Part shown: positions 1-64,000 of the stretch, piece after piece
Numbering within the stretch: the stretch's first letter is position 1
How the letters are laid out: every line of letters begins with the position of its first letter
Source: Turicibacter sanguinis
GTDB taxonomy: Bacteria > Bacillota_I > Bacilli_A > MOL361 > Turicibacteraceae
Reading direction: 5' to 3'
Length of the DNA: 64,000 nt
NCBI RefSeq assembly: GCF_013046825.1
Contig: NZ_CP053187.1
Location: 527,501-591,500, forward strand
Made by a program: the position numbers and the translations under genes
Notes under the pieces: model-generated
Database searches by the model: none
Told to the model about the DNA's origin: nothing
The model's input: only the letters and a program-made list of their open reading frames with translations

Positions 1-529
1 CAAGAGCCCCTGTCGGTTCATCTGCTAATATAAGTTCTGGATTTGTAATTAAAGCACGAGCAACTGCCGCCCGTTGCTTTTGCCCACCTGATACTTCATA
101 TGGGAACTTTTCTAAAAGTTCTGAAATTCCAAGTGTGTTGGCAATGGGTGTTAATCGTGCCATCATCTCCTTATAGTGAGTTCCTGATAACACAAGGGGT
201 AAGAAAATATTATCTTTTAATGAGAAGGTATCCAGTAAATTAAAATCTTGAAAAACAAATCCTAAATGTTCACGGCGAAATGCCACCATCTGTCCCTCTT
301 TAATCCCAATAATATTTTTTCCATTTAATAAAACCTCTCCGCTACTCGGTTTATCAAGTGCCGCCAAAATATTTAACAGCGTTGTTTTCCCAGAACCAGA
401 CTCTCCCATAATGGCTACATACTCACCGTATTCCACTGAAAAATTAACATCCTTTAACGCCTCAACTTGGTTTCCCCCAAAACGTGTTGTGTACACCTTT
501 TTTAAATGATTCACCTCAAGTAATGACAT
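1..529 (-). CDS. BceA-like ABC transporter ATP-binding protein (3' end outside window)
   Basis: ATPase of a MacB/BceA-type exporter, normally paired with a large BceB permease in peptide-antibiotic sensing and detoxification. The start ATG at 529 has a GGAGG site just upstream. About 176 residues are visible. They include Walker A (GESGSGKTTLL), a Q-loop segment (FVFQDFNLL), the signature VSGGQKQR and Walker B (LILADEPTGAL), and the window edge cuts immediately after that. The two-component genes upstream on the same strand are of the matching BceS/BceR type, so a bacitracin- or lantibiotic-responsive module is likely; the substrate is inferred only. The permease gene should lie beyond position 1. 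Confidence 0.9.
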   Translation of the reverse strand, partial: MSLLEVNHLKKVYTTRFGGNQVEALKDVNFSVEYGEYVAIMGESGSGKTTLLNILAALDKPSSGEVLLNGKNIIGIKEGQMVAFRREHLGFVFQDFNLLDTFSLKDNIFLPLVLSGTHYKEMMARLTPIANTLGISELLEKFPYEVSGGQKQRAAVARALITNPELILADEPTGAL

Positions 530-565
530 TGCACGTCCTCCTTTTCTAAACTCGATTATAGTTTT

Positions 566-571
566 ATTATA
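566..571 (-). promoter_or_regulatory. Probable -10 box of the bceAB-like operon
   Basis: TATAAT on the minus strand, 37 bases upstream of the ABC ATPase start. A second TATAAT follows about 10 bases closer to the gene. The -35 region is poor (TGGCAG at 17-bp spacing), as expected for a promoter that needs an activator; the inverted repeat at 622-643 sits about 50 bp upstream. Confidence 0.45.
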
Positions 572-621
572 AGAAAAAAGGAAATGCTCTGCCATTTCAT
601 GGTCTTACATTTCCAACTGCT

Positions 622-643
622 AACCTTACATTGATGTAAGGTT
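622..643. promoter_or_regulatory. Inverted repeat, likely BceR-type operator
   Basis: Perfect 10-bp arms AACCTTACAT / ATGTAAGGTT separated by two bases. A further half-site CTTACAT lies at 604-610, 21 bp (two helical turns) from the left arm's CTTACAT. The element lies between the sensor kinase stop codon and the ABC ATPase promoter, the usual place for a response-regulator binding site in Bce modules. Binding by the 1717-2388 regulator is inferred. Confidence 0.5.
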
Positions 644-645
644 GC

Positions 646-1650
646 TTATTCATACCTTGATTCTTTGCGACTTAAATCAATCATTACCTTAGTTCCAACA
701 CCTATTTCAGATGTCACCTCAACATTATGACCTAGTTTATTCAAGATTTTGTGACACAAATAAAGACCAATTCCCGTCGCCTTTTTGTCCATTCGTCCAT
801 TATATCCCGTATAGCCTTTTTCAAAAATACGTGGCAAATCCTCTTCGGCGATTCCAATTCCAGTATCTTCAATGACCAACATTTTTGGATTAATAAAATC
901 CATATAAATAGAAATCGTCCCCCTGTTTGTGTACTTTAAAGCATTTGACAATAATTGTTCAAGTACAAACACCAACCACTTTTCATCAGTAATAACAATA
1001 GTCTCCATCTCTTGAAACTCAAGCTTTATATTTTTTCGAATAAACTGACTTGCATACTTTCGAATCACCTGCTTCACAAGATCAGACAGCCGATATTTTT
1101 GTAACATTAAATCAGCTGACATTTCATCGATTCTTAAATATCCAAGTACCATATCAACATATTGCTCCATTTTAAAAATTTGCTCTAGTAACTCCTTATT
1201 TACAGAACTTGGTTCTGTTTGAACTAATAATTTCATCGCTGCAATTGGTGTTTTAACCTGGTGTGCCCACATTGTATAATAATCCATCATCTCAGTTTGC
1301 TTATTATCAAATTGAAGTTTAATCTTTAATCGTTCCTCTTGCAGAAGACACAATGCTTGTTGATAATCCTGTTCAATCAATCGATTGGATATAGGTAGCG
1401 TCGCTAAATGAACCTCAATTTCCTTTTTGATAACTTGTAATTGCTGATGCTTTTGATAGTAGTTAGAAAAATCAAAGAGACTATAAATAAAAGCGACAAA
1501 TAACCATAAAAACATGACGTAAAAGATAGCTTCAAAATGAAGATTATAAAGCATAAAAATAATGCATGCGCTGATTAAAAAGGAAACATTCAATAAAATC
1601 AGTTTCAACTGATCTTTTATATATGCCACAAAAATTTTCCATTTATTCAT
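646..1650 (-). CDS. BceS-like sensor histidine kinase
   Basis: A 334-residue intramembrane-sensing kinase. Two hydrophobic segments near residues 14-36 and 40-57 are separated by a very short loop, with no extracellular sensor domain, which is the hallmark of BceS-type kinases that sense through the ABC transporter. The phosphoacceptor region is MWAHQVKTPIAAMKLL. The ATPase domain has QLLSNALKYT (N box), DTGIGI (G1) and GIGLYL (G2). It lies 66 bp downstream of its response regulator and just upstream of the ABC ATPase. The antibiotic recognised cannot be read from the sequence. Confidence 0.9.
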   Translation of the reverse strand: MNKWKIFVAYIKDQLKLILLNVSFLISACIIFMLYNLHFEAIFYVMFLWLFVAFIYSLFDFSNYYQKHQQLQVIKKEIEVHLATLPISNRLIEQDYQQALCLLQEERLKIKLQFDNKQTEMMDYYTMWAHQVKTPIAAMKLLVQTEPSSVNKELLEQIFKMEQYVDMVLGYLRIDEMSADLMLQKYRLSDLVKQVIRKYASQFIRKNIKLEFQEMETIVITDEKWLVFVLEQLLSNALKYTNRGTISIYMDFINPKMLVIEDTGIGIAEEDLPRIFEKGYTGYNGRMDKKATGIGLYLCHKILNKLGHNVEVTSEIGVGTKVMIDLSRKESRYE

Positions 1651-1716
1651 CTCTTACTCCTTCTTCAACCACTCATTCCTATTATTTAGAAATACTTATC
1701 TTTTATCATCCTTCAT

Positions 1717-2388
1717 CTATTCCACCATATAGCCAATCCCTTTTTTCGTTTTAATAAAGTTTTCTAATCCGATATCATTTAACCTTTTTCTTAAACGAGT
1801 CACATTAACGGTTAAAGTATTATCATCAATAAAGCTATCACTTAACCACAGGCACTCCATGATTTCTTCACGACTGACAATTTTACTTTTGTTTTCTAAA
1901 AGTAATTGTAATATTTTAAATTCATTTTTGGTTAGTTCAATTTTAATCTGCTGATATTCAACTGTTGCATCATTCAAATTCAAAATAACTCCCTGATGCT
2001 CAATCACATTCAATGTTCCTGAAAAAGAATATGATCGTCTAAGTAAAGCCTGTATCTTCGCCACCATAACCGTTAAATCAAAAGGTTTAGAGATGAAATC
2101 ATCGCCTCCCATATTCATTGCCATGACGATATTCATATTATCGGACATCGATGAAATAAAAATAATCGGGATTTGAGATAACTTACGCATTTCAGCGCAC
2201 CAGTGATACCCATTAAAATATGGAAGTGATATATCTAATAAAACAAGATGAGGATTAAAATTGATAAAGTCGTTCATAACCTCTTTAAAATCTGTTACAC
2301 ACTTCACATCATAATCCCACTGAGTTAGCACCTTCTGAAGTGACATAGCAATGGTTTCATCGTCTTCAACAATTAACACTTTATACAT
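1717..2388 (-). CDS. BceR-like OmpR-family response regulator
   Basis: A 223-residue response regulator. The start ATG at 2388 (MYKVLIVEDDE) is preferred over an upstream in-frame start because AGGGGG lies 8 bases before it. The receiver domain shows the acidic pair EDD, the phosphorylated Asp in LVLLDISLPYFNGY, and the switch Lys in DDFISKPF. The C-terminal winged helix (about 125-223) includes LTKNEFKILQLLL and VNVTRLRKRL. It probably activates the bceAB-like operon through the inverted repeat at 622-643. Confidence 0.9.
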   Translation of the reverse strand: MYKVLIVEDDETIAMSLQKVLTQWDYDVKCVTDFKEVMNDFINFNPHLVLLDISLPYFNGYHWCAEMRKLSQIPIIFISSMSDNMNIVMAMNMGGDDFISKPFDLTVMVAKIQALLRRSYSFSGTLNVIEHQGVILNLNDATVEYQQIKIELTKNEFKILQLLLENKSKIVSREEIMECLWLSDSFIDDNTLTVNVTRLRKRLNDIGLENFIKTKKGIGYMVE

Positions 2389-2569
2389 AACCGTAACCCC
2401 CTTCGATAGTCTAATTATACACAAGTGTCAACAACTTTAAACTAAAACTTCTAGATTTATCCACATTTTAATTCTACCTATAAGTCTATCCCTCATTTTC
2501 CTAACATTAGGCTATAATAAACTTATTAAATATCCTACTCTTTACCATCACTATAATAAGGTGAACATA

Positions 2570-2844
2570 ATGAATCTGAATGAAAAAATTATAGAAGAAA
2601 TTAAAATCGTTGCAGCAAATTACGATAACATCTCAAAAATTTTACTTTTTGGATCACGGGAACGCGGAGATAATCATTCACAAAGCGATATCGATTTAGC
2701 AGTGTATTCAACAGACTCCATTTCTTTATTTGTTGAAGAAATTAATACAAAGGGCAATACACTTCTAGAATTTGATGTAACTCTTATTTGTTATCTCAAG
2801 TACTAAAAGAAGGTATGATAATCTATGAAAAAGTTACAGTATAA
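2570..2844 (+). pseudogene. MNT-type nucleotidyltransferase (antitoxin) remnant, frameshifted
   Basis: Minimal nucleotidyltransferase of the MntA/HEPN-MNT type. The start ATG at 2570 follows AAGGTG. The active-site signature ILLFGSRERGD...SQSDIDLAV is intact. Translation reads FDVTLICYLKY and stops at 2806, about 80 residues. In the +1 frame the expected tail continues as SQVLKEGMIIYEKVTV and stops at 2844, overlapping the HEPN start, so a single indel near 2790-2797 has broken the gene. Known family members AMPylate or neutralise a HEPN RNase. With the partner also decayed, function is unlikely. Confidence 0.75.
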
Positions 2845-3222
2845 ATTTACAAACTTGAAAAAAGCGTATGCTCGATTAATAGAAGTTTCTTCTTTTATCT
2901 GACGGAAACAATAATATCTTTAATTCAAAGATTTGAATTTACTTATGAACTAACACATAAAACACAACAAGACTTTTTCAAATACTCTGATATCACGTTA
3001 GAAGTGACTTTTCCACAAATGATTTATAAAAAATCATACAGTAATAACCTGATTGATGATGAACAACTATGGATTAGACTGCTAGAAGATAAAAATGCAA
3101 CCTGACGTCTTTATAGTGAAGATGCAGCAAATGATATTGCGAATCGTATTGTTTCTGACTATGTTGAGGCTATTGATTGTTTAATTCAAAAGTTAAATAA
3201 CTTAACTGAAATTGAGAAATAA
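2825..3222 (+). pseudogene. HI0074/HEPN-family nucleotidyltransferase substrate-binding protein remnant
   Basis: Start at 2825 (MKKLQYKFTNLKKAYARL), overlapping the tail of the MNT gene as in intact MNT/HEPN operons. The frame hits TGA at 2900-2902. The conserved body then continues in another frame (SLIQRFEFTYEL, NNLIDDEQLWIRLLEDKNA) and has a second in-frame TGA at 3103-3105, before RLYSEDAANDIANRI, ending at 3222. The usual SH/TY active-site segment of HEPN toxins falls exactly at this TGA. With one frameshift and two stops it is a dead gene. Confidence 0.75.
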
Positions 3223-3224
3223 AA

Positions 3225-3258
3225 AATTCCCTTAGAGATTAACGCTCCGAGGGAATTT
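3225..3258. terminator. Bidirectional rho-independent terminator
   Basis: AATTCCCT / AGGGAATT stem with T-runs on both sides, placed between the converging HEPN remnant and the DUF1836 gene. Confidence 0.8.
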
Positions 3259-3282
3259 TTTTATTATAATTAGGTTAAATTA

Positions 3283-3804
3283 CTAATTCATTTTTCGTTT
3301 TTCAATTAAATATTTTTGAATAAATAATTTATTGGCTAATGAGAGCACAACAGATTGTGCGATTTCTCTTTCAAGAGTGACCGGATCTGGTGTTGAAAGC
3401 TCTTGATCACGACGACTAAAAACATATTTTAGAGCATCTTCAAGTTCATCACAGAATAAATCATATGCCACCTCTGTCGGGCAGCTCCCAATTTGATTTT
3501 TTATTAACTCACAAATTTCCGTCAGGCTATAGACTTGTTTTAACAAGCACACAACAATTAAATAAGCTAAATGCTTTTCATTGTATCTTCGATTCAATGG
3601 CGGAGAAACAACTTTTTGTTTAACATAATTATTGAGCATGGTTGGTGTTAATAATTTTTCTTCTGGATTTAAATTTAAAGGTTTTAACGTCTCTTCGATA
3701 TAAAGAATCACTTGATCTTTATAAAGAGCAATGCTCGGTAATTCGTTATATCTCGGACAATGAAAATCTAAAATATCTTTTAGCTCAGTTTCTTCAATAT
3801 ACAT
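3283..3804 (-). CDS. DUF1836 family protein
   Basis: A 173-residue soluble protein. The central region LTPTMLNNYVKQKVV followed by KHLAYLIVVCLLKQV matches the DUF1836 family, which looks like a MerR/HTH-type fold and is of unknown role in Bacillota. It begins 21 bp after the degV stop codon and shares its terminator, so the two are probably cotranscribed. Its own ribosome site is GGAAGAG. A regulatory role for the degV neighbour is possible but not shown. Confidence 0.8.
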   Translation of the reverse strand: MYIEETELKDILDFHCPRYNELPSIALYKDQVILYIEETLKPLNLNPEEKLLTPTMLNNYVKQKVVSPPLNRRYNEKHLAYLIVVCLLKQVYSLTEICELIKNQIGSCPTEVAYDLFCDELEDALKYVFSRRDQELSTPDPVTLEREIAQSVVLSLANKLFIQKYLIEKRKMN

Positions 3805-3825
3805 TATGATAACTCTTCCTATCTC

Positions 3826-4677
3826 TTAACCTAAAATTTCATATTTTTTAATAACTTGAATGGCAACACAGTTTGGTCCACCTTGAGTTGTAAACACTGG
3901 GGTTAACATCATGATTTCTGTTTCAACATTTTCAATATTTTTAATTATAACGTCTTTAGCTATATTTGCCAACTCTTCATTGCAAGCATGCGTAATATAA
4001 ATTTTATACTGTTCATTTACCTCCATTTCTTTGTAGCAATCACAAATTTCTTGAATAGCTTTTTTGAAGGTGCGTTTAGTTGCGAACTTATCTAATCGCG
4101 TACTATCTTCTGATAATGTCATAACAGGAACTAATTTAATTAATCCACCGATTTTTCCTACAAGAGGAGATAAACGTCCCCCTCGTACTAAATAATCAAA
4201 GTCATTAGGAATTAAGAATGATTTTGAAGTTTGAATTAATTTTTCTAGTTCTTCTATAATTTCTGCTTTTGTTTTATTTGCCTGTGCTAATTTAACCGCC
4301 ACTTCAACTAAGTAACGTTGTGGTCCACAAAGTGTTCGTGAATTAATGACAGTAATATTTTCAGCATGATCAACCATTGTACGTGCTGTACAAGCTGAAT
4401 TATAAGTTCCTGATAATCCATCAGCTAATGTAATATTGATAATTTCATCTTCAGGATATTGATTATAAACATCCACCACTTCTCCAATTGATGGTTGTGA
4501 TGAAATAGGTAAATGTCCTTCATTGATAATTTTAACAAATTCCTCTGTTTGAATTTCAACTAATTCTTTGTAGCTTTTATTATTAATCGTTACACTTAAC
4601 GGTGTTACATCAAAGTTGTGTTTTTTTGCTTCTTTAACTGAATAAAGTGTTGATGAGTCTGAAATAATTCTAATCAT
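3826..4677 (-). CDS. DegV family (FakB-like) fatty-acid-binding protein
   Basis: A 283-residue protein. The start ATG at 4677 (MIRIISDSS) has GGAGG seven bases upstream; a longer in-frame TTG start would overlap that site. Family marks are IISDSSTL, SQPSIGEVVD, ITLADGLSGTYNSA, RGGRLSP and GPNCVAIQ near the end. DegV proteins bind a fatty acid and, as FakB, present it to the kinase FakA for phosphorylation and phospholipid synthesis; no fakA is seen here. First of three DegV paralogues in the window. Cotranscribed with the DUF1836 gene. Confidence 0.92.
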   Translation of the reverse strand: MIRIISDSSTLYSVKEAKKHNFDVTPLSVTINNKSYKELVEIQTEEFVKIINEGHLPISSQPSIGEVVDVYNQYPEDEIINITLADGLSGTYNSACTARTMVDHAENITVINSRTLCGPQRYLVEVAVKLAQANKTKAEIIEELEKLIQTSKSFLIPNDFDYLVRGGRLSPLVGKIGGLIKLVPVMTLSEDSTRLDKFATKRTFKKAIQEICDCYKEMEVNEQYKIYITHACNEELANIAKDVIIKNIENVETEIMMLTPVFTTQGGPNCVAIQVIKKYEILG

Positions 4678-4708
4678 ATTCTGTTCCTCCAAATTAAAAA
4701 GTCACACT

Positions 4709-4747
4709 CTCTAAAACATATAGTATTAAATACTATATGTTTTAGAG
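4709..4747. promoter_or_regulatory. Perfect 39-bp palindrome upstream of degV
   Basis: Two perfect 19-bp arms (CTCTAAAACATATAGTATT and its complement) around a single central A. It lies 31 bases upstream of the degV start. There is no T-run on the gene side, so it is more likely an operator or 5'-leader hairpin than a terminator. Confidence 0.6.
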
Positions 4748-5132
4748 TAACACTTTAAATTAAGTTTGTCAATCAAACTATTGAGGAGATTCTGTAAAAT
4801 ATAAAGCGTTGTCAAATATAAACAAAAAAGGGCGAAATAATTTCACCCAGGATGTTGATAATAACGACCGTCATTTTTTTATTTAGATATATTGTAATTT
4901 AAATCCTTATGAATCTGTTCTTTTACACATTTTAACATAAGTTATCAGCACTATTAATTGTTTTAATTTTAGAATATTGTACAGTGAGTTTATACTCAAT
5001 TACTTAACAGAATGATAAATGGATAGAAGGTTCTTCTATATAATCTATCCTCTCTTTCGATCGTCACTTTATCCAATGTTGAATTTTATCAAAACTTCGC
5101 CATACGCAACACTAATAGGCTACTTACAAGGT
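4748..5132. other. Intergenic stretch between degV and the deacetylase gene
   Basis: With the palindrome to its left this makes about 455 bases without a gene. Apart from a terminator-like hairpin at 4823-4848, I see only AT-rich sequence and no convincing ORF. The promoter of degV should lie near its left edge. Confidence 0.6.
4823..4848 (-). terminator. Rho-independent terminator of the glycosyltransferase-deacetylase operon
   Basis: Minus-strand stem GGGTGAAAT / ATTTCGCCC (one G-T pair) followed by TTTTTTG. It is some 285 bases beyond the deacetylase stop, so the assignment is tentative. Confidence 0.5.
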
Positions 5133-5846
5133 CTAGATTCGTAAAGAAGATGATTTATTTGAACTGGTATACCGATCAATTGTTTCAAATTTATACCCTT
5201 TTGAAATCCACAACGGTATAACATCTTTTAATGCCTCAATCGTGTGAATTGGAGCACGATTCTTTCCCCTTCCATCATGTAGACAAATAATATCGTTTGC
5301 TCTTGTTCTTTCAATTAATTTAACTTTAATCATTTGACTTGTATTTTTCTTTCGCCAATCCTCAGCCATCACATGCCAGATGATTAGTCGTAATCTATAG
5401 CGATGTAATTGCACTAACGTCATCCAATTAATTAATCCCCATGGTGGCCGATAATACCTTACATTAATACCTAAATCTTTCATAACTTCTATCCCTTTAT
5501 CAAAATCTTTCTTCATATAAGATGGTGCTTTCCATAAAGCATTTTTATGTTCATAAGAATGAAAACCAATTAAATGTCCTTCTTGTTGAATCCGTTTAAT
5601 TAGATCATGATTTTCTAAAGCAAACCGTCCTACTACAAAAAAAGTAGCTTTTACTTGATACTTTTTTAATAGATCTAATAATTGTGGTGTATAAAAATGA
5701 TCTGGTCCATCATCAAACGTTAAATAAAGTGTATGCCCATTTGTTTTCTTAAAAATTAATCTTTTCATTCTAACCCAAATAGATGGAATAACACCATACC
5801 CCAAAATACCTAATAAACCTATCCAAATGACTTTTTTTCTCAACAT
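5133..5846 (-). CDS. Polysaccharide deacetylase (NodB domain)
   Basis: A 237-residue protein with an N-terminal hydrophobic segment (about residues 6-24), then a NodB domain. Metal-binding and catalytic motifs are TFDDGPDH and the HxxxH segment HSYEH. RPPWG and ICLHDG later in the chain are the remaining family motifs. It probably acts on peptidoglycan GlcNAc or another cell-surface glycan at the outer membrane face. The start at 5846 is chosen for GAGG at 5-base spacing. It follows the broken glycosyltransferase by 22 bp, so the two form an operon. Confidence 0.88.
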   Translation of the reverse strand: MLRKKVIWIGLLGILGYGVIPSIWVRMKRLIFKKTNGHTLYLTFDDGPDHFYTPQLLDLLKKYQVKATFFVVGRFALENHDLIKRIQQEGHLIGFHSYEHKNALWKAPSYMKKDFDKGIEVMKDLGINVRYYRPPWGLINWMTLVQLHRYRLRLIIWHVMAEDWRKKNTSQMIKVKLIERTRANDIICLHDGRGKNRAPIHTIEALKDVIPLWISKGYKFETIDRYTSSNKSSSLRI

Positions 5847-5868
5847 CTTCACCTCTATTTTGGATATA

Positions 5869-6920
5869 TTAAAGGGGACTAGAGTTGATAAAATGGTTTT
5901 TAATATTTTTCATATTATCTTTCATTCTTTGTTGATCTTCCCTATTTTCGAGTAACTCTAAGATGTCTCTAGTAACCTCTTGTCTCTTACTTGACCATAT
6001 AACTCTTCCAATACGGGCCTCTTCAATATATTTTGCATTTTCAATCTCCTGTATTAAAAAAGGATTAATAATATAAAGTGGTGTTTGTGTATGAATGGCT
6101 TCAAACATCGTAATCCCACCTGACTTCGTCACTAATAAATCAGCACGTTTCATATAATCTGCAACATGATTGGTAAAGCCAATAACTTCAATACTCGGAA
6201 ACTTTTTTTCACTCTACTACAAAGTTTTGTATTATGCCCTGTAATCATGGTTAATTTAATATCTTCTCGCCTTGATAACTGTTTTAAAAAATGATCTGGT
6301 GATGAAATCAATCCTAGTCCCCCACCCATAATTAACACTTCACGTTTTGCTAACCTCTTGTCTTTTTTCTCTTGTGAAGGGCCTTTAAAGCATTGCTTAA
6401 CCGGAATGCCACAAACCTTAATTTTTGAAGCTGATACACCCTTTTGAAGTAAATCTAATTTAGTTTTTTCTGCTCCTACAAAATAAAAATCTGTTTGAGA
6501 GGCTATCCATTCTTCATGCACCATGATATCTGTTATATACGTATAGAGTGGAATATCATCTTGCTTCATCTCTTTATATGTTGAAATATATTGCGGACAT
6601 ACTGGGCAAGTCGTAATAATAAAATTAGCTTCGTACATCTTTAACATCTGCTCAATCTTATGCGTCATAATAGTCTTAAAAGGCATATGACTATATCTAT
6701 CTGTTATTTTGTTAAACATATTATAGATGAAGGCACATTTCGTGACCATAAAGTTAAATCCACCATAAATCCATTTATTGAGATGAGGGAATAAATAGTC
6801 AATAACATCTACGACATGAATCGTTGCATGAGGATACGTTAATAAAATTTCCTCTCGAATAGCTTCTGACACCGAGACATGTCCTATTCCAAACTTGGCT
6901 GTTAAGATTAGAATATTCAA
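5869..6920 (-). pseudogene. UgtP/MGDG-synthase-like diacylglycerol glucosyltransferase, frameshifted
   Basis: Glycosyltransferase of the UgtP/monogalactosyldiacylglycerol synthase family, which makes glucosyl-diacylglycerol lipids and lipoteichoic acid anchors. The N-terminal MGDG-synthase domain shows ILILTAKFGIGHVSVSEAI; the GT28-like C-terminal part shows VLIMGGGLGLISSP and LLVTKSGGITMFEAI. A TTG start at 6920 follows AAGGGAAG. The reading frame breaks at an A7 run (T7 at 6203-6209 on the plus strand). With eight A residues it would read VKKKFPSIEVIGFTNHVADYMKRAD and join the remaining 94 residues, giving about 350 residues in all. This may be a real null, a phase-variable tract or a sequencing error. 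Confidence 0.8.
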
Positions 6921-6995
6921 ACTATCACTTCCCTTCAATCGATACGATATATGTAAGTCCAGATAAGTTTTATACACCCTCAAAACTTTTATTTT
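6921..6995. other. Leader of the glycosyltransferase gene
   Basis: Short spacer between the TTG start and the first copy of the 59-bp repeat. The ribosome site is at 6929-6937. No clear promoter is seen here, so transcripts may have to start within or beyond the repeat array. Confidence 0.5.
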
Positions 6996-7470
6996 CCCTA
7001 CTAGTGGAGGAAAGCTACGATTCGCAACCTCATCCGTAGCGCAGGGGACCCATTCCCTACTAGTGGAGAAAAGCTACGATTCGTAACCTCATCCGTAGCG
7101 CAGGGGACCCATTCCCTACTGGTGGAGGAAAGCTACGATTCGCAACCTCATCCGTAGGGCAGGGGACCCATTCCCTACTGGTGGAGGAAAGCTACGATTC
7201 GCAACCTCATCCGTAGCGCAGGGGACCCATTCCCTACTGGTGGAGGAAAGCTACGATTCGCAACCTCATCCGTAGCGCAGGGGACCCATTCCCTACTGGT
7301 GGAGGAAAGCTACGATTCGCAACCTCATCCGTAGCGCAGGGGACCCATTCCCTACTGGTGGAGGAAAGCTACGATTCGCAACCTCATCCGTAGCGCAGGG
7401 GACCCATTCCCTACTGGTGGAGGAAAGCTACGATTCGCAACCTCATCCGTAGCGCAGGGGACCCATTCCC
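6996..7470. repeat. Tandem array of eight 59-bp GC-rich repeats
   Basis: Copies begin at 6996, 7055, 7114, 7173, 7232, 7291, 7350 and 7409, and a final CCC starts a ninth. The unit opens CCCTACTGGTGGAGG and closes GGGGACCCATT; about 34 of 59 bases are G or C, against a very AT-rich surround. Copies 4-8 are identical. Copy 1 differs by one base, copy 2 by three and copy 3 by one. Each unit holds an imperfect inverted repeat, GCTACG-AT / AT-CCGTAGC, that would make an 8-bp hairpin with one bulged base. The period is not a multiple of three and no ORF spans it. Confidence 0.95.
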
Positions 7471-7649
7471 AAAAATATGATGGACTGTAACTGTTCTTAG
7501 ATATGTAGATTTCCTAGCGTTTTGCGTACAAAACACTCCTCAACTATTAGGCAAAAACGTAGATTAAACCTAATAAAGAACGTTGCAAAAGATGTGAGGA
7601 ACTAAACTTTTGTATTAGTTTTTCCAATCTATTCTTTATTTAAGCGCAA
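7471..7649. other. Intergenic stretch between repeat array and GDPD gene
   Basis: AT-rich and non-coding. No clear gene or RNA. It presumably carries the promoter for the glycosyltransferase operon upstream of the repeats, but I cannot name one with confidence. Confidence 0.4.
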
Positions 7650-7690
7650 AAAACAAAAAAAGACGACTCTTGTCGAAATAACAAAAGTCA
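7650..7690 (-). terminator. Rho-independent terminator of the GDPD gene
   Basis: Minus-strand stem GACTTTTG / CAAGAGTC (one T-G pair) at 7665-7689, followed by GTCTTTTTTTGTTTTTT. Confidence 0.75.
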
Positions 7691-7703
7691 CCTTTTAAAA
7701 TTT

Positions 7704-9455
7704 TTATTCTGCTTTTATTAAAGAAGCTTTAACTTCAAGTGTATGCTCCACATAATCTGTAATAATATTATCTACACCTAATTCCATTAAACGCTTCGTT
7801 TCATTTAAATTATTAACGGTCCAAGCAAAAACTAATTTTCCATGACGGTGAATATCTGCAACTAAATCAGCTGTAATAAAACTTGATTGCAGACTAAATA
7901 CATCTGCATACTTCATCTCACTCACATCACCGTAAAGAGCTGATGTAATATATCCTGTCATAATTTCGTTATTATATTCTTTAACTCGTTTTATTGCCTC
8001 ATAGTCGGCTGCTGTAATCACAATATCCTCAAGCATGTCATGGCTTGCTACCATATCGACAACCAGTCTTCCTAAATCCTCCTCAGACGATTTCAATTCA
8101 ATATTTAGTTTGGCACGACCTGCACATAACTCTAAAGCTTTTTCAAGTGTTGCGATATGTGTTCCCTCGAAAATATCATCAAATGATGCTCCAAGATCAA
8201 TCGTGGATAACTCATTATATGTTAAATCACTTATTTTTTTCTTTATTCCTGCCATTCTTTTGAGTGTTCGGTCGTGAAAGAGTACTAACACCTCATCTTT
8301 CGTTTTTTGAACATCAACTTCAATATAATCTGCCCCATGCTCAATTGCTAACCCAATCGCGGGCATTGTATTTTCAGGCGCCATTGCTGAATAACCACGA
8401 TGAGCTGTTATTTCAGTCTGTCTGATAAGGGATAATGTCTCAAACGTATCTTTATAAATATTAGACCCCATCATCAATCCAGCACCAATGAAACAAAAAC
8501 AACATAAAATAAAGATACTCATTACTTTTTTGGAAGAATCTAAATTTATATTCCTCCAACCTGGCACGCCAATTCTTTTCTCATGTAACCAATGATAATA
8601 GCTGGCACTTATTTGACAATACTGGGCTGGAATCAAAAAGATGGTCATTAATAAAATTAAACTCATAAAAACAATAATCTTGACTGTAAAAATCCAAATA
8701 GAAAACTGATTTAAAGTTTCAGTTAACAAAGCCATCATACCAAATCCAACTGTTTCAAGTAATAAAACGGACACAATGACGGTTGCATACCATAAAATTA
8801 CCCTTACTACACTATTTAAAAATCGATGATGTGTCATTTTAACGCTCGCCTGAATAGATGAGCTTAAACTTAAATCCGATAAATTGTACCAATGAGGACA
8901 ATACATCCATCTTACACATCCGATTGAAAACAACACCCCAACAATCAAAAATAAAATCATCCATAATCGATTCGAGACAATATAGTCATTTACCACACCC
9001 GTCAGTGTTAATTTTGGAAAATAGCTTCCTCGAATATTAAAATAAAACATTAAAATTCCCATTACTGCAATCAGTGCTATCACCAGATTTGTTTTAATTA
9101 ACTTGAAAAGTGACTTCAAGGATAAATAAAATAGATCAAACCACGATATTTTTACCCGGTGATACGATGCATGAAAAGCGTACACTAAACCACTAATTTC
9201 ACAAAACAACAGTAATGTAAAAAAACCAAGCAATAAAAAAATAATAATCAAAGTAGATGGTCGTAATAAATACGACATAAAATTTTCAACTGTAATAAAT
9301 CCATAACCACTCATATAAACTGATAACCTAAATAAAAGAAGTAAAATCGGTGTATAAATCATCCATGACATCAGCTTAAATAGCAGTTCAAATAAGAGAA
9401 TCCCTTTAAAATTATACTTAAATAAAGCAAATGCATTCTTGAGTTCTAGCCCCAT
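7704..9455 (-). CDS. Membrane-anchored glycerophosphodiester phosphodiesterase
   Basis: A 583-residue protein. The first 330 residues or so hold about seven hydrophobic membrane segments, matching the membrane domain often fused to GDPDs in Gram-positives. The C-terminal GDPD domain begins near residue 348 with TAHRGYSAMAPENT. It keeps the metal ligands in YIEVDVQ and LFHDRTLKR, the catalytic His pair (AHRG, FHD) and NIELK. It should hydrolyse glycerophosphodiesters, from lipid head groups or lipoteichoic acid, to glycerol-3-phosphate. It lies upstream of the glycolipid glycosyltransferase, but the two are separated by its own terminator and the repeat array. Confidence 0.92.
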   Translation of the reverse strand: MGLELKNAFALFKYNFKGILLFELLFKLMSWMIYTPILLLLFRLSVYMSGYGFITVENFMSYLLRPSTLIIIFLLLGFFTLLLFCEISGLVYAFHASYHRVKISWFDLFYLSLKSLFKLIKTNLVIALIAVMGILMFYFNIRGSYFPKLTLTGVVNDYIVSNRLWMILFLIVGVLFSIGCVRWMYCPHWYNLSDLSLSSSIQASVKMTHHRFLNSVVRVILWYATVIVSVLLLETVGFGMMALLTETLNQFSIWIFTVKIIVFMSLILLMTIFLIPAQYCQISASYYHWLHEKRIGVPGWRNINLDSSKKVMSIFILCCFCFIGAGLMMGSNIYKDTFETLSLIRQTEITAHRGYSAMAPENTMPAIGLAIEHGADYIEVDVQKTKDEVLVLFHDRTLKRMAGIKKKISDLTYNELSTIDLGASFDDIFEGTHIATLEKALELCAGRAKLNIELKSSEEDLGRLVVDMVASHDMLEDIVITAADYEAIKRVKEYNNEIMTGYITSALYGDVSEMKYADVFSLQSSFITADLVADIHRHGKLVFAWTVNNLNETKRLMELGVDNIITDYVEHTLEVKASLIKAE

Positions 9456-9570
9456 TGTTTCAATCCCTCTTTACCTAATAAACTATAATTTCAATGACTA
9501 TAATAAATAGTATTAATTAACAAATATCACAAATGATGTAATAAGTAAAATAAATTTATGATGATCCTCT

Positions 9571-10758
9571 TTACTTACACCAAACCTGTATGATTTGACA
9601 TGAAAATAGTAACTGATTGACCACCGCATAATCATCCAAATCTAAATGAAAGAGCTCTTTAATTTTTAATATCCGATAGTTAATGGTATTACGATGCAGA
9701 TACAGATAATTTGAGGTTGCTTTTATACTTTGTTTCATTCTTAAATAAACATTTAGTGTATTTAAATAGTCTGTTTCAAACTTTTTATCATATTCATAAA
9801 TGTTTAAAACTGTTCGATGACAAAAATATAGTAATTCTTCTCTTGGAATCTGCCTTAGTAAATCATAAATTTTAACCTGTTCATAAAACACATATCTATC
9901 AAAATCATCTAACAAATACTTACGATTCTCATAAGCACTAATCGCCTGATTCTCATACCGTTTAAACTCAAATAACTCATAAAAAACATCGCTAATGCCA
10001 AGAATCAACTGTTTAAACTTTAAATAATCATTTAGCTCCTTATTAAATAAGCCCGCCCTCTCCTCCACCAAAATAATCAAAATTTTATCCACAACAATAA
10101 TGGTTGAACCCGGAAAATGGGATAAAAGTTCATGCTTAAAATCATCTTCATCTGCATTATAGGATAAAAAATCGTTTAAATCTGAGCATAATACTCGATA
10201 TGTCGACGTCATTTTTAAATGACTAAATTGAACCCGTTCATAAAGATGAATACGATTAATATAGTTGTCACGTCGTAATTCTAATAAAATATCTTCATTT
10301 TGAAGCCGATCACTTGGTGGCATTAATTTTTGTTGGATTAGAAGTTCCTTTGCTAACACTTGGCTAACGAAGTAGTAACATTCCTCATCTAAATCATCAA
10401 AATCATGTTTTACTTCCGTAATATTAAGATACCCTAGTAATTGATGATTAATCTCAAGTTTATAAAAACGACGTCTTCGTTCATTGATTTGATCAACCGT
10501 CATGCATTCATATTTTCGATTCTTATCTTTTAATGTGTGCCAATGATTTAACGTCGTGGCAAATTCAAGGGTAATATAACCTCTACTAACTGCATTGTTC
10601 CAAATCAAATCATCTATTTTAATACAGGAAGAATGAGCAATAATATTGTAAGAATTATTAATAATAACCAGTGGGTTATTTAAATACTTCGCAGCTTTAT
10701 CGACCACTTGTTCAAACGATTCTCCTTGCAAAATGGATTGTATTAATTCCTCTTTCAC
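9571..10758 (-). CDS. PucR-family transcriptional regulator
   Basis: A 395-residue cytoplasmic regulator. The C-terminal PucR-type HTH (about residues 335-390) includes IKATSNYLYLHRNTINYRI and LKIKELFHLDLDDY. The middle resembles the GGDEF-like region of CdaR/PucR regulators. The N-terminal third is a GAF-like sensory stretch (LVIINNSYNIIAHSS). It is divergently transcribed from the SDR-permease pair beginning at 10902, with about 140 bp between. It probably controls them in response to a sugar acid or other small molecule; the ligand is unknown. Confidence 0.82.
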   Translation of the reverse strand: MKEELIQSILQGESFEQVVDKAAKYLNNPLVIINNSYNIIAHSSCIKIDDLIWNNAVSRGYITLEFATTLNHWHTLKDKNRKYECMTVDQINERRRRFYKLEINHQLLGYLNITEVKHDFDDLDEECYYFVSQVLAKELLIQQKLMPPSDRLQNEDILLELRRDNYINRIHLYERVQFSHLKMTSTYRVLCSDLNDFLSYNADEDDFKHELLSHFPGSTIIVVDKILIILVEERAGLFNKELNDYLKFKQLILGISDVFYELFEFKRYENQAISAYENRKYLLDDFDRYVFYEQVKIYDLLRQIPREELLYFCHRTVLNIYEYDKKFETDYLNTLNVYLRMKQSIKATSNYLYLHRNTINYRILKIKELFHLDLDDYAVVNQLLFSCQIIQVWCK

Positions 10759-10814
10759 ATTCTCTCTCCTTTGTGCTAGTAGCCTAATACCTCATCTACT
10801 TTCTAGGCTATGCT

Positions 10815-10847
10815 CACATTTTCCGTTTATGCCTTCAGTGCTATAAT
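10815..10847 (+). promoter_or_regulatory. Promoter of the SDR-permease operon
   Basis: Extended -10 TGCTATAAT (TATAAT at 10842-10847) with a weak -35 about 18 bp upstream. It is 54 bases before the SDR start, in the divergent regulator intergenic region, which fits an activator-dependent promoter. Confidence 0.55.
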
Positions 10848-10901
10848 GTTAGCGTAAGTTAATTAATGATTTTTTTCACAAAAATGAGGGGGGCTTGTAA
10901 A

Positions 10902-11648
10902 ATGTTTGATTTCAAAGGTAAAACAATCTTAGTAACGGGTGGAGCTCAAGGAATTGGGAAAGAAACTGCAAGAGGAATTGTTGAAGGTGGCGGACATGTC
11001 GTTATTTTAGATATTAACGAGGCAGTCGGATTAGCAACGGCAGAGGAACTTGGAAATGCTTCTTTTTATAAAATCGATCTTGGAGACTGCGATAATATCC
11101 GTTCAGTTATTTCAACTGTCTTAAATGATTTTGATCGAGTACACGGTTTAATCAACGTCGGAGGTGTGATTTCAAAATTACCATTTCAAGAAATTAGTGA
11201 TGCAGAATGGGAAAGAACCATTCGTATTAATTTGACCGGTACTTTCACCACTTGTTCAGCTATTTATCCTTATTTTATTGAGAAAAAAGGGGGACGCATC
11301 GTTAATGTTTCATCTGTAGCTGGAAAAATTGGAGGGGGATTGCTTGGAACAGCAGCCTATGCTTCTTCAAAAGCTGGGGTTAATGGCCTAACAAAGGCTA
11401 TCGCTAAGGAAGGTGGAAAATACGGAATTAGTTGTAATGCTGTTTGCCCATCATTTACTCATACGGCAATGACAAAAAGTTTATCTGAAGATGCACAGAA
11501 AAATGCAAAAGTTATTGGTATGATTCCACTTGGGCGTGCTGCTGAACCCGTTGAGATTGCTCAAATGATTTTGTTCTTTGCTTCTGATGCAGCAAGCTTC
11601 GTTAACGGTGAGATTGGGGACTGTGATGGTGGTATTGTATTAGACTAA
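10902..11648 (+). CDS. Short-chain dehydrogenase/reductase (sugar-acid cassette)
   Basis: A 248-residue classical SDR. The start at 10902 (MFDFKGKTILVTGG) has GGGGGG upstream. Cofactor motif is TGGAQGIG; the Asp in ILDIN at the end of beta-2 favours NAD(H). The NNAG position is altered to NVGG. The catalytic set is VSSVAG (Ser) and YASSK (Tyr-Lys). It sits 15 bp before a KdgT-type permease and opposite a PucR regulator. A sugar-acid dehydrogenase (for example of the KduD/2-keto-3-deoxygluconate route) is a reasonable guess, but the exact substrate is not readable. Confidence 0.85.
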   Translation: MFDFKGKTILVTGGAQGIGKETARGIVEGGGHVVILDINEAVGLATAEELGNASFYKIDLGDCDNIRSVISTVLNDFDRVHGLINVGGVISKLPFQEISDAEWERTIRINLTGTFTTCSAIYPYFIEKKGGRIVNVSSVAGKIGGGLLGTAAYASSKAGVNGLTKAIAKEGGKYGISCNAVCPSFTHTAMTKSLSEDAQKNAKVIGMIPLGRAAEPVEIAQMILFFASDAASFVNGEIGDCDGGIVLD

Positions 11649-11663
11649 TCGGAGGGGATCATA

Positions 11664-12602
11664 ATGGCAAAACTAAAATACAAACGATTTCCGGGAGACA
11701 CGATTGTTGTCCCAATGCTAATTGGCGTTTTACTAAATTCATTCGTTCCTCAAGTTTTAGAAATTGGGGGATTCTTTACAAATGCTGTGCATGGAACAGG
11801 TGCTTTGGTTGGAATCTTCCTATTCTTTTTAGGAGCCAGTATTGATATTAAAAGTACACCACGCGCTATAAAAAAAGGGGCCGTTGTCATTGTCACTAAA
11901 GTATTAATGTCAGTTTTGTTAGGGCTTGGGGTGGCCTTCCTATTCAATGACAATTTCTTAGGATTGTCAGCTTTAGCTATTATTAGTGCCATCTCTGTTG
12001 CAAACAACGCACTTTATTCAGGGATTGTAGCACAGTACGGTGACGATTCTGACAAAGGGGCTGTAGGAATTACATCTTTAAGTGTCGGACCTACTGTTAC
12101 GATGATTGCTCTAAGTTCTGCTGGCCTTGCAAGTATTTCAATCTGGCCAATCATCGGATCGATTTTACCGCTTATCCTTGGATTAATTCTAGGAAGTTGC
12201 TCGCCATGGCTTAAGAAAAATCTAAGCGCTGGGGTGACTCCAAGTATTATCGTCGTTGGATTTGCACTTGGTTGTGGAATGTCGATTCAGCAATTATTCC
12301 AAGGTGGGTTATCTGGAATTTTACTTGGATTAATTACGGTCTTTATTGTTGGGGCTATTACAATTGGAGCTGATAGATTAACAGGTGGTTCAGGAATTGC
12401 CGGAGCTTCAATTTCAAGTACTGCAGCCAGTGGCGTTGCTAATCCTGCCGCTTTAGCAGCGGTTGATCCAACTTATGTCTTAATTGCTCCTGTTGCTACC
12501 GCTCAAGTTGCTGCTTCAGTCATCATTACAGCCTTTTTAACACCAATGCTCACAAGCTTTGTTGCCAAACAAAATGAGAAAAAAGCTCAAAAGACGGTTT
12601 AA
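11664..12602 (+). CDS. KdgT-like 2-keto-3-deoxygluconate permease
   Basis: A 312-residue membrane protein with about ten hydrophobic segments. The N-terminal pattern FPGDTIVVPMLIGVLLNSF and FFLGASIDIKSTPRAIKKG resembles the KdgT family, H+ symporters for 2-keto-3-deoxygluconate from pectin or glucuronate breakdown. GGAGG precedes the ATG. It is cotranscribed with the SDR and ends in a terminator that contains its stop codon. The substrate is inferred from family resemblance; other sugar acids are possible. Confidence 0.75.
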   Translation: MAKLKYKRFPGDTIVVPMLIGVLLNSFVPQVLEIGGFFTNAVHGTGALVGIFLFFLGASIDIKSTPRAIKKGAVVIVTKVLMSVLLGLGVAFLFNDNFLGLSALAIISAISVANNALYSGIVAQYGDDSDKGAVGITSLSVGPTVTMIALSSAGLASISIWPIIGSILPLILGLILGSCSPWLKKNLSAGVTPSIIVVGFALGCGMSIQQLFQGGLSGILLGLITVFIVGAITIGADRLTGGSGIAGASISSTAASGVANPAALAAVDPTYVLIAPVATAQVAASVIITAFLTPMLTSFVAKQNEKKAQKTV

Positions 12603-12615
12603 CAACCGTCTTTTT
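12588..12615 (+). terminator. Rho-independent terminator overlapping permease stop
   Basis: Stem AAGACGGTT / AACCGTCTT with loop TAAC and T-run. The permease stop codon TAA is in the loop. Confidence 0.85.
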
Positions 12616-12702
12616 CAATGCAAAAAAATAATGATCAACAATAGCAATATTCATGAAAGACTTGGACATAATAAAGTTGATATTATATCAGGAGGTTTCA
12701 TG

Positions 12703-12945
12703 ATGAATAATAAACAAGCTCAATTTTTAGACTATATTTTAAAACGCGTTCAAGATGGAAAAGTCGATGAAGCTCAAAAATTAGTCAATGAATGTTTTAA
12801 AAAACAAGAAGCAGGAACATTTACACGTGCCGATATTGGTGCCTTTATTCCTCAAATTACAGTCTTAATAAAACCAAACCATGTAGATGAAGTCCACAAT
12901 GTCTTACATGAATTTGCAGCAAGCTTTAAAACAAATCAAGAATAA
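12703..12945 (+). CDS. Small conserved-looking hypothetical protein (80 aa)
   Basis: Starts MNNKQAQFLDYILKRVQDG. AGGAGG lies seven bases before the ATG at 12703; an adjacent ATG at 12700 is also possible. The chain is soluble, mostly helical by composition, with KVDEAQKLVNECFKKQEAG and LIKPNHVDEVHNVLHEF. It has its own terminator and lies about 100 bp after the permease, so it may be a separate transcript. I do not recognise a named family. An upstream extension of the same frame would lack a ribosome site and overlap the permease gene. Confidence 0.7.
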   Translation: MNNKQAQFLDYILKRVQDGKVDEAQKLVNECFKKQEAGTFTRADIGAFIPQITVLIKPNHVDEVHNVLHEFAASFKTNQE

Positions 12946-12950
12946 TCCAA

Positions 12951-12986
12951 AAAAGTTCAAGACGCTTAACGCATCTTGAACTTTTT
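12951..12986 (+). terminator. Rho-independent terminator
   Basis: Stem AAAAGTTCAAGA(C)GC / GC(A)TCTTGAACTTTTT, directly after the 80-aa gene. Confidence 0.85.
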
Positions 12987-13133
12987 AACTATATATAATC
13001 ACATTTTCTTCACTTCTCTACTTTCATGCTTTCTACGTATTAATTAGTAATAAAAATATTTCAATAACGATAAAAAAACAAGTTATGCGTAAACTAAATG
13101 GTATCTAAATATACTAAAGATAGGAGGATTATC

Positions 13134-14224
13134 ATGAACGATAATAAGATAAAGTAATCGATAGAAACTCTGAGTGCAGGATGTAGCGGGCTATCTTGGA
13201 TTAGTGAGGATCAAAAACATTTTTGGGGGAGAAACTTCGATTTCAATCGCATTGCATCAAATAGCAAAATAACCTTTGTTCCAAGTGGCACAACTTTCTA
13301 CGCTTGTGGAACAGCTATTGAAAAAAATCTAGATGAATCAACCAAGTTAACCTCTTCATATGGTGTGTTAGGAATGGGATCCTTAATCTTAAAAACAACT
13401 CCAACTTTTTTTGAAGGCATTAATGAGAAAGGATTAATGGGGGGCAACTCTACTATCGTGAGTTTGCTAAATATGCTGATGAAGTGAAGGAAGGAACCAT
13501 CCCCTTACAACCTATCTTTGCCGTTACTTACTTCTTAAGTATGTGTGCTACCGTCGAAGAAGTCATTTCAAAATTAGAAAATGATGTTACACTTATCGCA
13601 AAGCCTGTCTTCGGGGATATCCGTAATACTCACTGGATGTTTAGTGACCGTACAGGAGAAACCATCATCATTGAACCTGATGTAGATAAACTGAAGATTC
13701 ACCGACATTCAATGGGCGTCTTAACAAATAGTCCAAATTACGATTGGCATCGTACCAATTTATTAAATTACTGCAATATACGAAGTCTCGATTATTCAAG
13801 CGTTACACTGAATGACGATACGATTGAAGCCTGTTTCTCAGGGAGCGGAGCAGCTGGACTGCCAGGAGATTTTAGCTCGCCATCTCGATTTACACGTTTA
13901 GCCTTCCTCAAAAATTACGCCTGCAAAGGAAAAAATGAAACCGAAGCTGTTACCTATATGTTCCAAACATTTAAAAACGTTCAATTTCCAATGGGGATCG
14001 TTGAAGTTGGCGAAGATAAAACCATTACGGAGCATGATAGTGGCGTCGTTTTATTTGATTACACGATTTACACTGCCGTTATGTGCTCTGAATCTCTTCG
14101 CTATTACTGGGTAAGCTACCAAAACATGCGTATTCAATGTGTGGATATGAACCCATTAATTGAGAAAAAACAAGCTGTTCAATTCGAATTAAATCCTATA
14201 AATGACATCAAATATCTTAATTAA
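13134..14224 (+). pseudogene. Choloylglycine hydrolase/penicillin acylase family gene, inactivated
   Basis: Ntn-hydrolase family that includes bile salt hydrolases and penicillin V acylases. A strong AGGAGG precedes ATG at 13134, but codon 8 is TAA (13155-13157). The expected body follows in frame: the likely nucleophile Cys in SAGCSGLSW, the conserved WGRNFDFNR and GINEKGLMGG. One base is then missing near 13452, and the remainder (YYREFAKYADEV, MGVLTNSPNYDWH, GSGAAGLPGDFSSPSRF, YTAVMCSESLRYYW) continues in another frame to 14224. With a stop and a frameshift it should be non-functional. Full length would be about 360 residues, somewhat longer than typical bile salt hydrolases, so bile salts are only one possible ancestral substrate. 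Confidence 0.85.
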
Positions 14225-14227
14225 TAC

Positions 14228-14264
14228 AAAAAGAGCCTCTTTAGACAATCCTAAGAGGCTCTTT
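14228..14264. terminator. Bidirectional rho-independent terminator
   Basis: AAAGAGCCTCTT / AAGAGGCTCTTT stem (10-base loop) with flanking A and T runs, between the converging hydrolase remnant and amino acid ABC operon. Confidence 0.85.
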
Positions 14265-14338
14265 ATTTGTTTAAAAGATTTCAAGACTCTCAAATCTTCA
14301 TCGATAAATTTTTCTCATGAGACATACCTTATTCAAAA

Positions 14339-15178
14339 TTATTCAATAACGCCACCTTCAACCACAATATTATCAGGCGTTGCCGCATCACCATAAACTG
14401 GCGCTAATGTTTCTTCATAATCGGCATGGAAGAAATCCTCTTTTCCAAGCTCTACAATCTCATTATTTAACCACTCTAATAACTCATCATTGCCTTTTTG
14501 GACAGCTGCTGCAATCGTATCAATACTTCCTAATGATTCAACTCCAACACTAAATCCTTCATTTTCAAGTGCCCATGCTAATACTTCTGTATTATCAGTC
14601 GAAAGAGCATCTCCACGACCATCGAGTAGCGCATTATAGGCTTCACTATATTGATCAAATTTTAATAAATTTACATTTGGATAATTTTCAGTAAAATAAG
14701 TTTCTGCTGTTGTTCCTTTACTAACAATGAGCGTTTTCCCATTTAATTGTTCGACATCTGTAATTAACGCATCATCTGGAGAAACAACTCCTAGTGCCAC
14801 TTTCATATAAGGTAAAGTAAAATCTACTTTTTCTTTTCTTTCCTCAGTCACTGTAAAGTTTGCCAAGATAATATCCACTTTATTAGACACTAAATATTCA
14901 ACACGACTTGCCGCTTCAACGGGTACGTACTCAACTTCTACGCCAAGGTCTTGTGCAATTCGATTCCCAAAATAAACATCATAACCTTGATAATCCCCAT
15001 TCGAATCAACATAACCAAACGGTTTTTTATCACTAAAGACACCAATAATAATTTTTCCACTCTCTTGAATCTCTTCAATACTTCTCGCTTCTGATTGACT
15101 AGTATTTGATTCACCGCATGCCCCTAAAACTCCTAACGTTAATAAGAAACTCATGAAACATAAAAAAACTTTTTTCAT
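14339..15178 (-). CDS. Polar amino acid ABC transporter substrate-binding lipoprotein
   Basis: A 279-residue SBP of the bacterial PBP family 3. The start at 15178 (MKKVFLCF) follows AAAGGAG; a start 18 bases upstream would overlap the ATPase stop. Lipobox LGVLGAC gives a lipidated Cys. Ligand-binding signature is GVFSDKKPFGYVDSNGDYQGYDVYFGNRIA, split here as GVFSDKKPFGY and QGYDVYFGNRIA. Last gene of a four-gene importer operon. Amino acid specificity (glutamine, cystine or other) is not clear. Confidence 0.9.
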   Translation of the reverse strand: MKKVFLCFMSFLLTLGVLGACGESNTSQSEARSIEEIQESGKIIIGVFSDKKPFGYVDSNGDYQGYDVYFGNRIAQDLGVEVEYVPVEAASRVEYLVSNKVDIILANFTVTEERKEKVDFTLPYMKVALGVVSPDDALITDVEQLNGKTLIVSKGTTAETYFTENYPNVNLLKFDQYSEAYNALLDGRGDALSTDNTEVLAWALENEGFSVGVESLGSIDTIAAAVQKGNDELLEWLNNEIVELGKEDFFHADYEETLAPVYGDAATPDNIVVEGGVIE

Positions 15179-15192
15179 TCTAAATTCTCCTT

Positions 15193-15933
15193 TCATTCAA
15201 ACGTGAACAGATTTAAAAATTGTTTAGCCCGATTCGTTTTAGGATTCGTAAAAAATGTTTCTGGATCACTTTCTTCAATAATCTGTCCTTCATCTAAAAA
15301 AATAATTCGATCTGCAATCGCACGAGCAAACTGCATTTCGTGAGTTACAATGACCATCGTACTTCCCTCTTTAGCAAGTGAAAGCATCACATCTAATACT
15401 TCTCGTACCATTTCTGGATCAAGCGCAGCCGTCACCTCATCAAATAATAAAATTTCTGGTTTCATACAAAGTGCCCGAACAATGGCAACACGCTGTTTTT
15501 GACCACCTGATAGTTGGTGTGGATAAGCATTTTTCTTTTCTAATAACCCCACCCGTTCTAATAATTGCTCTGCTTCTTTCACCACCTCGACCTTATCCCG
15601 ATTTTGTGCTTTAATAGGACCTAACGTAATATTTTGCAACACATTCAAATGTGGAAATAACTCGTAACTTTGAAAAACCATACCAATTTTTTGTCTAACT
15701 AAATGCATCTTTTTATGCTGATTGCTAATCACCTCATCTTCTAATAAAATTTCTCCTGCTTGAATACTCTCTAATCCATTCATACATCGTAGCAATGTAC
15801 TTTTTCCACAGCCAGAAGGTCCTAAAACGACGACGACCTCCCCTTTTTTTATCTCTAATGACAAATTAGAGAAAATAATCTGATTATCATAACTTTTTGT
15901 AATCTGGTCTAGTTTTAATATCGTTGAGCTCAT
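15193..15933 (-). CDS. Polar amino acid ABC transporter ATP-binding protein (GlnQ-like)
   Basis: A 246-residue ATPase with Walker [13 protein letters not shown]-loop [12 protein letters not shown], signature LSGGQKQR, Walker [15 protein letters not shown] and switch His in IVTHEMQF. The pattern [14 protein letters not shown] is typical of GlnQ/ArtP ATPases. It follows its permease by 9 bp and is just upstream of the binding protein, so it energises import by the two permeases. Confidence 0.93.
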
Positions 15934-15942
15934 CTCTTCACC

Positions 15943-16620
15943 TCACTCCTCCCAATGCTTTTCTAGTTTTGTTGCAGCCAATGAAATCGGATAACAGATT
16001 AAAAAATAAAGTAGAAAAATAACCCCATATATCCAAAGAGCTGCCGTCGGAACTGTTAGTCGTGAAGCCTCAATAATTTGTTGTCCTACCTTTACGACCT
16101 CAACGACTCCAATTAAAACAATTAATGAAGTCGTTTTGATAATACGCGTCACTAAATTAATCGTTTGTGGAAGTAATCGTCTAATCGTTTGTGGAATAAT
16201 AATATATTGATAAATTTGACGCTGATTCAATCCAATCGCCAACGCTGTCTCATACTGATGTTTCGGGATTGAATCTAAAGCCCCTCGTACTAAATCTCCC
16301 ATTTCAGCAATTCCCCAAAAAGAAAACACTAAAATAGAGGCCACTTCTCCTGATAAATTAATCCCAAAAGATTTACTCAAACCAAAATAAGCTAAAAACA
16401 ATAAGACTAACTGTGGAACAATTCGAACCGTATTTAAATAAAGACGACAGATTAGACGAACGACCTTTGTCTTCACTCTCATGAACATCCCCATTACAAG
16501 GCCCAAAACAACTGAAATCATCACAGAAATCAAAGAAATTTCTAATGTCACTCCTAGTCCTTGTAACAATCGAATGAAATTTTTTCCTTCAAATAAAACA
16601 CTAATTCCCCACTCCTCCAT
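15943..16620 (-). CDS. Polar amino acid ABC transporter permease (second)
   Basis: A 225-residue HisM/GlnP-type permease with about five membrane segments. The EAA loop for ATPase contact is GALDSIPKHQYETALAIGL. Start at 16620 (MEEWGIS) follows AAGGTG and overlaps the end of the upstream permease by 20 bases, suggesting translational coupling. Pairs with the other permease to form a heterodimer. Confidence 0.9.
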   Translation of the reverse strand: MEEWGISVLFEGKNFIRLLQGLGVTLEISLISVMISVVLGLVMGMFMRVKTKVVRLICRLYLNTVRIVPQLVLLFLAYFGLSKSFGINLSGEVASILVFSFWGIAEMGDLVRGALDSIPKHQYETALAIGLNQRQIYQYIIIPQTIRRLLPQTINLVTRIIKTTSLIVLIGVVEVVKVGQQIIEASRLTVPTAALWIYGVIFLLYFLICYPISLAATKLEKHWEE

Positions 16621-17260
16621 AACGCACCTTCTTCTCAATAACACTTAAAATTAATGAAATAGGTAATAACAGTACTAAATACGCAACAACTAACATCAAC
16701 AAGGACTCGTCAGTTTTATAATAAAGCCCGATTAATCCTTTTGCTACATACATTAAATCTGCTAATGCAACGACACTAAAGACAGATGTTTCCTTGATTA
16801 AAAAAATCACATTTGCACTAAAAGCAGGCAGCGAGACTGCTACTGCTTGAGGAAAAATAATATAACGTAAGACTTGCCATTTGGTTAAACCAAGGCTCAA
16901 TCCCGACTCCATTTGAATGTCAGGAATGGACTCGAGTCCACTTCGAAAAGCCTCAGCCATATAACTCCCACCTAAAAAAGTTAATCCAAGTACTCCACAT
17001 GCATATGAACTTAAAAAGATCCCTAACTTCGGTAATCCAAAATATAGAAAAAACAATTGAATTAATAACGGTGTATTCCTTGAAAGTTCTATATACATCC
17101 CAATCACACGTTGTAAAATTGGAATCTTATAATATCGAATTAAACAGCAGATAAATCCAACTAAAGTAGACAATAAGATTCCCAAAAGAGCGATACTCAT
17201 GGTTAACTTAGCAGCCTCTACATACATCGGTGCATACGTTTTTATAAATTGAAAATCCAT
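16601..17260 (-). CDS. Polar amino acid ABC transporter permease (first)
   Basis: A 219-residue HisM/GlnP-type permease, first gene of the importer operon. About five membrane segments. EAA-like loop is FRSGLESIPDIQMESGLSLGL. Upstream, GGAGG precedes the ATG at 17260. Likely forms the channel with the product of 15943-16620. Confidence 0.9.
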   Translation of the reverse strand: MDFQFIKTYAPMYVEAAKLTMSIALLGILLSTLVGFICCLIRYYKIPILQRVIGMYIELSRNTPLLIQLFFLYFGLPKLGIFLSSYACGVLGLTFLGGSYMAEAFRSGLESIPDIQMESGLSLGLTKWQVLRYIIFPQAVAVSLPAFSANVIFLIKETSVFSVVALADLMYVAKGLIGLYYKTDESLLMLVVAYLVLLLPISLILSVIEKKVRYGGVGN

Positions 17261-17353
17261 TATCTCCCTCCTAACTATAATCCTCTTGATATATAGTATA
17301 TTAAGCCCAGAAAAATGTTCGTTAAAAATAAGAAAGTATTGAAATTAATCTAC

Positions 17354-17389
17354 AAAAAAGCTCTCAAGAACAATCTTGAGAGCTTTTTT
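17354..17389. terminator. Strong rho-independent terminator
   Basis: AAAAAGCTCTCAAGA / TCTTGAGAGCTTTTTT around ACAA. It serves the acetyltransferase gene on the minus strand. Confidence 0.9.
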
Positions 17390-17395
17390 CATTTT

Positions 17396-18607
17396 TTAAA
17401 AGTAATCTGAAAAATAAGGTGTCTGTTGCTCAATCGCATCCTCTAACATATCTAATGTCTTTGAACTACAACTCAAACGACCAATCTTATGAAGATAATC
17501 AGGACGCTTATATCCCAGTAACATCGTCGTCATGGTTTGGATATCAATGCGATCCCCTGTTTTCACACTGGTACGTTTGATTTTACCGACACCCTCCGTA
17601 TCAATACTTAGCGTAAAAGAGCCTTGATTCCACGAAAGAAGCGGATCATCCATTGTAAAAGTCCACTCCCTTGCAATCGTATCTGGCTTAAATGGATATT
17701 GTTCAATAAATTTTTCTAAGTCAACAATTCGTGCCATAAAATACGGTGAAATGGTCTCTTTAATATCGGCATCCTCAAGTAAAAAAGCTAATGGTTCATC
17801 CGTATACGTATTTCCAATTACTTTTTTTATCATTGAAAAATGGGCACTAATAAAATTCCAAAGTCCCGTCCTTGCTTCCTCATTTATAAAAATCATATCT
17901 TTAATATTAAAAATTTCGTCCTTAATAAAATAAAGAATATACCCATCGGCAAACCCTGCTTCATTATAATAAATAGCCGCCATTAAATCGTCACTATCCC
18001 ATAGAAAATATTCATTCCATGCTAAATCATCACGAAGTAAGGCACCATGAGTTTGATAAGCAAAGCGTTCATATGCTTTTTTAATTTCTTCACTTTCAGC
18101 ATCCACACGTTCAACTTCCCCACTCACGCGTCGATGCTTAGGCAATTGATAATCATTAATTTCATACACAATCTTATCTGATACAATCTCCCATCCTTTG
18201 CGTCTGTAATAAGGAATAGAATACGGATAAAGATAAGAAATAGGTTGGTTATGATTTTTCATATGTTTTAACGCTTCTATTAGTAATTTATGCATCAGTC
18301 CTTGGTTCGCATACTCAGGATAAGTTCCAACCCCTGTCACGCCCCCCATATCATATGTCTGATTAAAAATACGGACACGCATCGGATAAATCGCAACTTG
18401 CGAAATCAATTGGTCCCGATCAAACCAGCCAATCACATCTGCTCGCTCAAGCGTTGGGGATTTAGCTCGAATCATTTCTTTTTCCTGCCATCCAATTTCT
18501 TGAAGTTCTTGGTCTGTCACCTGAAATACATATCTCAGTAATTGATTGTACTGCTCTAAATGCTCTAATCCAACTTTACTCATTTTCAACTGTTTTTTTC
18601 TACTCAT
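17396..18607 (-). CDS. Eis-like GNAT acetyltransferase
   Basis: A 403-residue protein with the size and layout of the Eis family: N-terminal GNAT domain with the acetyl-CoA loop GVGTYPEYANQGLMHKLL, a second GNAT-like middle, and an SCP2-like C-terminal part (VGKIKRTSVKTG, MTTMLLGYKRPDYL). Eis homologues N-acetylate amines, including aminoglycosides, at several positions; the natural substrate here is unknown. GGGAG precedes the ATG. It follows the MATE gene by 40 bp and is probably cotranscribed with it, which fits a detoxification pairing. Confidence 0.85.
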   Translation of the reverse strand: MSRKKQLKMSKVGLEHLEQYNQLLRYVFQVTDQELQEIGWQEKEMIRAKSPTLERADVIGWFDRDQLISQVAIYPMRVRIFNQTYDMGGVTGVGTYPEYANQGLMHKLLIEALKHMKNHNQPISYLYPYSIPYYRRKGWEIVSDKIVYEINDYQLPKHRRVSGEVERVDAESEEIKKAYERFAYQTHGALLRDDLAWNEYFLWDSDDLMAAIYYNEAGFADGYILYFIKDEIFNIKDMIFINEEARTGLWNFISAHFSMIKKVIGNTYTDEPLAFLLEDADIKETISPYFMARIVDLEKFIEQYPFKPDTIAREWTFTMDDPLLSWNQGSFTLSIDTEGVGKIKRTSVKTGDRIDIQTMTTMLLGYKRPDYLHKIGRLSCSSKTLDMLEDAIEQQTPYFSDYF

Positions 18608-18647
18608 AAATCCGTCTCCCTTTATTTTTTACTATCTAAATAGCTGT

Positions 18648-20009
18648 TTAGTCATCCTTATAAATCGTTTTAATCTTTTTAAAATAAAACAATACGATAA
18701 TCATATTTGTTAAAGGAAAAGCTAAGAACATTCCCTGTTCTGCTGAAATATTAAAAATATTAAATCTTGAAAAAAGAACCGAAAAAACAATAACTAAAGG
18801 AATGAGTAAAACAATTTGCCTTACCACCTCTAACTGGCTAGCCTTTGCTTCTTCTTTCGATACTTGCATAAACGTAATCAATGTATAAATGATTCCCATA
18901 AATGGAAATCCCGCTACCATAATTCTAAGGATCGGAATCGCAGACTGGATTAAACTCTCATCACTCGTAAAAATCATTAATAACGGTCTCGTCCATAAGA
19001 GACTGACTATCGTGATTACCAAAGCATAAATTAAACTATAATTCACAATTTTTTGTTTCGCTATTCTCTCAGATTGATGGTTCTGACGCCCATGGAAATA
19101 CGCAATAACAGATTGACTCCCCTGTATTAACCCAATTAATGGTAACAAAATCACCGTATTTATATTATTACAGATGGCGAAGGCTCCAATTGACGAAACA
19201 TATCCAAGTCCAATTAAACGACGATTAATAACAAAGCCACTGACACTATTAAGAGCTTGCATCAAAAACTGCACAAATCCAATTTTAATAATAGAAATCA
19301 AAATCTCTTTCGATGGATTAATAGTTAAATGGACCTTCTTCATCCACAGTTTTTTGTGCATTAAAAATAAAACGGCGCAACTAAAGTAGATGACACTACT
19401 TGTTAGTGTAGCAAAGGCAATCCCAATAAATCCAAGTCCTAAAATAAACGTAAAGAGCACGTTAAAGAACACATTACTGAGCGTTGAAATAACCCCGATA
19501 ATAATTTCCATTTTAGGATAACCAAACACCCTAATCATATTAACTAACATATAACCGAGCGAATTAAAAATATTGAAAATTAGTGCCAAATTTAAATACT
19601 GTAAAGCATACCGTCTAACCTCACCACTCGCCCCTAAAACAAATAGCAACGGATCTTGTAATAAAAAAATTAATAGTGAAATAGCAATGCTAAACACTCC
19701 ACAACCATAAAATCCAATCGTAAACGTTTCATTTACCTTTTCTTGATTCTTTTCACCTAATCGTTTCGAAACGACAATACTTGTGGATACCCCAAAAATC
19801 AGTTGAGCTGCTAGTAAGATTTGTAAGATAGGTGTTAAAAGCCCCATTGCTGACAAAGCAATACTACTCATACTTCCAAGGTGCCCCGCAAATGCTGTAT
19901 CAATCATTGAAACGAATGACTCCAAAACTAAAGAAAAAATAGTTGGAAATGAAAATAGAACAATCAAATGTTGAATTGACTTATTTTCAAACAACTTTTC
20001 ATGACTCAT
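18648..20009 (-). CDS. MATE family efflux transporter
   Basis: A 453-residue integral membrane protein with twelve predicted membrane segments in two halves. N-terminal family features are FSFPTIFSLVLESFVSMIDT and AFAGHLGSMSSIALSAMG. MATE proteins export cationic drugs or metabolites in exchange for Na+ or H+. It is the first gene of a likely two-gene unit with the Eis-like acetyltransferase. The substrate is unknown. Confidence 0.9.
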   Translation of the reverse strand: MSHEKLFENKSIQHLIVLFSFPTIFSLVLESFVSMIDTAFAGHLGSMSSIALSAMGLLTPILQILLAAQLIFGVSTSIVVSKRLGEKNQEKVNETFTIGFYGCGVFSIAISLLIFLLQDPLLFVLGASGEVRRYALQYLNLALIFNIFNSLGYMLVNMIRVFGYPKMEIIIGVISTLSNVFFNVLFTFILGLGFIGIAFATLTSSVIYFSCAVLFLMHKKLWMKKVHLTINPSKEILISIIKIGFVQFLMQALNSVSGFVINRRLIGLGYVSSIGAFAICNNINTVILLPLIGLIQGSQSVIAYFHGRQNHQSERIAKQKIVNYSLIYALVITIVSLLWTRPLLMIFTSDESLIQSAIPILRIMVAGFPFMGIIYTLITFMQVSKEEAKASQLEVVRQIVLLIPLVIVFSVLFSRFNIFNISAEQGMFLAFPLTNMIIVLFYFKKIKTIYKDD

Positions 20010-20107
20010 TGTATAACCCCTTTTTTTGCTAGAAAACTAAAATGCTCACTTTCTAATAATATTATATTCACTGTATTTTTTATTACCAGTTTTTTGACAT
20101 CTATCAT

Positions 20108-20146
20108 AAAAATCCCACTGACATATCTTTTCAGTGGGATTTTTAT
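20108..20146 (-). terminator. Rho-independent terminator of the HSDH-like gene
   Basis: Stem AAAAATCCCACTGA / TCAGTGGGATTTTT with an 8-9 base loop and T-runs on both sides, abutting the stop codon at 20147. Confidence 0.9.
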
Positions 20147-20953
20147 TTACTTTTCCTCAACTACTTTACGACCAACAAAATCAGCATATTGTGGTGTTCC
20201 TAAATGATAACCACCTGATACCTCCATAATATCCCCCGTTACATAAGAAGAATCATCGCTAGCGAAAAATAGAACCGCATTCGCCATGTCTTCAGGTGTT
20301 CCCATGCGATTTAAAGGAACATGCGATAAGAAAGACTTAATAAATTGTTCTGGCATATTATCAAGAGCTGCATCGGTTGCTGTTAAACCTGGTAATACCG
20401 CATTACATCTTATATTATAGCGCGCATACTGCATAGCGATTTGTTGAGTTATATTGTTAACGCCTGCTTTTGAAACACCATAACCAATACGAGAAATATC
20501 TGGGACCGTTCCACCAATCGATGAAATATTAACAATGCTTCCTTTTCCTTGTTTAATCATATGAGGAATCACCAGTTTAGAGATACGATAAACTGATCCG
20601 ATATTCGCTTCTAAAATATCAAAAAAAGCTTTCTCATCTCCACTAACTAAATCTAAATCTACTTCCGGTCTTCCAGTTCCAAAATTATTAACTAAAATAT
20701 CAATCTTACCTTGTTCCCTAATCACTTCTTCTACCATCGTTTCATAAGAATCAATGTTGTAGGCGTCAAAAAAGACAGGCTTCATTTTCAAACCCTCTTT
20801 AGCCACTTCATCACAAATTTCTTGAGTGACCTCTAAACGACGAACTCCCATATAAACAATGGCACCCTCACTCGCTAATTTTTTAGCACACGCTAACCCA
20901 ATACCTCTTGTTGAAGACGTGACAAGAGCTATTGCATTCTCTAATTTTCGCAT
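20147..20953 (-). CDS. 7alpha-hydroxysteroid dehydrogenase-like SDR
   Basis: A 268-residue SDR. From memory it closely parallels clostridial (Clostridium absonum/sardiniense) 7alpha-HSDH: VTSSTRGIGLACA, NISSIGGTVPDISRIGYG, NIRCNAVLPGLTATDAAL, PLNRMGTPEDMANAVLFF and GGYHLGTPQYADF. Catalytic Ser, Tyr and Lys are in SSIGG and YGVSK. Arg-Arg after beta-2 (GVRRLE) favours NADP(H). Expected reaction: reversible oxidation of the 7alpha-hydroxyl of bile acids in the cytoplasm. The ribosome site GGAGG is part of an inverted repeat. It stands alone as a single gene with its own terminator. A different steroid or keto-substrate cannot be excluded. Confidence 0.75.
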   Translation of the reverse strand: MRKLENAIALVTSSTRGIGLACAKKLASEGAIVYMGVRRLEVTQEICDEVAKEGLKMKPVFFDAYNIDSYETMVEEVIREQGKIDILVNNFGTGRPEVDLDLVSGDEKAFFDILEANIGSVYRISKLVIPHMIKQGKGSIVNISSIGGTVPDISRIGYGVSKAGVNNITQQIAMQYARYNIRCNAVLPGLTATDAALDNMPEQFIKSFLSHVPLNRMGTPEDMANAVLFFASDDSSYVTGDIMEVSGGYHLGTPQYADFVGRKVVEEK

Positions 20954-20954
20954 A

Positions 20955-21002
20955 AAAAAACCTCCAATCTAATCATTATAATTGATATTATGGAGGTTTT
21001 TT
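20955..21002 (-). promoter_or_regulatory. Hairpin that contains the HSDH ribosome site and flanks its -10 box
   Basis: Perfect 12-bp arms AAAAAACCTCCA and TGGAGGTTTTTT. On the minus strand the 3' arm is both a terminator-like stem plus T-run and the GGAGG ribosome site of the HSDH-like gene. A TATAAT (20975-20980) lies inside the loop and could drive a transcript with a leader of only about 15 bases. Confidence 0.6.
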
Positions 21003-21302
21003 ATACTCGATTTTTTATAACGTTACTTATATTGACTATCTCATTTCGCAAAGATACAAACTCAGGAGTGATAATAGCTTACTTCGTAGAGCGAGTCATT
21101 TACTGAGGACCACTTCGCGTAGTAGCTCATAACCAATCAAGTTTCACCTGTAGCTCACTTTCTTGGATGAACCTTGCATGGAGTGCGCTTATCCACACCA
21201 AAATTTCTTCTAATATTGGTCTCACGCAAGTGGCTTCATGCCATTTAGATTTCGCTTTTCAGCTCATCTTCATGGTGAAACTATTGCATAGAGTAGTGCT
21301 AA
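21003..21302. other. Intergenic stretch between HSDH and RlmCD genes
   Basis: No convincing ORF. Loosely repeated words occur: ACTTCG(C)GTAG...TCAT around 21080 and 21110, TTGCAT(G/A)GAGT near 21173 and 21281, and TTTCACC / GGTGAAA as an inverted pair. These may be decayed repeats or part of a structured 3' region. Confidence 0.4.
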
Positions 21303-21330
21303 CTGCTTACACGTTTTTACGTGTAAGCAG
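21303..21330 (-). other. Perfect 12-bp hairpin at the 3' end of the rRNA methyltransferase gene
   Basis: CTGCTTACACGT / ACGTGTAAGCAG around TTTT, overlapping the last codons and stop. There is no following T-run, so it may protect the 3' end or act as a weak terminator. Confidence 0.6.
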
Positions 21331-22686
21331 AGCCACTACTTCTACGTGACTTGTCTGAGGGAACATATCTACAGGTTGTGCGACTTCTAGTTGGTATCCA
21401 CCGTCTACTAGAATTTTAACGTCGCGAGCTAGTGTTGATGAATCGCATGACACGTAGACGATGCGTTTTGGTGCTGCTTCTAGCATTGTGTCTAGTAATG
21501 TTTTATCGCATCCTTTACGTGGTGGATCGACGACGATGACGTCTGGAACGATTCCTTGTTCGATCCAAGCTGGAATAACTTCTTCTGATTTTCCTACTGC
21601 AAATTCTGTATTTTCGAATCCATTTAATTTAGCATTCATGTTTGCATCGGCAATGGCTTCAGGAATGATTTCAACCCCGTAAACTTTTTTGGCATGTTGT
21701 GCTAAGAATAATGTAATCGTTCCGATTCCACAGTAAGCATCGAATACGATTTCTTCTCCTGTTAGTCCTGCAAATTCAACGGCTTTAGAGTAAAGTGTTT
21801 CGGTTTGAACAGGGTTAACTTGATAGAATGAACGTGGTGAAATGGCGAAACGAATTCCGTTCATTTCATCATAAATATATCCTTCACCGTAAATGATGTT
21901 TGTTTTCTCACCTAAAATAGCATTTGTTACGTTTGGATTAATATTTTGAGCAATAACTTTAATCTGAGGGAATTTTTCTAATAAGCGTGACACAATACGA
22001 TCCATATTAATGATTTTCTCTTTACGTGTCACTAAAATAACCATAATCTCATCCGTCTTAAATCCTGTGCGCACGATGACATGGCGTAAAATACCAGTAT
22101 TCGACTCCTCATTATACGGACTTAGTTTTAAATCACGACAAATTCCACGCATCTCATGAATAATTTCATCTGAAATTTCAGTTTGAATTAAACAATGACG
22201 CATATCAATAATCTCATGGCTTCGTTTTTGATAGAACCCAGCCACTACATCACCATTAGCTAAACCAAATGGCACCTGCGTTTTATTACGATAACGCCAA
22301 GGTTCCTCCATTCCGATGGTCGGTAAAATATTCGCATCTTCAATATGACCAATGCGTTTGAACTGATTTACAACTGTATCATATTTCATTTGAAGTTGTC
22401 CTGGATAATTTAGATGCTGAACTTGACATCCACCACATTGTTTATAAATTTTACATGGCGGCGTCACACGGTCAGGACTCTCGACAAATAAATCAACTGC
22501 ACGTCCAATGGCATACGTTTTTTTAACTAATGTTACTTTCATATTAACTTCTTCGCCTACTAGTGCATTTGTCACGAAAATAGGGAAACCATCAATTTTA
22601 GCAACACCTAAACCGTCATGTGTTAAACTTTCAATTTTTACATCATAATATTCATTTTTTACTACTGGTACACTTTTTTTCGACAT
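21307..22686 (-). CDS. rlmCD: 23S rRNA (uracil-C5)-methyltransferase, RlmCD/RumA type
   Basis: A 459-residue enzyme. Start at 22686 (MSKKSVPVV) follows AAAGGTGAT. An N-terminal TRAM domain (about 12-70, VKIESLTHDGLGVAKIDGF) leads to an iron-sulfur Cys cluster CKIYKQCGGCQVQHL. The SAM methyltransferase domain has DAYCGIGTITLFLA, VVDPPRKGCD and the nucleophile region YVSCDSSTLARD. Bacillota members methylate U747 and U1939 of 23S rRNA. The C-terminal end carries the hairpin noted at 21303-21330. Confidence 0.9.
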   Translation of the reverse strand: MSKKSVPVVKNEYYDVKIESLTHDGLGVAKIDGFPIFVTNALVGEEVNMKVTLVKKTYAIGRAVDLFVESPDRVTPPCKIYKQCGGCQVQHLNYPGQLQMKYDTVVNQFKRIGHIEDANILPTIGMEEPWRYRNKTQVPFGLANGDVVAGFYQKRSHEIIDMRHCLIQTEISDEIIHEMRGICRDLKLSPYNEESNTGILRHVIVRTGFKTDEIMVILVTRKEKIINMDRIVSRLLEKFPQIKVIAQNINPNVTNAILGEKTNIIYGEGYIYDEMNGIRFAISPRSFYQVNPVQTETLYSKAVEFAGLTGEEIVFDAYCGIGTITLFLAQHAKKVYGVEIIPEAIADANMNAKLNGFENTEFAVGKSEEVIPAWIEQGIVPDVIVVDPPRKGCDKTLLDTMLEAAPKRIVYVSCDSSTLARDVKILVDGGYQLEVAQPVDMFPQTSHVEVVALLTRKNV

Positions 22687-22746
22687 TTTTCTATCACCTT
22701 TATTCACAAAGAGAGGGAGACTAAAATAAGCCTCCCCTGCCTTTTA

Positions 22747-23568
22747 CTATTTCCAATCATATTTTCCTGTCTCAGGATTTAATGTTCCCCAACTTGGGTA
22801 CTCTGCAATACTTGAAGGTTTAATTTCTTTATCTACTTCTAGCGTTGGAATTTCACCTAATGCTTCTTCTTGTTCTGCAGTTAACTCTGTTAAAGCATCC
22901 ACACGTTTTTGAAAAGCGGCTGCTTCTTCAGGATAACTCGTTTGCATATAAGCGATATTTTTGTTAGCACGCTCAATATTAGCTACTGTAGGATATTCTT
23001 CAGCATATCCTACAACTTGCTCAACAATTGCAACGTCATGTTGTTTAATATAATCTAATTCTTCTGCACGATTTGTATCAACTAATGTCTTAGGATCTTC
23101 ATTTGCCACAACTAATTGGAAGTTATAGGCCTGTGAAGAATTTGCATTAGCTTTATCCATTGCATCGATTAAATAATCTGAAATCTTCTCAGTGTTTGCC
23201 TGAGCAGTCGTAAGTGCTGTTGTTGAATCAACACGAACATCAATATAAACAATCATTCCTTCAACCGTAATATTAACAGATTGTACACCGGATAGACCAC
23301 TTCCATAAGACTGTGCATCATTTATAATTGATTGATCAATTGTCACTAAACCATCTAAACGGTCACCATATTGCGGTTTTCCTGCTGCTTTAGTGGGTTC
23401 AATATAAAAATAACTGATGACATTGTAAGCAAATAAAACCGTTACAACCGCTAAGACTCCAATAAAACTATATAAGGCAATCTCATTTTTACTACGAGCT
23501 TTCTTTCCTTTAGACGTCTGAGTCTTTGGTTTTTCGTTCGTTGTGTTTTTCTTTTTCTCTGTTGCCAT
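22747..23568 (-). CDS. Membrane-anchored hypothetical protein
   Basis: A 273-residue protein of unrecognised family. The first 30 residues are very Lys/Thr rich (KKKNTTNEKPKTQTSKGKK). One membrane segment follows at about 31-53 (IALYSFIGVLAVVTVLFAYN). The remainder is probably extracytoplasmic: a beta-alpha stretch (SVNITVEGMIVYIDVRVDST) and helical, acidic segments up to YPSWGTLNPETGKYDWK. The first stretch resembles a small asp23-like or BON-like fold but I cannot assign it. It is the likely partner of the rRNA methyltransferase in an operon (60 bp apart). Confidence 0.75.
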   Translation of the reverse strand: MATEKKKNTTNEKPKTQTSKGKKARSKNEIALYSFIGVLAVVTVLFAYNVISYFYIEPTKAAGKPQYGDRLDGLVTIDQSIINDAQSYGSGLSGVQSVNITVEGMIVYIDVRVDSTTALTTAQANTEKISDYLIDAMDKANANSSQAYNFQLVVANEDPKTLVDTNRAEELDYIKQHDVAIVEQVVGYAEEYPTVANIERANKNIAYMQTSYPEEAAAFQKRVDALTELTAEQEEALGEIPTLEVDKEIKPSSIAEYPSWGTLNPETGKYDWK

Positions 23569-23659
23569 ACGATCACTCCCTTTTCATGATTTGTTTATAA
23601 GTATCATCTTAGGATGTTATGATTTTTTTCATTTACAACTTATTATACCACACGTCGGC

Positions 23660-24853
23660 TTAGCATTCTGCAAAATGTTTTGCAAGACCACCTTGTGCTG
23701 TTTCACGATACTTCGCCATTAAGTCGTGACCTGTCTCTTTCATCGTTTGCATCACTTGATCAAGTGTAATTGTATGATATCCATCTGTTAACATGGCATA
23801 TTTAGCTGCATCATAGGCACGTTTAGCCGCAACCGCATTACGCTCAATACAAGGAACCTGAACATAACCAAAGACAGGATCACATGTCATTCCTAAATGA
23901 TGTTCAAGTCCAATTTCTGCTGCATACTCACAATGTAAGTTTGAAGCCCCTTTTAAATAAGCAACAGCTGCTGCTGCCATTGAACAAGCAGAACCTACCT
24001 CACCTTGGCATCCAACCTCTGCTCCTGAAATTGAAGCATTTGTTTTAATTAAGTTTCCAATTAATCCTGCTACTGCTAATGCATCAACTAATTGATCATC
24101 ACTATATCCTTCAAATTGTTGAAGCGCAAATAAGGTTCCCGGAATGACACCAGATGCTCCACAAGTTGGAGCCGTTACAACAACATCTCCACTCGCATTT
24201 TGTTCAGACACGGCTAAAGCATAAGCATAAATTAAAACTGATAAATCTTCTGGCATTGATTTAGCATGCTCATGAAACTGTTTAGCACGACGTGGATAAT
24301 TTAGTTTTCCAGGTAAATTTCCCTCAGCCTTTAAACCATTCTCTAACGTTTCACGCATCACCGTTAAAATCTCAACTAAATAAGGTTTAATATCCGATTC
24401 ATGCTCATAGACATAGTCTGCTAATGTCCAATTTTTCTCTTCACACACTTTTAAAATATCAGCCATTGTTGAATCTGGATAAGCCGCTACTACTTCATTG
24501 CGCCCTTGTCCTTCCTCAATAATTGATCCTCCTCCAACAGAATAAACAGTCCAATCTCCTAATGCCTCACCTGCCTCGTTATACGCAATAAATTGCATGG
24601 CATTTGGGTGGAATGGACGGAAGTCTTCTGGACGCCATGTAATTTTAACAGGCTTTGGATCCATAGTTTTAATAATGATATAGTCAGTTAGGTGCCCTTC
24701 ACCTGTTGCCGCTAAACTTCCATATAAAACTGCCTCATAAGATGAAGCCTCTGGATAACGTCCCATAAAAACTTTTGCTGCACGTGCTGGACCCATTGTA
24801 TGAGAACTCGATGGTCCATTTCCCACTTTATATAATTCACGTAAACTTTCCAT
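23660..24853 (-). CDS. sdaA: L-serine dehydratase (iron-sulfur, single chain)
   Basis: A 397-residue enzyme converting L-serine to pyruvate and ammonia. N-terminal GPSSSHTMGPARAA is the beta-domain substrate loop. The alpha part has TAPTCGASGVIPG, GCQGEVGSACSMAAA and MTCDPVFGYVQVPCIERN, whose Cys residues bind the [4Fe-4S] cluster. The chain is shorter than the about 455-residue enterobacterial type, mainly in the beta domain. GAGGT precedes the ATG. It stands between uvrB and a hypothetical gene on the same strand. Confidence 0.9.
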   Translation of the reverse strand: MESLRELYKVGNGPSSSHTMGPARAAKVFMGRYPEASSYEAVLYGSLAATGEGHLTDYIIIKTMDPKPVKITWRPEDFRPFHPNAMQFIAYNEAGEALGDWTVYSVGGGSIIEEGQGRNEVVAAYPDSTMADILKVCEEKNWTLADYVYEHESDIKPYLVEILTVMRETLENGLKAEGNLPGKLNYPRRAKQFHEHAKSMPEDLSVLIYAYALAVSEQNASGDVVVTAPTCGASGVIPGTLFALQQFEGYSDDQLVDALAVAGLIGNLIKTNASISGAEVGCQGEVGSACSMAAAAVAYLKGASNLHCEYAAEIGLEHHLGMTCDPVFGYVQVPCIERNAVAAKRAYDAAKYAMLTDGYHTITLDQVMQTMKETGHDLMAKYRETAQGGLAKHFAEC

Positions 24854-24950
24854 ATCTTTACCTCTTTCCTTACTAAATGTCCGACAATGTTGTATACCTC
24901 AAGGTTTTCTATACCAATAAGACGTTAACAAATTCTTCCTCATTATCTTA

Positions 24951-26924
24951 TTATAAGCCTAATTCAATTTTTAATTCAAGCATTGCATCACGTAACGTTG
25001 CAGCTGTTTCAAAATCAAGTGCTTTAGCAGCTTCCTTCATTTCTTTTTCTAATTTAGCCATCAGTTTTTCTTTATCTTTACGCGACATTTTCTTATCATA
25101 TTTAGCTTCTTTCTCAACAACCTCAGTCGCTCGAATCACATCTCGAACATCTTTACGAATTGTCATTGGAATAATGCCGTGTTCTTCATTGAAATTCTCT
25201 TGAATTTCACGACGACGACTGGTTTCTTCAATCGCACGTTGCATTGAACCGGTCATCTTATCTGCATATAAAATAACACGACCATCTGCATTACGCGCAG
25301 CACGTCCAATCGTTTGGATTAATGAGCGATCACTACGTAAGAATCCTTCTTTATCTGCATCTAAAATAGCGACTAAGGATACCTCTGGAATATCAAGTCC
25401 TTCACGAAGTAAGTTGATTCCGACTAAAACATCATAAGTTCCAACACGTAAATCACGAATAATCTCAATACGCTCAAGCGTCTTAATTTCAGAATGTAAA
25501 TAAGCGACTTTAATTCCAAGTTCTTTTAAATAATTCGTTAACTCTTCTGACATTTTAATCGTTAATGTTGTCACTAAAACACGCTCATTTTTTTCAATAC
25601 GTTTATAGATTTCACCCACTAAATGATCAATTTGTCCACGACTTGGATGAAGCTCAATAATTGGATCAAGTAATCCAGTTGGACGAATAATTTGCTCAAC
25701 CACTTTATCTGTACGGGCTAACTCATAATCACCTGGTGTTGCAGAAACATAAATCGCCTGATGAATTTTTTCTTCAAATTCATTAAATTGTAACGGGCGG
25801 TTATCAAGAGCTGAAGGTAATCTAAATCCGTGATTCACAAGTGTCTCTTTACGCGCACGGTCACCATTGTACATTCCTCTGACCTGAGGTAGCGTCACAT
25901 GTGATTCATCCGCTACTAACAACCAATCATCTGGGAAGAAATCAAGTAAGCAATACGGAGTTGCTCCACGTTCACGAAGTGATAATGGACCAGAATAATT
26001 CTCGACTCCAGAGCAGAATCCCATCTCAGCCATCATCTCTAAATCGTAACGCGTACGTTGCTCAATTCGTTGCGCTTCAATTAACTTTTCTTCCGACTTA
26101 AAATATTCAATTTGTTGCTCTAATTCTTCTTCAATATTCTTAAGAGCGATTTTCATACGCTCTTCACCTGTTACGAAGTGAGAAGCTGGGAAAATGACAA
26201 CATGTTTACGTTCACTTAACACTTCACCCGTCAACGTATCAATTTCACGAATACGATCAACTTCTTCTCCAAAGAACTCAATACGAATCGCATTCTTCTC
26301 TGTTGCAATCGGTAAAATTTCTACGATATCACCTCGAACTCTAAACGTCCCACGGTGGAAATCAATATCATTACGCTGATACTGAATACGAACAAGCTCT
26401 TTTAATAAATCATTACGTTCCATTTCCATTCCGACACGAATCGAAACCATCATACTCTTATATTCTTCAGGATCTCCAATCCCATAAATACACGAAACTG
26501 AAGCAACTACAATTACATCATTTCGTTCTAATAAGGCAGCAGTTGCCGAGTGACGTAATTTATCAATTTCATCATTTGTCTTCGCATCTTTTTCAATAAA
26601 TGTATCTGAAGATGGAACGTAGGCTTCTGGTTGATAGTAATCATAATAACTAACAAAATACTCAACCGCATTATTTGGGAAAAATTCTTTTAACTCACTA
26701 TACAGCTGACCAGCCAATGTTTTATTATGCGCCAGTACTAAAGTTGGCTTATTAACAGCTTGAACAACATTTGCAATCGTAAATGTCTTACCCGTTCCAG
26801 TTGCTCCAAGCAAAACTTGTTCTTTAACTCCATGCTCAATATTCTCAACTAGTTGCTTAATTGCCTTTGGTTGATCACCTGATGGAGAGTATTTTGAAAC
26901 AATTTCAAACTTATTATTTGGCAT
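24951..26924 (-). CDS. uvrB: Excinuclease ABC subunit B (UvrB)
   Basis: A 657-residue helicase-like DNA damage verifier of nucleotide excision repair. Walker A is [12 protein letters not shown]; the beta-hairpin region is [12 protein letters not shown]; helicase motifs include [20 protein letters not shown] and [11 protein letters not shown]. The C-terminal UVR domain ([21 protein letters not shown]) binds UvrC. Length and motifs are complete. An extended -10 (TGATATAAT) lies 25 bases upstream of the ATG at 26924. uvrA is not in this window. Confidence 0.97.
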
Positions 26925-27247
26925 TAAACGTCACCTCACATTATCCCCATTATATCATACCTAAAACACACGTACTATCTCTATATACAAGACGATAAAC
27001 AATTCATAGTATTAAAACGACTTACTCCCCTAATCCTTTTAATACTAAGTCATCTATGCTATGGAATTCATGTTTTTCCGTAACTGATAGGAAATAAGAT
27101 ATTCTATCTTTATACTAAAAATTTTTAACCTAGCAGTTAAAAATTATTTAACAAACAAAATGCTAACGTCCAGTATTCAAACACAATCCCTTTATCTCAT
27201 TATTAAATCTTTCCACTTTTAACATTACTTTAAACCTTTTTCGTTAA
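26925..27247. other. Intergenic stretch upstream of uvrB
   Basis: About 320 bases, AT-rich. The minus-strand -10 of uvrB is at 26949-26954. I see no ORF and no clear SOS-type operator. Confidence 0.5.
26949..26954 (-). promoter_or_regulatory. Extended -10 of uvrB
   Basis: TGATATAAT on the minus strand, 25 bases upstream of the uvrB ATG. The -35 match is weak. Confidence 0.45.
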
Positions 27248-27277
27248 CAAAAAAACTCACCACTTTTATGTGGCGAG
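27248..27277 (-). terminator. Rho-independent terminator of the S41 peptidase gene
   Basis: Minus-strand stem CTCGCCAC / GTGGTGAG (one G-T pair) with TTTTTTTG after. Confidence 0.85.
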
Positions 27278-27285
27278 CGTCCTTG

Positions 27286-28713
27286 TTATTCTTGTATTAA
27301 AACTTCAAGTGCTGTTTGTAATTGAGTATCATATTGTTTATCACGAACTTTATTACGTAAAGCTAATGTTAATTCACTTGCTGTTTTATTATCAATAATT
27401 CCTGTGACTAGAATTTCATTATCTGCTTGGAAGTTTTCAACAGCTGATACTGTTGATTTATCATAATATCCATCATGGCGTCCAACTTGATAACCTAAGG
27501 CTGTTAAAATATTTTGTGCATTCGCTATAGAACTATCTACCATGTCATACTCTAAAGATTTTCCATCTGTTAAGTAGACTTGATAGTAGTAATAAAATTC
27601 TGGCGCTTCAACAACTAGAGTAGGTTCTACCCCTACTTCGTTAATCCAATTTCCATCTGGTGTTTTCCAAACTTGTGTTGTTAATTTTAATGAAGAATGA
27701 TCATCAAGTGGCATTGAAACTTGAACGGTTCCTTTTCCATATGATGTTGTTCCGATAACGGGATATCCGCCTGCCTCTTTCATCGCAGCGGCAAATATTT
27801 CGGATGCAGAAGCACTTCCTTCGTTAATTAACGTAACAACTTCATAATCTTTCCCCTCAGAACTTGTCATATATTGAGTTCCTTTACCTTCACGATTTTC
27901 AATCGTTGTAACGACTTTGTCTGGCGGTAAAATATAATCAACCATTTCAACAACACTTGTTAAATATCCTCCTGAATTGTTACGTAAATCAACAACTAAG
28001 GATTCCATTCCTTGATTTTCAAGTGACTCAATTCCTTCTTTAAATTCATTCGCTGTATTTTCACCAAATGTTGTCACCTGTAAATATCCAATCTTTTTAT
28101 CTCCAATGGTCATTAATTCAGTTTTAACTGTTTCTTGTTCAATTGCGCGTCGTTGGACTTCAATATAAATTAATTCCGGATTATCGTTACGTTGGATACC
28201 TAAAGTGACCGTTGTATCCACAGGGCCTTTAATCTTATTAGTTACTTCTTGTAAGTTTTGTCCTACAACGTTCTCGCCATCAATTTCAACAACTAAATCA
28301 TTGGCTAAAATCCCAGCTTCATCTGCAGGAGAATCTGGAAATGGTGACACAATCATTGTATAACCATTAATACTTGTTACTTCACAGCCAATACCTGAAT
28401 AAGTTTCTTCTAGATGCTCAACAAAGTTTTCGTAGTCACTCATCGTAAAATACGTAGAGTGTGGATCATCTAATGAACTAATCATTCCAGAAATAGCCCC
28501 ATCAATTAAAGCTTGATCATCACCATCATAAAAATAATAATATGTTTTCAATGCGTCATAAACTTGAGTAACTGAAGATGTTTCACCGTAATTAGAAGGT
28601 GAGACAATCGTTTGTACTTGCGTAGCAGGTTTAAATACTAACGATAAAATTAAAGTTACGACTACACCTAGACTAAAGCTTCCAATGATGAGAAACGTTT
28701 TATTTCGTTTCAT
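27286..28713 (-). CDS. S41 family C-terminal processing peptidase (CtpA/CtpB-like)
   Basis: A 475-residue secreted or membrane-tethered serine protease. An N-terminal membrane segment (about 6-27) is followed by a PDZ domain (IVSPFPDSPADEAGILANDLVV), then the S41 protease core: VDLRNNSGGYLTSVV, catalytic Ser in EGSASASEIFA and the Lys in GKGTVQVSM. The C-terminal 70 residues are a peptidoglycan-binding fold (GYQVGRHDGYYDKSTVSAV). The start is taken as the second of two ATGs for spacing to GGAG. Encoded beside FtsEX and an M23 factor as in Bacillus. Confidence 0.92.
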   Translation of the reverse strand: MKRNKTFLIIGSFSLGVVVTLILSLVFKPATQVQTIVSPSNYGETSSVTQVYDALKTYYYFYDGDDQALIDGAISGMISSLDDPHSTYFTMSDYENFVEHLEETYSGIGCEVTSINGYTMIVSPFPDSPADEAGILANDLVVEIDGENVVGQNLQEVTNKIKGPVDTTVTLGIQRNDNPELIYIEVQRRAIEQETVKTELMTIGDKKIGYLQVTTFGENTANEFKEGIESLENQGMESLVVDLRNNSGGYLTSVVEMVDYILPPDKVVTTIENREGKGTQYMTSSEGKDYEVVTLINEGSASASEIFAAAMKEAGGYPVIGTTSYGKGTVQVSMPLDDHSSLKLTTQVWKTPDGNWINEVGVEPTLVVEAPEFYYYYQVYLTDGKSLEYDMVDSSIANAQNILTALGYQVGRHDGYYDKSTVSAVENFQADNEILVTGIIDNKTASELTLALRNKVRDKQYDTQLQTALEVLIQE

Positions 28714-28928
28714 CATATCACTCCTTTTCCATTCAACGGAACGAATATAACCTCTATAGTATTTCCCATCTATTCCAAATAATGTAGACTTTATCGGTTT
28801 ATCTTTATTTTATCAATTTTTAGTAACATTGTCATGACTATAAAATGGAATAAATTAGATTAAAATGAGGAAAAGACGTATAAAAAGACTAAATCTCCAT
28901 TTATAAACACATTCTTATTTAATAGTGT

Positions 28929-28956
28929 AAAAAAAAATGAGCCAATTGGCTCATCT
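28929..28956 (-). terminator. Rho-independent terminator of the M23 gene
   Basis: Stem TGAGCC AATT GGCTCA followed on the minus strand by nine T. Confidence 0.85.
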
Positions 28957-28961
28957 TTTCG

Positions 28962-30119
28962 TTACCATCTAGATGGGAAATTAATATACTTACGTGGATT
29001 AACCGCATAAGGATAATTATAATAACCATCATACATTTCAAAGTGTAAATGGGCCCCAAAGGAGTTACCAGTGTTCCCCATGGTTCCAAGTTGCGTCCCT
29101 TGATTTATCTGTTGTCCGACAGATACTAAAGGTTTTGAGTGCATATGTGCATAAACAGTTGTAATTATTTTTCCATCCATATTATGTGAAATCATAACAT
29201 GCCATCCATAAGCTGCATGCCAGCCTGAACGAATAACTGTTCCAGATGCTGCTGCTAAAACTGGGGTTGATGTATCACCTGAGTTTCCTAAGTCAATTCC
29301 AGTATGATTTGAATAACACATAAACTCACAACTTACATATCCTGTTTTTAATGGAATAATAAATCCGCCTGATGTCTGAGAAACTAATAAATTCTTTTGT
29401 TCTTCTGCAATTGCAATAATTTCAGCTTGAGATAAACGTTCACTCTCTAATTCTTGAATTTGCTTTGCAATAGCTGCCTTCTGGCTTTGAAGTTTTTCTT
29501 CGTAAGCCTCTAAATTTGCACGCTCTTGTTCTAAACTTGCTTTGCTTGCAGCTAATTCTTCCTTTTGAACTTTAAGAGAAGATAATAAGTTTTGTTGTTC
29601 TGACACTAAAGATTTTAATTGATCCATTGCCTCTGCATCACTTTCAGCAAAGTGTGTCACAACACGTAAGTTTTTAATAAAATCAACGATACTTGTTGAT
29701 TGAGAAATAACTTCTAAAATCGTATTTGTACGAGATAATCGTTGTGAAACTCGCGCACGCTCACCTACAATTTCTTTCAATTCAGAAATTTGACCCTCTA
29801 GTTGCTCAATTTGATTCTCACTAGTCGAAATCTCACTTTCTTTTTGTTTAATTTGTTGCATATAAGAAGAAATCGCATTCTCTGTCATCGAGATTTTATC
29901 AAGTATTGCCCCAATATCTTCTTGAACGGCATTCAATTCCTGCTGTGCATCATTTTGTTGATTTTTAATATCTGAAATTTGACTTTGGGCCTGGTTAATT
30001 AATGCATCACATTCTTCAGTTGTTGTACATGTTGTTGTTGCCTCGGCAGTTAAATTCTGCTTAGGTGCAAAATGCAATGCCGTTAACACGGTTAAGCTAA
30101 TTAAAAGTTTTTTAACCAC
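28962..30119 (-). CDS. Secreted M23 peptidase with coiled coil (PcsB/EnvC-like)
   Basis: A 385-residue murein hydrolase. A signal peptide covers about residues 1-28. A long coiled coil (about 35-245: DALINQAQSQISDI to ELESERLSQAEIIAIA) leads to a LytM domain with zinc ligands in HTGIDLG and AHLHFEM and the YAHM loop. Its place directly after ftsX fits a factor activated by FtsEX at the division site. GGAGG precedes the ATG. It probably cuts peptide cross-bridges during cell separation. Confidence 0.9.
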   Translation of the reverse strand: MVKKLLISLTVLTALHFAPKQNLTAEATTTCTTTEECDALINQAQSQISDIKNQQNDAQQELNAVQEDIGAILDKISMTENAISSYMQQIKQKESEISTSENQIEQLEGQISELKEIVGERARVSQRLSRTNTILEVISQSTSIVDFIKNLRVVTHFAESDAEAMDQLKSLVSEQQNLLSSLKVQKEELAASKASLEQERANLEAYEEKLQSQKAAIAKQIQELESERLSQAEIIAIAEEQKNLLVSQTSGGFIIPLKTGYVSCEFMCYSNHTGIDLGNSGDTSTPVLAAASGTVIRSGWHAAYGWHVMISHNMDGKIITTVYAHMHSKPLVSVGQQINQGTQLGTMGNTGNSFGAHLHFEMYDGYYNYPYAVNPRKYINFPSRW

Positions 30120-30146
30120 GAAAGTTCCTCCTTCCTCATTTAATCA

Positions 30147-31061
30147 TTAAATTTTTAATGAGTAACGAATTACGGCGAAGAAACTTCCGATTAAACTAAT
30201 AGCAATTGAAATAATTCCAATTCCAAATGATAAAGTATACACTAACGGAAGTGGTGCAGTTAATTGGAACATTGGAATGACTAAGACTCCACCAAATAAT
30301 TCATATAAGTATTGATATCCAAAAACTGTAAACAAAATCGGTCCAATAGCTCCAAGCACCCCAATAATTAACCCTTCTACTAAGAATGGTACAGTAACAT
30401 GAGTAGCAGAAGCCCCGACTAACTTCATAATCTTAAGCTCATTTTTACGAGCATAAATTGTTAATTTGATTGTATTTTGAATTAAAAAGACTGCTAATAC
30501 TAATAATACTACTACAATCCATGAGAATGATTCACGAATCATTTTTGTAATATTAGCAAAAGCTGCTAATGATGATTCTTCACCATAATCGACATAGCTA
30601 ATATTAGACATCTCTTTAATTTCTTTAGCAACTTGATCGACATGATTAACAGCGTCGGCTGATACAACTAATGTCCCAACTAATGGATTTTCATCGCTTG
30701 TATTTTCAAAGAAAACAGCTAACTCTGGATCATCGTTACCAATACGATCGATAAAATCTTGATAGTTTTGCTCTTTAGTTGTGTACTCAACATCAACTAC
30801 ATAAGAGTTTTGTTCTATCGTGTCAATTGTAGATTGAATTTGTTCTGGTGTTGCCACTTTATCAAATTCAACAAAGATTTTAATTTCATTTTCTAATTGC
30901 TCTGTAAATTCATTTGAATTATGAGCAAATAAAACAAATAATGAACATAAACTTAAAGTAATCGTTAACGTAAAGATTGAAGAAATCGACATAAATAAGT
31001 TACGCCAAATATTCTTTAATCCATCACGAATATAACGGAAAAGTTGTCTAATTAGCATCAT
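30147..31061 (-). CDS. ftsX: Cell division protein FtsX
   Basis: A 304-residue membrane protein with four segments: one at about 20-46, then three near 175-200, 225-250 and 270-300. A large extracellular loop between the first two contains EIKIFVEFDKVATPE and EYTTKEQNYQDFIDRIG. It pairs with FtsE and controls the downstream secreted hydrolase. It overlaps ftsE by 14 bases; the ATG at 31061 follows AAGGG. Confidence 0.93.
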   Translation of the reverse strand: MMLIRQLFRYIRDGLKNIWRNLFMSISSIFTLTITLSLCSLFVLFAHNSNEFTEQLENEIKIFVEFDKVATPEQIQSTIDTIEQNSYVVDVEYTTKEQNYQDFIDRIGNDDPELAVFFENTSDENPLVGTLVVSADAVNHVDQVAKEIKEMSNISYVDYGEESSLAAFANITKMIRESFSWIVVVLLVLAVFLIQNTIKLTIYARKNELKIMKLVGASATHVTVPFLVEGLIIGVLGAIGPILFTVFGYQYLYELFGGVLVIPMFQLTAPLPLVYTLSFGIGIISIAISLIGSFFAVIRYSLKI

Positions 31062-31731
31062 AATATCCCTTCACCTCATCACTAAAAATTGTTCCATGAT
31101 CAACGGTTAGGACACGACAATCTGATTCAAAAATCAACTCATGATCATGCGTCGCCATAATAATCGTTTTACCTTCGCTATTTAATTTTTTAAGAATAGA
31201 AACAATTTGTTCAGAATTTTCAGGATCTAGGTTTCCTGTTGGTTCATCGGCAATAATAATCGCTGGATTATTGGCAATCGCACGAGCAATTGCAATACGT
31301 TGTTGCTCTCCACCAGACAACTGATTTGGATAGAAACGCATTTTACTTTTTAATCCAACTAATTCGATTGCTTTAATTGCTTTTTCACGCACCTCATTTG
31401 CTGGAAGACCAATGGCTTCTAAAGCAAATGCAACATTTTGATAAACCGTTAGTTTCTGTAATAATTTAAAATCTTGGAATACGACTCCAATTTCACGACG
31501 TAATTTTGGTACTTTGAATCGACTTAACTTTGTCACATCATGACCATTTACTATAATTTGTCCACCTGTAGCTTGTTCTTGACGATTAATCATTTTCAAG
31601 AATGATGACTTACCAGCACCACTTGGTCCGATTACAAAAACGAACTCGCCACTTTCGATATTTATATTAATATTATGAAGTCCAATAACTCCATTCGCAT
31701 ACTTTTTATTTACATTTATAAATTCAATCAT
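31048..31731 (-). CDS. ftsE: Cell division ATP-binding protein FtsE
   Basis: A 227-residue ABC ATPase with Walker A GPSGAGKSSFLK, Q-loop VFQDFKLL, signature LSGGEQQR and Walker B IIIADEPTGNLDPE. The N-terminal YANGVIGLHNININI matches FtsE. It acts with FtsX at the membrane to regulate peptidoglycan hydrolases in division or elongation. First gene of the ftsE-ftsX-M23 operon, with its promoter at 31766. Confidence 0.95.
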   Translation of the reverse strand: MIEFINVNKKYANGVIGLHNININIESGEFVFVIGPSGAGKSSFLKMINRQEQATGGQIIVNGHDVTKLSRFKVPKLRREIGVVFQDFKLLQKLTVYQNVAFALEAIGLPANEVREKAIKAIELVGLKSKMRFYPNQLSGGEQQRIAIARAIANNPAIIIADEPTGNLDPENSEQIVSILKKLNSEGKTIIMATHDHELIFESDCRVLTVDHGTIFSDEVKGYYDAN

Positions 31732-31765
31732 AATCTCCCCACCTATCTCTTGTAGAATCGAATTT

Positions 31766-31771
31766 ATTATA
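31766..31771 (-). promoter_or_regulatory. Extended -10 of the ftsEX operon
   Basis: TGTTATAAT on the minus strand (TATAAT at 31766-31771), 35 bases upstream of ftsE. The -35 is weak. Confidence 0.5.
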
Positions 31772-31982
31772 ACATACTAATCGACACTTACATTTTTTAT
31801 ACGACAATTGCCAACAAATAACAAATGTTATCCACATCTTTGTAAAAAAATAATAACAATAATAATATTTTAGCATACAAAGAGAGATAATAGTATAATA
31901 TGTCGACGATTTCCCTTCAACTTTTACACTGTTTACATATTATCTTTATCTGTTTAACCATAAAGAGTTTTTTTTTGGAACA

Positions 31983-32020
31983 AAAAAGCATCTTTTCCTA
32001 TTTGAAAAGATGCTTTTTAT
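31983..32020 (-). terminator. Rho-independent terminator of luxS
   Basis: Stem AAAAAGCATCTTTTC / GAAAAGATGCTTTTT adjacent to the luxS stop codon at 32022. Confidence 0.9.
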
Positions 32021-32021
32021 A

Positions 32022-32501
32022 TTAAGCTGGATAAACTAAGTTCTCTTCTTTAATAACATTTAATGTATTTTCAAGGAATTTTTGGGCCTCATATTTAGCC
32101 ATTGGCAAATTCATATCTAAATAGTTTCCACAGTCACGAGCACTTGCTCCTGGAACTTCACCTTCATAAGTCGCAACAAATTCAAAGGTTTCCTTAATTA
32201 AATCTACAACGTCACCTGATTTTAAATCACCTTTTAAAATTAAATAAAACCCTGTACGGCATCCCATTGGGCCAAAATAAATGGTTTGCTCAGCTGCCGT
32301 TGCATGGTTACGTAAAAACGTTGCTGCTAAATGTTCAATTGTATGAATTTCAGCATTATTCATAACAGGCTCACGGTTTGGTAATTTTGTACGAATATCA
32401 AAAGTTGTCACAACTTCTTCTCCAATGACATCTTGACGTGAAACATAAATTCCACGTAATAAATCTTCATGATTTACAGTAAAGCTAGGAATTTTCTTCA
32501 T
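32022..32501 (-). CDS. luxS: S-ribosylhomocysteine lyase (LuxS)
   Basis: A 159-residue metalloenzyme splitting S-ribosylhomocysteine into homocysteine and the AI-2 precursor. Metal ligands His53 and His57 are in HTIEH and Cys124 in ARDCGNY; the catalytic Cys81 is in GPMGCRTGFYL. Full length. It lies inside the otherwise Bacillus-like prfB-ftsE interval, so it was probably inserted here. It has its own promoter at 32595-32624 and a structured leader. Confidence 0.96.
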   Translation of the reverse strand: MKKIPSFTVNHEDLLRGIYVSRQDVIGEEVVTTFDIRTKLPNREPVMNNAEIHTIEHLAATFLRNHATAAEQTIYFGPMGCRTGFYLILKGDLKSGDVVDLIKETFEFVATYEGEVPGASARDCGNYLDMNLPMAKYEAQKFLENTLNVIKEENLVYPA

Positions 32502-32545
32502 TTAAAACACACTCCTTTGACTAACACTATCTCATTGAAAGACTT

Positions 32546-32580
32546 AACCCCCTCTGAACTTCATTAGTTAAGAAGGGGTT
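32546..32580 (-). promoter_or_regulatory. Stable hairpin in the luxS 5' leader
   Basis: Minus-strand arms AACCCCTTCT and AGAGGGGGTT (one G-T pair), with inner pairing AACT/AGTT, so the stem is close to 14 bp. It lies between the luxS promoter and its start; it has no T-run. Confidence 0.5.
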
Positions 32581-32594
32581 ATTCTTATTAAATT

Positions 32595-32624
32595 ATTATG
32601 CCTCATCTACTATACTTTCGTCAA
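32595..32624 (-). promoter_or_regulatory. Probable luxS promoter
   Basis: TTGACG, 18-bp spacer and CATAAT on the minus strand, placed just after the prfB stop. It gives a leader of about 85-90 bases to the luxS ATG. Confidence 0.55.
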
Positions 32625-32638
32625 ATCATGATGAAGTA

Positions 32639-33736
32639 TTAAATTGAATATCGTAAATAAGCATCAATAAATCCATCTAAGTCTCCATCCATGACTGATT
32701 GAACGTTCCCTACTTCATATGAAGTACGGTGATCTTTAACTAGTGAATACGGGTGGAAAACATATGAACGGATTTGACTTCCCCATCCAATCTCTTTCAC
32801 TTCACCACGGATTTTTGCTAACTCTGCTTCTTGTTCTTCAAGCTTACGTTGATATAATTTTGATTTTAACATCTCCATCGCTGCTTCACGGTTTTTAATT
32901 TGTGAACGTTGATTTTGACACGTTACAATCGTATTCGTTGGAATATGAGTAATACGAACAGCTGAATCAGTTGTATTAATATGTTGTCCACCAGCTCCAC
33001 TGGCACGATATGTATCGATTTTTAAATCTTCTGCACGAATTTCGATATCAATATCCCCTGAAAATTCAGGCATCACATCACATGAACAGAATGAAGTATG
33101 TCGTCTCCCTCCTGAATCAAATGGTGAAATACGGACTAAACGATGAACACCACGCTCTGCTTTAAAGTATCCAAATGCATTTGTTCCTTTAATTTTAATC
33201 GTCACACTCTTAATTCCGGCTTCTTCTCCGACAAGGTAATCAAGAACCTCGATTTTAAATCCTTTACGCTCAGCATATCGAGTATACATACGATATAACA
33301 TCTCAGCCCAATCTTGAGATTCTGTTCCACCTGCCCCTGGATGTAACTCTAAAATTGCATTATTAGCATCATAAGGTCCACTTAATAAAATTTCTAATTC
33401 AAATTTGTTTAAATGTTCCGAAACTTCTTCAATTTGTGATTCTAATTCAGCTTGTAAATCAGCATCCGGTTCTTCTAAAATTAATTCAAATGCCACGGCC
33501 AACTCTTCTACTTCGCCTTCTAACGAGTAAAATGTATTAACTTTATCTTTAATTGCATTCGCTGCATTAATAACTTCTTGGGCCTTACGTTGGTCATCCC
33601 AAAATCCTGCTACCTGCATTTGATCATCATACTCTTTAATTTCCGCTTCTTTTTGCTCAACGTTCAACGAATCTTTAAATTGATTGATACGCTCAGACAT
33701 TTTCTTAATCTCTGATCTTATTTCATGAATTTCCAT
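32639..33736 (-). CDS. prfB: Peptide chain release factor 2 (no programmed frameshift)
   Basis: A 365-residue class I release factor. It holds the stop-codon reading motif SPFDSGG and the catalytic [15 protein letters not shown]. The start ATG at 33736 ([10 protein letters not shown]) is inferred from GGTGA upstream and from the family start; an upstream GTG at 33748 would also be in frame. The region after residue 24 ([13 protein letters not shown]) is continuous, with no in-frame TGA, so the usual +1 frameshift autoregulation is missing. Confidence 0.95.
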
Positions 33737-33907
33737 TATCGTCACCACTTCTTCATGTCAACTTTTATTAACTTATGCATCATTTAAGAAAACTTTAATG
33801 AGACTATAGTTCTACTTTATATCAAATTATTTGAATAACCAAGACTATTCTTCAATCTCTATCTTATTAATCGTTTGGTAGATAGTAATTCCTTCTTAAA
33901 CGAAAAA

Positions 33908-33943
33908 CAAGTTCAACTGATATTTAAAACATCAGTTGAACTA
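33908..33943 (-). terminator. Hairpin after secA, probable terminator
   Basis: Perfect 12-bp arms AGTTCAACTGAT / ATCAGTTGAACT, followed on the minus strand by TGTTTTTCG. The T-run is modest. Confidence 0.6.
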
Positions 33944-33961
33944 TGATTTCAATCTATCCAA

Positions 33962-36481
33962 TTAGTGTTCTTGTCCACAACATTGTTTATATTTTTTCCC
34001 ACTACCACATGGACACTCATCATTGCGTCCCACTTTATCAGCTTGACGTGTTACCGGGCGTTTTTTCTCTTCTTTTCCACTATTTGTAGCTGTTGGTTTC
34101 GCTACTTCCTCACGTTGTAAGTTTTGGCGAATCTCAGCACGTAAAATGTAACGAGTGACATCATCTTCAATACGTTCAATTAAACGATTGAACATTTCAA
34201 ACCCTTCAGATTGATACTCATGAAGTGGATTAATTTGTCCATAAGAACGTAAATGAATTCCTTGGCGAAGAGCATCCATTGCATCAATATGATTCATCCA
34301 ATGCGTATCAACAACACGTAAAACAATAACTTTTTGGAACTCATGGAAAATTGATGGATCAATTGATTCCTCTTTTTGACGGTAATTATCCTTCACAAGA
34401 GTTGCAATATATTCAATCATCTCACTTGTTGATTTTCCTTCAAGCTGAGATTTTTCTACATGATCAACTGGGAATAAGTTTGTATTTAAGTAGTTTAATA
34501 ACCCTTCATAATTATACTCAGTTGATGATTTAGCATCAGAGGCTTCCGCTGGAGCAAATTGTTCTACTAAACGTGTGATTGAAGAATCAATCATCGCAAA
34601 GATTACTGATGTTAAATCTTCAGTTTCTAAAATATCTTGACGTTGCCCATAAATCACTTCACGTTGACGACGGATAACATCATCATACTCTAATAAATTT
34701 TTACGCATATCATAGTTATTACCTTCAACACGTTTTTGTGCAGATTCAACGGCTTTTGTTACCATTTTACTTTCAATCGGTTCATTTGGATCCATTCCTA
34801 ATTTATCAACCATTTCGTGCATGCGATCAGAACCGAAACGACGCATTAATTCATCTTGGAATGATAAATAGAAGCGTGTATATCCAGGATCTCCTTGACG
34901 TCCAGAACGTCCACGTAACTGATTATCAATACGACGAGACTCATGACGTTCTGTCCCGATAACAGCTAATCCACCTAAAGCCTTAATTTCATCTGTTAAT
35001 TTGATGTCAGTCCCACGACCTGCCATGTTTGTTGCAATCGTAACAGCACCTTTTTTACCAGCATCCATAATAATTTCTGCTTCACGCTCATGGTTTTTCG
35101 CATTTAAAACGTTATGAGGAACCCCTTTACGTTTTAACAACTGAGAAATATATTCTGATGTTTCAACTGCAACTGTTCCAAGTAATACAGGTTGTCCTGT
35201 TTTATGACGATTTACGACTTCCTCTACTACCGCGTTGAACTTTGCATTGACATCTTTATAAACTAAATCTGGTGCATCAATACGCGCGATTGGACGGTTT
35301 GTTGGCACTTCAACAACCATCATATTATAAATGTTACGGAATTCTTCCTCTTCTGTTTTAGCAGTCCCTGTCATCCCTGATAACTTATTGTATAGACGGA
35401 ATAAGTTTTGGAATGTAATCGTTGCTAATGTTGAAGTCTCTTGCTTAATTTGAACATTTTCTTTAGCTTGAATCGCTTGATGAAGACCTTCTGAATAAGC
35501 ACGTCCTTTCATCAAACGTCCTGTAAACTGGTCAACAATTACGATTTCTCCATCTTGAACCACATAATCAACATCACGTGTCATAACAAAGTTTGCTTTT
35601 AATGCATTATTAATATGGTGTAATAATACAGCATGTTTAATATCATATAAGTTATCAATGCGGAAAGCACGTTCTGCTTTTTCAATCCCGCCTTCATTTA
35701 ACTGAATATTTTTCGTTTTAATATCAATATTATAATCTTCTTCATCACGTAATGACTTAACAAAGCGGTCAGCTAAAACATAAAGATTGGCTGTACGTTT
35801 TTGTCCACCTGAAATGATTAACGGTGTACGAGCCTCATCGATTAAAATTGAATCGACCTCATCGACAATCGCATAATTTAATTTACGTTGACACATTTGT
35901 TTTGCATAAAGCACCATATGATCACGTAAATAATCAAATCCTAACTCATTGTTCGTTGAATACATGATATCACATGCATATTGAGCCTTCTTCTCTTCAG
36001 AAGACATTCCAACTAAATTTAATCCAACAGTTAAGCCAAGCCAACGGTATAACTCACCCATTTCACGAGCATCACGACTCGCTAAATATTCATTGACAGT
36101 AATGATATGAACCCCTTTACCAGATAACGCATTTAAGTAAGCTGGCATCGTAGAAGTTAATGTTTTTCCTTCCCCAGTTCTCATTTCTGCAATATTACCA
36201 CCATGTAATGCAATTCCCCCAATAATTTGCACTTTAAATGGTGTCATACCAAGCACACGTGTTGAGGCTTCACGTACAACAGCGAAAGCTTCAACTAATA
36301 AATCATCTAATGATTCACCTTTTTCAATTCGCTCTTTAAACTCTAATGTTTTATTTTGAAGTTGCTCATCTGTTAATTGTTGCATATGTGGTTCTAATGC
36401 AATAACCTCATCTGCTAATTTATCAGCACGCTTTAATACTTTGACACTTGGGTCTAACATTTTTTTAATTGCTGCAATCAT
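33962..36481 (-). CDS. secA: Preprotein translocase ATPase SecA
   Basis: An 839-residue motor of the Sec translocase (842 with the first of three tandem ATGs). Walker A region is [23 protein letters not shown]-type box [17 protein letters not shown]; the second motor domain has [14 protein letters not shown] and [21 protein letters not shown]. The C-terminal zinc motif [14 protein letters not shown] is intact. AGGAG lies 8 bases from the third ATG (36481), chosen as start. Between hpf and prfB, as in Bacillus. Confidence 0.97.
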
Positions 36482-36776
36482 CATCATCGCTCCTTGTTTC
36501 TATATCGTCACTAAAAAATTAGCTACATACCTTTAAATATAGTATTAAATAAGTGTAAAAAATATCATTTGAAAATAATTTATTAACTTGTATATTGTTT
36601 ACAATTATTTTATTAACATAATGTTACCACTTTTAAGAGAACATGTACATAAAAAATCACCCCCCCATTTGGGTAATTTACGTACAGAAATATGATTATT
36701 TCAACTAATAACATACTTTAATTAATGAAATACATACTAAAATGAGAATACACACCCATTTTATCACTAAAATTAA
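36482..36776. other. Intergenic stretch upstream of secA
   Basis: AT-rich and non-coding, about 395 bases from secA to the hpf gene in all. It holds the secA promoter region, unassigned in detail, and two hairpins near the hpf end. Confidence 0.5.
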
Positions 36777-36777
36777 C

Positions 36778-36807
36778 TTAAAAAGCTGCCTCTGGCAGCT
36801 TTTTAAG
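36778..36807. terminator. Strong rho-independent terminator
   Basis: AAAAAGCTGCC TCT GGCAGCTTTTT, with T/A runs both sides. It can end the hpf transcript on the minus strand. Confidence 0.85.
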
Positions 36808-36841
36808 CATCTTTTTAAATCAAATTTTATATGCACATCAA

Positions 36842-36868
36842 AGAGACTATCTAATTAGATAGCCTCTA
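36842..36868 (-). terminator. Second hairpin after hpf
   Basis: AGAGGCTATCT AATT AGATAGTCTCT on the minus strand (G-T pair included). The following T-run is short. It probably acts with the terminator at 36778. Confidence 0.4.
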
Positions 36869-36883
36869 AATTATTATCGAAAA

Positions 36884-37432
36884 TTAATTATTTGTTTCAA
36901 TGACACCGTACTTACCATCTTTACGACGATAAACCACACATACGGCATCTACTGCCATGTCACGATACACATAGAAATCGTGTCCTAGTAAATCCAATTG
37001 CATAATCGCTTCTTCTACATCCATCGGTTTTAAATGAACATTTTTCACTTTATAAGGGACTTCATCCTCCGCTTGATGAGTGACTGGTGTATCATCAACC
37101 GTTACAAAGTAATCGCTGATTCCTTCACGTTCACGAATTTTTTTATTAGCTTTTGTTTTATTACGGCGAATTTGTCTTTCTAATTTATCTACAACCAAAT
37201 CAATTGCTGCATATAAATCATCATTTTCTTCTTCAGCACGTAAAATGAACTGATTTCCTGGAATCGTTACTTCAACTTTTTGGATGACATCATAGATTTT
37301 AATGTAAACACGGGCTTCTAAATCTTGATTATTTGGTAAGAAACGTTGTAAGCTACCTACTTTATCCTCAATGTAATTTTTAATAGCCTCTGTTACAACG
37401 AAACGATTAGCTCCCCTGATTTGAATTCTCAT
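36884..37432 (-). CDS. hpf: Ribosome hibernation promoting factor, long form
   Basis: A 182-residue protein. The N-terminal S30AE domain (MRIQIRGANRFVVTEAIKNY to about residue 100) and a basic linker (RNKTKANKKIREREG) lead to the C-terminal dimerisation domain (about 125-182: VKNVHLKPMDVEEAIMQLDLLGHDFYVYRD). Long HPF causes 100S ribosome dimers in stationary phase. Start at 37432 follows GGAG with 8-base spacing. Upstream of secA, as in Bacillus. Promoter with TATAAT at 37465-37470. Confidence 0.93.
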   Translation of the reverse strand: MRIQIRGANRFVVTEAIKNYIEDKVGSLQRFLPNNQDLEARVYIKIYDVIQKVEVTIPGNQFILRAEEENDDLYAAIDLVVDKLERQIRRNKTKANKKIREREGISDYFVTVDDTPVTHQAEDEVPYKVKNVHLKPMDVEEAIMQLDLLGHDFYVYRDMAVDAVCVVYRRKDGKYGVIETNN

Positions 37433-37464
37433 TAGAATCACTCCTATCTATCTGATGTACCTTT

Positions 37465-37470
37465 ATTATA
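37465..37470 (-). promoter_or_regulatory. -10 box of hpf, with nearby cre-like sequence
   Basis: TATAAT on the minus strand, 33 bases before the hpf start. A cre-like word AGAAAGCGTTTTAA at 37489-37502 (12 of 14 positions of the cre consensus) overlaps the -35 region. Confidence 0.45.
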
Positions 37471-37663
37471 CTACAAACATTTGGAAAAAGAAAGCGTTTT
37501 AAAAAACTTGTCTATTTGTGTAACGATTTTTTTATCAGATGTTTGTAGCCCTTGTCGAATCACTCTTATCGAATCATCAAACACTGCTTTAAAACACCAT
37601 TTGTGTCTAAAAGTGACTTATATAATTGTAAGCATTTATAGGCAAAAATATTCCAAAAACCTC

Positions 37664-38071
37664 TCACAAAATACTAATAAATCCTTCTTGTTCTATTTTT
37701 TCAGGTATCATAGATGTTATTTTTATAGTCTTTCCCCCCTCTCCTTTAAACTGTAATGCTTCTAGTAAGATTTCACTTAACTGATCGTCTACATCATAAG
37801 CGATTAACTCTTTAATATCTGATTTAAATTTTAGAAGCCCTTGATGAAGTGTTGGAAGTATGACTTCTAATAACACAAAATCACCAAGATTAAGACGTCT
37901 TATTAATTCACGCATAAATTCATTATCTTCATACATTTGAAGGGGAAATGCGATTAATTTATTAGGAATCATCTGCTCATGACATCTTTGACAGAGTTTT
38001 GGTTCTACATGGGCAAACACCATCGAAAAACTATTAATGACAATTAAATTTTTACAAATGAGGCACTTCAT
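37664..38071 (-). CDS. Truncated ComFC-like protein
   Basis: A 135-residue protein encoded right after comFA with a 20-base overlap. The N-terminal four-Cys zinc ribbon (CLICKNLI...LCQRCHEQM) and the following NEFMRELIRRLNLGDFVLLEVI match the start of ComFC. The phosphoribosyltransferase part normally following (with a VPIPLS-type segment and a PRPP loop) is not recognisable; the C-terminal 70 residues (DIKELIAYDVDDQLSEILLEAL) look diverged and end early. ComFC is usually about 220 residues. It is either a decayed gene or a shortened variant. Confidence 0.65.
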   Translation of the reverse strand: MKCLICKNLIVINSFSMVFAHVEPKLCQRCHEQMIPNKLIAFPLQMYEDNEFMRELIRRLNLGDFVLLEVILPTLHQGLLKFKSDIKELIAYDVDDQLSEILLEALQFKGEGGKTIKITSMIPEKIEQEGFISIL

Positions 38072-39407
38072 CTTTTAATAGTCCTCGCTCTCTTGCCTTT
38101 TTATTCATCATTTTAATTTGCTCCCGGGCATCATCCATTGCTTGAGTTACGCCATAATGAAAAAAGACGATTTCACCATGAGGAAACTTAGGAGAACGCC
38201 CGACCCGACCACTAATTTGAACTAATGCACTTTCTTCAAAAACTTCGTGCTCTGCACCTAAAATGGCAACATCAATATCTGCAATCGTCACTCCACGCTC
38301 TAAAATCATCGTCGTAATCAAAAACTGTCCATCCCCTTCTTTAAATCGACGAACTTTATCTAACCGATTAGAATCACCCGAATAAACAAATTCAACCTCA
38401 ATTTTTAGTTGCTTCTTGAGCGCCCTAGCTAACTGATGTCCCGCTTCAATAGTTGGTACAAATAATAAAGCACGTCGTTTCATCTCTATTTTTTGAAACA
38501 TCCACTTTTTAACTGATAAAGGTAGCCTTTGACGTGAAATCTTCTGCTCAAAATGACCACACCATTTGAATTTTGGAATATCCAATGGATACAAATGATA
38601 CCGTGCTGGAATGAGACAACACTTTAAATCACCCTTTTTAATCCGTCGTTGATCTTGCTTTGAAGGAGTTGCAGATAAATAAATCGTGGCACACCCTGGC
38701 ACACAAGCTTTATTGGCAAGCCTTGGCAACATCGCATCAAACGTATAGGGGAAAGCATCCACTTCATCAATAATCAAAAACTCAAACGCCTGATAAAAGC
38801 GAATCAACTGATGGGTCGTTGTAATCACGATATCTCCATACTTATCTTTTTCATCTGAACCTCCATGCAATCCAACGACCAAGGCATTAGGAAAAGCCTG
38901 ACGCAAACGTGGTACTAATTCAACAACGACATCCGCCCTTGGTATCGCCCAACAAACTCGCTTTCCCTCTTTCAACGCACAAGAGATTGATTCAAACATC
39001 ATTTCTGTTTTACCTGCTCCACAAACCGCCCAATTCATACCTATATAACCTTTATTTAGTATCTCTTGGCTAAAATTCGAACCCTCCTGTTGCAAGGTCG
39101 ATAATTGAAAATCAGCATTCAAAACATGCGCATTATGAGTGATCGTGGCCTTCCTTTTCGAACGATACAACAAACTATGTTGATTAATCTGCTTAAAATC
39201 CAAACACTCCCGGCAATACGTCAATCGCTCACCACGATACACATACTGACCAAAGGATTTCTCATTTAAGCACCGTGAACAGAACCAATGTCCGTCACGT
39301 TTTTCAAGGCCTTTGATTACCTCAAGTTCTTCTTTATCTAAGCGTCTATCATTCGATATCGTCTCATATTCCTGCGCTGTCCACTCACGGCCACACAAAT
39401 CTTGCAT
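38052..39407 (-). CDS. comFA: Competence helicase ComFA
   Basis: A 451-residue DEAD/DEAH-box ATPase for DNA import. The N-terminal zinc finger is CSRCLNEKSFGQ...YCRECLDF. Walker A is AVCGAGKTEM, Walker B LIIDEVDAFPYT; motif III YLSATPSKQD; helicase C-terminal motif ALVQISGRVGRSP. ATG at 39407 is chosen because AAGGAG is 8 bases away. Other late competence genes are absent from the window, so competence ability is unknown. Confidence 0.92.
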   Translation of the reverse strand: MQDLCGREWTAQEYETISNDRRLDKEELEVIKGLEKRDGHWFCSRCLNEKSFGQYVYRGERLTYCRECLDFKQINQHSLLYRSKRKATITHNAHVLNADFQLSTLQQEGSNFSQEILNKGYIGMNWAVCGAGKTEMMFESISCALKEGKRVCWAIPRADVVVELVPRLRQAFPNALVVGLHGGSDEKDKYGDIVITTTHQLIRFYQAFEFLIIDEVDAFPYTFDAMLPRLANKACVPGCATIYLSATPSKQDQRRIKKGDLKCCLIPARYHLYPLDIPKFKWCGHFEQKISRQRLPLSVKKWMFQKIEMKRRALLFVPTIEAGHQLARALKKQLKIEVEFVYSGDSNRLDKVRRFKEGDGQFLITTMILERGVTIADIDVAILGAEHEVFEESALVQISGRVGRSPKFPHGEIVFFHYGVTQAMDDAREQIKMMNKKARERGLLKDEVPHL

Positions 39408-39456
39408 CAACATCACTCCTTACCTTAACATACGTCAACCCTTCTTTAATTCCTTT

Positions 39457-39484
39457 AAAAAAGTGAGGATAAAAATCCTCACTT
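39457..39484 (-). terminator. Rho-independent terminator overlapping the fruK-like stop
   Basis: AAGTGAGGAT / ATCCTCACTT around TTTT on the minus strand, then TTTT. The stop codon of the kinase lies within the stem. Confidence 0.85.
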
Positions 39485-40408
39485 AATAGTCTCAACTTCA
39501 CATCGTGGTAATAACTCTTCATAATCCTTTAAAATAACGTGTGCCGTTTCAAATGTCATCGCATTCGCACTCGATAAAGCAATCGCTTTTTTTAACATCA
39601 CTGCCGGCTCATCACCTTCATCAAACGAAATACACATAGAAGCAACAACCGTATCACCACAACCTAGCGTACTTTTAACATCAACATCAGGTGCCAATCC
39701 TTTCCATACACCCTTTTGTGAAACTAGCATGGCTCCCTCTTTTCCAAGCGAAATCAATACATACTCAATCCCTTCTTGGCAAAGATGTTGTGCAAACTCA
39801 ATCATTTCTTCTTGCGTTGCTGATTTCACTCCCATTAATTCAAACATCTCATCTTTATTCGGCTTAATAAGTTTAGGCTTTTGCTTAATCGCAACCTTTA
39901 ATAAAGCTCCTGATGCATCTACAATAACCGTATGACAATTTGCTTTTGCAAGTTGAATCAACTCCGTAAAATAAGCTTCATCAACTCCACGAGGGGCACT
40001 ACCACAAATCGCCACAACACTACTCACCTTAGCAAGCTCCTCTACTTTATGAATCAATGCCTCTTTTTCAGCAGAACTCACCTCAGGGCCCTTCTCTAAA
40101 ATTTCCGTTCGTTTCCCTGACTTATCAAAAAGCTGAATATTTGTACGAGTCTGCCCTTCAATCGCAATAAAATGATCATTAATTTTCTCATCTTCAAAAC
40201 ACTGTTTAAAAATAGGGGCTACAATTCCACCTAAAAAGCCTGTTGCATTAACTTCACGTTTAAAATCACGTAAAACTTTCGCCACATCAATTCCTTTTCC
40301 TGCAGCTGAACTATTTAAAATATCGGCACGATTTGTTTCTCCAACCTGAAGACTTTCAGATTCCATCAATTTATCTAAAGCTGGATTTAAAGTAATCGTC
40401 GTAATCAT
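39479..40408 (-). CDS. fruK: 1-phosphofructokinase-like PfkB family kinase
   Basis: A 309-residue ribokinase-fold sugar kinase. Start at 40408 (MITTITLNPALDK) follows GAAGGAG. The N-terminal motif TLNPALDK is the FruK/LacC hallmark; AAGKGIDVAKVLRDF and the C-terminal STLGCGDTVVASM hold the catalytic Asp and anion hole. It probably phosphorylates fructose-1-phosphate; tagatose-6-phosphate kinase activity (LacC) is possible. No PTS or fruR gene is adjacent, so context gives no help. Confidence 0.82.
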   Translation of the reverse strand: MITTITLNPALDKLMESESLQVGETNRADILNSSAAGKGIDVAKVLRDFKREVNATGFLGGIVAPIFKQCFEDEKINDHFIAIEGQTRTNIQLFDKSGKRTEILEKGPEVSSAEKEALIHKVEELAKVSSVVAICGSAPRGVDEAYFTELIQLAKANCHTVIVDASGALLKVAIKQKPKLIKPNKDEMFELMGVKSATQEEMIEFAQHLCQEGIEYVLISLGKEGAMLVSQKGVWKGLAPDVDVKSTLGCGDTVVASMCISFDEGDEPAVMLKKAIALSSANAMTFETAHVILKDYEELLPRCEVETIK

Positions 40409-40460
40409 AGTTATCACACTCCTTCAGGTTTAGTATATTCCAAACAGAGTAAATCATTTA

Positions 40461-40492
40461 CTAAAAAGACTGACTCTTTCGAGTCAGTCTTC
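40461..40492 (-). terminator. Terminator of the pectinase gene
   Basis: Stem AAGACTGACTC / GAGTCAGTCTT. Nearly the same as the terminator at 46254-46283 of the neighbouring surface protein gene. Confidence 0.8.
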
Positions 40493-40497
40493 AAAAA

Positions 40498-43400
40498 TTA
40501 TTTTACTTGTTTTTTATCATTCTTATTTCTTTTAATATAAGAAACAAAAGCAAGTAATGTTGAAAAAACACCTAACGTCATCCATCCCATTAACGTATAA
40601 CCTGTTGCAGGTTTATTAGTCGTTGTTGATGATTGAGTGGTTGAATTAGTATTTTCTTCTGGTTTTGGTGTTTCAGGTTTTGAATCATCTGGTTTTGATG
40701 TATCCTTTATGAAAGAATTCAAATAACTAATCACATCGCTTTGATTAGTGTCCACAGTTAAAATTAAAGAAATACTTTCATTAGCACTTGTTAATAAAAC
40801 TGAATATTGAACTTCATTACTTCTAGTTTTCAACATAGATACACTTACTGTAAAATTAGATAATTTCTCAAACATTGATTTAACATCTGATAAACTTGCA
40901 CCTGTTATATCTAAAATTAACGGTTTATTAACGACTCCTGTTCCTGTTACTGGTTTAATAACCGTTGAATCAATCGCATCTTTAATTGAATCTGGGATGA
41001 TATAATTTGGTTTTTCAGGTACAACTGGCTCTTCAGGTTTTGGTGTTTCAGTTGAACCATTTGAACTAATCTCGGTTCCAACTGTAATAACAGTTGGCTC
41101 TGTTTTATTTGTTGCCATAATCCCTAAAAACTCTTCGCTTTCAAGCAATAAGGTTTCTAAACCATTAAAATCAAATCCACCCTTTTCATTAATCGTTGGA
41201 TAGTTTTTCATATCCACATTTTCAAACCAACTAGATGGAACAGATTCTCCATTAATATTTTTACCATCAAGATAGTTAGTTTCACTTGCTAAACTTGACT
41301 GTCCAGTCAACTTAATATCATCTACTTTACCACCGTTATAAGAAACAAAGTGATCTAACTTATAGTTTGTTTCTTTATAAGATGTATATAATGAAAGGTT
41401 TGTTCCACCGTTATTAAATGAGACAGTATTATAAACTTGAACGTCTGGTCCGCTGTTACTTGTAACTCCTTTAGCATAGTTGTTGAATGAAATACTATTT
41501 ATTAGAATGTGATTCCCCGGCATACTTTCTCCACCAAGTTTAAATCCATTTCCTTCACCCACCACTGTTTTCTCAGGATCTGTTGTCAAGTATCCATTTT
41601 CATACGCAATTGAAGACTCAACAACAACTTGTCCGATGCTTCCTGATGTTGATTTAGCATATAAATCCCAACCATCATCAATATTGTTATGAGAAATACA
41701 GTAACGGAAAATATTCCCAATACCTGCCGTGATTTTAGCTGCAAACCCATCTGCATCATTAGCATTAGCATCCATGTTGTCATAAGACTCAACACTTTGT
41801 ACTAAGTTATAGCTTGGCCACATACTCTTATCTTCAGAAGCCGAGCCACTAATTTGTACTCCTGTCGTTCCATTTTTATAGACTTTCAATTGTTCAACAA
41901 TATTATGATTCCCTTGAATTAATAATGGTTTTGCATTATCTTTTGAATTACAAATTTCAAATCCAAAGAAGTGCCAATAGTCAGCATTAATAGTAAATCC
42001 ACCTTTTGGTGATTGTGATAAATCAATCACCACACGTTTACCAGGTTCGGCCATTAATGTAATCATCTCATCAGCTGTTCCGTCATGTCCACGGTCAATC
42101 GTAATGGCTTCTGTCAAATAATATGTTCCTTCAAGTAAGACAATTTCCTGTCCCGGTTGAGCATACGCAACTGCCGTATAAATATCCAGTGGATTTTCTT
42201 GACTTCCCTCTCCATTTTTGCTTCCTGTTGTTGAAACATATAATGCATTTTCGCTAGTTCCAAATGACTGATAATCAACACTTACATTTAATGATATTGG
42301 TTCTAATGACGAAATTTGTTGATGACTTTCAAACGTCGGTTGGTCTATACTTGGTACAAATTCTACTGAAAACTTATTCGTTCCTTTATCTAAAGTTAAT
42401 TCTTTCAAAATACGTTGTGAACTTTCTAATGAAATATTTTGATATAGAATATTTCCTTTCTCATCTTTAATCGTTGCAGTTCCGGCTACATTTGAACGTA
42501 ATGATAAATCATAATCTGCTTTTGATGTTGTTTTCGTTGTATCACTAGAGATAGTCGGTGTAATATACTCAACCGGTCGCTCAAGTGCTGCATCATCTTT
42601 ATCAGGAGATATAACTGTTAAGTTAATATCTGAAACCGTGACTTGAACTCCTCGTGATGCCATGACTCCAACATATAAAGTATCCTCATTTTGTACAGTT
42701 AATAGTTCATTATCATAATCATAATAAATGACTTCATTCGTTGTATCATTATTCAAAATAGCATGATATCCCGTATTTGATTTACGAAGAGTTAATGTGT
42801 AAACATCCCCTGCTGTATAGTGAGGCTTAGATGGATCTGGGAATTGATTCTGATTAAAGTTCCAATCAAAGACTGACGTATTAATTAACTGACGATTACT
42901 TGATGGTACTGATGCTCCTTCTTCATAACCTGTAACAAAACGTCCCCCTGGAATTCCGTTATATGTCGTTGTACCATTCTTATAACGCGCAAACACAGCT
43001 CCAGCAGAGTTATAATAACGTGCACTTGAATTCCCTGTCACAAGACTATCCAGGGCTATAACTCCAAATCCAGATTGTCCATCATAAGTTTTTCCGCCTA
43101 CAGTTGTTGCATCAACTTTAAATGTAGCCGTAAATGTGAAATTTTCACTAGTTGGTAATTCAGTGTAATAGAAAGTCATTCCATCTTCACTATCTGCAAT
43201 TTTACCATTTGAAGCTGCAATCGTCACACTTCCATCTGTATTTTGAGTGACAGTTCCTGATGCATTTGATCCTACGTTCCCACTTTTCCATTCAAATTGT
43301 TGTTCTGGAATTTCAGTATCATTCTTCACTTCATAAAGTTTATAAATATTATTTTGTTGATTTTCATCAATTGGATTCCAGTCACTAGTATAAGCATCTA

Positions 43401-45957
43401 ATCCTTCTACGGTTTTAGCTGCACCTTTTGCAAACACGGTTTCAATACCAATAGATGTAGCCTCTTCAGGTGTTAATAAAGAACGAGTATCTGATAATTC
43501 AAATCCTGGTCCATAATTTCCAAATTCATAAAATCTTGAATCCTTCGCTAATGAAGTTGAACTCATATCATCCCACCCTTGTGTTGTGATATGACTACCT
43601 AAATAATTATTAATATAAATAACTGATGGAGTTACTGTATAAGTCGCACTACTTGGTCGCCAAGGTCTTCCTAAAGAAACTGATTCATCACGAATATCAT
43701 CTAATCCAATTAATTTTGAATTAATCACTAAATAACCATATTCATCTCTATCCCAGGTACTGGCTGCTGTAACATAGCCATTACTTACACCATTCGGAGA
43801 TTGACGATTATAAGATGCAATTTCACAACTATTAAAAATAGCTTGTGCACGTCCAAAGATAAAGTCTACGTCACCTTCAATATAGCAATTATAATAATAT
43901 TGACGCGCTGCAGATTCTTGACTACTCGTGTTAGCTAATAGTGTATCTTGATTTCCGATAAATCGAACATTAATCAACATACTTTGGTCAGCTTGATTAT
44001 GAAAAGCTACTGCTTGTTCATTAGCCTCACCTTTTTCAACAAATGAGTTTTCAATTGTAATATTTTCTGCACTGAATCCAATCGCCTTTGCTTTCACAGT
44101 AACACTTGCACTACCACTAGTTCCATATTTAATTCCTGTTTCAGGATTAATTGTTCCATGAGCAGCATCATATGTCCAAATTGTTTTTTGTGCATCTTCT
44201 CCGATAATACTAATATAAGGGGATTCAATGATTGCTTTTTCTTTGTATACTCCATTTTTAACAAAAATAGTGACACGTTCTTGATTACTAGATGAAACAG
44301 AATTTACAGCTTCTTGAATACTGCCATAAGTTGCAATTCCATTAACCTCTTGACCTGCTACACCTTGAAAAGAGGCATCAACGACTTTGTCAATATTTTC
44401 TTCAGTAAGATAAACAAGATTATATGTTTTCAATGTTGTTTTACCATCTGATGTTGTGTGGTAAATCTTAATCTCATTTCGACCGTAATCTAGTTTGAAG
44501 ATTTGCTCAAATAACTCACCTGCTGCTTTTGAAGCAGAGTCAACTAAAACCTCACCATTTTGTTCAATCTTAATTGTTCCATCTAAATTAGTTGATCCTT
44601 CTAATGTAATATGTGATGTAAACACGGTATCATTTGGTTCTTGTACCATATTAAATTGTGCAGCATCTTTTCCATATTGAAGATTCAGAGGATTACTGTT
44701 ATTTGGTAAGCCTGCAATAGCTTGTGAGTCATGCCCCGCTCCTACTGCATTTTTTGCCGCTATCTTATAATAATAGGTAACAAAATTTTCTACATTAGAA
44801 TCTGTGTACATTAATTCACTCGATTCAATAGTTGCAATTTCTTCATAGATACCATCTTTTTCATTTGAACGCTTGATTATATAATGCGTGGCTTCATCAA
44901 CAGCATTCCACGTTAACGTAACATGTTGATCACCACTCATTGCTTGAACATTTTCAACTGTTTCAACAGGCATTTCAATCAATTCAGAATCATAGTAAAC
45001 TTTCTCAGCTGTGGAAATCTTCACATGATCAAATGTTGCTGTAGCAGGCGTGTCACTTCCCCCATTGGCAACAAACATTCCGACATACCATGTATCTGCA
45101 GTCATAGAAACAGTTTGTCCTTTAAATACAGTGTTATCACTTGGGAAAGTTGGATCCTGTGAAACATAGTATTTAAAAGAATTACCGCTTTTTTCAATCT
45201 TAATATACAACTCTTTATTACTACTATTTAAATCGTTAGAAATAGCTGAAGCTCCTGTTTTCCCGGCTTCCCCATCACGATATCCATAACGATATTGATC
45301 TTTACTATGATCTAAATAAAGTGCAAAGTAATCTGCATTAGCACTTGTATTATCCGCGCGTACGACTAATCCAGCTTGCCCCTTATTAGCATTAGTCATA
45401 TCAAAATCTGCAAGACGTGCAACAATCGTGACGTCACCTTTTACTTCAAAATTAACAAACTGATAACTATCTGTTGCACCCAAATCCTTTCCAATCACAT
45501 TTCCTGTTCCTGTAATGACAAATTGTTTTAACTCTTTATTAAATACGGCATTTCCATTTCCGTCCGTACTATTAATTACCGTATTATTAAATCCTGTTGG
45601 TAAAGAACTAGATTCTAAATTTACAGTTGGTAGCACTTCTTCAAAAACTTCTTCTTGAGTTGAATTTTCTAGAATATCAGATGCAATCTCTACTTCAATT
45701 GATTCTTCTACATCAATTACAATTTCATCTTCCTGTAGAACTTCAATTACTTCTTCAGTCTTATCTTCTACCTCATTATCAATCATTTCATTTTCAATAG
45801 TTTCACTATCTGTCTCCTGAATGATTTCATCTGCTCCCAGATTAATACCTTCATCGGCAGTAGCTTCAACTCTAATAGTACTTACCTGAAAGTTAGATGT
45901 TAAAATTGAAATGGCAAGTATCGCTGATGTTCTTTTTTTAGCTGTTTTCAAATTCAC
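40498..45957 (-). CDS. Giant surface pectinase: CE8 pectin methylesterase plus PL9 pectate lyase
   Basis: An 1819-residue secreted protein, GTG start with GGGGGG upstream. Signal peptide at about 1-32, then an acidic linker. A lectin-like beta-sandwich (about 125-325), an Fn3 repeat (335-420) and a cadherin-like segment come next. The CE8 pectin methylesterase (about 527-812) keeps QAVAFHNQADQ, GNQDTLL, GDVDFIFGRAQ and LGRPW, with the Gln, two Asp and Arg of the active site. A second lectin-like module (about 890-1110) leads to a PL9 pectate lyase beta-helix (about 1240-1620), with the catalytic Lys region DADGFAAKI and NIDDGWDLYAKS. A module shared with the 1736-aa neighbour (about 1649-1745) and KPATGY anchor follow. 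It should de-esterify and cleave pectin at the cell surface. Confidence 0.9.
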   Translation of the reverse strand: MNLKTAKKRTSAILAISILTSNFQVSTIRVEATADEGINLGADEIIQETDSETIENEMIDNEVEDKTEEVIEVLQEDEIVIDVEESIEVEIASDILENSTQEEVFEEVLPTVNLESSSLPTGFNNTVINSTDGNGNAVFNKELKQFVITGTGNVIGKDLGATDSYQFVNFEVKGDVTIVARLADFDMTNANKGQAGLVVRADNTSANADYFALYLDHSKDQYRYGYRDGEAGKTGASAISNDLNSSNKELYIKIEKSGNSFKYYVSQDPTFPSDNTVFKGQTVSMTADTWYVGMFVANGGSDTPATATFDHVKISTAEKVYYDSELIEMPVETVENVQAMSGDQHVTLTWNAVDEATHYIIKRSNEKDGIYEEIATIESSELMYTDSNVENFVTYYYKIAAKNAVGAGHDSQAIAGLPNNSNPLNLQYGKDAAQFNMVQEPNDTVFTSHITLEGSTNLDGTIKIEQNGEVLVDSASKAAGELFEQIFKLDYGRNEIKIYHTTSDGKTTLKTYNLVYLTEENIDKVVDASFQGVAGQEVNGIATYGSIQEAVNSVSSSNQERVTIFVKNGVYKEKAIIESPYISIIGEDAQKTIWTYDAAHGTINPETGIKYGTSGSASVTVKAKAIGFSAENITIENSFVEKGEANEQAVAFHNQADQSMLINVRFIGNQDTLLANTSSQESAARQYYYNCYIEGDVDFIFGRAQAIFNSCEIASYNRQSPNGVSNGYVTAASTWDRDEYGYLVINSKLIGLDDIRDESVSLGRPWRPSSATYTVTPSVIYINNYLGSHITTQGWDDMSSTSLAKDSRFYEFGNYGPGFELSDTRSLLTPEEATSIGIETVFAKGAAKTVEGLDAYTSDWNPIDENQQNNIYKLYEVKNDTEIPEQQFEWKSGNVGSNASGTVTQNTDGSVTIAASNGKIADSEDGMTFYYTELPTSENFTFTATFKVDATTVGGKTYDGQSGFGVIALDSLVTGNSSARYYNSAGAVFARYKNGTTTYNGIPGGRFVTGYEEGASVPSSNRQLINTSVFDWNFNQNQFPDPSKPHYTAGDVYTLTLRKSNTGYHAILNNDTTNEVIYYDYDNELLTVQNEDTLYVGVMASRGVQVTVSDINLTVISPDKDDAALERPVEYITPTISSDTTKTTSKADYDLSLRSNVAGTATIKDEKGNILYQNISLESSQRILKELTLDKGTNKFSVEFVPSIDQPTFESHQQISSLEPISLNVSVDYQSFGTSENALYVSTTGSKNGEGSQENPLDIYTAVAYAQPGQEIVLLEGTYYLTEAITIDRGHDGTADEMITLMAEPGKRVVIDLSQSPKGGFTINADYWHFFGFEICNSKDNAKPLLIQGNHNIVEQLKVYKNGTTGVQISGSASEDKSMWPSYNLVQSVESYDNMDANANDADGFAAKITAGIGNIFRYCISHNNIDDGWDLYAKSTSGSIGQVVVESSIAYENGYLTTDPEKTVVGEGNGFKLGGESMPGNHILINSISFNNYAKGVTSNSGPDVQVYNTVSFNNGGTNLSLYTSYKETNYKLDHFVSYNGGKVDDIKLTGQSSLASETNYLDGKNINGESVPSSWFENVDMKNYPTINEKGGFDFNGLETLLLESEEFLGIMATNKTEPTVITVGTEISSNGSTETPKPEEPVVPEKPNYIIPDSIKDAIDSTVIKPVTGTGVVNKPLILDITGASLSDVKSMFEKLSNFTVSVSMLKTRSNEVQYSVLLTSANESISLILTVDTNQSDVISYLNSFIKDTSKPDDSKPETPKPEENTNSTTQSSTTTNKPATGYTLMGWMTLGVFSTLLAFVSYIKRNKNDKKQVK

Positions 45958-46253
45958 GAATAATTCCCCCCGGATTCACTACTTAAGTAGCATCGTTCAT
46001 TTTACGAATAGTTTTTCATTTCCTTCTTAATTAACCGATTAAAATTCTTTACTCCCTCCATTCTAATTTCACATTAATTCACAAGATAATAATGCCACAC
46101 TGTAAACGGTTACGTTGTCGAACCATGACAGAAAAGAGGAAAAAAATTCGCTTTAACGTGCGGCATTCGTATTTCCGAATATAGTAGTTTTCCTAATACA
46201 CTTTAACCATATTTTGAAGACAGAAAAGTCTACTTTCTTTTATCTTGGCGAAA
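45958..46253. other. Upstream region of the pectinase gene
   Basis: About 300 bases without a gene. It contains a cre-like site at 46101-46114 and the AT-rich probable promoter between that and the GTG start. No ORF is seen. Confidence 0.6.
46101..46114. promoter_or_regulatory. cre-like CcpA site upstream of the pectinase gene
   Basis: TGTAAACGGTTACG matches 13 of 14 positions of the cre consensus TGWAANCGNTNWCA. It lies about 145 bases before the pectinase start, which fits carbon catabolite control of pectin use. Binding is inferred. Confidence 0.55.
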
Positions 46254-46283
46254 AAAAGACTGACCCTTTGGAGTCAGTCTTTT
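46254..46283 (-). terminator. Terminator of the PHP surface protein gene
   Basis: Minus-strand stem AAAGACTGACTCC / GGGTCAGTCTTT, then T-run. The stem core AAGACTGACTC is the same as in the pectinase gene terminator. Confidence 0.8.
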
Positions 46284-46286
46284 AAA

Positions 46287-49200
46287 TTATTTTACTTCTT
46301 TTTGACGTTTATTATAAATTACGTATGCTACATATCCAGCAACGATAAATGCAATACCACCTAACATCCATCCCATTACTTGATATCCTGTTTCGGGTTT
46401 ACCTGTTGATGGGTTTGAAGTCGTTGAATGATTTGTTGAGTTGTCGTTTGAATTATTGTTGCTTCCATCTGTGTTTCCACTATGATTTCCACCTGAATTA
46501 GAACCGCCACCTGAAGTGTTAATTAATGAATTTAAATAATTTACAACTTCAGTTTGAGATTTTGAAACTGTTAAAATTAATGAAATAGTTTCACCACTTC
46601 TTGTATTTGGAATTAATTGAATAGAATACTGGAATTCATTTGATGCTTCCGCTAATAAAGTGACTTTAACCGTATATCCTTGGAATCCATTTATCATTTC
46701 TTCAACATCTGTTAAAGTTGCACTTGATGCATTTAACATTAATGGACTTTCCACTGATCCATTTCCTGTCATTGGTTTAATCACAGCTGTATTAATTGCC
46801 CCTAAAATTGAATCAGGAATACTATATTCAGGAACCTCTGGATTTGGAATTTCTGGCGTTTCATCATCAATAACCACTAATTCATCAGTATCGCGAACAC
46901 GAATACGTGATCCTTCTGGGTCCTCTGCTGATAATCCAACAGCATATAACGTATCTCCTACTGAAATACGTGATTTCCATGAATCAATCTCATCTACTTT
47001 ACTTCCACCAATATATCCATTGATGAAGACACGAGCTTCTCCACTTCCATCATTAACAAAGATATTTCCTTTTTCAGTATCAATTCGAGTTACTGTTCCT
47101 TTCACGGCTACTAATAAACCTTCAGTTTCTTCTAACATACTATCTGCAGTTGACATGAATGTTGGTTTCACTAAGTTAATTGACTCATCAAGAATTTCAA
47201 CATCTAATGCTTCATTCACATTTCCTAATTGAGTATCACCTTCATAAGCTCCAACCACACCTGTAATACGTACTTTTTGTCCAAGTTTTAATTTTAAATT
47301 TGAAATTGGGTGAATCGTAATCCCACCGGTTTCATCTTGTACATAAATAACATCAAAGAACGTTGTTTTTGAGTTAGAGTTCCCAGCAGTCACATAACCT
47401 TCGATTGTACGAGTTTCACCTGCTAAATCTGGCATATTATCCCCATCTAGATCAGTATGAAGTTCTTTAATAGGGGTGATTTGCGCTTCTTTCGCTGGCG
47501 CTAAATCATTGATTAAATTTGTTACAATCGTACGGTTTGAATAATCATTCTTTGGATTCATTTCGAAATCTGAGAAGAACGTTACACCCGACGCTACTAC
47601 TTTAGATCCATTTGGTAAAGTTTCAACTGCTAACGCAACCATGTCACCTGGATTTAATGGAGTATAATCGCCTTGTTTATCCGCGTCATCATTCGTTGTA
47701 GTCTCATGCCCTTTTACCACAACATCAACATTTGTTGCATCTGCCGGAACTAAAACTGAATTTCCACTATAGAAACTAAATTTATAATCCGTATTTTTTG
47801 AATTACCTTGCTCTATTTTTCCAAAATCAATTCCTTTTGTATAGGGACTTTCTTCATTATAATCATCGAAGTATAAACGGTATGCTTGCCCACCATTTTC
47901 AACTGGATCTACAACCTGATCATCATTGAATCGAATCGTTGCACCGATTGCCTCTAAAACTTTATTTCCTTGAGCTGCGTTTCCAAACTGACCCGTTTGA
48001 TCTTTATAATCAGCTTTAGATGTGACGATTAAATCCCCACCTGCTTCAACAAAGGCTTTAATTGCTACGACCTCTTCATTACTGTAAACAAAATCATTTT
48101 CTGGATCTGTAATAATTAAAACATTGATTCCAGTTAAAATTTCAGATGTAATTGTTTCAGTATTAATCTTAACAACTCCACCTTCTTGGCCTACTAATTC
48201 AGTTACATAGTTCATGTTTCCAGCATAGTTTCCGGTTACGTATCCATTCATCTTACTTCCATCAATTAAAACATGGCTTACTTCACTTGAATCAAATGCT
48301 GTAATTTCAATACGCTCTGTATATTCACGAACAGCACCATTAATCGTTAATGTGAGCACTGCTTCGATCACATTTTTCCCTTTTTTCGTAATTGGGAATG
48401 TTGCTTTTAAAGAACCATTATTTGATGCTTCAATCATAGCTAATGAATCTGTTGCAACAGCTTCTGTTGATCCATTTACATAATATTCTACTTTAGCATT
48501 GGTAATAGCTTTACTTTCATTATTAAATACAACTGTTTCAACCGTTACCTCATCTCCTACTAATAATTTAGATGAGCTTGCTTCAACGTTTGAAATACCT
48601 ACATTTTCTTTTTCCCCAATCCAGACTGGAGCGGTTACCGCGATATCTTTATCTCCTTGAACCACTTTTACATAATAGTAAGTTGATGATGCATCTGGAG
48701 TAAATGTTAACTTCCATTCTTTTTCAGTCGCATTTACATTTGTAACCTCATGAGCAACGCGCCCACCATCTGTGATTAATTGAATTTTATCAATCGTATC
48801 TCCAGCATCAGGATCTAATACTGTTACCACTACATTAGCTTCTGATTGCTCAGATAAAATAGACCCCATTGTCGCACCATTTAACTCATATGAAATCTCT
48901 AAATTCTCATCTTCTGTTGAATAAACACGACGTTCACGAATCGCTTCATATAGGCTTTCACGTGTTAACTCTTCCGCTTCAATTACAGTACGCGCTGTAT
49001 TTGCATTTCCCCATAACCCTTTATGGTTATCTTGGTTATTTGTTGGAGCAACGTGCCATCCTTTATCTAACGCACGAGTATAATACTCATAAGATGGGAA
49101 ATGTCCACTTCCACGAATCGGTCCATCACCATTCCCTACTTCAATCAATGTAATTAATTCATCCACTTGTTCATCATAGAATCCAAAGTCTACGAAATCA

Positions 49201-51497
49201 CCAAATGTTGTTCCAGGATGGTTAAATTGTGAAACTGATTGTTCTTGCGTTTTTAAGGCATTATAATACGATTTTAAATCCATTGCTGCATTTGTACGCG
49301 TCTCAAACCCTGGTGTATTGAACGTATTCATATGTCCATACTTCCCAGTACCCGCTGACCAAGTCATTTCATAAGCATATAATGCTGTAAACACACCATC
49401 TTCATTATACTTATCAGCCGCTGCTAATCCTGTATTCCACTTCGTACTCATTGATCCATCAGCAATACTCGCTTGTGTATCATTATCAAATGAGTTTGAA
49501 TGATCAGTTACCGCTAAGAAATCAACTTTTGCTTGATTTTTAGCATACGTATAAGCTTCATCGATTGTTCCTTGACCATCTGATAAATTTGTATGAGAGT
49601 GTAATTGTCCAAAATATAAATTTCGAGCAACATCAGCAACTTTAAAGCTCCACTCTTTTTCGACGGCATTTCCTACTTTATCTTCTAACTGTAACTTAAT
49701 CGAATAAGTTCCATTTTCTAATTCTTTTTCAACTTGGTACGTTACCTCAGTTTCAGTAATTGTTGCCTTTTTAGTTACTTCTTCACCATTTAAGAATAAC
49801 TTCACTGACTCTGTGTTAATTCCTGAACGATCAGAATATTTAGCAGAAATTTTAGGTGTTTTATTTTTACCTAAGTTTGCATTATCTGCTGGAGATAGAC
49901 TCGTAATAAGAGGCGCAACCTTATCTAAATCAGAAATTTTAACCTGATATGTATCAGTCTGTGCTTTATTTCCTTCAGCATCTACTGCTTCAATATAATA
50001 TTCCATTCCATCTGTTGATAAATCAGACTTAGAAATCGTGCCTTCATATAAACCGTCCACTAAAGCCATCTCAATTGTTCGGAACTTTTCAGTCCCTGCA
50101 ACACGATAATTTAATGTTACTTTAGCAAGTTTACGATTATCTGATACATTGGCTTTAACCACTAAATCATAATCAAGATTTCCTTCTGCTAGGGCCGTAT
50201 GTTCAATAACAGGTAATTCTGTATCAGGTTCTTTATCCTTTAATGAAGTAGCTACTAATTTTAAGTCATCTAATGAAACATTCATTTGACCTTTAGTCGT
50301 TACAACAACTTGTAAACGAGTCGCATTAGCTGGTACCTCTAACTCATGCTTCACAGCACTTCCAGTAATTTCACTAATCTCTGCTAACGTATGCCAAGTA
50401 GTTCCATAATCAGATTGATATTGAACCGCTAAAACTGTTGTTCCTGAAGCTTGAGAAGAATTTCCCTTCACAGTTAAGTAAAACTTTGCAGTATCACCAA
50501 GTCCAAACTCTTGCGTTTGAATAAAATGATCCTTTTGGTTCATCTTCAGTGCAGGTCCACTATAAGTTTCAGTTACATTTGTACTCCAACCATCAGCTAA
50601 CGTTGGGAAAGAAGAAAATCCTTCATCAAAAACAACGATTTCTTCCACAACTGGCGTATTTTCTACAATGATTAATTTTTCAGCTACTAAACTTGGGTTA
50701 GCAGTTGATGTTGCCGTTAACATTGAACGTCCTTCAGCATGAGTTGTTATTTTTCCTTCAGGTGTTACAGTAATAACATTCTCATCAGTTGAAGCATACG
50801 TTACTTCTGTTTGTGTTGTATTTTCTGGTTGATACTCAACTTTTAACGTTGATTCAACCCCCACAGCAAGCTTAGAAGCTCCTGTTAGAACTAAACCTTC
50901 TAACGGAACAACATCTGGTGTTGGCTCACTTGGTAATTCTGCATCAGTAGAAGTAGATGTTGTTGTGACTTTAACATCATCAATCATCACATTCCCAACC
51001 ACTTTATTAATCATAAATTGAACTTGTGTCACCGTTTGGGCAAGCTCAAAAGTTAATGTTTGTTTATCTTGAGAAATAACCTCTGATAAAATAGTTTCCC
51101 AAATCCCATTATTAAGAACTTTAACAACAAGCTCTGAAGAAAAATCACCATTATTTCCATTACCTTTTGCGACAAAAGATAACGTTCCTACATTATCTAA
51201 TACAAACATCGGTGTTGTTAGTGTTTGTCCATTACTTCCAAGTTTAACAGATGGCGCAGCTAATCCACTATTTGAGATGTTATTATAGTTTGGACGTTGT
51301 CCATACGCATTTTCCTCTAACCACCCACTCGGCATTTCATTTATATAGTTATCAAAACCTTCTGATAAAACTACTTTCTGTACCGCCACTTCTTCCGCAT
51401 GAACAAAATATTTCGGTGTAGGGATTACAAATCCCGTTGTTGCGATACTAACAGCTAACACACTGTTTAATACCTTTTTAAAAATTGTTGTCCTCAT
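46287..51497 (-). CDS. Giant surface protein with PHP metallohydrolase domain
   Basis: About 1736 residues, secreted. ATG at 51497 (MRTTIFKKVL) follows GGAGG. Numbering here is from a start four codons earlier. Signal peptide about 5-40; two jelly-roll-like modules (about 45-185 and 290-425) flank a Big_2 Ig-like repeat (200-285). Two more Ig/Fn3-like repeats follow, then a PHP domain (about 630-880) with all likely metal ligands: QLHSHTNLSDG, LAVTDHSN, YAYEMTW, SQFNHPG and NNQDNHKG. A CARDB repeat (970-1060), a gatase/DUF4350-like segment (1078-1330), two OB folds (1360-1445, 1456-1506), the shared module (1556-1660), a Gly/Ser/Asn linker and KPETGY anchor complete it. It is CehA/McbA-like; substrate unknown, nucleotides or phosphoesters being possible. 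Confidence 0.85.
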   Translation of the reverse strand: MRTTIFKKVLNSVLAVSIATTGFVIPTPKYFVHAEEVAVQKVVLSEGFDNYINEMPSGWLEENAYGQRPNYNNISNSGLAAPSVKLGSNGQTLTTPMFVLDNVGTLSFVAKGNGNNGDFSSELVVKVLNNGIWETILSEVISQDKQTLTFELAQTVTQVQFMINKVVGNVMIDDVKVTTTSTSTDAELPSEPTPDVVPLEGLVLTGASKLAVGVESTLKVEYQPENTTQTEVTYASTDENVITVTPEGKITTHAEGRSMLTATSTANPSLVAEKLIIVENTPVVEEIVVFDEGFSSFPTLADGWSTNVTETYSGPALKMNQKDHFIQTQEFGLGDTAKFYLTVKGNSSQASGTTVLAVQYQSDYGTTWHTLAEISEITGSAVKHELEVPANATRLQVVVTTKGQMNVSLDDLKLVATSLKDKEPDTELPVIEHTALAEGNLDYDLVVKANVSDNRKLAKVTLNYRVAGTEKFRTIEMALVDGLYEGTISKSDLSTDGMEYYIEAVDAEGNKAQTDTYQVKISDLDKVAPLITSLSPADNANLGKNKTPKISAKYSDRSGINTESVKLFLNGEEVTKKATITETEVTYQVEKELENGTYSIKLQLEDKVGNAVEKEWSFKVADVARNLYFGQLHSHTNLSDGQGTIDEAYTYAKNQAKVDFLAVTDHSNSFDNDTQASIADGSMSTKWNTGLAAADKYNEDGVFTALYAYEMTWSAGTGKYGHMNTFNTPGFETRTNAAMDLKSYYNALKTQEQSVSQFNHPGTTFGDFVDFGFYDEQVDELITLIEVGNGDGPIRGSGHFPSYEYYTRALDKGWHVAPTNNQDNHKGLWGNANTARTVIEAEELTRESLYEAIRERRVYSTEDENLEISYELNGATMGSILSEQSEANVVVTVLDPDAGDTIDKIQLITDGGRVAHEVTNVNATEKEWKLTFTPDASSTYYYVKVVQGDKDIAVTAPVWIGEKENVGISNVEASSSKLLVGDEVTVETVVFNNESKAITNAKVEYYVNGSTEAVATDSLAMIEASNNGSLKATFPITKKGKNVIEAVLTLTINGAVREYTERIEITAFDSSEVSHVLIDGSKMNGYVTGNYAGNMNYVTELVGQEGGVVKINTETITSEILTGINVLIITDPENDFVYSNEEVVAIKAFVEAGGDLIVTSKADYKDQTGQFGNAAQGNKVLEAIGATIRFNDDQVVDPVENGGQAYRLYFDDYNEESPYTKGIDFGKIEQGNSKNTDYKFSFYSGNSVLVPADATNVDVVVKGHETTTNDDADKQGDYTPLNPGDMVALAVETLPNGSKVVASGVTFFSDFEMNPKNDYSNRTIVTNLINDLAPAKEAQITPIKELHTDLDGDNMPDLAGETRTIEGYVTAGNSNSKTTFFDVIYVQDETGGITIHPISNLKLKLGQKVRITGVVGAYEGDTQLGNVNEALDVEILDESINLVKPTFMSTADSMLEETEGLLVAVKGTVTRIDTEKGNIFVNDGSGEARVFINGYIGGSKVDEIDSWKSRISVGDTLYAVGLSAEDPEGSRIRVRDTDELVVIDDETPEIPNPEVPEYSIPDSILGAINTAVIKPMTGNGSVESPLMLNASSATLTDVEEMINGFQGYTVKVTLLAEASNEFQYSIQLIPNTRSGETISLILTVSKSQTEVVNYLNSLINTSGGGSNSGGNHSGNTDGSNNNSNDNSTNHSTTSNPSTGKPETGYQVMGWMLGGIAFIVAGYVAYVIYNKRQKEVK

Positions 51498-51563
51498 AAT
51501 ATCCTCCATATTACTTATTTTCTGAAAATAAAAATGGCCTTTAATATTTTCAGATTTATTTCC

Positions 51564-51569
51564 ATTATA
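51564..51569 (-). promoter_or_regulatory. -10 of the PHP surface protein gene
   Basis: TATAAT within TTGTTATAATGG on the minus strand, about 67 bases before the ATG. The -35 is weak. Confidence 0.45.
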
Positions 51570-51647
51570 ACAATTTTTTGGAAAAAAATAATTAATTTAT
51601 TGTTAAAAATATAAAAATTTTGTCATAATTTAGTAATATTTGTATAA

Positions 51648-51679
51648 AAAAGTTGATTATCTCTAATCAACTTTTTTCA
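51648..51679 (-). terminator. Terminator overlapping the YibE/F gene end
   Basis: AAAAAGTTGATTA / TAATCAACTTTTTT. It overlaps the last codons of the gene ending at 51663. Confidence 0.85.
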
Positions 51680-52808
51680 TTTTACATAAATATGCCGTCA
51701 CAACCACTGTAATGGGAACCGTTATAACAATTCCAATACTTCCTGATAATCCTTGAATTAATTCTGTGCCTAACACATCTAAGTTAACTAACTGTTTTTC
51801 ACTAATTGATGCAGTAAAAATCAAAATCATCGTTGTTAATGATCCACCTGCTAAAGCTAAAATTAACGTATTCGTCATTGTACCAATCATATCAGTTCCA
51901 ACATTCATTCCGCTTCGGACTAATTCTTTAAATGTTAATTGTTCATTTACTGAGATTAATTCAAATAACGATGAAGAAATTGACATCGCAACATCCATGA
52001 CCGCCCCTAGCGATGCAATTAATATCGCTGCTAACATTAACCCTTTTATTTGAAGTTTACTAGTCTCTGACACATAGAGTAAAGCCTCTGTATCTTGCAT
52101 CGTTCCACCTGATAAATGCGACCAATTTCCAAACAAATAGGCAATAAGAGTTGCAATTAAGACACCTGATAACGTTCCAATAATAGCAGCCAATGTCTTC
52201 TTATTAATTCCTGAAACAAGTCCTAATGTTACAAAGGTACTTAAAAAGACTATAATGGTTGCCGCTAATACTGGGTTCATTCCGTTTAACATTAACGGTA
52301 GCATTAAAAAGATAACACAAGTCCCAGTAAATAATAATGAAACAATCGATTTTACACCCTTTAACTTTCCAATCCAAGCAACTAATACAAAGAAAATAAT
52401 CGCCAATATCACAATGACATGACTACGCTTATACGTATTTGTTGTTAAATCCATAATTTCGCCATCTTCTAGATAAGCTCCAACTATAATATCTGTACCT
52501 TTTTTAACCACTGTATTATATAGACGGCTTACATAATTTTTAAAAACATGTTGTTCTCCCGAATATGGCCCTTCGGTAATCTGAACCCGTATATTTTGTA
52601 ATCCGACTGTGAATTCTCCTGTATAATTATCAGGTCCTAACTCTTCATCTATCACTTCTAAAACCGTTGCTTCATAATACTGAATATCCCGATTTAATCG
52701 ATTAGGTAGATATCCTCCTTGAAAAATAGAATCCGATACAACGACAATGACAAAGCATGCTAGCAATGTCAAAATAATGGGCATAATCTCTTTCACCAAT
52801 TTCTTCAC
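51663..52808 (-). CDS. YibE/F-like multi-pass membrane protein
   Basis: A 381-residue membrane protein of the YibE/F family. One N-terminal membrane segment, an extracytoplasmic loop of about 100 residues (YYEATVLEVIDEELGPDNY, VKKGTDIIVGAYLEDGEI) and about seven further segments follow. The GLVSGINKKTLAAIIGTLSGV and LGAVMDVAMSISSSLFEL stretches are family-like. Role unknown; lactococcal relatives were linked to stress. It follows the lipoprotein gene at 52927 but is separated from it by a terminator. Confidence 0.85.
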   Translation of the reverse strand: MKKLVKEIMPIILTLLACFVIVVVSDSIFQGGYLPNRLNRDIQYYEATVLEVIDEELGPDNYTGEFTVGLQNIRVQITEGPYSGEQHVFKNYVSRLYNTVVKKGTDIIVGAYLEDGEIMDLTTNTYKRSHVIVILAIIFFVLVAWIGKLKGVKSIVSLLFTGTCVIFLMLPLMLNGMNPVLAATIIVFLSTFVTLGLVSGINKKTLAAIIGTLSGVLIATLIAYLFGNWSHLSGGTMQDTEALLYVSETSKLQIKGLMLAAILIASLGAVMDVAMSISSSLFELISVNEQLTFKELVRSGMNVGTDMIGTMTNTLILALAGGSLTTMILIFTASISEKQLVNLDVLGTELIQGLSGSIGIVITVPITVVVTAYLCKMKKVD

Positions 52809-52849
52809 AATTAATCCTCCTAGCTATAATCCTCACATACCTCTCCATA

Positions 52850-52900
52850 AAAAAAGGAATGTTGTTCATAATCATTATACAACATTCCTTTTTTTTAACA
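52850..52900 (-). terminator. Terminator of the DUF4300 lipoprotein gene
   Basis: AAAAAAAGGAATGTTGT / ACAACATTCCTTTTTTTT with a loop of about 13 bases. Confidence 0.85.
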
Positions 52901-52926
52901 AAATATTACATTATTATACAATTTTT

Positions 52927-53817
52927 TTATTCAGCATTTAACCACTTATCATTTTGCATGAAAATTGGTTTACTTCCACCATCGAATACATGATTCCCAT
53001 AAAGAGCCGTTAAATAGGCTTTGAATTCATCTATATTGCTATATTTTGAAACAATGTAGGGTTCCATTGAGGCCACCTTTTCTAAAAATAAATATCCATC
53101 ATCTGTTTTAATTAAAACACCCGTATGCCCAATAAATAGTGATTTATCCTCGTTGTAATTTAAGAAAACACTGATAATTGAAATATTATCGTCCGTCTCA
53201 AACTTTATCCCACGATTTTTCCATTCCTTTTGAATTTGTTTAACATGAAAACTTTGATCAGTCGTCTCTTTTGTTGAAATCGCCGTATAAAAGTTATGAT
53301 AGGCACTTGCTTCTTCATCTGTAAACTGAATATTAGGATTTTCTTTAATAATCTCTTCATCAAATATTAAATTATTCATTTCGTCTGAGATAACGTCTTC
53401 TGTATCTATTTTAATTAGTTCCTTCATTAAGTTAAAAACTGTTAATCGGCAATTTTGATCTAAATAATCTGTTTGATTATCCCATTGTTCTTGAATATAT
53501 GCATAATCAATCGATAAGTCAAAAAGATTAATTGTTTCAAATCCTACCTTCGTGTCTAGCGTATCCACAGCTAGTTTATTAAAATGATTGACCGATGTAA
53601 AAAATGAATTAATAGCTGACTGAGAAATACCATTTTCTAATAATAAAGCCGAAACTTTATGTTGAGTCTCGTCATCATTTAAGAATGAGTATGTAAAGGG
53701 GATAGATTGTTGCACTTCCGTACTTTCTTCTGATATTGATTCTAACTCTACTTTTTTAGAACTACATCCTGTAACTAATACAATAGCTGTTCCTACTAGT
53801 AAGAAATATTTCTTCAT
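52927..53817 (-). CDS. DUF4300 family lipoprotein
   Basis: A 296-residue lipoprotein. Start at 53817 (MKKYFLLVG) follows GGAGG. Lipobox LVTGCSS at about 17-21. The chain (PFTYSFLNDDETQHKVSALL, DYLDQNCRLTVFNLMKELI, GHTGVLIKTDDGYLFLEKVA) resembles the DUF4300 family found in streptococci and relatives, which may be an NlpC/papain-like protein: the CRLTVF and GHTGVLI segments could hold catalytic Cys and His, but I cannot verify this. Cell-surface function unknown. Confidence 0.75.
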   Translation of the reverse strand: MKKYFLLVGTAIVLVTGCSSKKVELESISEESTEVQQSIPFTYSFLNDDETQHKVSALLLENGISQSAINSFFTSVNHFNKLAVDTLDTKVGFETINLFDLSIDYAYIQEQWDNQTDYLDQNCRLTVFNLMKELIKIDTEDVISDEMNNLIFDEEIIKENPNIQFTDEEASAYHNFYTAISTKETTDQSFHVKQIQKEWKNRGIKFETDDNISIISVFLNYNEDKSLFIGHTGVLIKTDDGYLFLEKVASMEPYIVSKYSNIDEFKAYLTALYGNHVFDGGSKPIFMQNDKWLNAE

Positions 53818-53897
53818 ACTAAAATCCTCCACTTATTTAAAGTCTGTTTTATTATTTACCTATTAGACGCAAACATCAAGAAAAAAGTTTTAAAATA

Positions 53898-53936
53898 CTA
53901 AAAAAGATTACTGAAATCAGTAATCTTTTTTTAGTA
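53898..53936 (-). terminator. Terminator of the degV pair
   Basis: AAAAAGATTACTGA / TCAGTAATCTTTTTTT just after the degV stop at 53937. Confidence 0.9.
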
Positions 53937-54788
53937 TTATTTATGTTTTACCCAACCAACGGCAACTGCTCCTGGTCCCCCATGAACAGCTACTACTAAT
54001 GAAATTGAATAGATATTAATTTCATGATTTGGATAAATTTCTTGTAATTCTGTTTGAACTGTTTTTGCAGCCTCTTCATTCCCAATATGCATCACAACTA
54101 ATTGATAATCTTCTGTTAACTGTGCCTCTTTTGAAATTTCAATTAAACGCTTTAATGCCTTTTTAAACGTGCGAATCTTTTCAACAGCTTGGAATGTTCC
54201 ATCAGGTTGAATTTGGCAAATAGGTTTAATTTGTAGTAAGCTACCTAATGCTGCTTCAACATTTGATAAACGTCCACCTTTACGTAAATTAGTTAAATCA
54301 TTAATAGCTGCGTAAAATTGATTATTTTCACGAATCATTTCTAAGTATTCTAAAATTTCTTGAGCTGACGCTCCTTCTTTAGCTTTCATTGCTGCATAAA
54401 CAGCAAACATACCTTGTGTATAAGTAACAGTACGTGAATCAAATACGTGAATATGCTCAGGGTTAACCATTTCTGCACATGTTAAAGCTGTTTGATGACT
54501 ACCACTTAATTGACTTGAAATGTTAATATGAATAATATCTTCATACCCTTGTTCAAATAATGATTCATATAAAGCTATCGTTTGTCCTGGAGATGGTTGT
54601 GAAGTTGTTGGTAACCCGTTGTAATTGGCACTACGCTCAAGAAACTCCTCAGGAGACATATCAATAAATTCTCGATAAGACTCAGTTCCAAAAACCACCG
54701 AAATATAGTTAACATAAATATCTAAAGCTTTTACAGTCTCTGCAGGAATACAACCTGTACTATCAGATACAATCGCGACTTTTGCCAT
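53937..54788 (-). CDS. DegV family (FakB-like) protein, second
   Basis: A 283-residue DegV-fold protein. Family signs are VAIVSDSTGCIPAE, TTSQPSPGQTIALYE, INISSQLSGSHQTAL, DSRTVTYTQG, LTNLRKGGRLSN and HGGPGAVAVGW. Likely binds a fatty acid for the FakA kinase. It lies 30 bp after the third DegV gene (54819) and shares a transcript with it. Confidence 0.92.
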   Translation of the reverse strand: MAKVAIVSDSTGCIPAETVKALDIYVNYISVVFGTESYREFIDMSPEEFLERSANYNGLPTTSQPSPGQTIALYESLFEQGYEDIIHINISSQLSGSHQTALTCAEMVNPEHIHVFDSRTVTYTQGMFAVYAAMKAKEGASAQEILEYLEMIRENNQFYAAINDLTNLRKGGRLSNVEAALGSLLQIKPICQIQPDGTFQAVEKIRTFKKALKRLIEISKEAQLTEDYQLVVMHIGNEEAAKTVQTELQEIYPNHEINIYSISLVVAVHGGPGAVAVGWVKHK

Positions 54789-54818
54789 ATCATTTTCCTC
54801 CCAAATCTAGTTTGCTAA

Positions 54819-55685
54819 TTAAATTTTATATTGATCTGGCATCCAGCAAGCTCCTACGCCTCCGCGACCAAAGTGAATCGCCATAACTGGGCCAATTTCA
54901 TTTCCTACATGAACTTCTGCTTGATCACCGCAAGCTTCTTCCATTAATTTTTTCAACTCTTGTGCTAACTCTAAATCATTAGAATAAGTAAGGCGAACAA
55001 TCTGCTTACCAGACTTTTCGATTTCCTCTTTTAAATGTTCTACCATCCATTTTAATACACGTTTTTTTGTACGAACTTTATCCAAAACATCAAGCTGGGC
55101 ATCAACTAACCCGATAATTGGCTTAATATTTAATAAATTACCGATACTTGCTGCTGTTTTAGATAAACGCCCCGTTTTAACTAACGTATTTAAGTCATCA
55201 ATGACTAAACAAAGTGTTGTATGATTACGATAAAATTCAATCACTTTTAATAATTCATCTAATGATTTTCCTTCATCGATTAATTGACAAACTTTAATAA
55301 TAATATTTTCTTCCCCAATTGATGCGGTATTTAAATCGATAACCGAAATACGTCCTTCTAATCCATCTACCATTGTACTAGCAATACGTGCCGCATTAAC
55401 TGTTCCGCTTACTTTTGGTGTACAATGTAAACTTAAAATATAATCATACTCATCTTTGATTTGCTCATAAATCTGAACAAACACATCAGGTGATGGCTGT
55501 GATGTTGAGTATGATGCACCACTATCAATTAGATTAAATAACTCTTTATTATTGATTTCTTTATGCTCTACATAAGTTTGATCATTTACAATAACATTTA
55601 AATATCCATAATAAACATATGGATAGCGTTCTAAATCAGATGTCGTTAAATGCGTAAGACTATCTGTTACAATTGCAATTTTCAT
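54819..55685 (-). CDS. DegV family (FakB-like) protein, third
   Basis: A 288-residue DegV-fold protein. Start at 55685 (MKIAIVTDSLTH) follows AGGTGG. Family signs are SYSTSQPSPDVFVQIYE, LHCTPKVSGTVNAARIA, LNTLVKTGRLSK and HFGRGGVGACWM. With its neighbour and the copy at 3826 it makes three paralogues. Different FakB proteins usually prefer different acyl chains. Promoter at 55714-55740. Confidence 0.92.
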   Translation of the reverse strand: MKIAIVTDSLTHLTTSDLERYPYVYYGYLNVIVNDQTYVEHKEINNKELFNLIDSGASYSTSQPSPDVFVQIYEQIKDEYDYILSLHCTPKVSGTVNAARIASTMVDGLEGRISVIDLNTASIGEENIIIKVCQLIDEGKSLDELLKVIEFYRNHTTLCLVIDDLNTLVKTGRLSKTAASIGNLLNIKPIIGLVDAQLDVLDKVRTKKRVLKWMVEHLKEEIEKSGKQIVRLTYSNDLELAQELKKLMEEACGDQAEVHVGNEIGPVMAIHFGRGGVGACWMPDQYKI

Positions 55686-55713
55686 AATCCACCTCATTAT
55701 CTTAACTATCAAT

Positions 55714-55740
55714 ATTATAACATATTTTATAATGACTCAA
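55714..55740 (-). promoter_or_regulatory. Promoter of the degV pair
   Basis: TTGAGT, 15-bp spacer and extended TGTTATAAT on the minus strand. Confidence 0.55.
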
Positions 55741-55912
55741 ATATTCGACTTCATCTTAACGAACGAAAAATAGTTTTATTTTCAAAGCTTTCTGTTCTAT
55801 TTTAACTTAAATCAAAAAAAAGTCAACTTTTTAAATACTAATCCTCTACTATAATATGAACTTTTCCATTATATTCATGCATTATATTAGAAAATACAAA
55901 TTCCCTAAATAG

Positions 55913-55941
55913 TTGGTTTTTAATCTAGAATTCGATATAAT
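55913..55941 (+). promoter_or_regulatory. Promoter of yigZ
   Basis: TTGGTT, 17-bp spacer and TATAAT, 27 bases before the ATG. Good sigma-A match. Confidence 0.75.
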
Positions 55942-55967
55942 TAAACCAAAGAACATGAGGTGATTAC

Positions 55968-56609
55968 ATGGAACGTTATTTAATGGTCGCACAAGATGGG
56001 GAAAATGAAATCATTGTAGATAAATCTCGTTTTATTTGTCACGTGAAACGTGTTTATAATGATCAAGATGCGATGGAATTTATCAAAGAAATCAAAAAAA
56101 TCCATTGGAATGCCACACATAACTGCTCAGCCTATCAAGTTGGAGACTTCAACGAAATTCAAAAAGCAAATGATGATGGCGAGCCAAGTGGAACAGCTGG
56201 CGTTCCAATGCTTGAAGTCCTTCGAAAACAAGGAATCAAAAACTGCGTAGTCGTCGTCACACGTTACTTTGGTGGAATTAAACTTGGAGCTGGCGGCCTA
56301 ATTCGTACATATGGAAAAGCCGTGTCAGAGGCGATTAAAGAACTCGGAGTCGTTGAGCGTAAAACAATGAAAACCATGTTCATCAATGCCGACTACACCC
56401 TACTTGGTACGATTCAAAATCGCTTAGAAGGAACAGACTACATCTTAAGTCAAGTTCATTATACAGATAAAATTTCAGTTGAAGTTTTAATCGATGTAGA
56501 AGCAGAAGAAGCATTTAAAAATTGGGTCATCGACATGACAAATGGAAAAGCAGACGTTATAGCTGGTGAAACATCATTCAGAGAAATTCCCTATCAACGA
56601 GAAAACTAA
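55968..56609 (+). CDS. YigZ/IMPACT family protein
   Basis: A 213-residue protein. The N-terminal UPF0029/IMPACT domain (about 1-120) has IVDKSRFICHVKRV, HNCSAYQVGD, NDDGEPSGTAGVPML, VVVTRYFGGIKLGAGGLIRTYG. The C-terminal ferredoxin-like DUF1949 part follows. YigZ proteins are linked to translation control; function not settled. The only plus-strand gene in its area. AGGTGAT precedes the ATG. Confidence 0.9.
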   Translation: MERYLMVAQDGENEIIVDKSRFICHVKRVYNDQDAMEFIKEIKKIHWNATHNCSAYQVGDFNEIQKANDDGEPSGTAGVPMLEVLRKQGIKNCVVVVTRYFGGIKLGAGGLIRTYGKAVSEAIKELGVVERKTMKTMFINADYTLLGTIQNRLEGTDYILSQVHYTDKISVEVLIDVEAEEAFKNWVIDMTNGKADVIAGETSFREIPYQREN

Positions 56610-56647
56610 AAAAGACATTATCCACAAACTGGATAATGTCTTTTTTA
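56606..56647. terminator. Bidirectional terminator between yigZ and rarA
   Basis: AAAAAAGACATTATCCA CAAAC TGGATAATGTCTTTTTT. It serves both converging genes. Confidence 0.9.
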
Positions 56648-57910
56648 CTTCTGTTTTATAAAATTTTGATACCCAACAAATCCCTGTTCAATCTTATTCG
56701 CCCCTGCGTGATAATACGTTTTATCTTTTAAGCGATTCGGTAAATACTGTTGTTTCACGTAATGATTAGGATAATTATGAGGGAATTTATATTCTGTTCC
56801 AATTCCCAAATCTTTTGCCCCACCATAGTGAGCATCACGTAAATGTTTAGGAATGTCACCTACATTTCCTATTTTTAAATCTGCTAATGCCTCATCAATC
56901 GCAGAAATAGCAGAATTCGATTTCGGACTATTGGCAAGTAAAATAACCGCCTGAGCTAATGGAATACGTGCCTCAGGGAACCCTAGCTGCATCGCAGCAT
57001 CCGTACAACTCTTAACGATCGAAACAGCTTGTGGATAAGCTAACCCAATATCTTCTGCTGCAATCACCAATAATCGTCTACAAATAGAAGTTAAATCACC
57101 TGCTTTAATCAAACGGGCTAAATAATGAATAGCAGCATCAGGGTCACTTCCACGAATCGATTTTTGAAAAGCACTTAACGTATCATAATGTTGATCGCCA
57201 AATCGATCATAAGAAAAGCCAGCTGTTACAGTACACTCTCTTGCAACTTCTAAATTTAGAACAAATCCTTCTGTCCTACAATTTGGATACAACGCAATCT
57301 CTAATGCATTTAAGGCCCGACGTAAGTCACCATTGGCTACATTTGCAATATAATTTAAAGCTTCCTCTTCTACCGTCAGTGGATACAAATAAAACTCTGA
57401 CTCTACTAATTCAACCGCTCTCTTCAATCCATCTACAATCTCTTCAGGTGTTAAAGACTTAAACTCTAAAATTGTAGAACGACTTAAAATCGCACTAAAA
57501 ATCGTAAAATAAGGATTCTCTGTTGTACTCGTAATTAATGTAATTTGACCTGTTTCAATATATTTTAGTAACGTTTGTTGTTGCTTCTTATTGAAGTTTT
57601 GAATCTCATCTAAATATAAAAAGATTCCATTCATTCCTTCCAGTGTATTCAAACTACTAATAATTTGTTTAATATCTTCAGTCTTTGCATCCGTCGCATT
57701 TAACTTATAAATCTTTTTATTCGATAAACTCGCAATAATATTTGCAATCGTCGTTTTCCCTGTACCAGAAGGACCATAAAAGATTAAATTTGGAATATGA
57801 TTAACCTCTATTAACTTTCGTAAAATCTGCCCTTCTCCAATTAAGTGCTGCTGGCCAACTACCTCATCTAAAGTCCTTGGACGTATTAAATCTGCTAATG
57901 GTTTCATCAT
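56645..57910 (-). CDS. rarA: Replication-associated recombination protein RarA (MgsA)
   Basis: A 421-residue AAA+ ATPase of the clamp-loader type. N-terminal LADLIRPRTLDEVVGQQHL; Walker A FYGPSGTGKTTIA; Walker B LYLDEIQNFNKKQQ; sensor STTENPYFTI. The C-terminal tetramerisation region (HYLARLIKAGDLTSICRRL, ALADLKIGNVGDIPKHLRD) is present. It acts at stalled replication forks. GGGGG precedes the ATG. Confidence 0.95.
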   Translation of the reverse strand: MMKPLADLIRPRTLDEVVGQQHLIGEGQILRKLIEVNHIPNLIFYGPSGTGKTTIANIIASLSNKKIYKLNATDAKTEDIKQIISSLNTLEGMNGIFLYLDEIQNFNKKQQQTLLKYIETGQITLITSTTENPYFTIFSAILSRSTILEFKSLTPEEIVDGLKRAVELVESEFYLYPLTVEEEALNYIANVANGDLRRALNALEIALYPNCRTEGFVLNLEVARECTVTAGFSYDRFGDQHYDTLSAFQKSIRGSDPDAAIHYLARLIKAGDLTSICRRLLVIAAEDIGLAYPQAVSIVKSCTDAAMQLGFPEARIPLAQAVILLANSPKSNSAISAIDEALADLKIGNVGDIPKHLRDAHYGGAKDLGIGTEYKFPHNYPNHYVKQQYLPNRLKDKTYYHAGANKIEQGFVGYQNFIKQK

Positions 57911-58130
57911 GAATTCCCCCTTCCCTTGTATTATGGTTAAATAAACTACAAATTTTCAAATATATAAATTCAGATTATCTTTTCACTACATCCCTCCCTA
58001 CTAATAGAGGATAAATCTGTAGAAAAAAATCCAAAAATAAAGAGTACTTCAACAAATATAGATTCACTAATATTTTACTTACAAAACAATCATCAACTGC
58101 TAGTCAAAAATAATTTTGTTTCGCTATAGA

Positions 58131-58163
58131 AAAAAAAAGCTTCGGAAACCTCCGAAGCTTTTA
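58131..58163 (-). terminator. Terminator of mbl
   Basis: AAGCTTCGGA GGTT TCCGAAGCTT followed by TTTTTTTT on the minus strand. Confidence 0.9.
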
Positions 58164-58169
58164 AATGTT

Positions 58170-59165
58170 TTAACGACGACGAATCTTATCAATATGATCT
58201 AACATAATTCCTGTTCCAACTACTACACAGTGTAATGGATTATCTGCTACAAAGACAGGAACATGTAACTCATCAGCTAATAAGCGGTCAAGGCCATGTA
58301 ATAAGGCTCCACCACCTGTTAAGACGATACCTTTATTCATGATATCAGCTGATAATTCTGGAGGAGTTTGTTCAAGAACATTTTTCGCTGCATGAACAAT
58401 AATACGTACTGATTCACGTAAAGCTTCTTCTACTTCAGTTGATGAAATAGTAATTGTACGAGGTAATCCTGATACTAAGTCACGTCCACGAACTTGTAAT
58501 TCTTCTTCGCGACCTTCTGGATAAACTGTCGCAACACTGATTTTAATTTCTTCAGCTGTACGATCCCCGATTAATAATTTATAATTTGTTTTAATATAAT
58601 CAACAATGTCTTGATCAAAACGGTTACCTGCAATTTTAATTGAAGCAGATGTTACGATATCCCCAAGCGATAAAACAGCGATATCTGCAGTTCCTCCACC
58701 AACGTCGATTACCATGTTACCAGATGGTTTAGAAATATCCATCCCCGCTCCTAAAGCAGCAATTTTTGGTTCTTCTTCAATGAATACTTCACGTGCACCA
58801 CATTTTTCAGCAGCTTCACGGATAGCATTTTTTTCAACTAAAGTAATGTTAGTTGGGCAACAGATCATAATACGAGGTTGTGAAAGCATTCCTTTAATGT
58901 TTAACGAATTGATAAAATGTTTTAACATCATTTCAGTTGCCTCAATGTCAGCAATAACTCCATCTTTCATTGGACGAACAACTTCAATTTTACCTGGTGT
59001 ACGACCAAGCATTTGACGGGCTTCTTCTCCCGCTGCAATCATACGACCTGATTGAGCATCAATTGAAACTACAGATGGTTCTTCAAGAACGATTCCTTTA
59101 CCTTTTTCATATATTAAGACGTTAGCAGTACCTAAGTCGATTCCTATATCTTTAGAAAATAGCAT
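58170..59165 (-). CDS. mbl: Rod-shape protein of the MreB/Mbl family
   Basis: A 331-residue actin-like protein. DIGIDLGTANVLIYEKGKG (phosphate 1), MVIDVGGGTADIAVLSLGD (phosphate 2) and VLTGGGALLHGLDRLL (adenosine) are complete. The run IDLGTANVLI...GKGIVLEEPSVVSID resembles Bacillus Mbl, and the place after spoIID and spoIIQ matches the B. subtilis mbl locus. The small spoIIID gene usually just upstream is absent. It guides sidewall synthesis. GGAGG precedes the ATG. Confidence 0.9.
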   Translation of the reverse strand: MLFSKDIGIDLGTANVLIYEKGKGIVLEEPSVVSIDAQSGRMIAAGEEARQMLGRTPGKIEVVRPMKDGVIADIEATEMMLKHFINSLNIKGMLSQPRIMICCPTNITLVEKNAIREAAEKCGAREVFIEEEPKIAALGAGMDISKPSGNMVIDVGGGTADIAVLSLGDIVTSASIKIAGNRFDQDIVDYIKTNYKLLIGDRTAEEIKISVATVYPEGREEELQVRGRDLVSGLPRTITISSTEVEEALRESVRIIVHAAKNVLEQTPPELSADIMNKGIVLTGGGALLHGLDRLLADELHVPVFVADNPLHCVVVGTGIMLDHIDKIRRR

Positions 59166-59329
59166 ACTTTCCTTCCTCCAAACTAATTTTTCAGTATTAG
59201 TATGTCTAAATAATTCATCACTATTTTATATTTTAACACAAATATATTGAACCGACTACAACTTTTCCTTCTCCTCTTTAGTTTTTTCAACAAAAAAAGC
59301 ACTAATGCTCATTAGTGCTTTTTTCGCTT

Positions 59330-60055
59330 TTATAAATCACTTAATTTTTTATTAATAGCAGATTGTGGGTCAATTTTAACTTCATCTTTCATAATTTCAA
59401 AGTGCACCACATTTCCTGCGTCTGGTTCAAGTTGTGAAAGTCCAGTTGTTCCTAATACATCTCCTTGAGAGACTGAATCTCCAACGCTTACCTTAACATC
59501 ATAAACACCATTGTAAATCGTTTTCACTCCGTTAGCATGTTCAATTGTCACAATCGTACCTTTTAAGATTTCATCTTTTACCGATGTAACAGTTCCTGTA
59601 AGAGATGCTACAACATTAGCAACTTCATCATTTGAACTTTTGAAACTCATACCTTTTGATTCATGGCTATACATTGATTGACCAACAGGATAGTAGAAGA
59701 AACTTTGAGTTTGAACATCAGTTTCAACTGTGTCACTATAATAATATTTTGTTACCTCAATGTCTTCACTATCTAATGGAGAACTAATAACTTCACCTAA
59801 TGCAGCGGCATCTACAGCCTCTGATTGATTATTCATCGTTTGTAATTCTCCATTGTCTGTATAGATTAAATCATTGTTATTCCCATTAGCTGGATTTTGA
59901 ACTGTTAAGTCTTCCGATGATTGGTTCACATATAATTGAACTCCGGCAAATACAGCAGATGCTCCTAATAAGACTACAAGTGCTAAGCTAATAGGGTCAA
60001 TACGTTTAAATAATTTTTTGTTTTTTACATTTGTCATTTTTTCTTTTAATTTCAT
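59330..60055 (-). CDS. spoIIQ: SpoIIQ-like sporulation protein with degenerate LytM domain
   Basis: A 241-residue protein with one N-terminal membrane segment (about 22-42) and a LytM (M23-like) domain (about 125-235). Start at 60055 follows GAGG with 8-base spacing. The zinc-binding motifs are eroded: where M23 has HxGxD the protein has HESKGMS, and where it has HxH it has VVHFE, so it is probably inactive, as in B. subtilis. SpoIIQ normally docks SpoIIIAH across the engulfing membranes. It lies between spoIID and mbl. Confidence 0.8.
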   Translation of the reverse strand: MKLKEKMTNVKNKKLFKRIDPISLALVVLLGASAVFAGVQLYVNQSSEDLTVQNPANGNNNDLIYTDNGELQTMNNQSEAVDAAALGEVISSPLDSEDIEVTKYYYSDTVETDVQTQSFFYYPVGQSMYSHESKGMSFKSSNDEVANVVASLTGTVTSVKDEILKGTIVTIEHANGVKTIYNGVYDVKVSVGDSVSQGDVLGTTGLSQLEPDAGNVVHFEIMKDEVKIDPQSAINKKLSDL

Positions 60056-60106
60056 AGTCATCACCTCACCGTTATGATGACCACTTTTTTACTAACTTAT
60101 TCAATT

Positions 60107-61072
60107 TTAGGAATTTTTTTCAATAATATTAACATTTTGGTAATAATATTGGAGTATTTCTTGATAGTTTTTCCCTTGTTTAGCTAGTTGATTAGCCCCA
60201 TATTGGCTCATTCCGACCCCATGACCGTAGCCATATGTCGTAATAAACACTTTATTGTCTTTAAATTCCAAAGAAAAATCACTTGATCTTAAACCTAGTT
60301 TTTCTCGAAATTCACGACCGCTATAGACAGTATCACCTACTGAAATCTCCTCTACATTACCTCCATATGTATAACTTAAGATTTTAAAATCATTTTTTGT
60401 AAGACTTGAATCATTAAACGTATTACGTAATGCTGTTAAACTAAATTCAGTCACTTGCTCGTAAGTGGGGGCTGTTAAATCCCACTGACTACTGACACTT
60501 TTTAAGTATGGATATTCAACTGACCAATAATCTTCAGCATTTTCTGTATATCCATTGCTAATAGAAAAATAAAATGGAGTAATCATCTCACCATTGTATT
60601 CAATGATCTCTCCTTCCGTTTCAAGTACAGCTTGCTTCACTTTAGAATAGTATTTATCAAACTCATCTCCCCAACGTTCACGCATTTGAGATTCATCAAA
60701 ATAAACTTGATGTTTAACTGTATCATGCATGTAATCTTCAGATTGTAGTTGATTGAGTGTATAAGTCCTTGCGGCAACTGCTTGAGCCTTTAAAGCTTCT
60801 AACTCATAGGCAGCTGGCATTTCACCCGCGACAACACCCACGATATACTCTTCAAGCAACAACTCTTCATAACTATTACTCTCTTCACGAAAAACAGTCA
60901 CAACATTTTCTTTTGAGGCTTCAGTTTCTTGTGAAGAATCTACATTTTGAGTAGGGAGATGCATAACTTTCTCTACAACAGTTTGAGTTGAACAATAGAT
61001 AATTTGAGATAACATCGGAATTATAACTAGTAATAAGATAAAAGATAAAATTAGAGCTGGTATTTTTTTCAT
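60107..61072 (-). CDS. spoIID: Stage II sporulation protein D (SpoIID)
   Basis: A 321-residue membrane-tethered lytic transglycosylase for engulfment. Membrane segment about 4-26. Core motif LEEYIVGVVAGEMPAAYELEALKAQAVAARTY, here LEEYIVGVVAGEMP and LEALKAQAVAARTY, carries the catalytic Glu. C-terminal KVFITTYGYGHGVGMSQYGA is the SpoIID signature. ATG at 61072 follows AGGTG. Upstream of spoIIQ. Confidence 0.95.
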   Translation of the reverse strand: MKKIPALILSFILLLVIIPMLSQIIYCSTQTVVEKVMHLPTQNVDSSQETEASKENVVTVFREESNSYEELLLEEYIVGVVAGEMPAAYELEALKAQAVAARTYTLNQLQSEDYMHDTVKHQVYFDESQMRERWGDEFDKYYSKVKQAVLETEGEIIEYNGEMITPFYFSISNGYTENAEDYWSVEYPYLKSVSSQWDLTAPTYEQVTEFSLTALRNTFNDSSLTKNDFKILSYTYGGNVEEISVGDTVYSGREFREKLGLRSSDFSLEFKDNKVFITTYGYGHGVGMSQYGANQLAKQGKNYQEILQYYYQNVNIIEKNS

Positions 61073-61164
61073 ATTCATCACCTATCTATTATGAATCAGT
61101 ATTTGGTGTACTATTCAACTCTATGCATAGGCGATAAAGATATGACTAAACCATCAGCTTTTTA

Positions 61165-61380
61165 TTAAAAAATTGATTTAAGTAATGTAAAGATATCAAT
61201 AAAGTAATCAATAAATAATTTTGAGATACTTACGGTTAATACAATATACAAAATAATCACATCATTACGATGAGTCCCTCTTTTAAATAATTTTTCTAGT
61301 TGTAAAGACATTAACATCTTAAACACAATGGGTAAGACTAAGATGTACCATATAATCATAAAATAAGCTTGAACATTCAT
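61165..61380 (-). CDS. DUF1146 (YwzB-like) small membrane protein
   Basis: A 71-residue protein with two membrane segments (about 7-25 and 43-65) and a basic loop (FKRGTHRNDVIIL). It matches YwzB-type proteins, which sit between atpC and spoIID in Bacillus. Role unknown. Here murA, usually in this interval, is absent. Confidence 0.85.
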   Translation of the reverse strand: MNVQAYFMIIWYILVLPIVFKMLMSLQLEKLFKRGTHRNDVIILYIVLTVSISKLFIDYFIDIFTLLKSIF

Positions 61381-61516
61381 AAAATCCCTCCGATACTAGT
61401 TTACACATGCTCTAGTAGTGATAAAAAATAAAAACTATAAAGAAGCTTATAAAAATCATTTTACATCCTATCTGAGTTTATTTAAATCATTTTAATAAAT
61501 TTCCCGAGATAAATGT

Positions 61517-61559
61517 AAAAAAATCCCACAATTCAAAATTGAAATGTGGGATTTTTTTA
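61517..61559 (-). terminator. Terminator of the atp operon
   Basis: AAAAAAATCCCACA / TGTGGGATTTTTTT (loop about 15 bases), at the end of atpC. Confidence 0.9.
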
Positions 61560-61560
61560 T

Positions 61561-61971
61561 TTATTCAGAAATTCTTTTTTCACCAACTCGTATTTGGTTA
61601 AGAAGTTTAACGATTTCCATTTCAGATTTAATTAAATCTTCACGTGTTTTAGCATTTTGTTTTTGACGTTCAGTACGTTCAAGATCCATTTTAGCACGTG
61701 CAACATCAATGTCTTCAGCCATCATTGCATCATTTGATAAAACATTAACATGGTTATTAGAAACCTCGAAAATACCATTATCAATTGCAATATATGAACT
61801 TTCCCCATTCATATCAATACGTAACTCTCCAACACCAAGTGGTGTCATCATTGGAATATGATTGTATAAAACAGCAAAATCACCGTCAATACCACGTGCA
61901 AAGATGCGTTCTGCTTCTCCATCGAATACAAGTTTATCTGGTGTTACTACGCGAACCGTCATTACTGACAC
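61561..61971 (-). CDS. atpC: ATP synthase F1 epsilon subunit
   Basis: A 136-residue subunit. N-terminal beta-sandwich (TVRVVTPDKLVFDGEAERIFARGIDGDFAVLYNHIPMMTPL, seen in pieces) and C-terminal helical hairpin (about 85-136: ARAKMDLERTERQKQNAKT). It inhibits ATP hydrolysis in the F1 stalk. GAGGTGG precedes the GTG start. The last gene of the atp operon. Confidence 0.93.
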   Translation of the reverse strand: MSVMTVRVVTPDKLVFDGEAERIFARGIDGDFAVLYNHIPMMTPLGVGELRIDMNGESSYIAIDNGIFEVSNNHVNVLSNDAMMAEDIDVARAKMDLERTERQKQNAKTREDLIKSEMEIVKLLNQIRVGEKRISE

Positions 61972-61985
61972 AGTACCACCTCACA

Positions 61986-64000
<2,015 letters not shown>

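Follow-up and report, generated by a model that had tools for sequence, protein, structure and literature searches.

A 7alpha-hydroxysteroid dehydrogenase gene of Turicibacter sanguinis MOL361 and its probable horizontal origin

Turicibacter, a genus common in the gut, has been linked to the bile acids and lipids of its host, and the bile-acid-oxidizing role of the T. sanguinis gene considered here is already known, as its activity on cholic acid (CA) is in print. Lynch et al. (2023) cloned in E. coli a homologue from T. sanguinis MOL361 with 57% identity to the 7alpha-hydroxysteroid dehydrogenase (7alpha-HSDH) of Clostridium absonum. In that study, two hydrogens were removed from CA, DCA was not acted upon, and oxidation of chenodeoxycholic acid (CDCA) was not cleanly shown against the E. 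coli background (PMC10281990). Kemis et al. report that T. sanguinis produced 7-oxo forms from ~6% of CA and ~8% of CDCA (PMC6715156). A 7alpha-HSDH accounts for this 7-oxo bile acid production, a point likewise already published. The C. absonum enzyme has a solved structure (5EPO), and the structure paper describes Arg38 as essential, the R38D mutant being inactive, and Ser as the usual state at position 145, with Thr145 of C. absonum the exception (PMC4785404). The accessible parts of three further papers (PMC9250206, PMC13289106, and PMC12848039) hold nothing further on the HSDH gene.

We analyzed a window of 64,000 nucleotides from the T. sanguinis MOL361 genome, which is one contig of 2,999,687 bp, the size also printed for CP053187.1 in PMC11165905. 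The original prediction had placed a 7alpha-HSDH-like SDR gene at 20147-20953, and this stretch does hold a single intact minus-strand open reading frame (ORF) with an ATG start and a Shine-Dalgarno-like GGAGG 7 bases upstream; in the frame inspected, the plus strand over the same positions contains many stops. The gene is of the hdhA type and encodes a classical SDR of 268 residues, compared with 262 in the 5EPO chain. A terminator-like stem-loop with a T run was read by eye 3' of the gene (20108-20144, minus strand). The terminator scanner, which has a loop limit of 8 bases compared with 11 in this stem-loop, returned none at that position, and neither the terminator nor the promoter scan gave an excess over chance.

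When aligned to the C. absonum enzyme, as had been proposed as a check, the window protein is 57.3% identical over 260 residues. Arg16, Arg38, Tyr158, and Lys162 are common to both, whereas Ser145, Asp194, and Asp63 of the window protein stand opposite Thr145, Arg194, and Asn63. We found no difference between this gene and the MOL361 homologue of Lynch et al. (PMC10281990): the strain is the same, the 57% identity is the same, and the gene is the sole one of its kind in the genome, whose seven other SDR matches share 26-35% identity with the window protein. The ORF is therefore almost certainly the gene that was cloned, an identification that uses strain, percentage identity, and uniqueness rather than a locus-tag match. 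The published oxidation of CA bears out the predicted bile-acid oxidation role in a gut organism and runs counter to an absence of activity on bile acids, which had been named as a refuting outcome.

Taking all lines together, we are nearly certain that the gene encodes the NADP(H)-dependent 7alpha-HSDH of T. sanguinis MOL361. The enzyme would reversibly oxidize the 7alpha-hydroxyl of bile acids, converting CA to its 7-oxo form and CDCA to 7-oxo-lithocholic acid. Tyr158 would act as the base with the assistance of Ser145 and Lys162, and NADP+ would be bound via Arg16 and Arg38. The gene was probably gained from a clostridial donor; the slot that it occupies, with rlmD on one side and an amino-acid ABC transporter operon on the other, is variable. 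The parts of this picture that we infer are the use of NADP over NAD, action on CDCA, the direction of the reaction in the gut, which donor supplied the gene, and whatever role the leader hairpin may have.

Origin of the gene within Turicibacter

A scan of genome contigs with short exact patterns of the window protein yielded 16 loci, 14 of them at least 47% identical to it and six at 72-85%. These six relatives (L005-L010) belong to Clostridium cuniculi, a Peptostreptococcaceae MAG, [Eubacterium] tenue, Romboutsia, Intestinibacter bartlettii, and Robinsoniella peoriensis, with the C. cuniculi protein the nearest at 84.7% identity. Arg38, Ser145, Tyr158, and Lys162 are present in all six, and Arg16 in five (Lys16 in Robinsoniella, L010). 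Both relatives scanned against the NCBIfam 7alpha-HSDH equivalog NF049979 (L005 and L010) pass its cut-off. Within the genus, three of five sampled genomes carry a homologue at E 1e-70 or better, namely MOL361 itself and the genomes G001 and G004; one of the two genomes lacking it is 85% complete. The G001 and G004 proteins are 56-58% identical to the window protein over the full alignment, lie elsewhere in their genomes, and fall in another clade. Both retain Arg16, Arg38, Ser145, Tyr158, and Lys162, and the G001 copy, which was the one scanned, passes NF049979 with 439.0 bits. Across a phylum sample of 392 genomes, six match at E 1e-75, half of which are Turicibacter.

The phylogeny comprised 22 rows, with four distant loci (L002, L003, L019, and L020) and one identical to another (L055, the same as L018) omitted; among the rows kept, L054 is missing its first ~23 residues and L053 sits on a long branch. 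The window gene falls in a set of eight (support 100/97) made up of itself, the six relatives at 72-85% identity, and one row of the same class on a long branch (G069). The G001 and G004 genes form a group with the enzymes of C. absonum and C. difficile (97/91). A single clade of the three Turicibacter genes was rejected (AU p 0.00185), with the same outcome in an earlier tree that contained the faulty rows L003 and L054 (AU p 0.00152). The exact donor is less sharply placed, the grouping of the window gene with that of C. cuniculi reaching 80/58. These results indicate that the HSDH gene was probably acquired horizontally and speak for 7alpha-HSDH genes of two origins in Turicibacter. The literature searched, with most subscription papers outside its coverage, contains no report of two HSDH origins in the genus. 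Given two origins, differences between strains in bile oxidation may come down to the particular HSDH that each acquired.

The main alternative is vertical inheritance of the gene within Turicibacter, its clostridial look then stemming from uneven sampling. The sample does leave some room for this, as it holds five genus genomes, three with a homologue, and the contig scan, by using short exact patterns of the window protein, kept the set of homologues small. We nevertheless regard vertical inheritance as improbable: the protein is far closer to that of C. cuniculi than to its two Turicibacter homologues, both AU tests (p 0.0015 and 0.0019) rejected one clade for the three genes, and the chromosomal slot that holds the gene differs in content in three other genomes where visible, one of them in part.

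In the window, this slot is flanked by the amino-acid ABC transporter operon (14339-17260) and rlmD (21307-22707), with a block of GNAT, MATE, and HSDH genes between them. The MATE efflux transporter gene (18648-20009, minus strand) lies directly downstream of the HSDH gene and scores 153.8 bits against TIGR00797 (cut-off 147.4); its best other match in the five genus genomes at E 1e-40 is 31% identical. The Eis-like GNAT acetyltransferase gene (17396-18607, minus strand) does not reach the cut-off of any of the six NCBIfam models that it matched. We compared the gap at 17261-21306 with the corresponding stretches L037, L050, and L051, and its contents differ among the window, G001, G002, and, in partial view, G004. 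Both flanks are present in G001 and G002; between them G001 has genes that were read by eye as a transposase, an HD-domain gene, and a methyltransferase, and G002 has an rRNA operon with a tRNA gene. In G004, an island with transposases (by eye) follows rlmD, and the stretch fetched contains, from the ABC genes, just the first 68 residues of one match. The fifth genome, G003, stood outside the comparison because its contig ends beside rlmD.

The neighborhoods of the six close relatives were also compared, and all differ from that of the window. By tblastn at E 1e-8 and at least 35% identity, one of the 23 other window proteins had a match at the six loci, an ABC ATPase by L007 (37.6%). As this was the only neighbor match, none of the six supplied the GNAT, MATE, and HSDH genes jointly. 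A bile-acid operon was also sought around the homologues; by eye, the ORFs at L005 and L007 included no recognizable further bile-acid gene.

Two kinds of mobile carrier were searched for HSDH genes. Among 72,556 plasmid records, 12 match at E 1e-60, none with at least 60% identity, and they comprise 11 C. difficile records and one from Paraclostridium (50.6% identity). The phage collection of 50,697 records has 16 matches at E 1e-30, with a maximum identity of 37.8%. Both candidates were rejected. The one C. difficile record inspected of the 11 (L056), although filed as a plasmid, carries the HSDH homologue between rplL and rpoB and looks like chromosomal sequence because these core genes flank it.

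Two further features of the slot were observed. The G004 island contains, at 2220-8428 of L037, genes that by eye resemble antibiotic-resistance genes: a nucleotidyltransferase, an ABC-F ATPase, and an MFS efflux gene. Separately, the ~100 bases just after rlmD in the window (21200-21302) have three copies in G004 (L037) at 72-74% identity; these lie on both sides of the apparent mobile island, one of them also just after rlmD.

Family assignment and rival functions

By curated family score, nearest solved structure, and conserved residues, the assignment of the window protein as a 7alpha-HSDH is supported. The protein scores 446.6 bits against NF049979 (cut-off 350, E 2.5e-134), in a match spanning its residues 4-260 and positions 1-257 of the 258 in the profile. 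In total, 233 NCBIfam families match at E < 0.001; of the best 25, the 24 others all score below half of the NF049979 value, and none reaches its own cut-off. The second-best of these 25 is a 7alpha-HSDH model of the NF050023 type (220.8 bits, cut-off 450). Pfam returns general SDR-type families alone. The best PDB match is 5EPO with 314 bits (E 6e-93), followed by a structure at 161.5 bits.

The alignment identifies the catalytic Ser/Thr-Tyr-Lys set of classical SDRs as Ser145 (codon 20519-20521, minus strand; Thr145 in C. absonum, its role from PMC4785404), Tyr158 (20480-20482, minus strand), and Lys162 (20468-20470, minus strand). The NADP-recognizing arginines Arg16 and Arg38 are both present, the codon of Arg38, which is key to NADP recognition in the C. 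absonum enzyme, lying at 20840-20842 on the minus strand (roles from the same source). A third cofactor arginine, Arg194, is absent and replaced by Asp194. Since the C. absonum enzyme alone has Arg at this position among 20 aligned rows, Arg194 does not define the family, and the activity of the R194G mutant of the C. absonum enzyme (PMC4785404) means that Asp194 is not decisive against a 7alpha-HSDH. As a side observation, Lynch et al. describe the homologue of strain H121 as lacking 'Asp38' (PMC10281990), whereas the structure paper calls Arg38 essential (PMC4785404); 'Asp38' in the former is possibly a slip for Arg38.

The original prediction also named three sequence blocks as shared with the clostridial enzyme. 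VTSSTRGIG is identical in C. absonum. For the other two, that enzyme reads VPDISRIAYC in place of VPDISRIGYG and LGTPQYSEY in place of LGTPQYADF; both blocks recur without change in L005, L006, and L007, which are closer relatives.

A competing reading makes the protein a general SDR, of the FabG or sugar dehydrogenase kind, with something other than a bile acid as its native substrate. SDRs are often promiscuous, and this reading can draw on that fact, on the sheer number of families matched (233), and on the G001 homologue (59% identity), which, besides passing the 7alpha-HSDH model, is just over the cut-off of a 'glucose 1-dehydrogenase' subfamily (216.2 vs 215 bits). The window protein itself, however, passes the 7alpha-HSDH equivalog and none of the other 24 among the best 25 models, and so the better fit to another SDR subfamily that would have spoken against the prediction was not observed. 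The genome, moreover, has separate genes that pass a FabG and a KduD cut-off, and the top models of the four SDRs scanned among its seven others are FabG, KduD, or generic SDR. With the published action of the MOL361 homologue on CA (PMC10281990), a general SDR is very unlikely and is largely refuted already.

HSDHs of differing specificity have the SDR fold in common, which speaks for an enzyme of another position or face. A 12alpha-, 3alpha-, or 7beta-HSDH can be virtually dismissed, as the top model and the top structure are both 7alpha and the cloned MOL361 protein was inactive on DCA, which has 12alpha- and 3alpha-hydroxyls and no 7-hydroxyl (PMC10281990).

We also considered the broken choloylglycine-hydrolase-family gene that had been offered in support of the HSDH role. 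This pseudogene does exist: its reading (13134-14224, plus strand) meets an in-frame stop early on and changes frame near 13440. It lies 5.9 kb from the HSDH gene, in line with the ~6 kb first noted. As support for the HSDH role it is weak: the five PF02275 matches in the genome represent three intact genes elsewhere and the broken one in two pieces. Lynch et al. found two active hydrolases in MOL361 (PMC10281990), so the broken copy need not be required for deconjugation.

A predicted hairpin in the leader

The leader of the HSDH gene is predicted to fold into a hairpin (20950-21006, minus strand) whose 3' arm includes the Shine-Dalgarno GGAGG and the start codon. Its energy is -20.1 kcal/mol, with a z of -5.51 against shuffled sequences and -5.22 with 500 other shuffles, none of which folded as low (0/500); for a 72-base version of the leader, 0/1000 shuffles fold as well. 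Both its energy and its z are the second lowest among 45 ORF starts in the window, a set reached by removing by hand, from 51 listed, six that overlapped, were broken, or lay close to the end of the window. The window has a single occurrence of the arm pattern AAAAAACCTCC...GGAGGTTTTTT, and a shorter core, AAACCTCC...GGAGGTTT, is found at two places in the genome.

None of the six close relatives has a leader hairpin of this strength. Over the same 66 bases their leaders fold at -2.4 to -10.5 kcal/mol, and five do not depart from chance (z -1.07 to 1.37). The sixth, from Robinsoniella (L010), takes a different, weaker fold in which the start codon is again paired (z -2.34, 9/500 shuffles as low). 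L006 has the 3' arm GGAGGTTTTTTATG but not the 5' arm. The leaders of the G001, G004, and C. difficile HSDH genes showed no fold beyond chance (z 0.01 to 1.41).

Any role of the hairpin in HSDH expression is speculation. One idea builds on a TATAAT in its loop (20975-20980, minus strand), a possible -10 element 22-27 bases before the ATG whose best -35 matches at 3/6 positions. Transcripts arriving from rlmD would have the Shine-Dalgarno and start codon locked in the hairpin, while those begun at the loop promoter would be without the 5' arm and could be translated, so that the HSDH would be expressed only when the inner promoter is on. Certain late genes of phage T4 have been reported to follow a comparable scheme. 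We give such insulation from read-through a small chance, and a hairpin that simply terminates transcription from rlmD is no less likely than the inner promoter.

The upstream region (20985-21306) was also considered as a known riboswitch or sRNA and rejected, its five Rfam matches being weak and none near the gathering score; across the whole window, no Rfam match reached that score. The fold of these 322 bases has a z of -1.43. The strongest leader hairpin of the 45 ORF starts belongs to another gene: a perfect 17-base inverted repeat, TCTAAAACATATAGTAT, with a loop of 3, is located 18-54 bases before the listed TTG start of the ORF at 3826-4692 (minus strand).

Follow-up and report, generated by a model that had tools for sequence, protein, structure and literature searches.

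A CE8 pectin methylesterase and a PL9 pectate lyase domain in one predicted wall-anchored protein of Turicibacter sanguinis

The CE8-PL9 gene and its site

The window is a stretch of 64,000 nucleotides from the Turicibacter sanguinis genome, a 3.0-Mb single contig (NCBI RefSeq assembly GCF_013046825.1, contig NZ_CP053187.1, positions 527,501 to 591,500). The reverse strand has a gene that encodes a CE8 and a PL9 domain in a single chain of 1819 residues. A sequence-only reading of this DNA had claimed such a chain, and the claim is confirmed: the open reading frame is real and both domains are matched far beyond chance. The GTG start codon is preceded by a GGGGG ribosome-binding stretch. The features of the locus, in window coordinates, are as follows.

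46254..46283, no strand: terminator-like hairpin just 3' of the stop of the upstream gene; consensus match only
40437..46250, reverse: 5.8-kb segment that relative G001 lacks at this site (relative G004 too, by gene order), from genome comparison
40498..45957, reverse: CE8-PL9 surface protein gene, 1819 aa, GTG start; Pfam, NCBIfam and 1ru4 matches
45859..45957, reverse: signal peptide, residues about 1-33; KTAKKR, hydrophobic core, VEA/TADE; by eye from the translation
44983..45600, reverse: ConA-like (lectin-fold) domain 1, residues about 120-325; GH43_C2 at E=0.003, below cut-off; low-confidence model
44698..44967, reverse: Fn3 domain, residues about 331-420; E=0.007, below cut-off; PDB 3mpc at E=2.6e-6
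44398..44670, reverse: cadherin-like beta-sandwich domain, residues about 430-520; weak match, below cut-off
43372..44370, reverse: CE8 pectin methylesterase domain, residues about 530-862; Q670, D671, D698, R764, W766
42592..43305, reverse: lectin-fold (legume-lectin-like) domain 2, residues about 885-1122; fold matches at E about 1e-4
42262..42576, reverse: Ig-like beta-sandwich, residues about 1128-1232; from the secondary structure of the model
41098..42255, reverse: PL9 pectate lyase domain, residues about 1235-1620; Ca2+ site D1403, D1427, D1428, D1431; base K1473
41539..41541, reverse: codon of K1473, equivalent of the catalytic base Lys273 of Pel9A, from alignment to Pel9A
40717..41010, reverse: pre-anchor domain of unknown family, about 100 aa, common with the neighbouring surface protein
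40534..40614, reverse: sortase-type tail, KPATG and a hydrophobic helix, then a basic end; from the motif and the sortases in the genome

The gene is flanked by a PHP-type surface gene and a 1-phosphofructokinase gene. These two genes are direct neighbours in G001 and G004, with the PHP-type surface gene first, and in the alignment to G001 the matching DNA picks up again after 97 bp where the source genome has 5.8 kb. Since the site is empty in both relatives, the CE8-PL9 gene would have been either gained in the source genome or lost in both G001 and G004. The hairpin at 46254..46283 suggests that the gene is transcribed separately from the upstream gene, although terminator-like sites found by the same consensus scan are overall no commoner than in shuffles. 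Promoter-like sites are also no commoner than in shuffles and were given no weight.

The adjoining PHP surface protein gene (46287-51509, reverse strand) encodes a surface protein of 1740 aa that has a KPETG motif, a CehA/McbA-type PHP metallohydrolase domain, and OB-fold and Ig domains; the gene is conserved, at the same position, in two relatives. The proteins of these relatives (L140, L141) have long GNNN repeats before the sortase motif, which the window copy is without. The comFA gene is whole in the source genome and G004, is split into two frames in G001 (L141), and lies in parts about 23 kb apart in G002 (L142/L143). The window also has a SecA gene (33962-36487, reverse strand, 841 aa), whose score passes the SecA cut-offs but not those of the SecA2 models.

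The signal peptide, the KPATG motif with its helix and basic tail, and the three sortase genes in the genome are together consistent with a sortase-anchored surface protein, in line with the surface anchoring claimed from sequence. The KPATG motif is non-canonical, which counts against the pectinase reading developed below. The anchor region is 45% identical to that of the neighbouring surface protein and has a weaker likeness to surface proteins of relatives. Because the anchor is closest to that of its neighbour among the few anchors compared, there is a hint that it was taken from the gene next door.

Enzyme domains and lectin-like folds

The Pfam Pectinesterase family (PF01095) matches residues 539-822 with an E-value of 1e-44 and 153 bits, against a cut-off of 27. 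The residues Q670, D671, D698, R764 and W766 are present and are invariant in both CE8 alignments made (A2, A4), so the Gln, Asp, Asp and Arg motifs are kept as the sequence-only reading had it. The first four match the Gln/Asp/Asp/Arg set of PemA. They also match Gln230, Asp231, Asp253 and Arg326, the CE8 active site of PmeC5 (PMC12109409). A model of residues 120-862, built from 15 sequences, is of low confidence overall (pLDDT 61), which is a weak point of the pectinase reading. The best Foldseek match of this model is PemA (2nsp/1qjv; E=2.4e-14, TMt 0.72), suggesting that the CE8 domain is a right-handed beta-helix like PemA. The structural check proposed with the sequence-only reading comes out in favor of CE8 for this half of the protein, from a model that is only partly confident.

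The best NCBIfam match is the PelX model NF041903 (E=4.5e-65), which covers residues 1053-1526 and so includes part of the region before PL9. The equivalog cut-off is not reached (220 bits versus 1490); the 1819-aa protein is a relative of PelX and not the same protein. The sequence of the Pel9A structure (1ru4) matches residues 1231-1520 with E=9e-28 as a single sequence and E=6e-57 with the family profile. In Pel9A the Ca2+ ligands are Asp209, Asp233 and Asp237 and the base is Lys273 (PMC10992409). In the alignment to 1ru4, where Pel9A positions are the chain numbering plus 25, D209, D233, D237 and K273 pair with D1403, D1427, D1431 and K1473. These residues, with D1428 beside D1427, are present and invariant among the aligned relatives. 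The catalytic Lys had been placed in DADGFAAKI from sequence; since Lys273 of Pel9A aligns with K1473, the wrong motif was named. The base sits in GNGFKLGG, and DADGFAAKI, rejected as the catalytic motif, holds D1403, which corresponds to the Ca2+ ligand Asp209. The active site of the PL9 domain is, by this alignment, complete despite the misplaced motif.

The model of residues 868-1641 has a mean pLDDT of 87.5 and, among PDB structures, is most like Pel9A (E=1.3e-16). This half of the structural check likewise agrees with the earlier assignment and predicts a Pel9A-type beta-helix. The second match is a PL9 rhamnogalacturonan lyase. The PL9 family also includes rhamnogalacturonan lyases, which counts against the pectinase reading, and it is conceivable that the domain is a rhamnogalacturonan-I lyase and not a homogalacturonan lyase, in which case the two enzyme domains would act on different parts of pectin. 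The rhamnogalacturonan lyase 5olq/5olr is the second-best match by profile as well as by fold and shares the main catalytic motifs. However, the PL9-family profile scores Pel9A at 196 bits versus 88, a single-sequence search finds only Pel9A and not 5olq, and the best NCBIfam match is the PelX model. After DGF the rhamnogalacturonan lyase reads GGH, whereas the window protein reads AAK and Pel9A reads GPK. It is therefore unlikely that the PL9 domain is a rhamnogalacturonan-I lyase.

The protein also has lectin-fold modules; structural matches to ConA-type and legume-lectin folds support the lectin-like character read from the sequence. The model of domain 1 resembles GH16-type and GH43 C-terminal folds, with ConA-like matches weaker than the PemA match. 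The legume-lectin matches of the 868-1641 model probably belong to its front part, which is our own assignment, and domain 2 is conserved together with PL9 in relatives. The several lectin-fold modules, their fold matches to the adhesin domains AAP, SraP and YwfG, and the wall anchor could also be explained if the protein was mainly an adhesin for plant fibre or mucus, with enzyme domains that are weakly active or serve for release from fibre. This is very unlikely, as the catalytic residues are all intact in both domains and the downstream pathway is encoded in the genome.

Relatives and origin of the fusion

Relatives were obtained by a scan of genome contigs with the PL9 alignment A1 as the query; the same scan with the single protein as the query gave no matches. 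The sample is the best 79 named PL9 loci of at least 568 matches, and counts refer to this sample. A CE8 domain is in the same open frame as PL9 in 11 of the 79, all of them Lachnospiraceae (Butyrivibrio, Lachnospira and other members). The CE8 domain comes first in ten of these fusions and the PL9 domain in one. None of the 11 has an LPxTG-like motif in the last 60 residues; such a motif is present there in an unfused Enterococcus PL9 protein. Unfused PL9 proteins of Actinotalea, Demequina, Sanguibacter and Cellulosilyticum ruminicola (L048-L056) have the same unit of lectin fold, Ig and PL9, which is 43-46% identical to the window protein over about 750 aa, but have no CE8 in the same frame.

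In a quick tree of PL9 domains the window protein does not group with the Lachnospiraceae fusions but with ten unfused proteins (Actinomycetota, Cellulosilyticum and one MAG) at 99% SH-aLRT. A single clade of all fused PL9 domains is rejected (p=1.5e-11), which partly reflects mixing within the Lachnospiraceae. The CE8 tree separates the window protein from the Butyrivibrio type and puts it in a group of PemA-like sequences (92/81, not starred); its nearest CE8 is one of Fredinandcohnia. Since both trees set the window protein apart from the Lachnospiraceae fusions, it most likely goes back to a separate fusion event that joined a PemA-like CE8 to a PL9 unit whose relatives are unfused enzymes of actinomycetes and Cellulosilyticum. 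Closer fused relatives may exist, as the searches covered part of all genomes.

The plan of CE8 and PL9 in one chain has already been published for PmeC5 of Butyrivibrio fibrisolvens D1T (2089 aa; PMC12109409). Both proteins are secreted multidomain chains with CE8, PL9 and adhesin-like domains and the same proposed role. However, PmeC5 is reported to carry glucan-binding YG repeats (PMC12109409), and the window protein has a sortase-type tail. The CE8 domain of PmeC5 (PDB 9mm2) is a distant structural match, ranking 14th, and the CE8 domains of the Butyrivibrio fusions form a separate branch. The window gene could nevertheless be the same gene as that of a PmeC5-type protein, passed laterally as a whole, and the order of CE8 then PL9 is common to most of the fused relatives. 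This origin is highly improbable and is disfavoured by the CE8 and PL9 trees: neither domain clusters with those of the Butyrivibrio fusions, and the rejected single clade also argues against it, in part through the mixing already described.

The single-domain systems are more distant in plan. PelX/Pel9A of Dickeya/Erwinia (NF041903, 1ru4) share the PL9 fold, the Ca2+ site and the catalytic Lys but are Gram-negative proteins without CE8 or a wall anchor. PemA (1qjv/2nsp), the best structural match of the CE8 half, shares the fold and the Gln/Asp/Asp/Arg set but is a single enzyme domain without PL9 or a wall anchor. The one-chain plan is thus known, and what appears different here is the CE8 branch, the PL9 branch and the sortase-type anchor. 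The novelty is modest: a confirmed and sensible CE8-PL9 chain of an already published arrangement.

Pectin pathway and proposed role

The genome has a galacturonate cluster at about 2.626-2.642 Mb. The cluster encodes an ABC importer (a lipoprotein and two permeases), GH105, GH28, UxaC, a UxaB-like protein of the mannitol dehydrogenase family and an altronate-dehydratase-type UxaA. It also has a KdgR-like IclR regulator, KduI, a KDPG-type aldolase, a KDG-kinase-like PfkB and a short-chain dehydrogenase (KduD-like). No signal peptide is visible on GH105 or GH28, so these enzymes would act on imported oligomers. A secreted PL1 protein of 675 aa is encoded at 1.002 Mb, and a second CE8 of 314 aa without a signal peptide at 117 kb. 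GH105, GH28, UxaC, KduI and PL1 are above cut-off in one of five genomes of the genus, which is the genome with the fusion; none is above cut-off in the other four, one of which is only 85% complete. Beside the cluster is an elongation-factor-G-like gene (L044:13219-15165, reverse strand) related to tetracycline ribosomal protection proteins and below the curated cut-off. About 1.4 kb from the PL1 gene is a gene that looks by eye like a bile salt hydrolase (L126:4792-5823, reverse strand).

It is likely that the protein is a secreted, sortase-anchored two-enzyme pectinase with uptake and catabolism downstream. Given the complete active sites, the secretion and anchor signals and the galacturonate pathway in the genome, the chain is best read as working at the surface with de-esterification first and lyase cleavage second, and the protein is probably functional. 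That the gene lies outside of the catabolic cluster counts against it. The lectin-fold and Fn3/Ig modules would hold the protein on plant cell-wall polysaccharide while the CE8 domain would remove the methyl groups of homogalacturonan by ester hydrolysis. The PL9 domain would then cooperate on the same chain, cutting the exposed pectate by Ca2+-assisted beta-elimination to unsaturated oligogalacturonides. The ABC transporter may import these for breakdown by intracellular GH105 and GH28, and KduI/KduD with UxaC/UxaB/UxaA, KdgK and Eda would lead to pyruvate and triose phosphate.

Turicibacter is probably a gut genus and is better known for bile acids and lipids. Literature searches turned up nothing on pectin degradation by Turicibacter enzymes; what they gave was shifts in the abundance of the genus on pectin diets, including a reported enrichment in pectin-fed rats (PMC11203915). 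The evidence leans towards an independently evolved sortase-anchored CE8-PL9 protein whose gene was gained at a single site, together with a galacturonate pathway located elsewhere in the genome, and which would make one species a primary pectin degrader in a genus not known for pectin use. If true, a separate origin of an esterase-then-lyase surface chain in another Bacillota lineage would suggest a benefit from coupling the two steps physically, and it predicts species-specific pectin use and methanol release.
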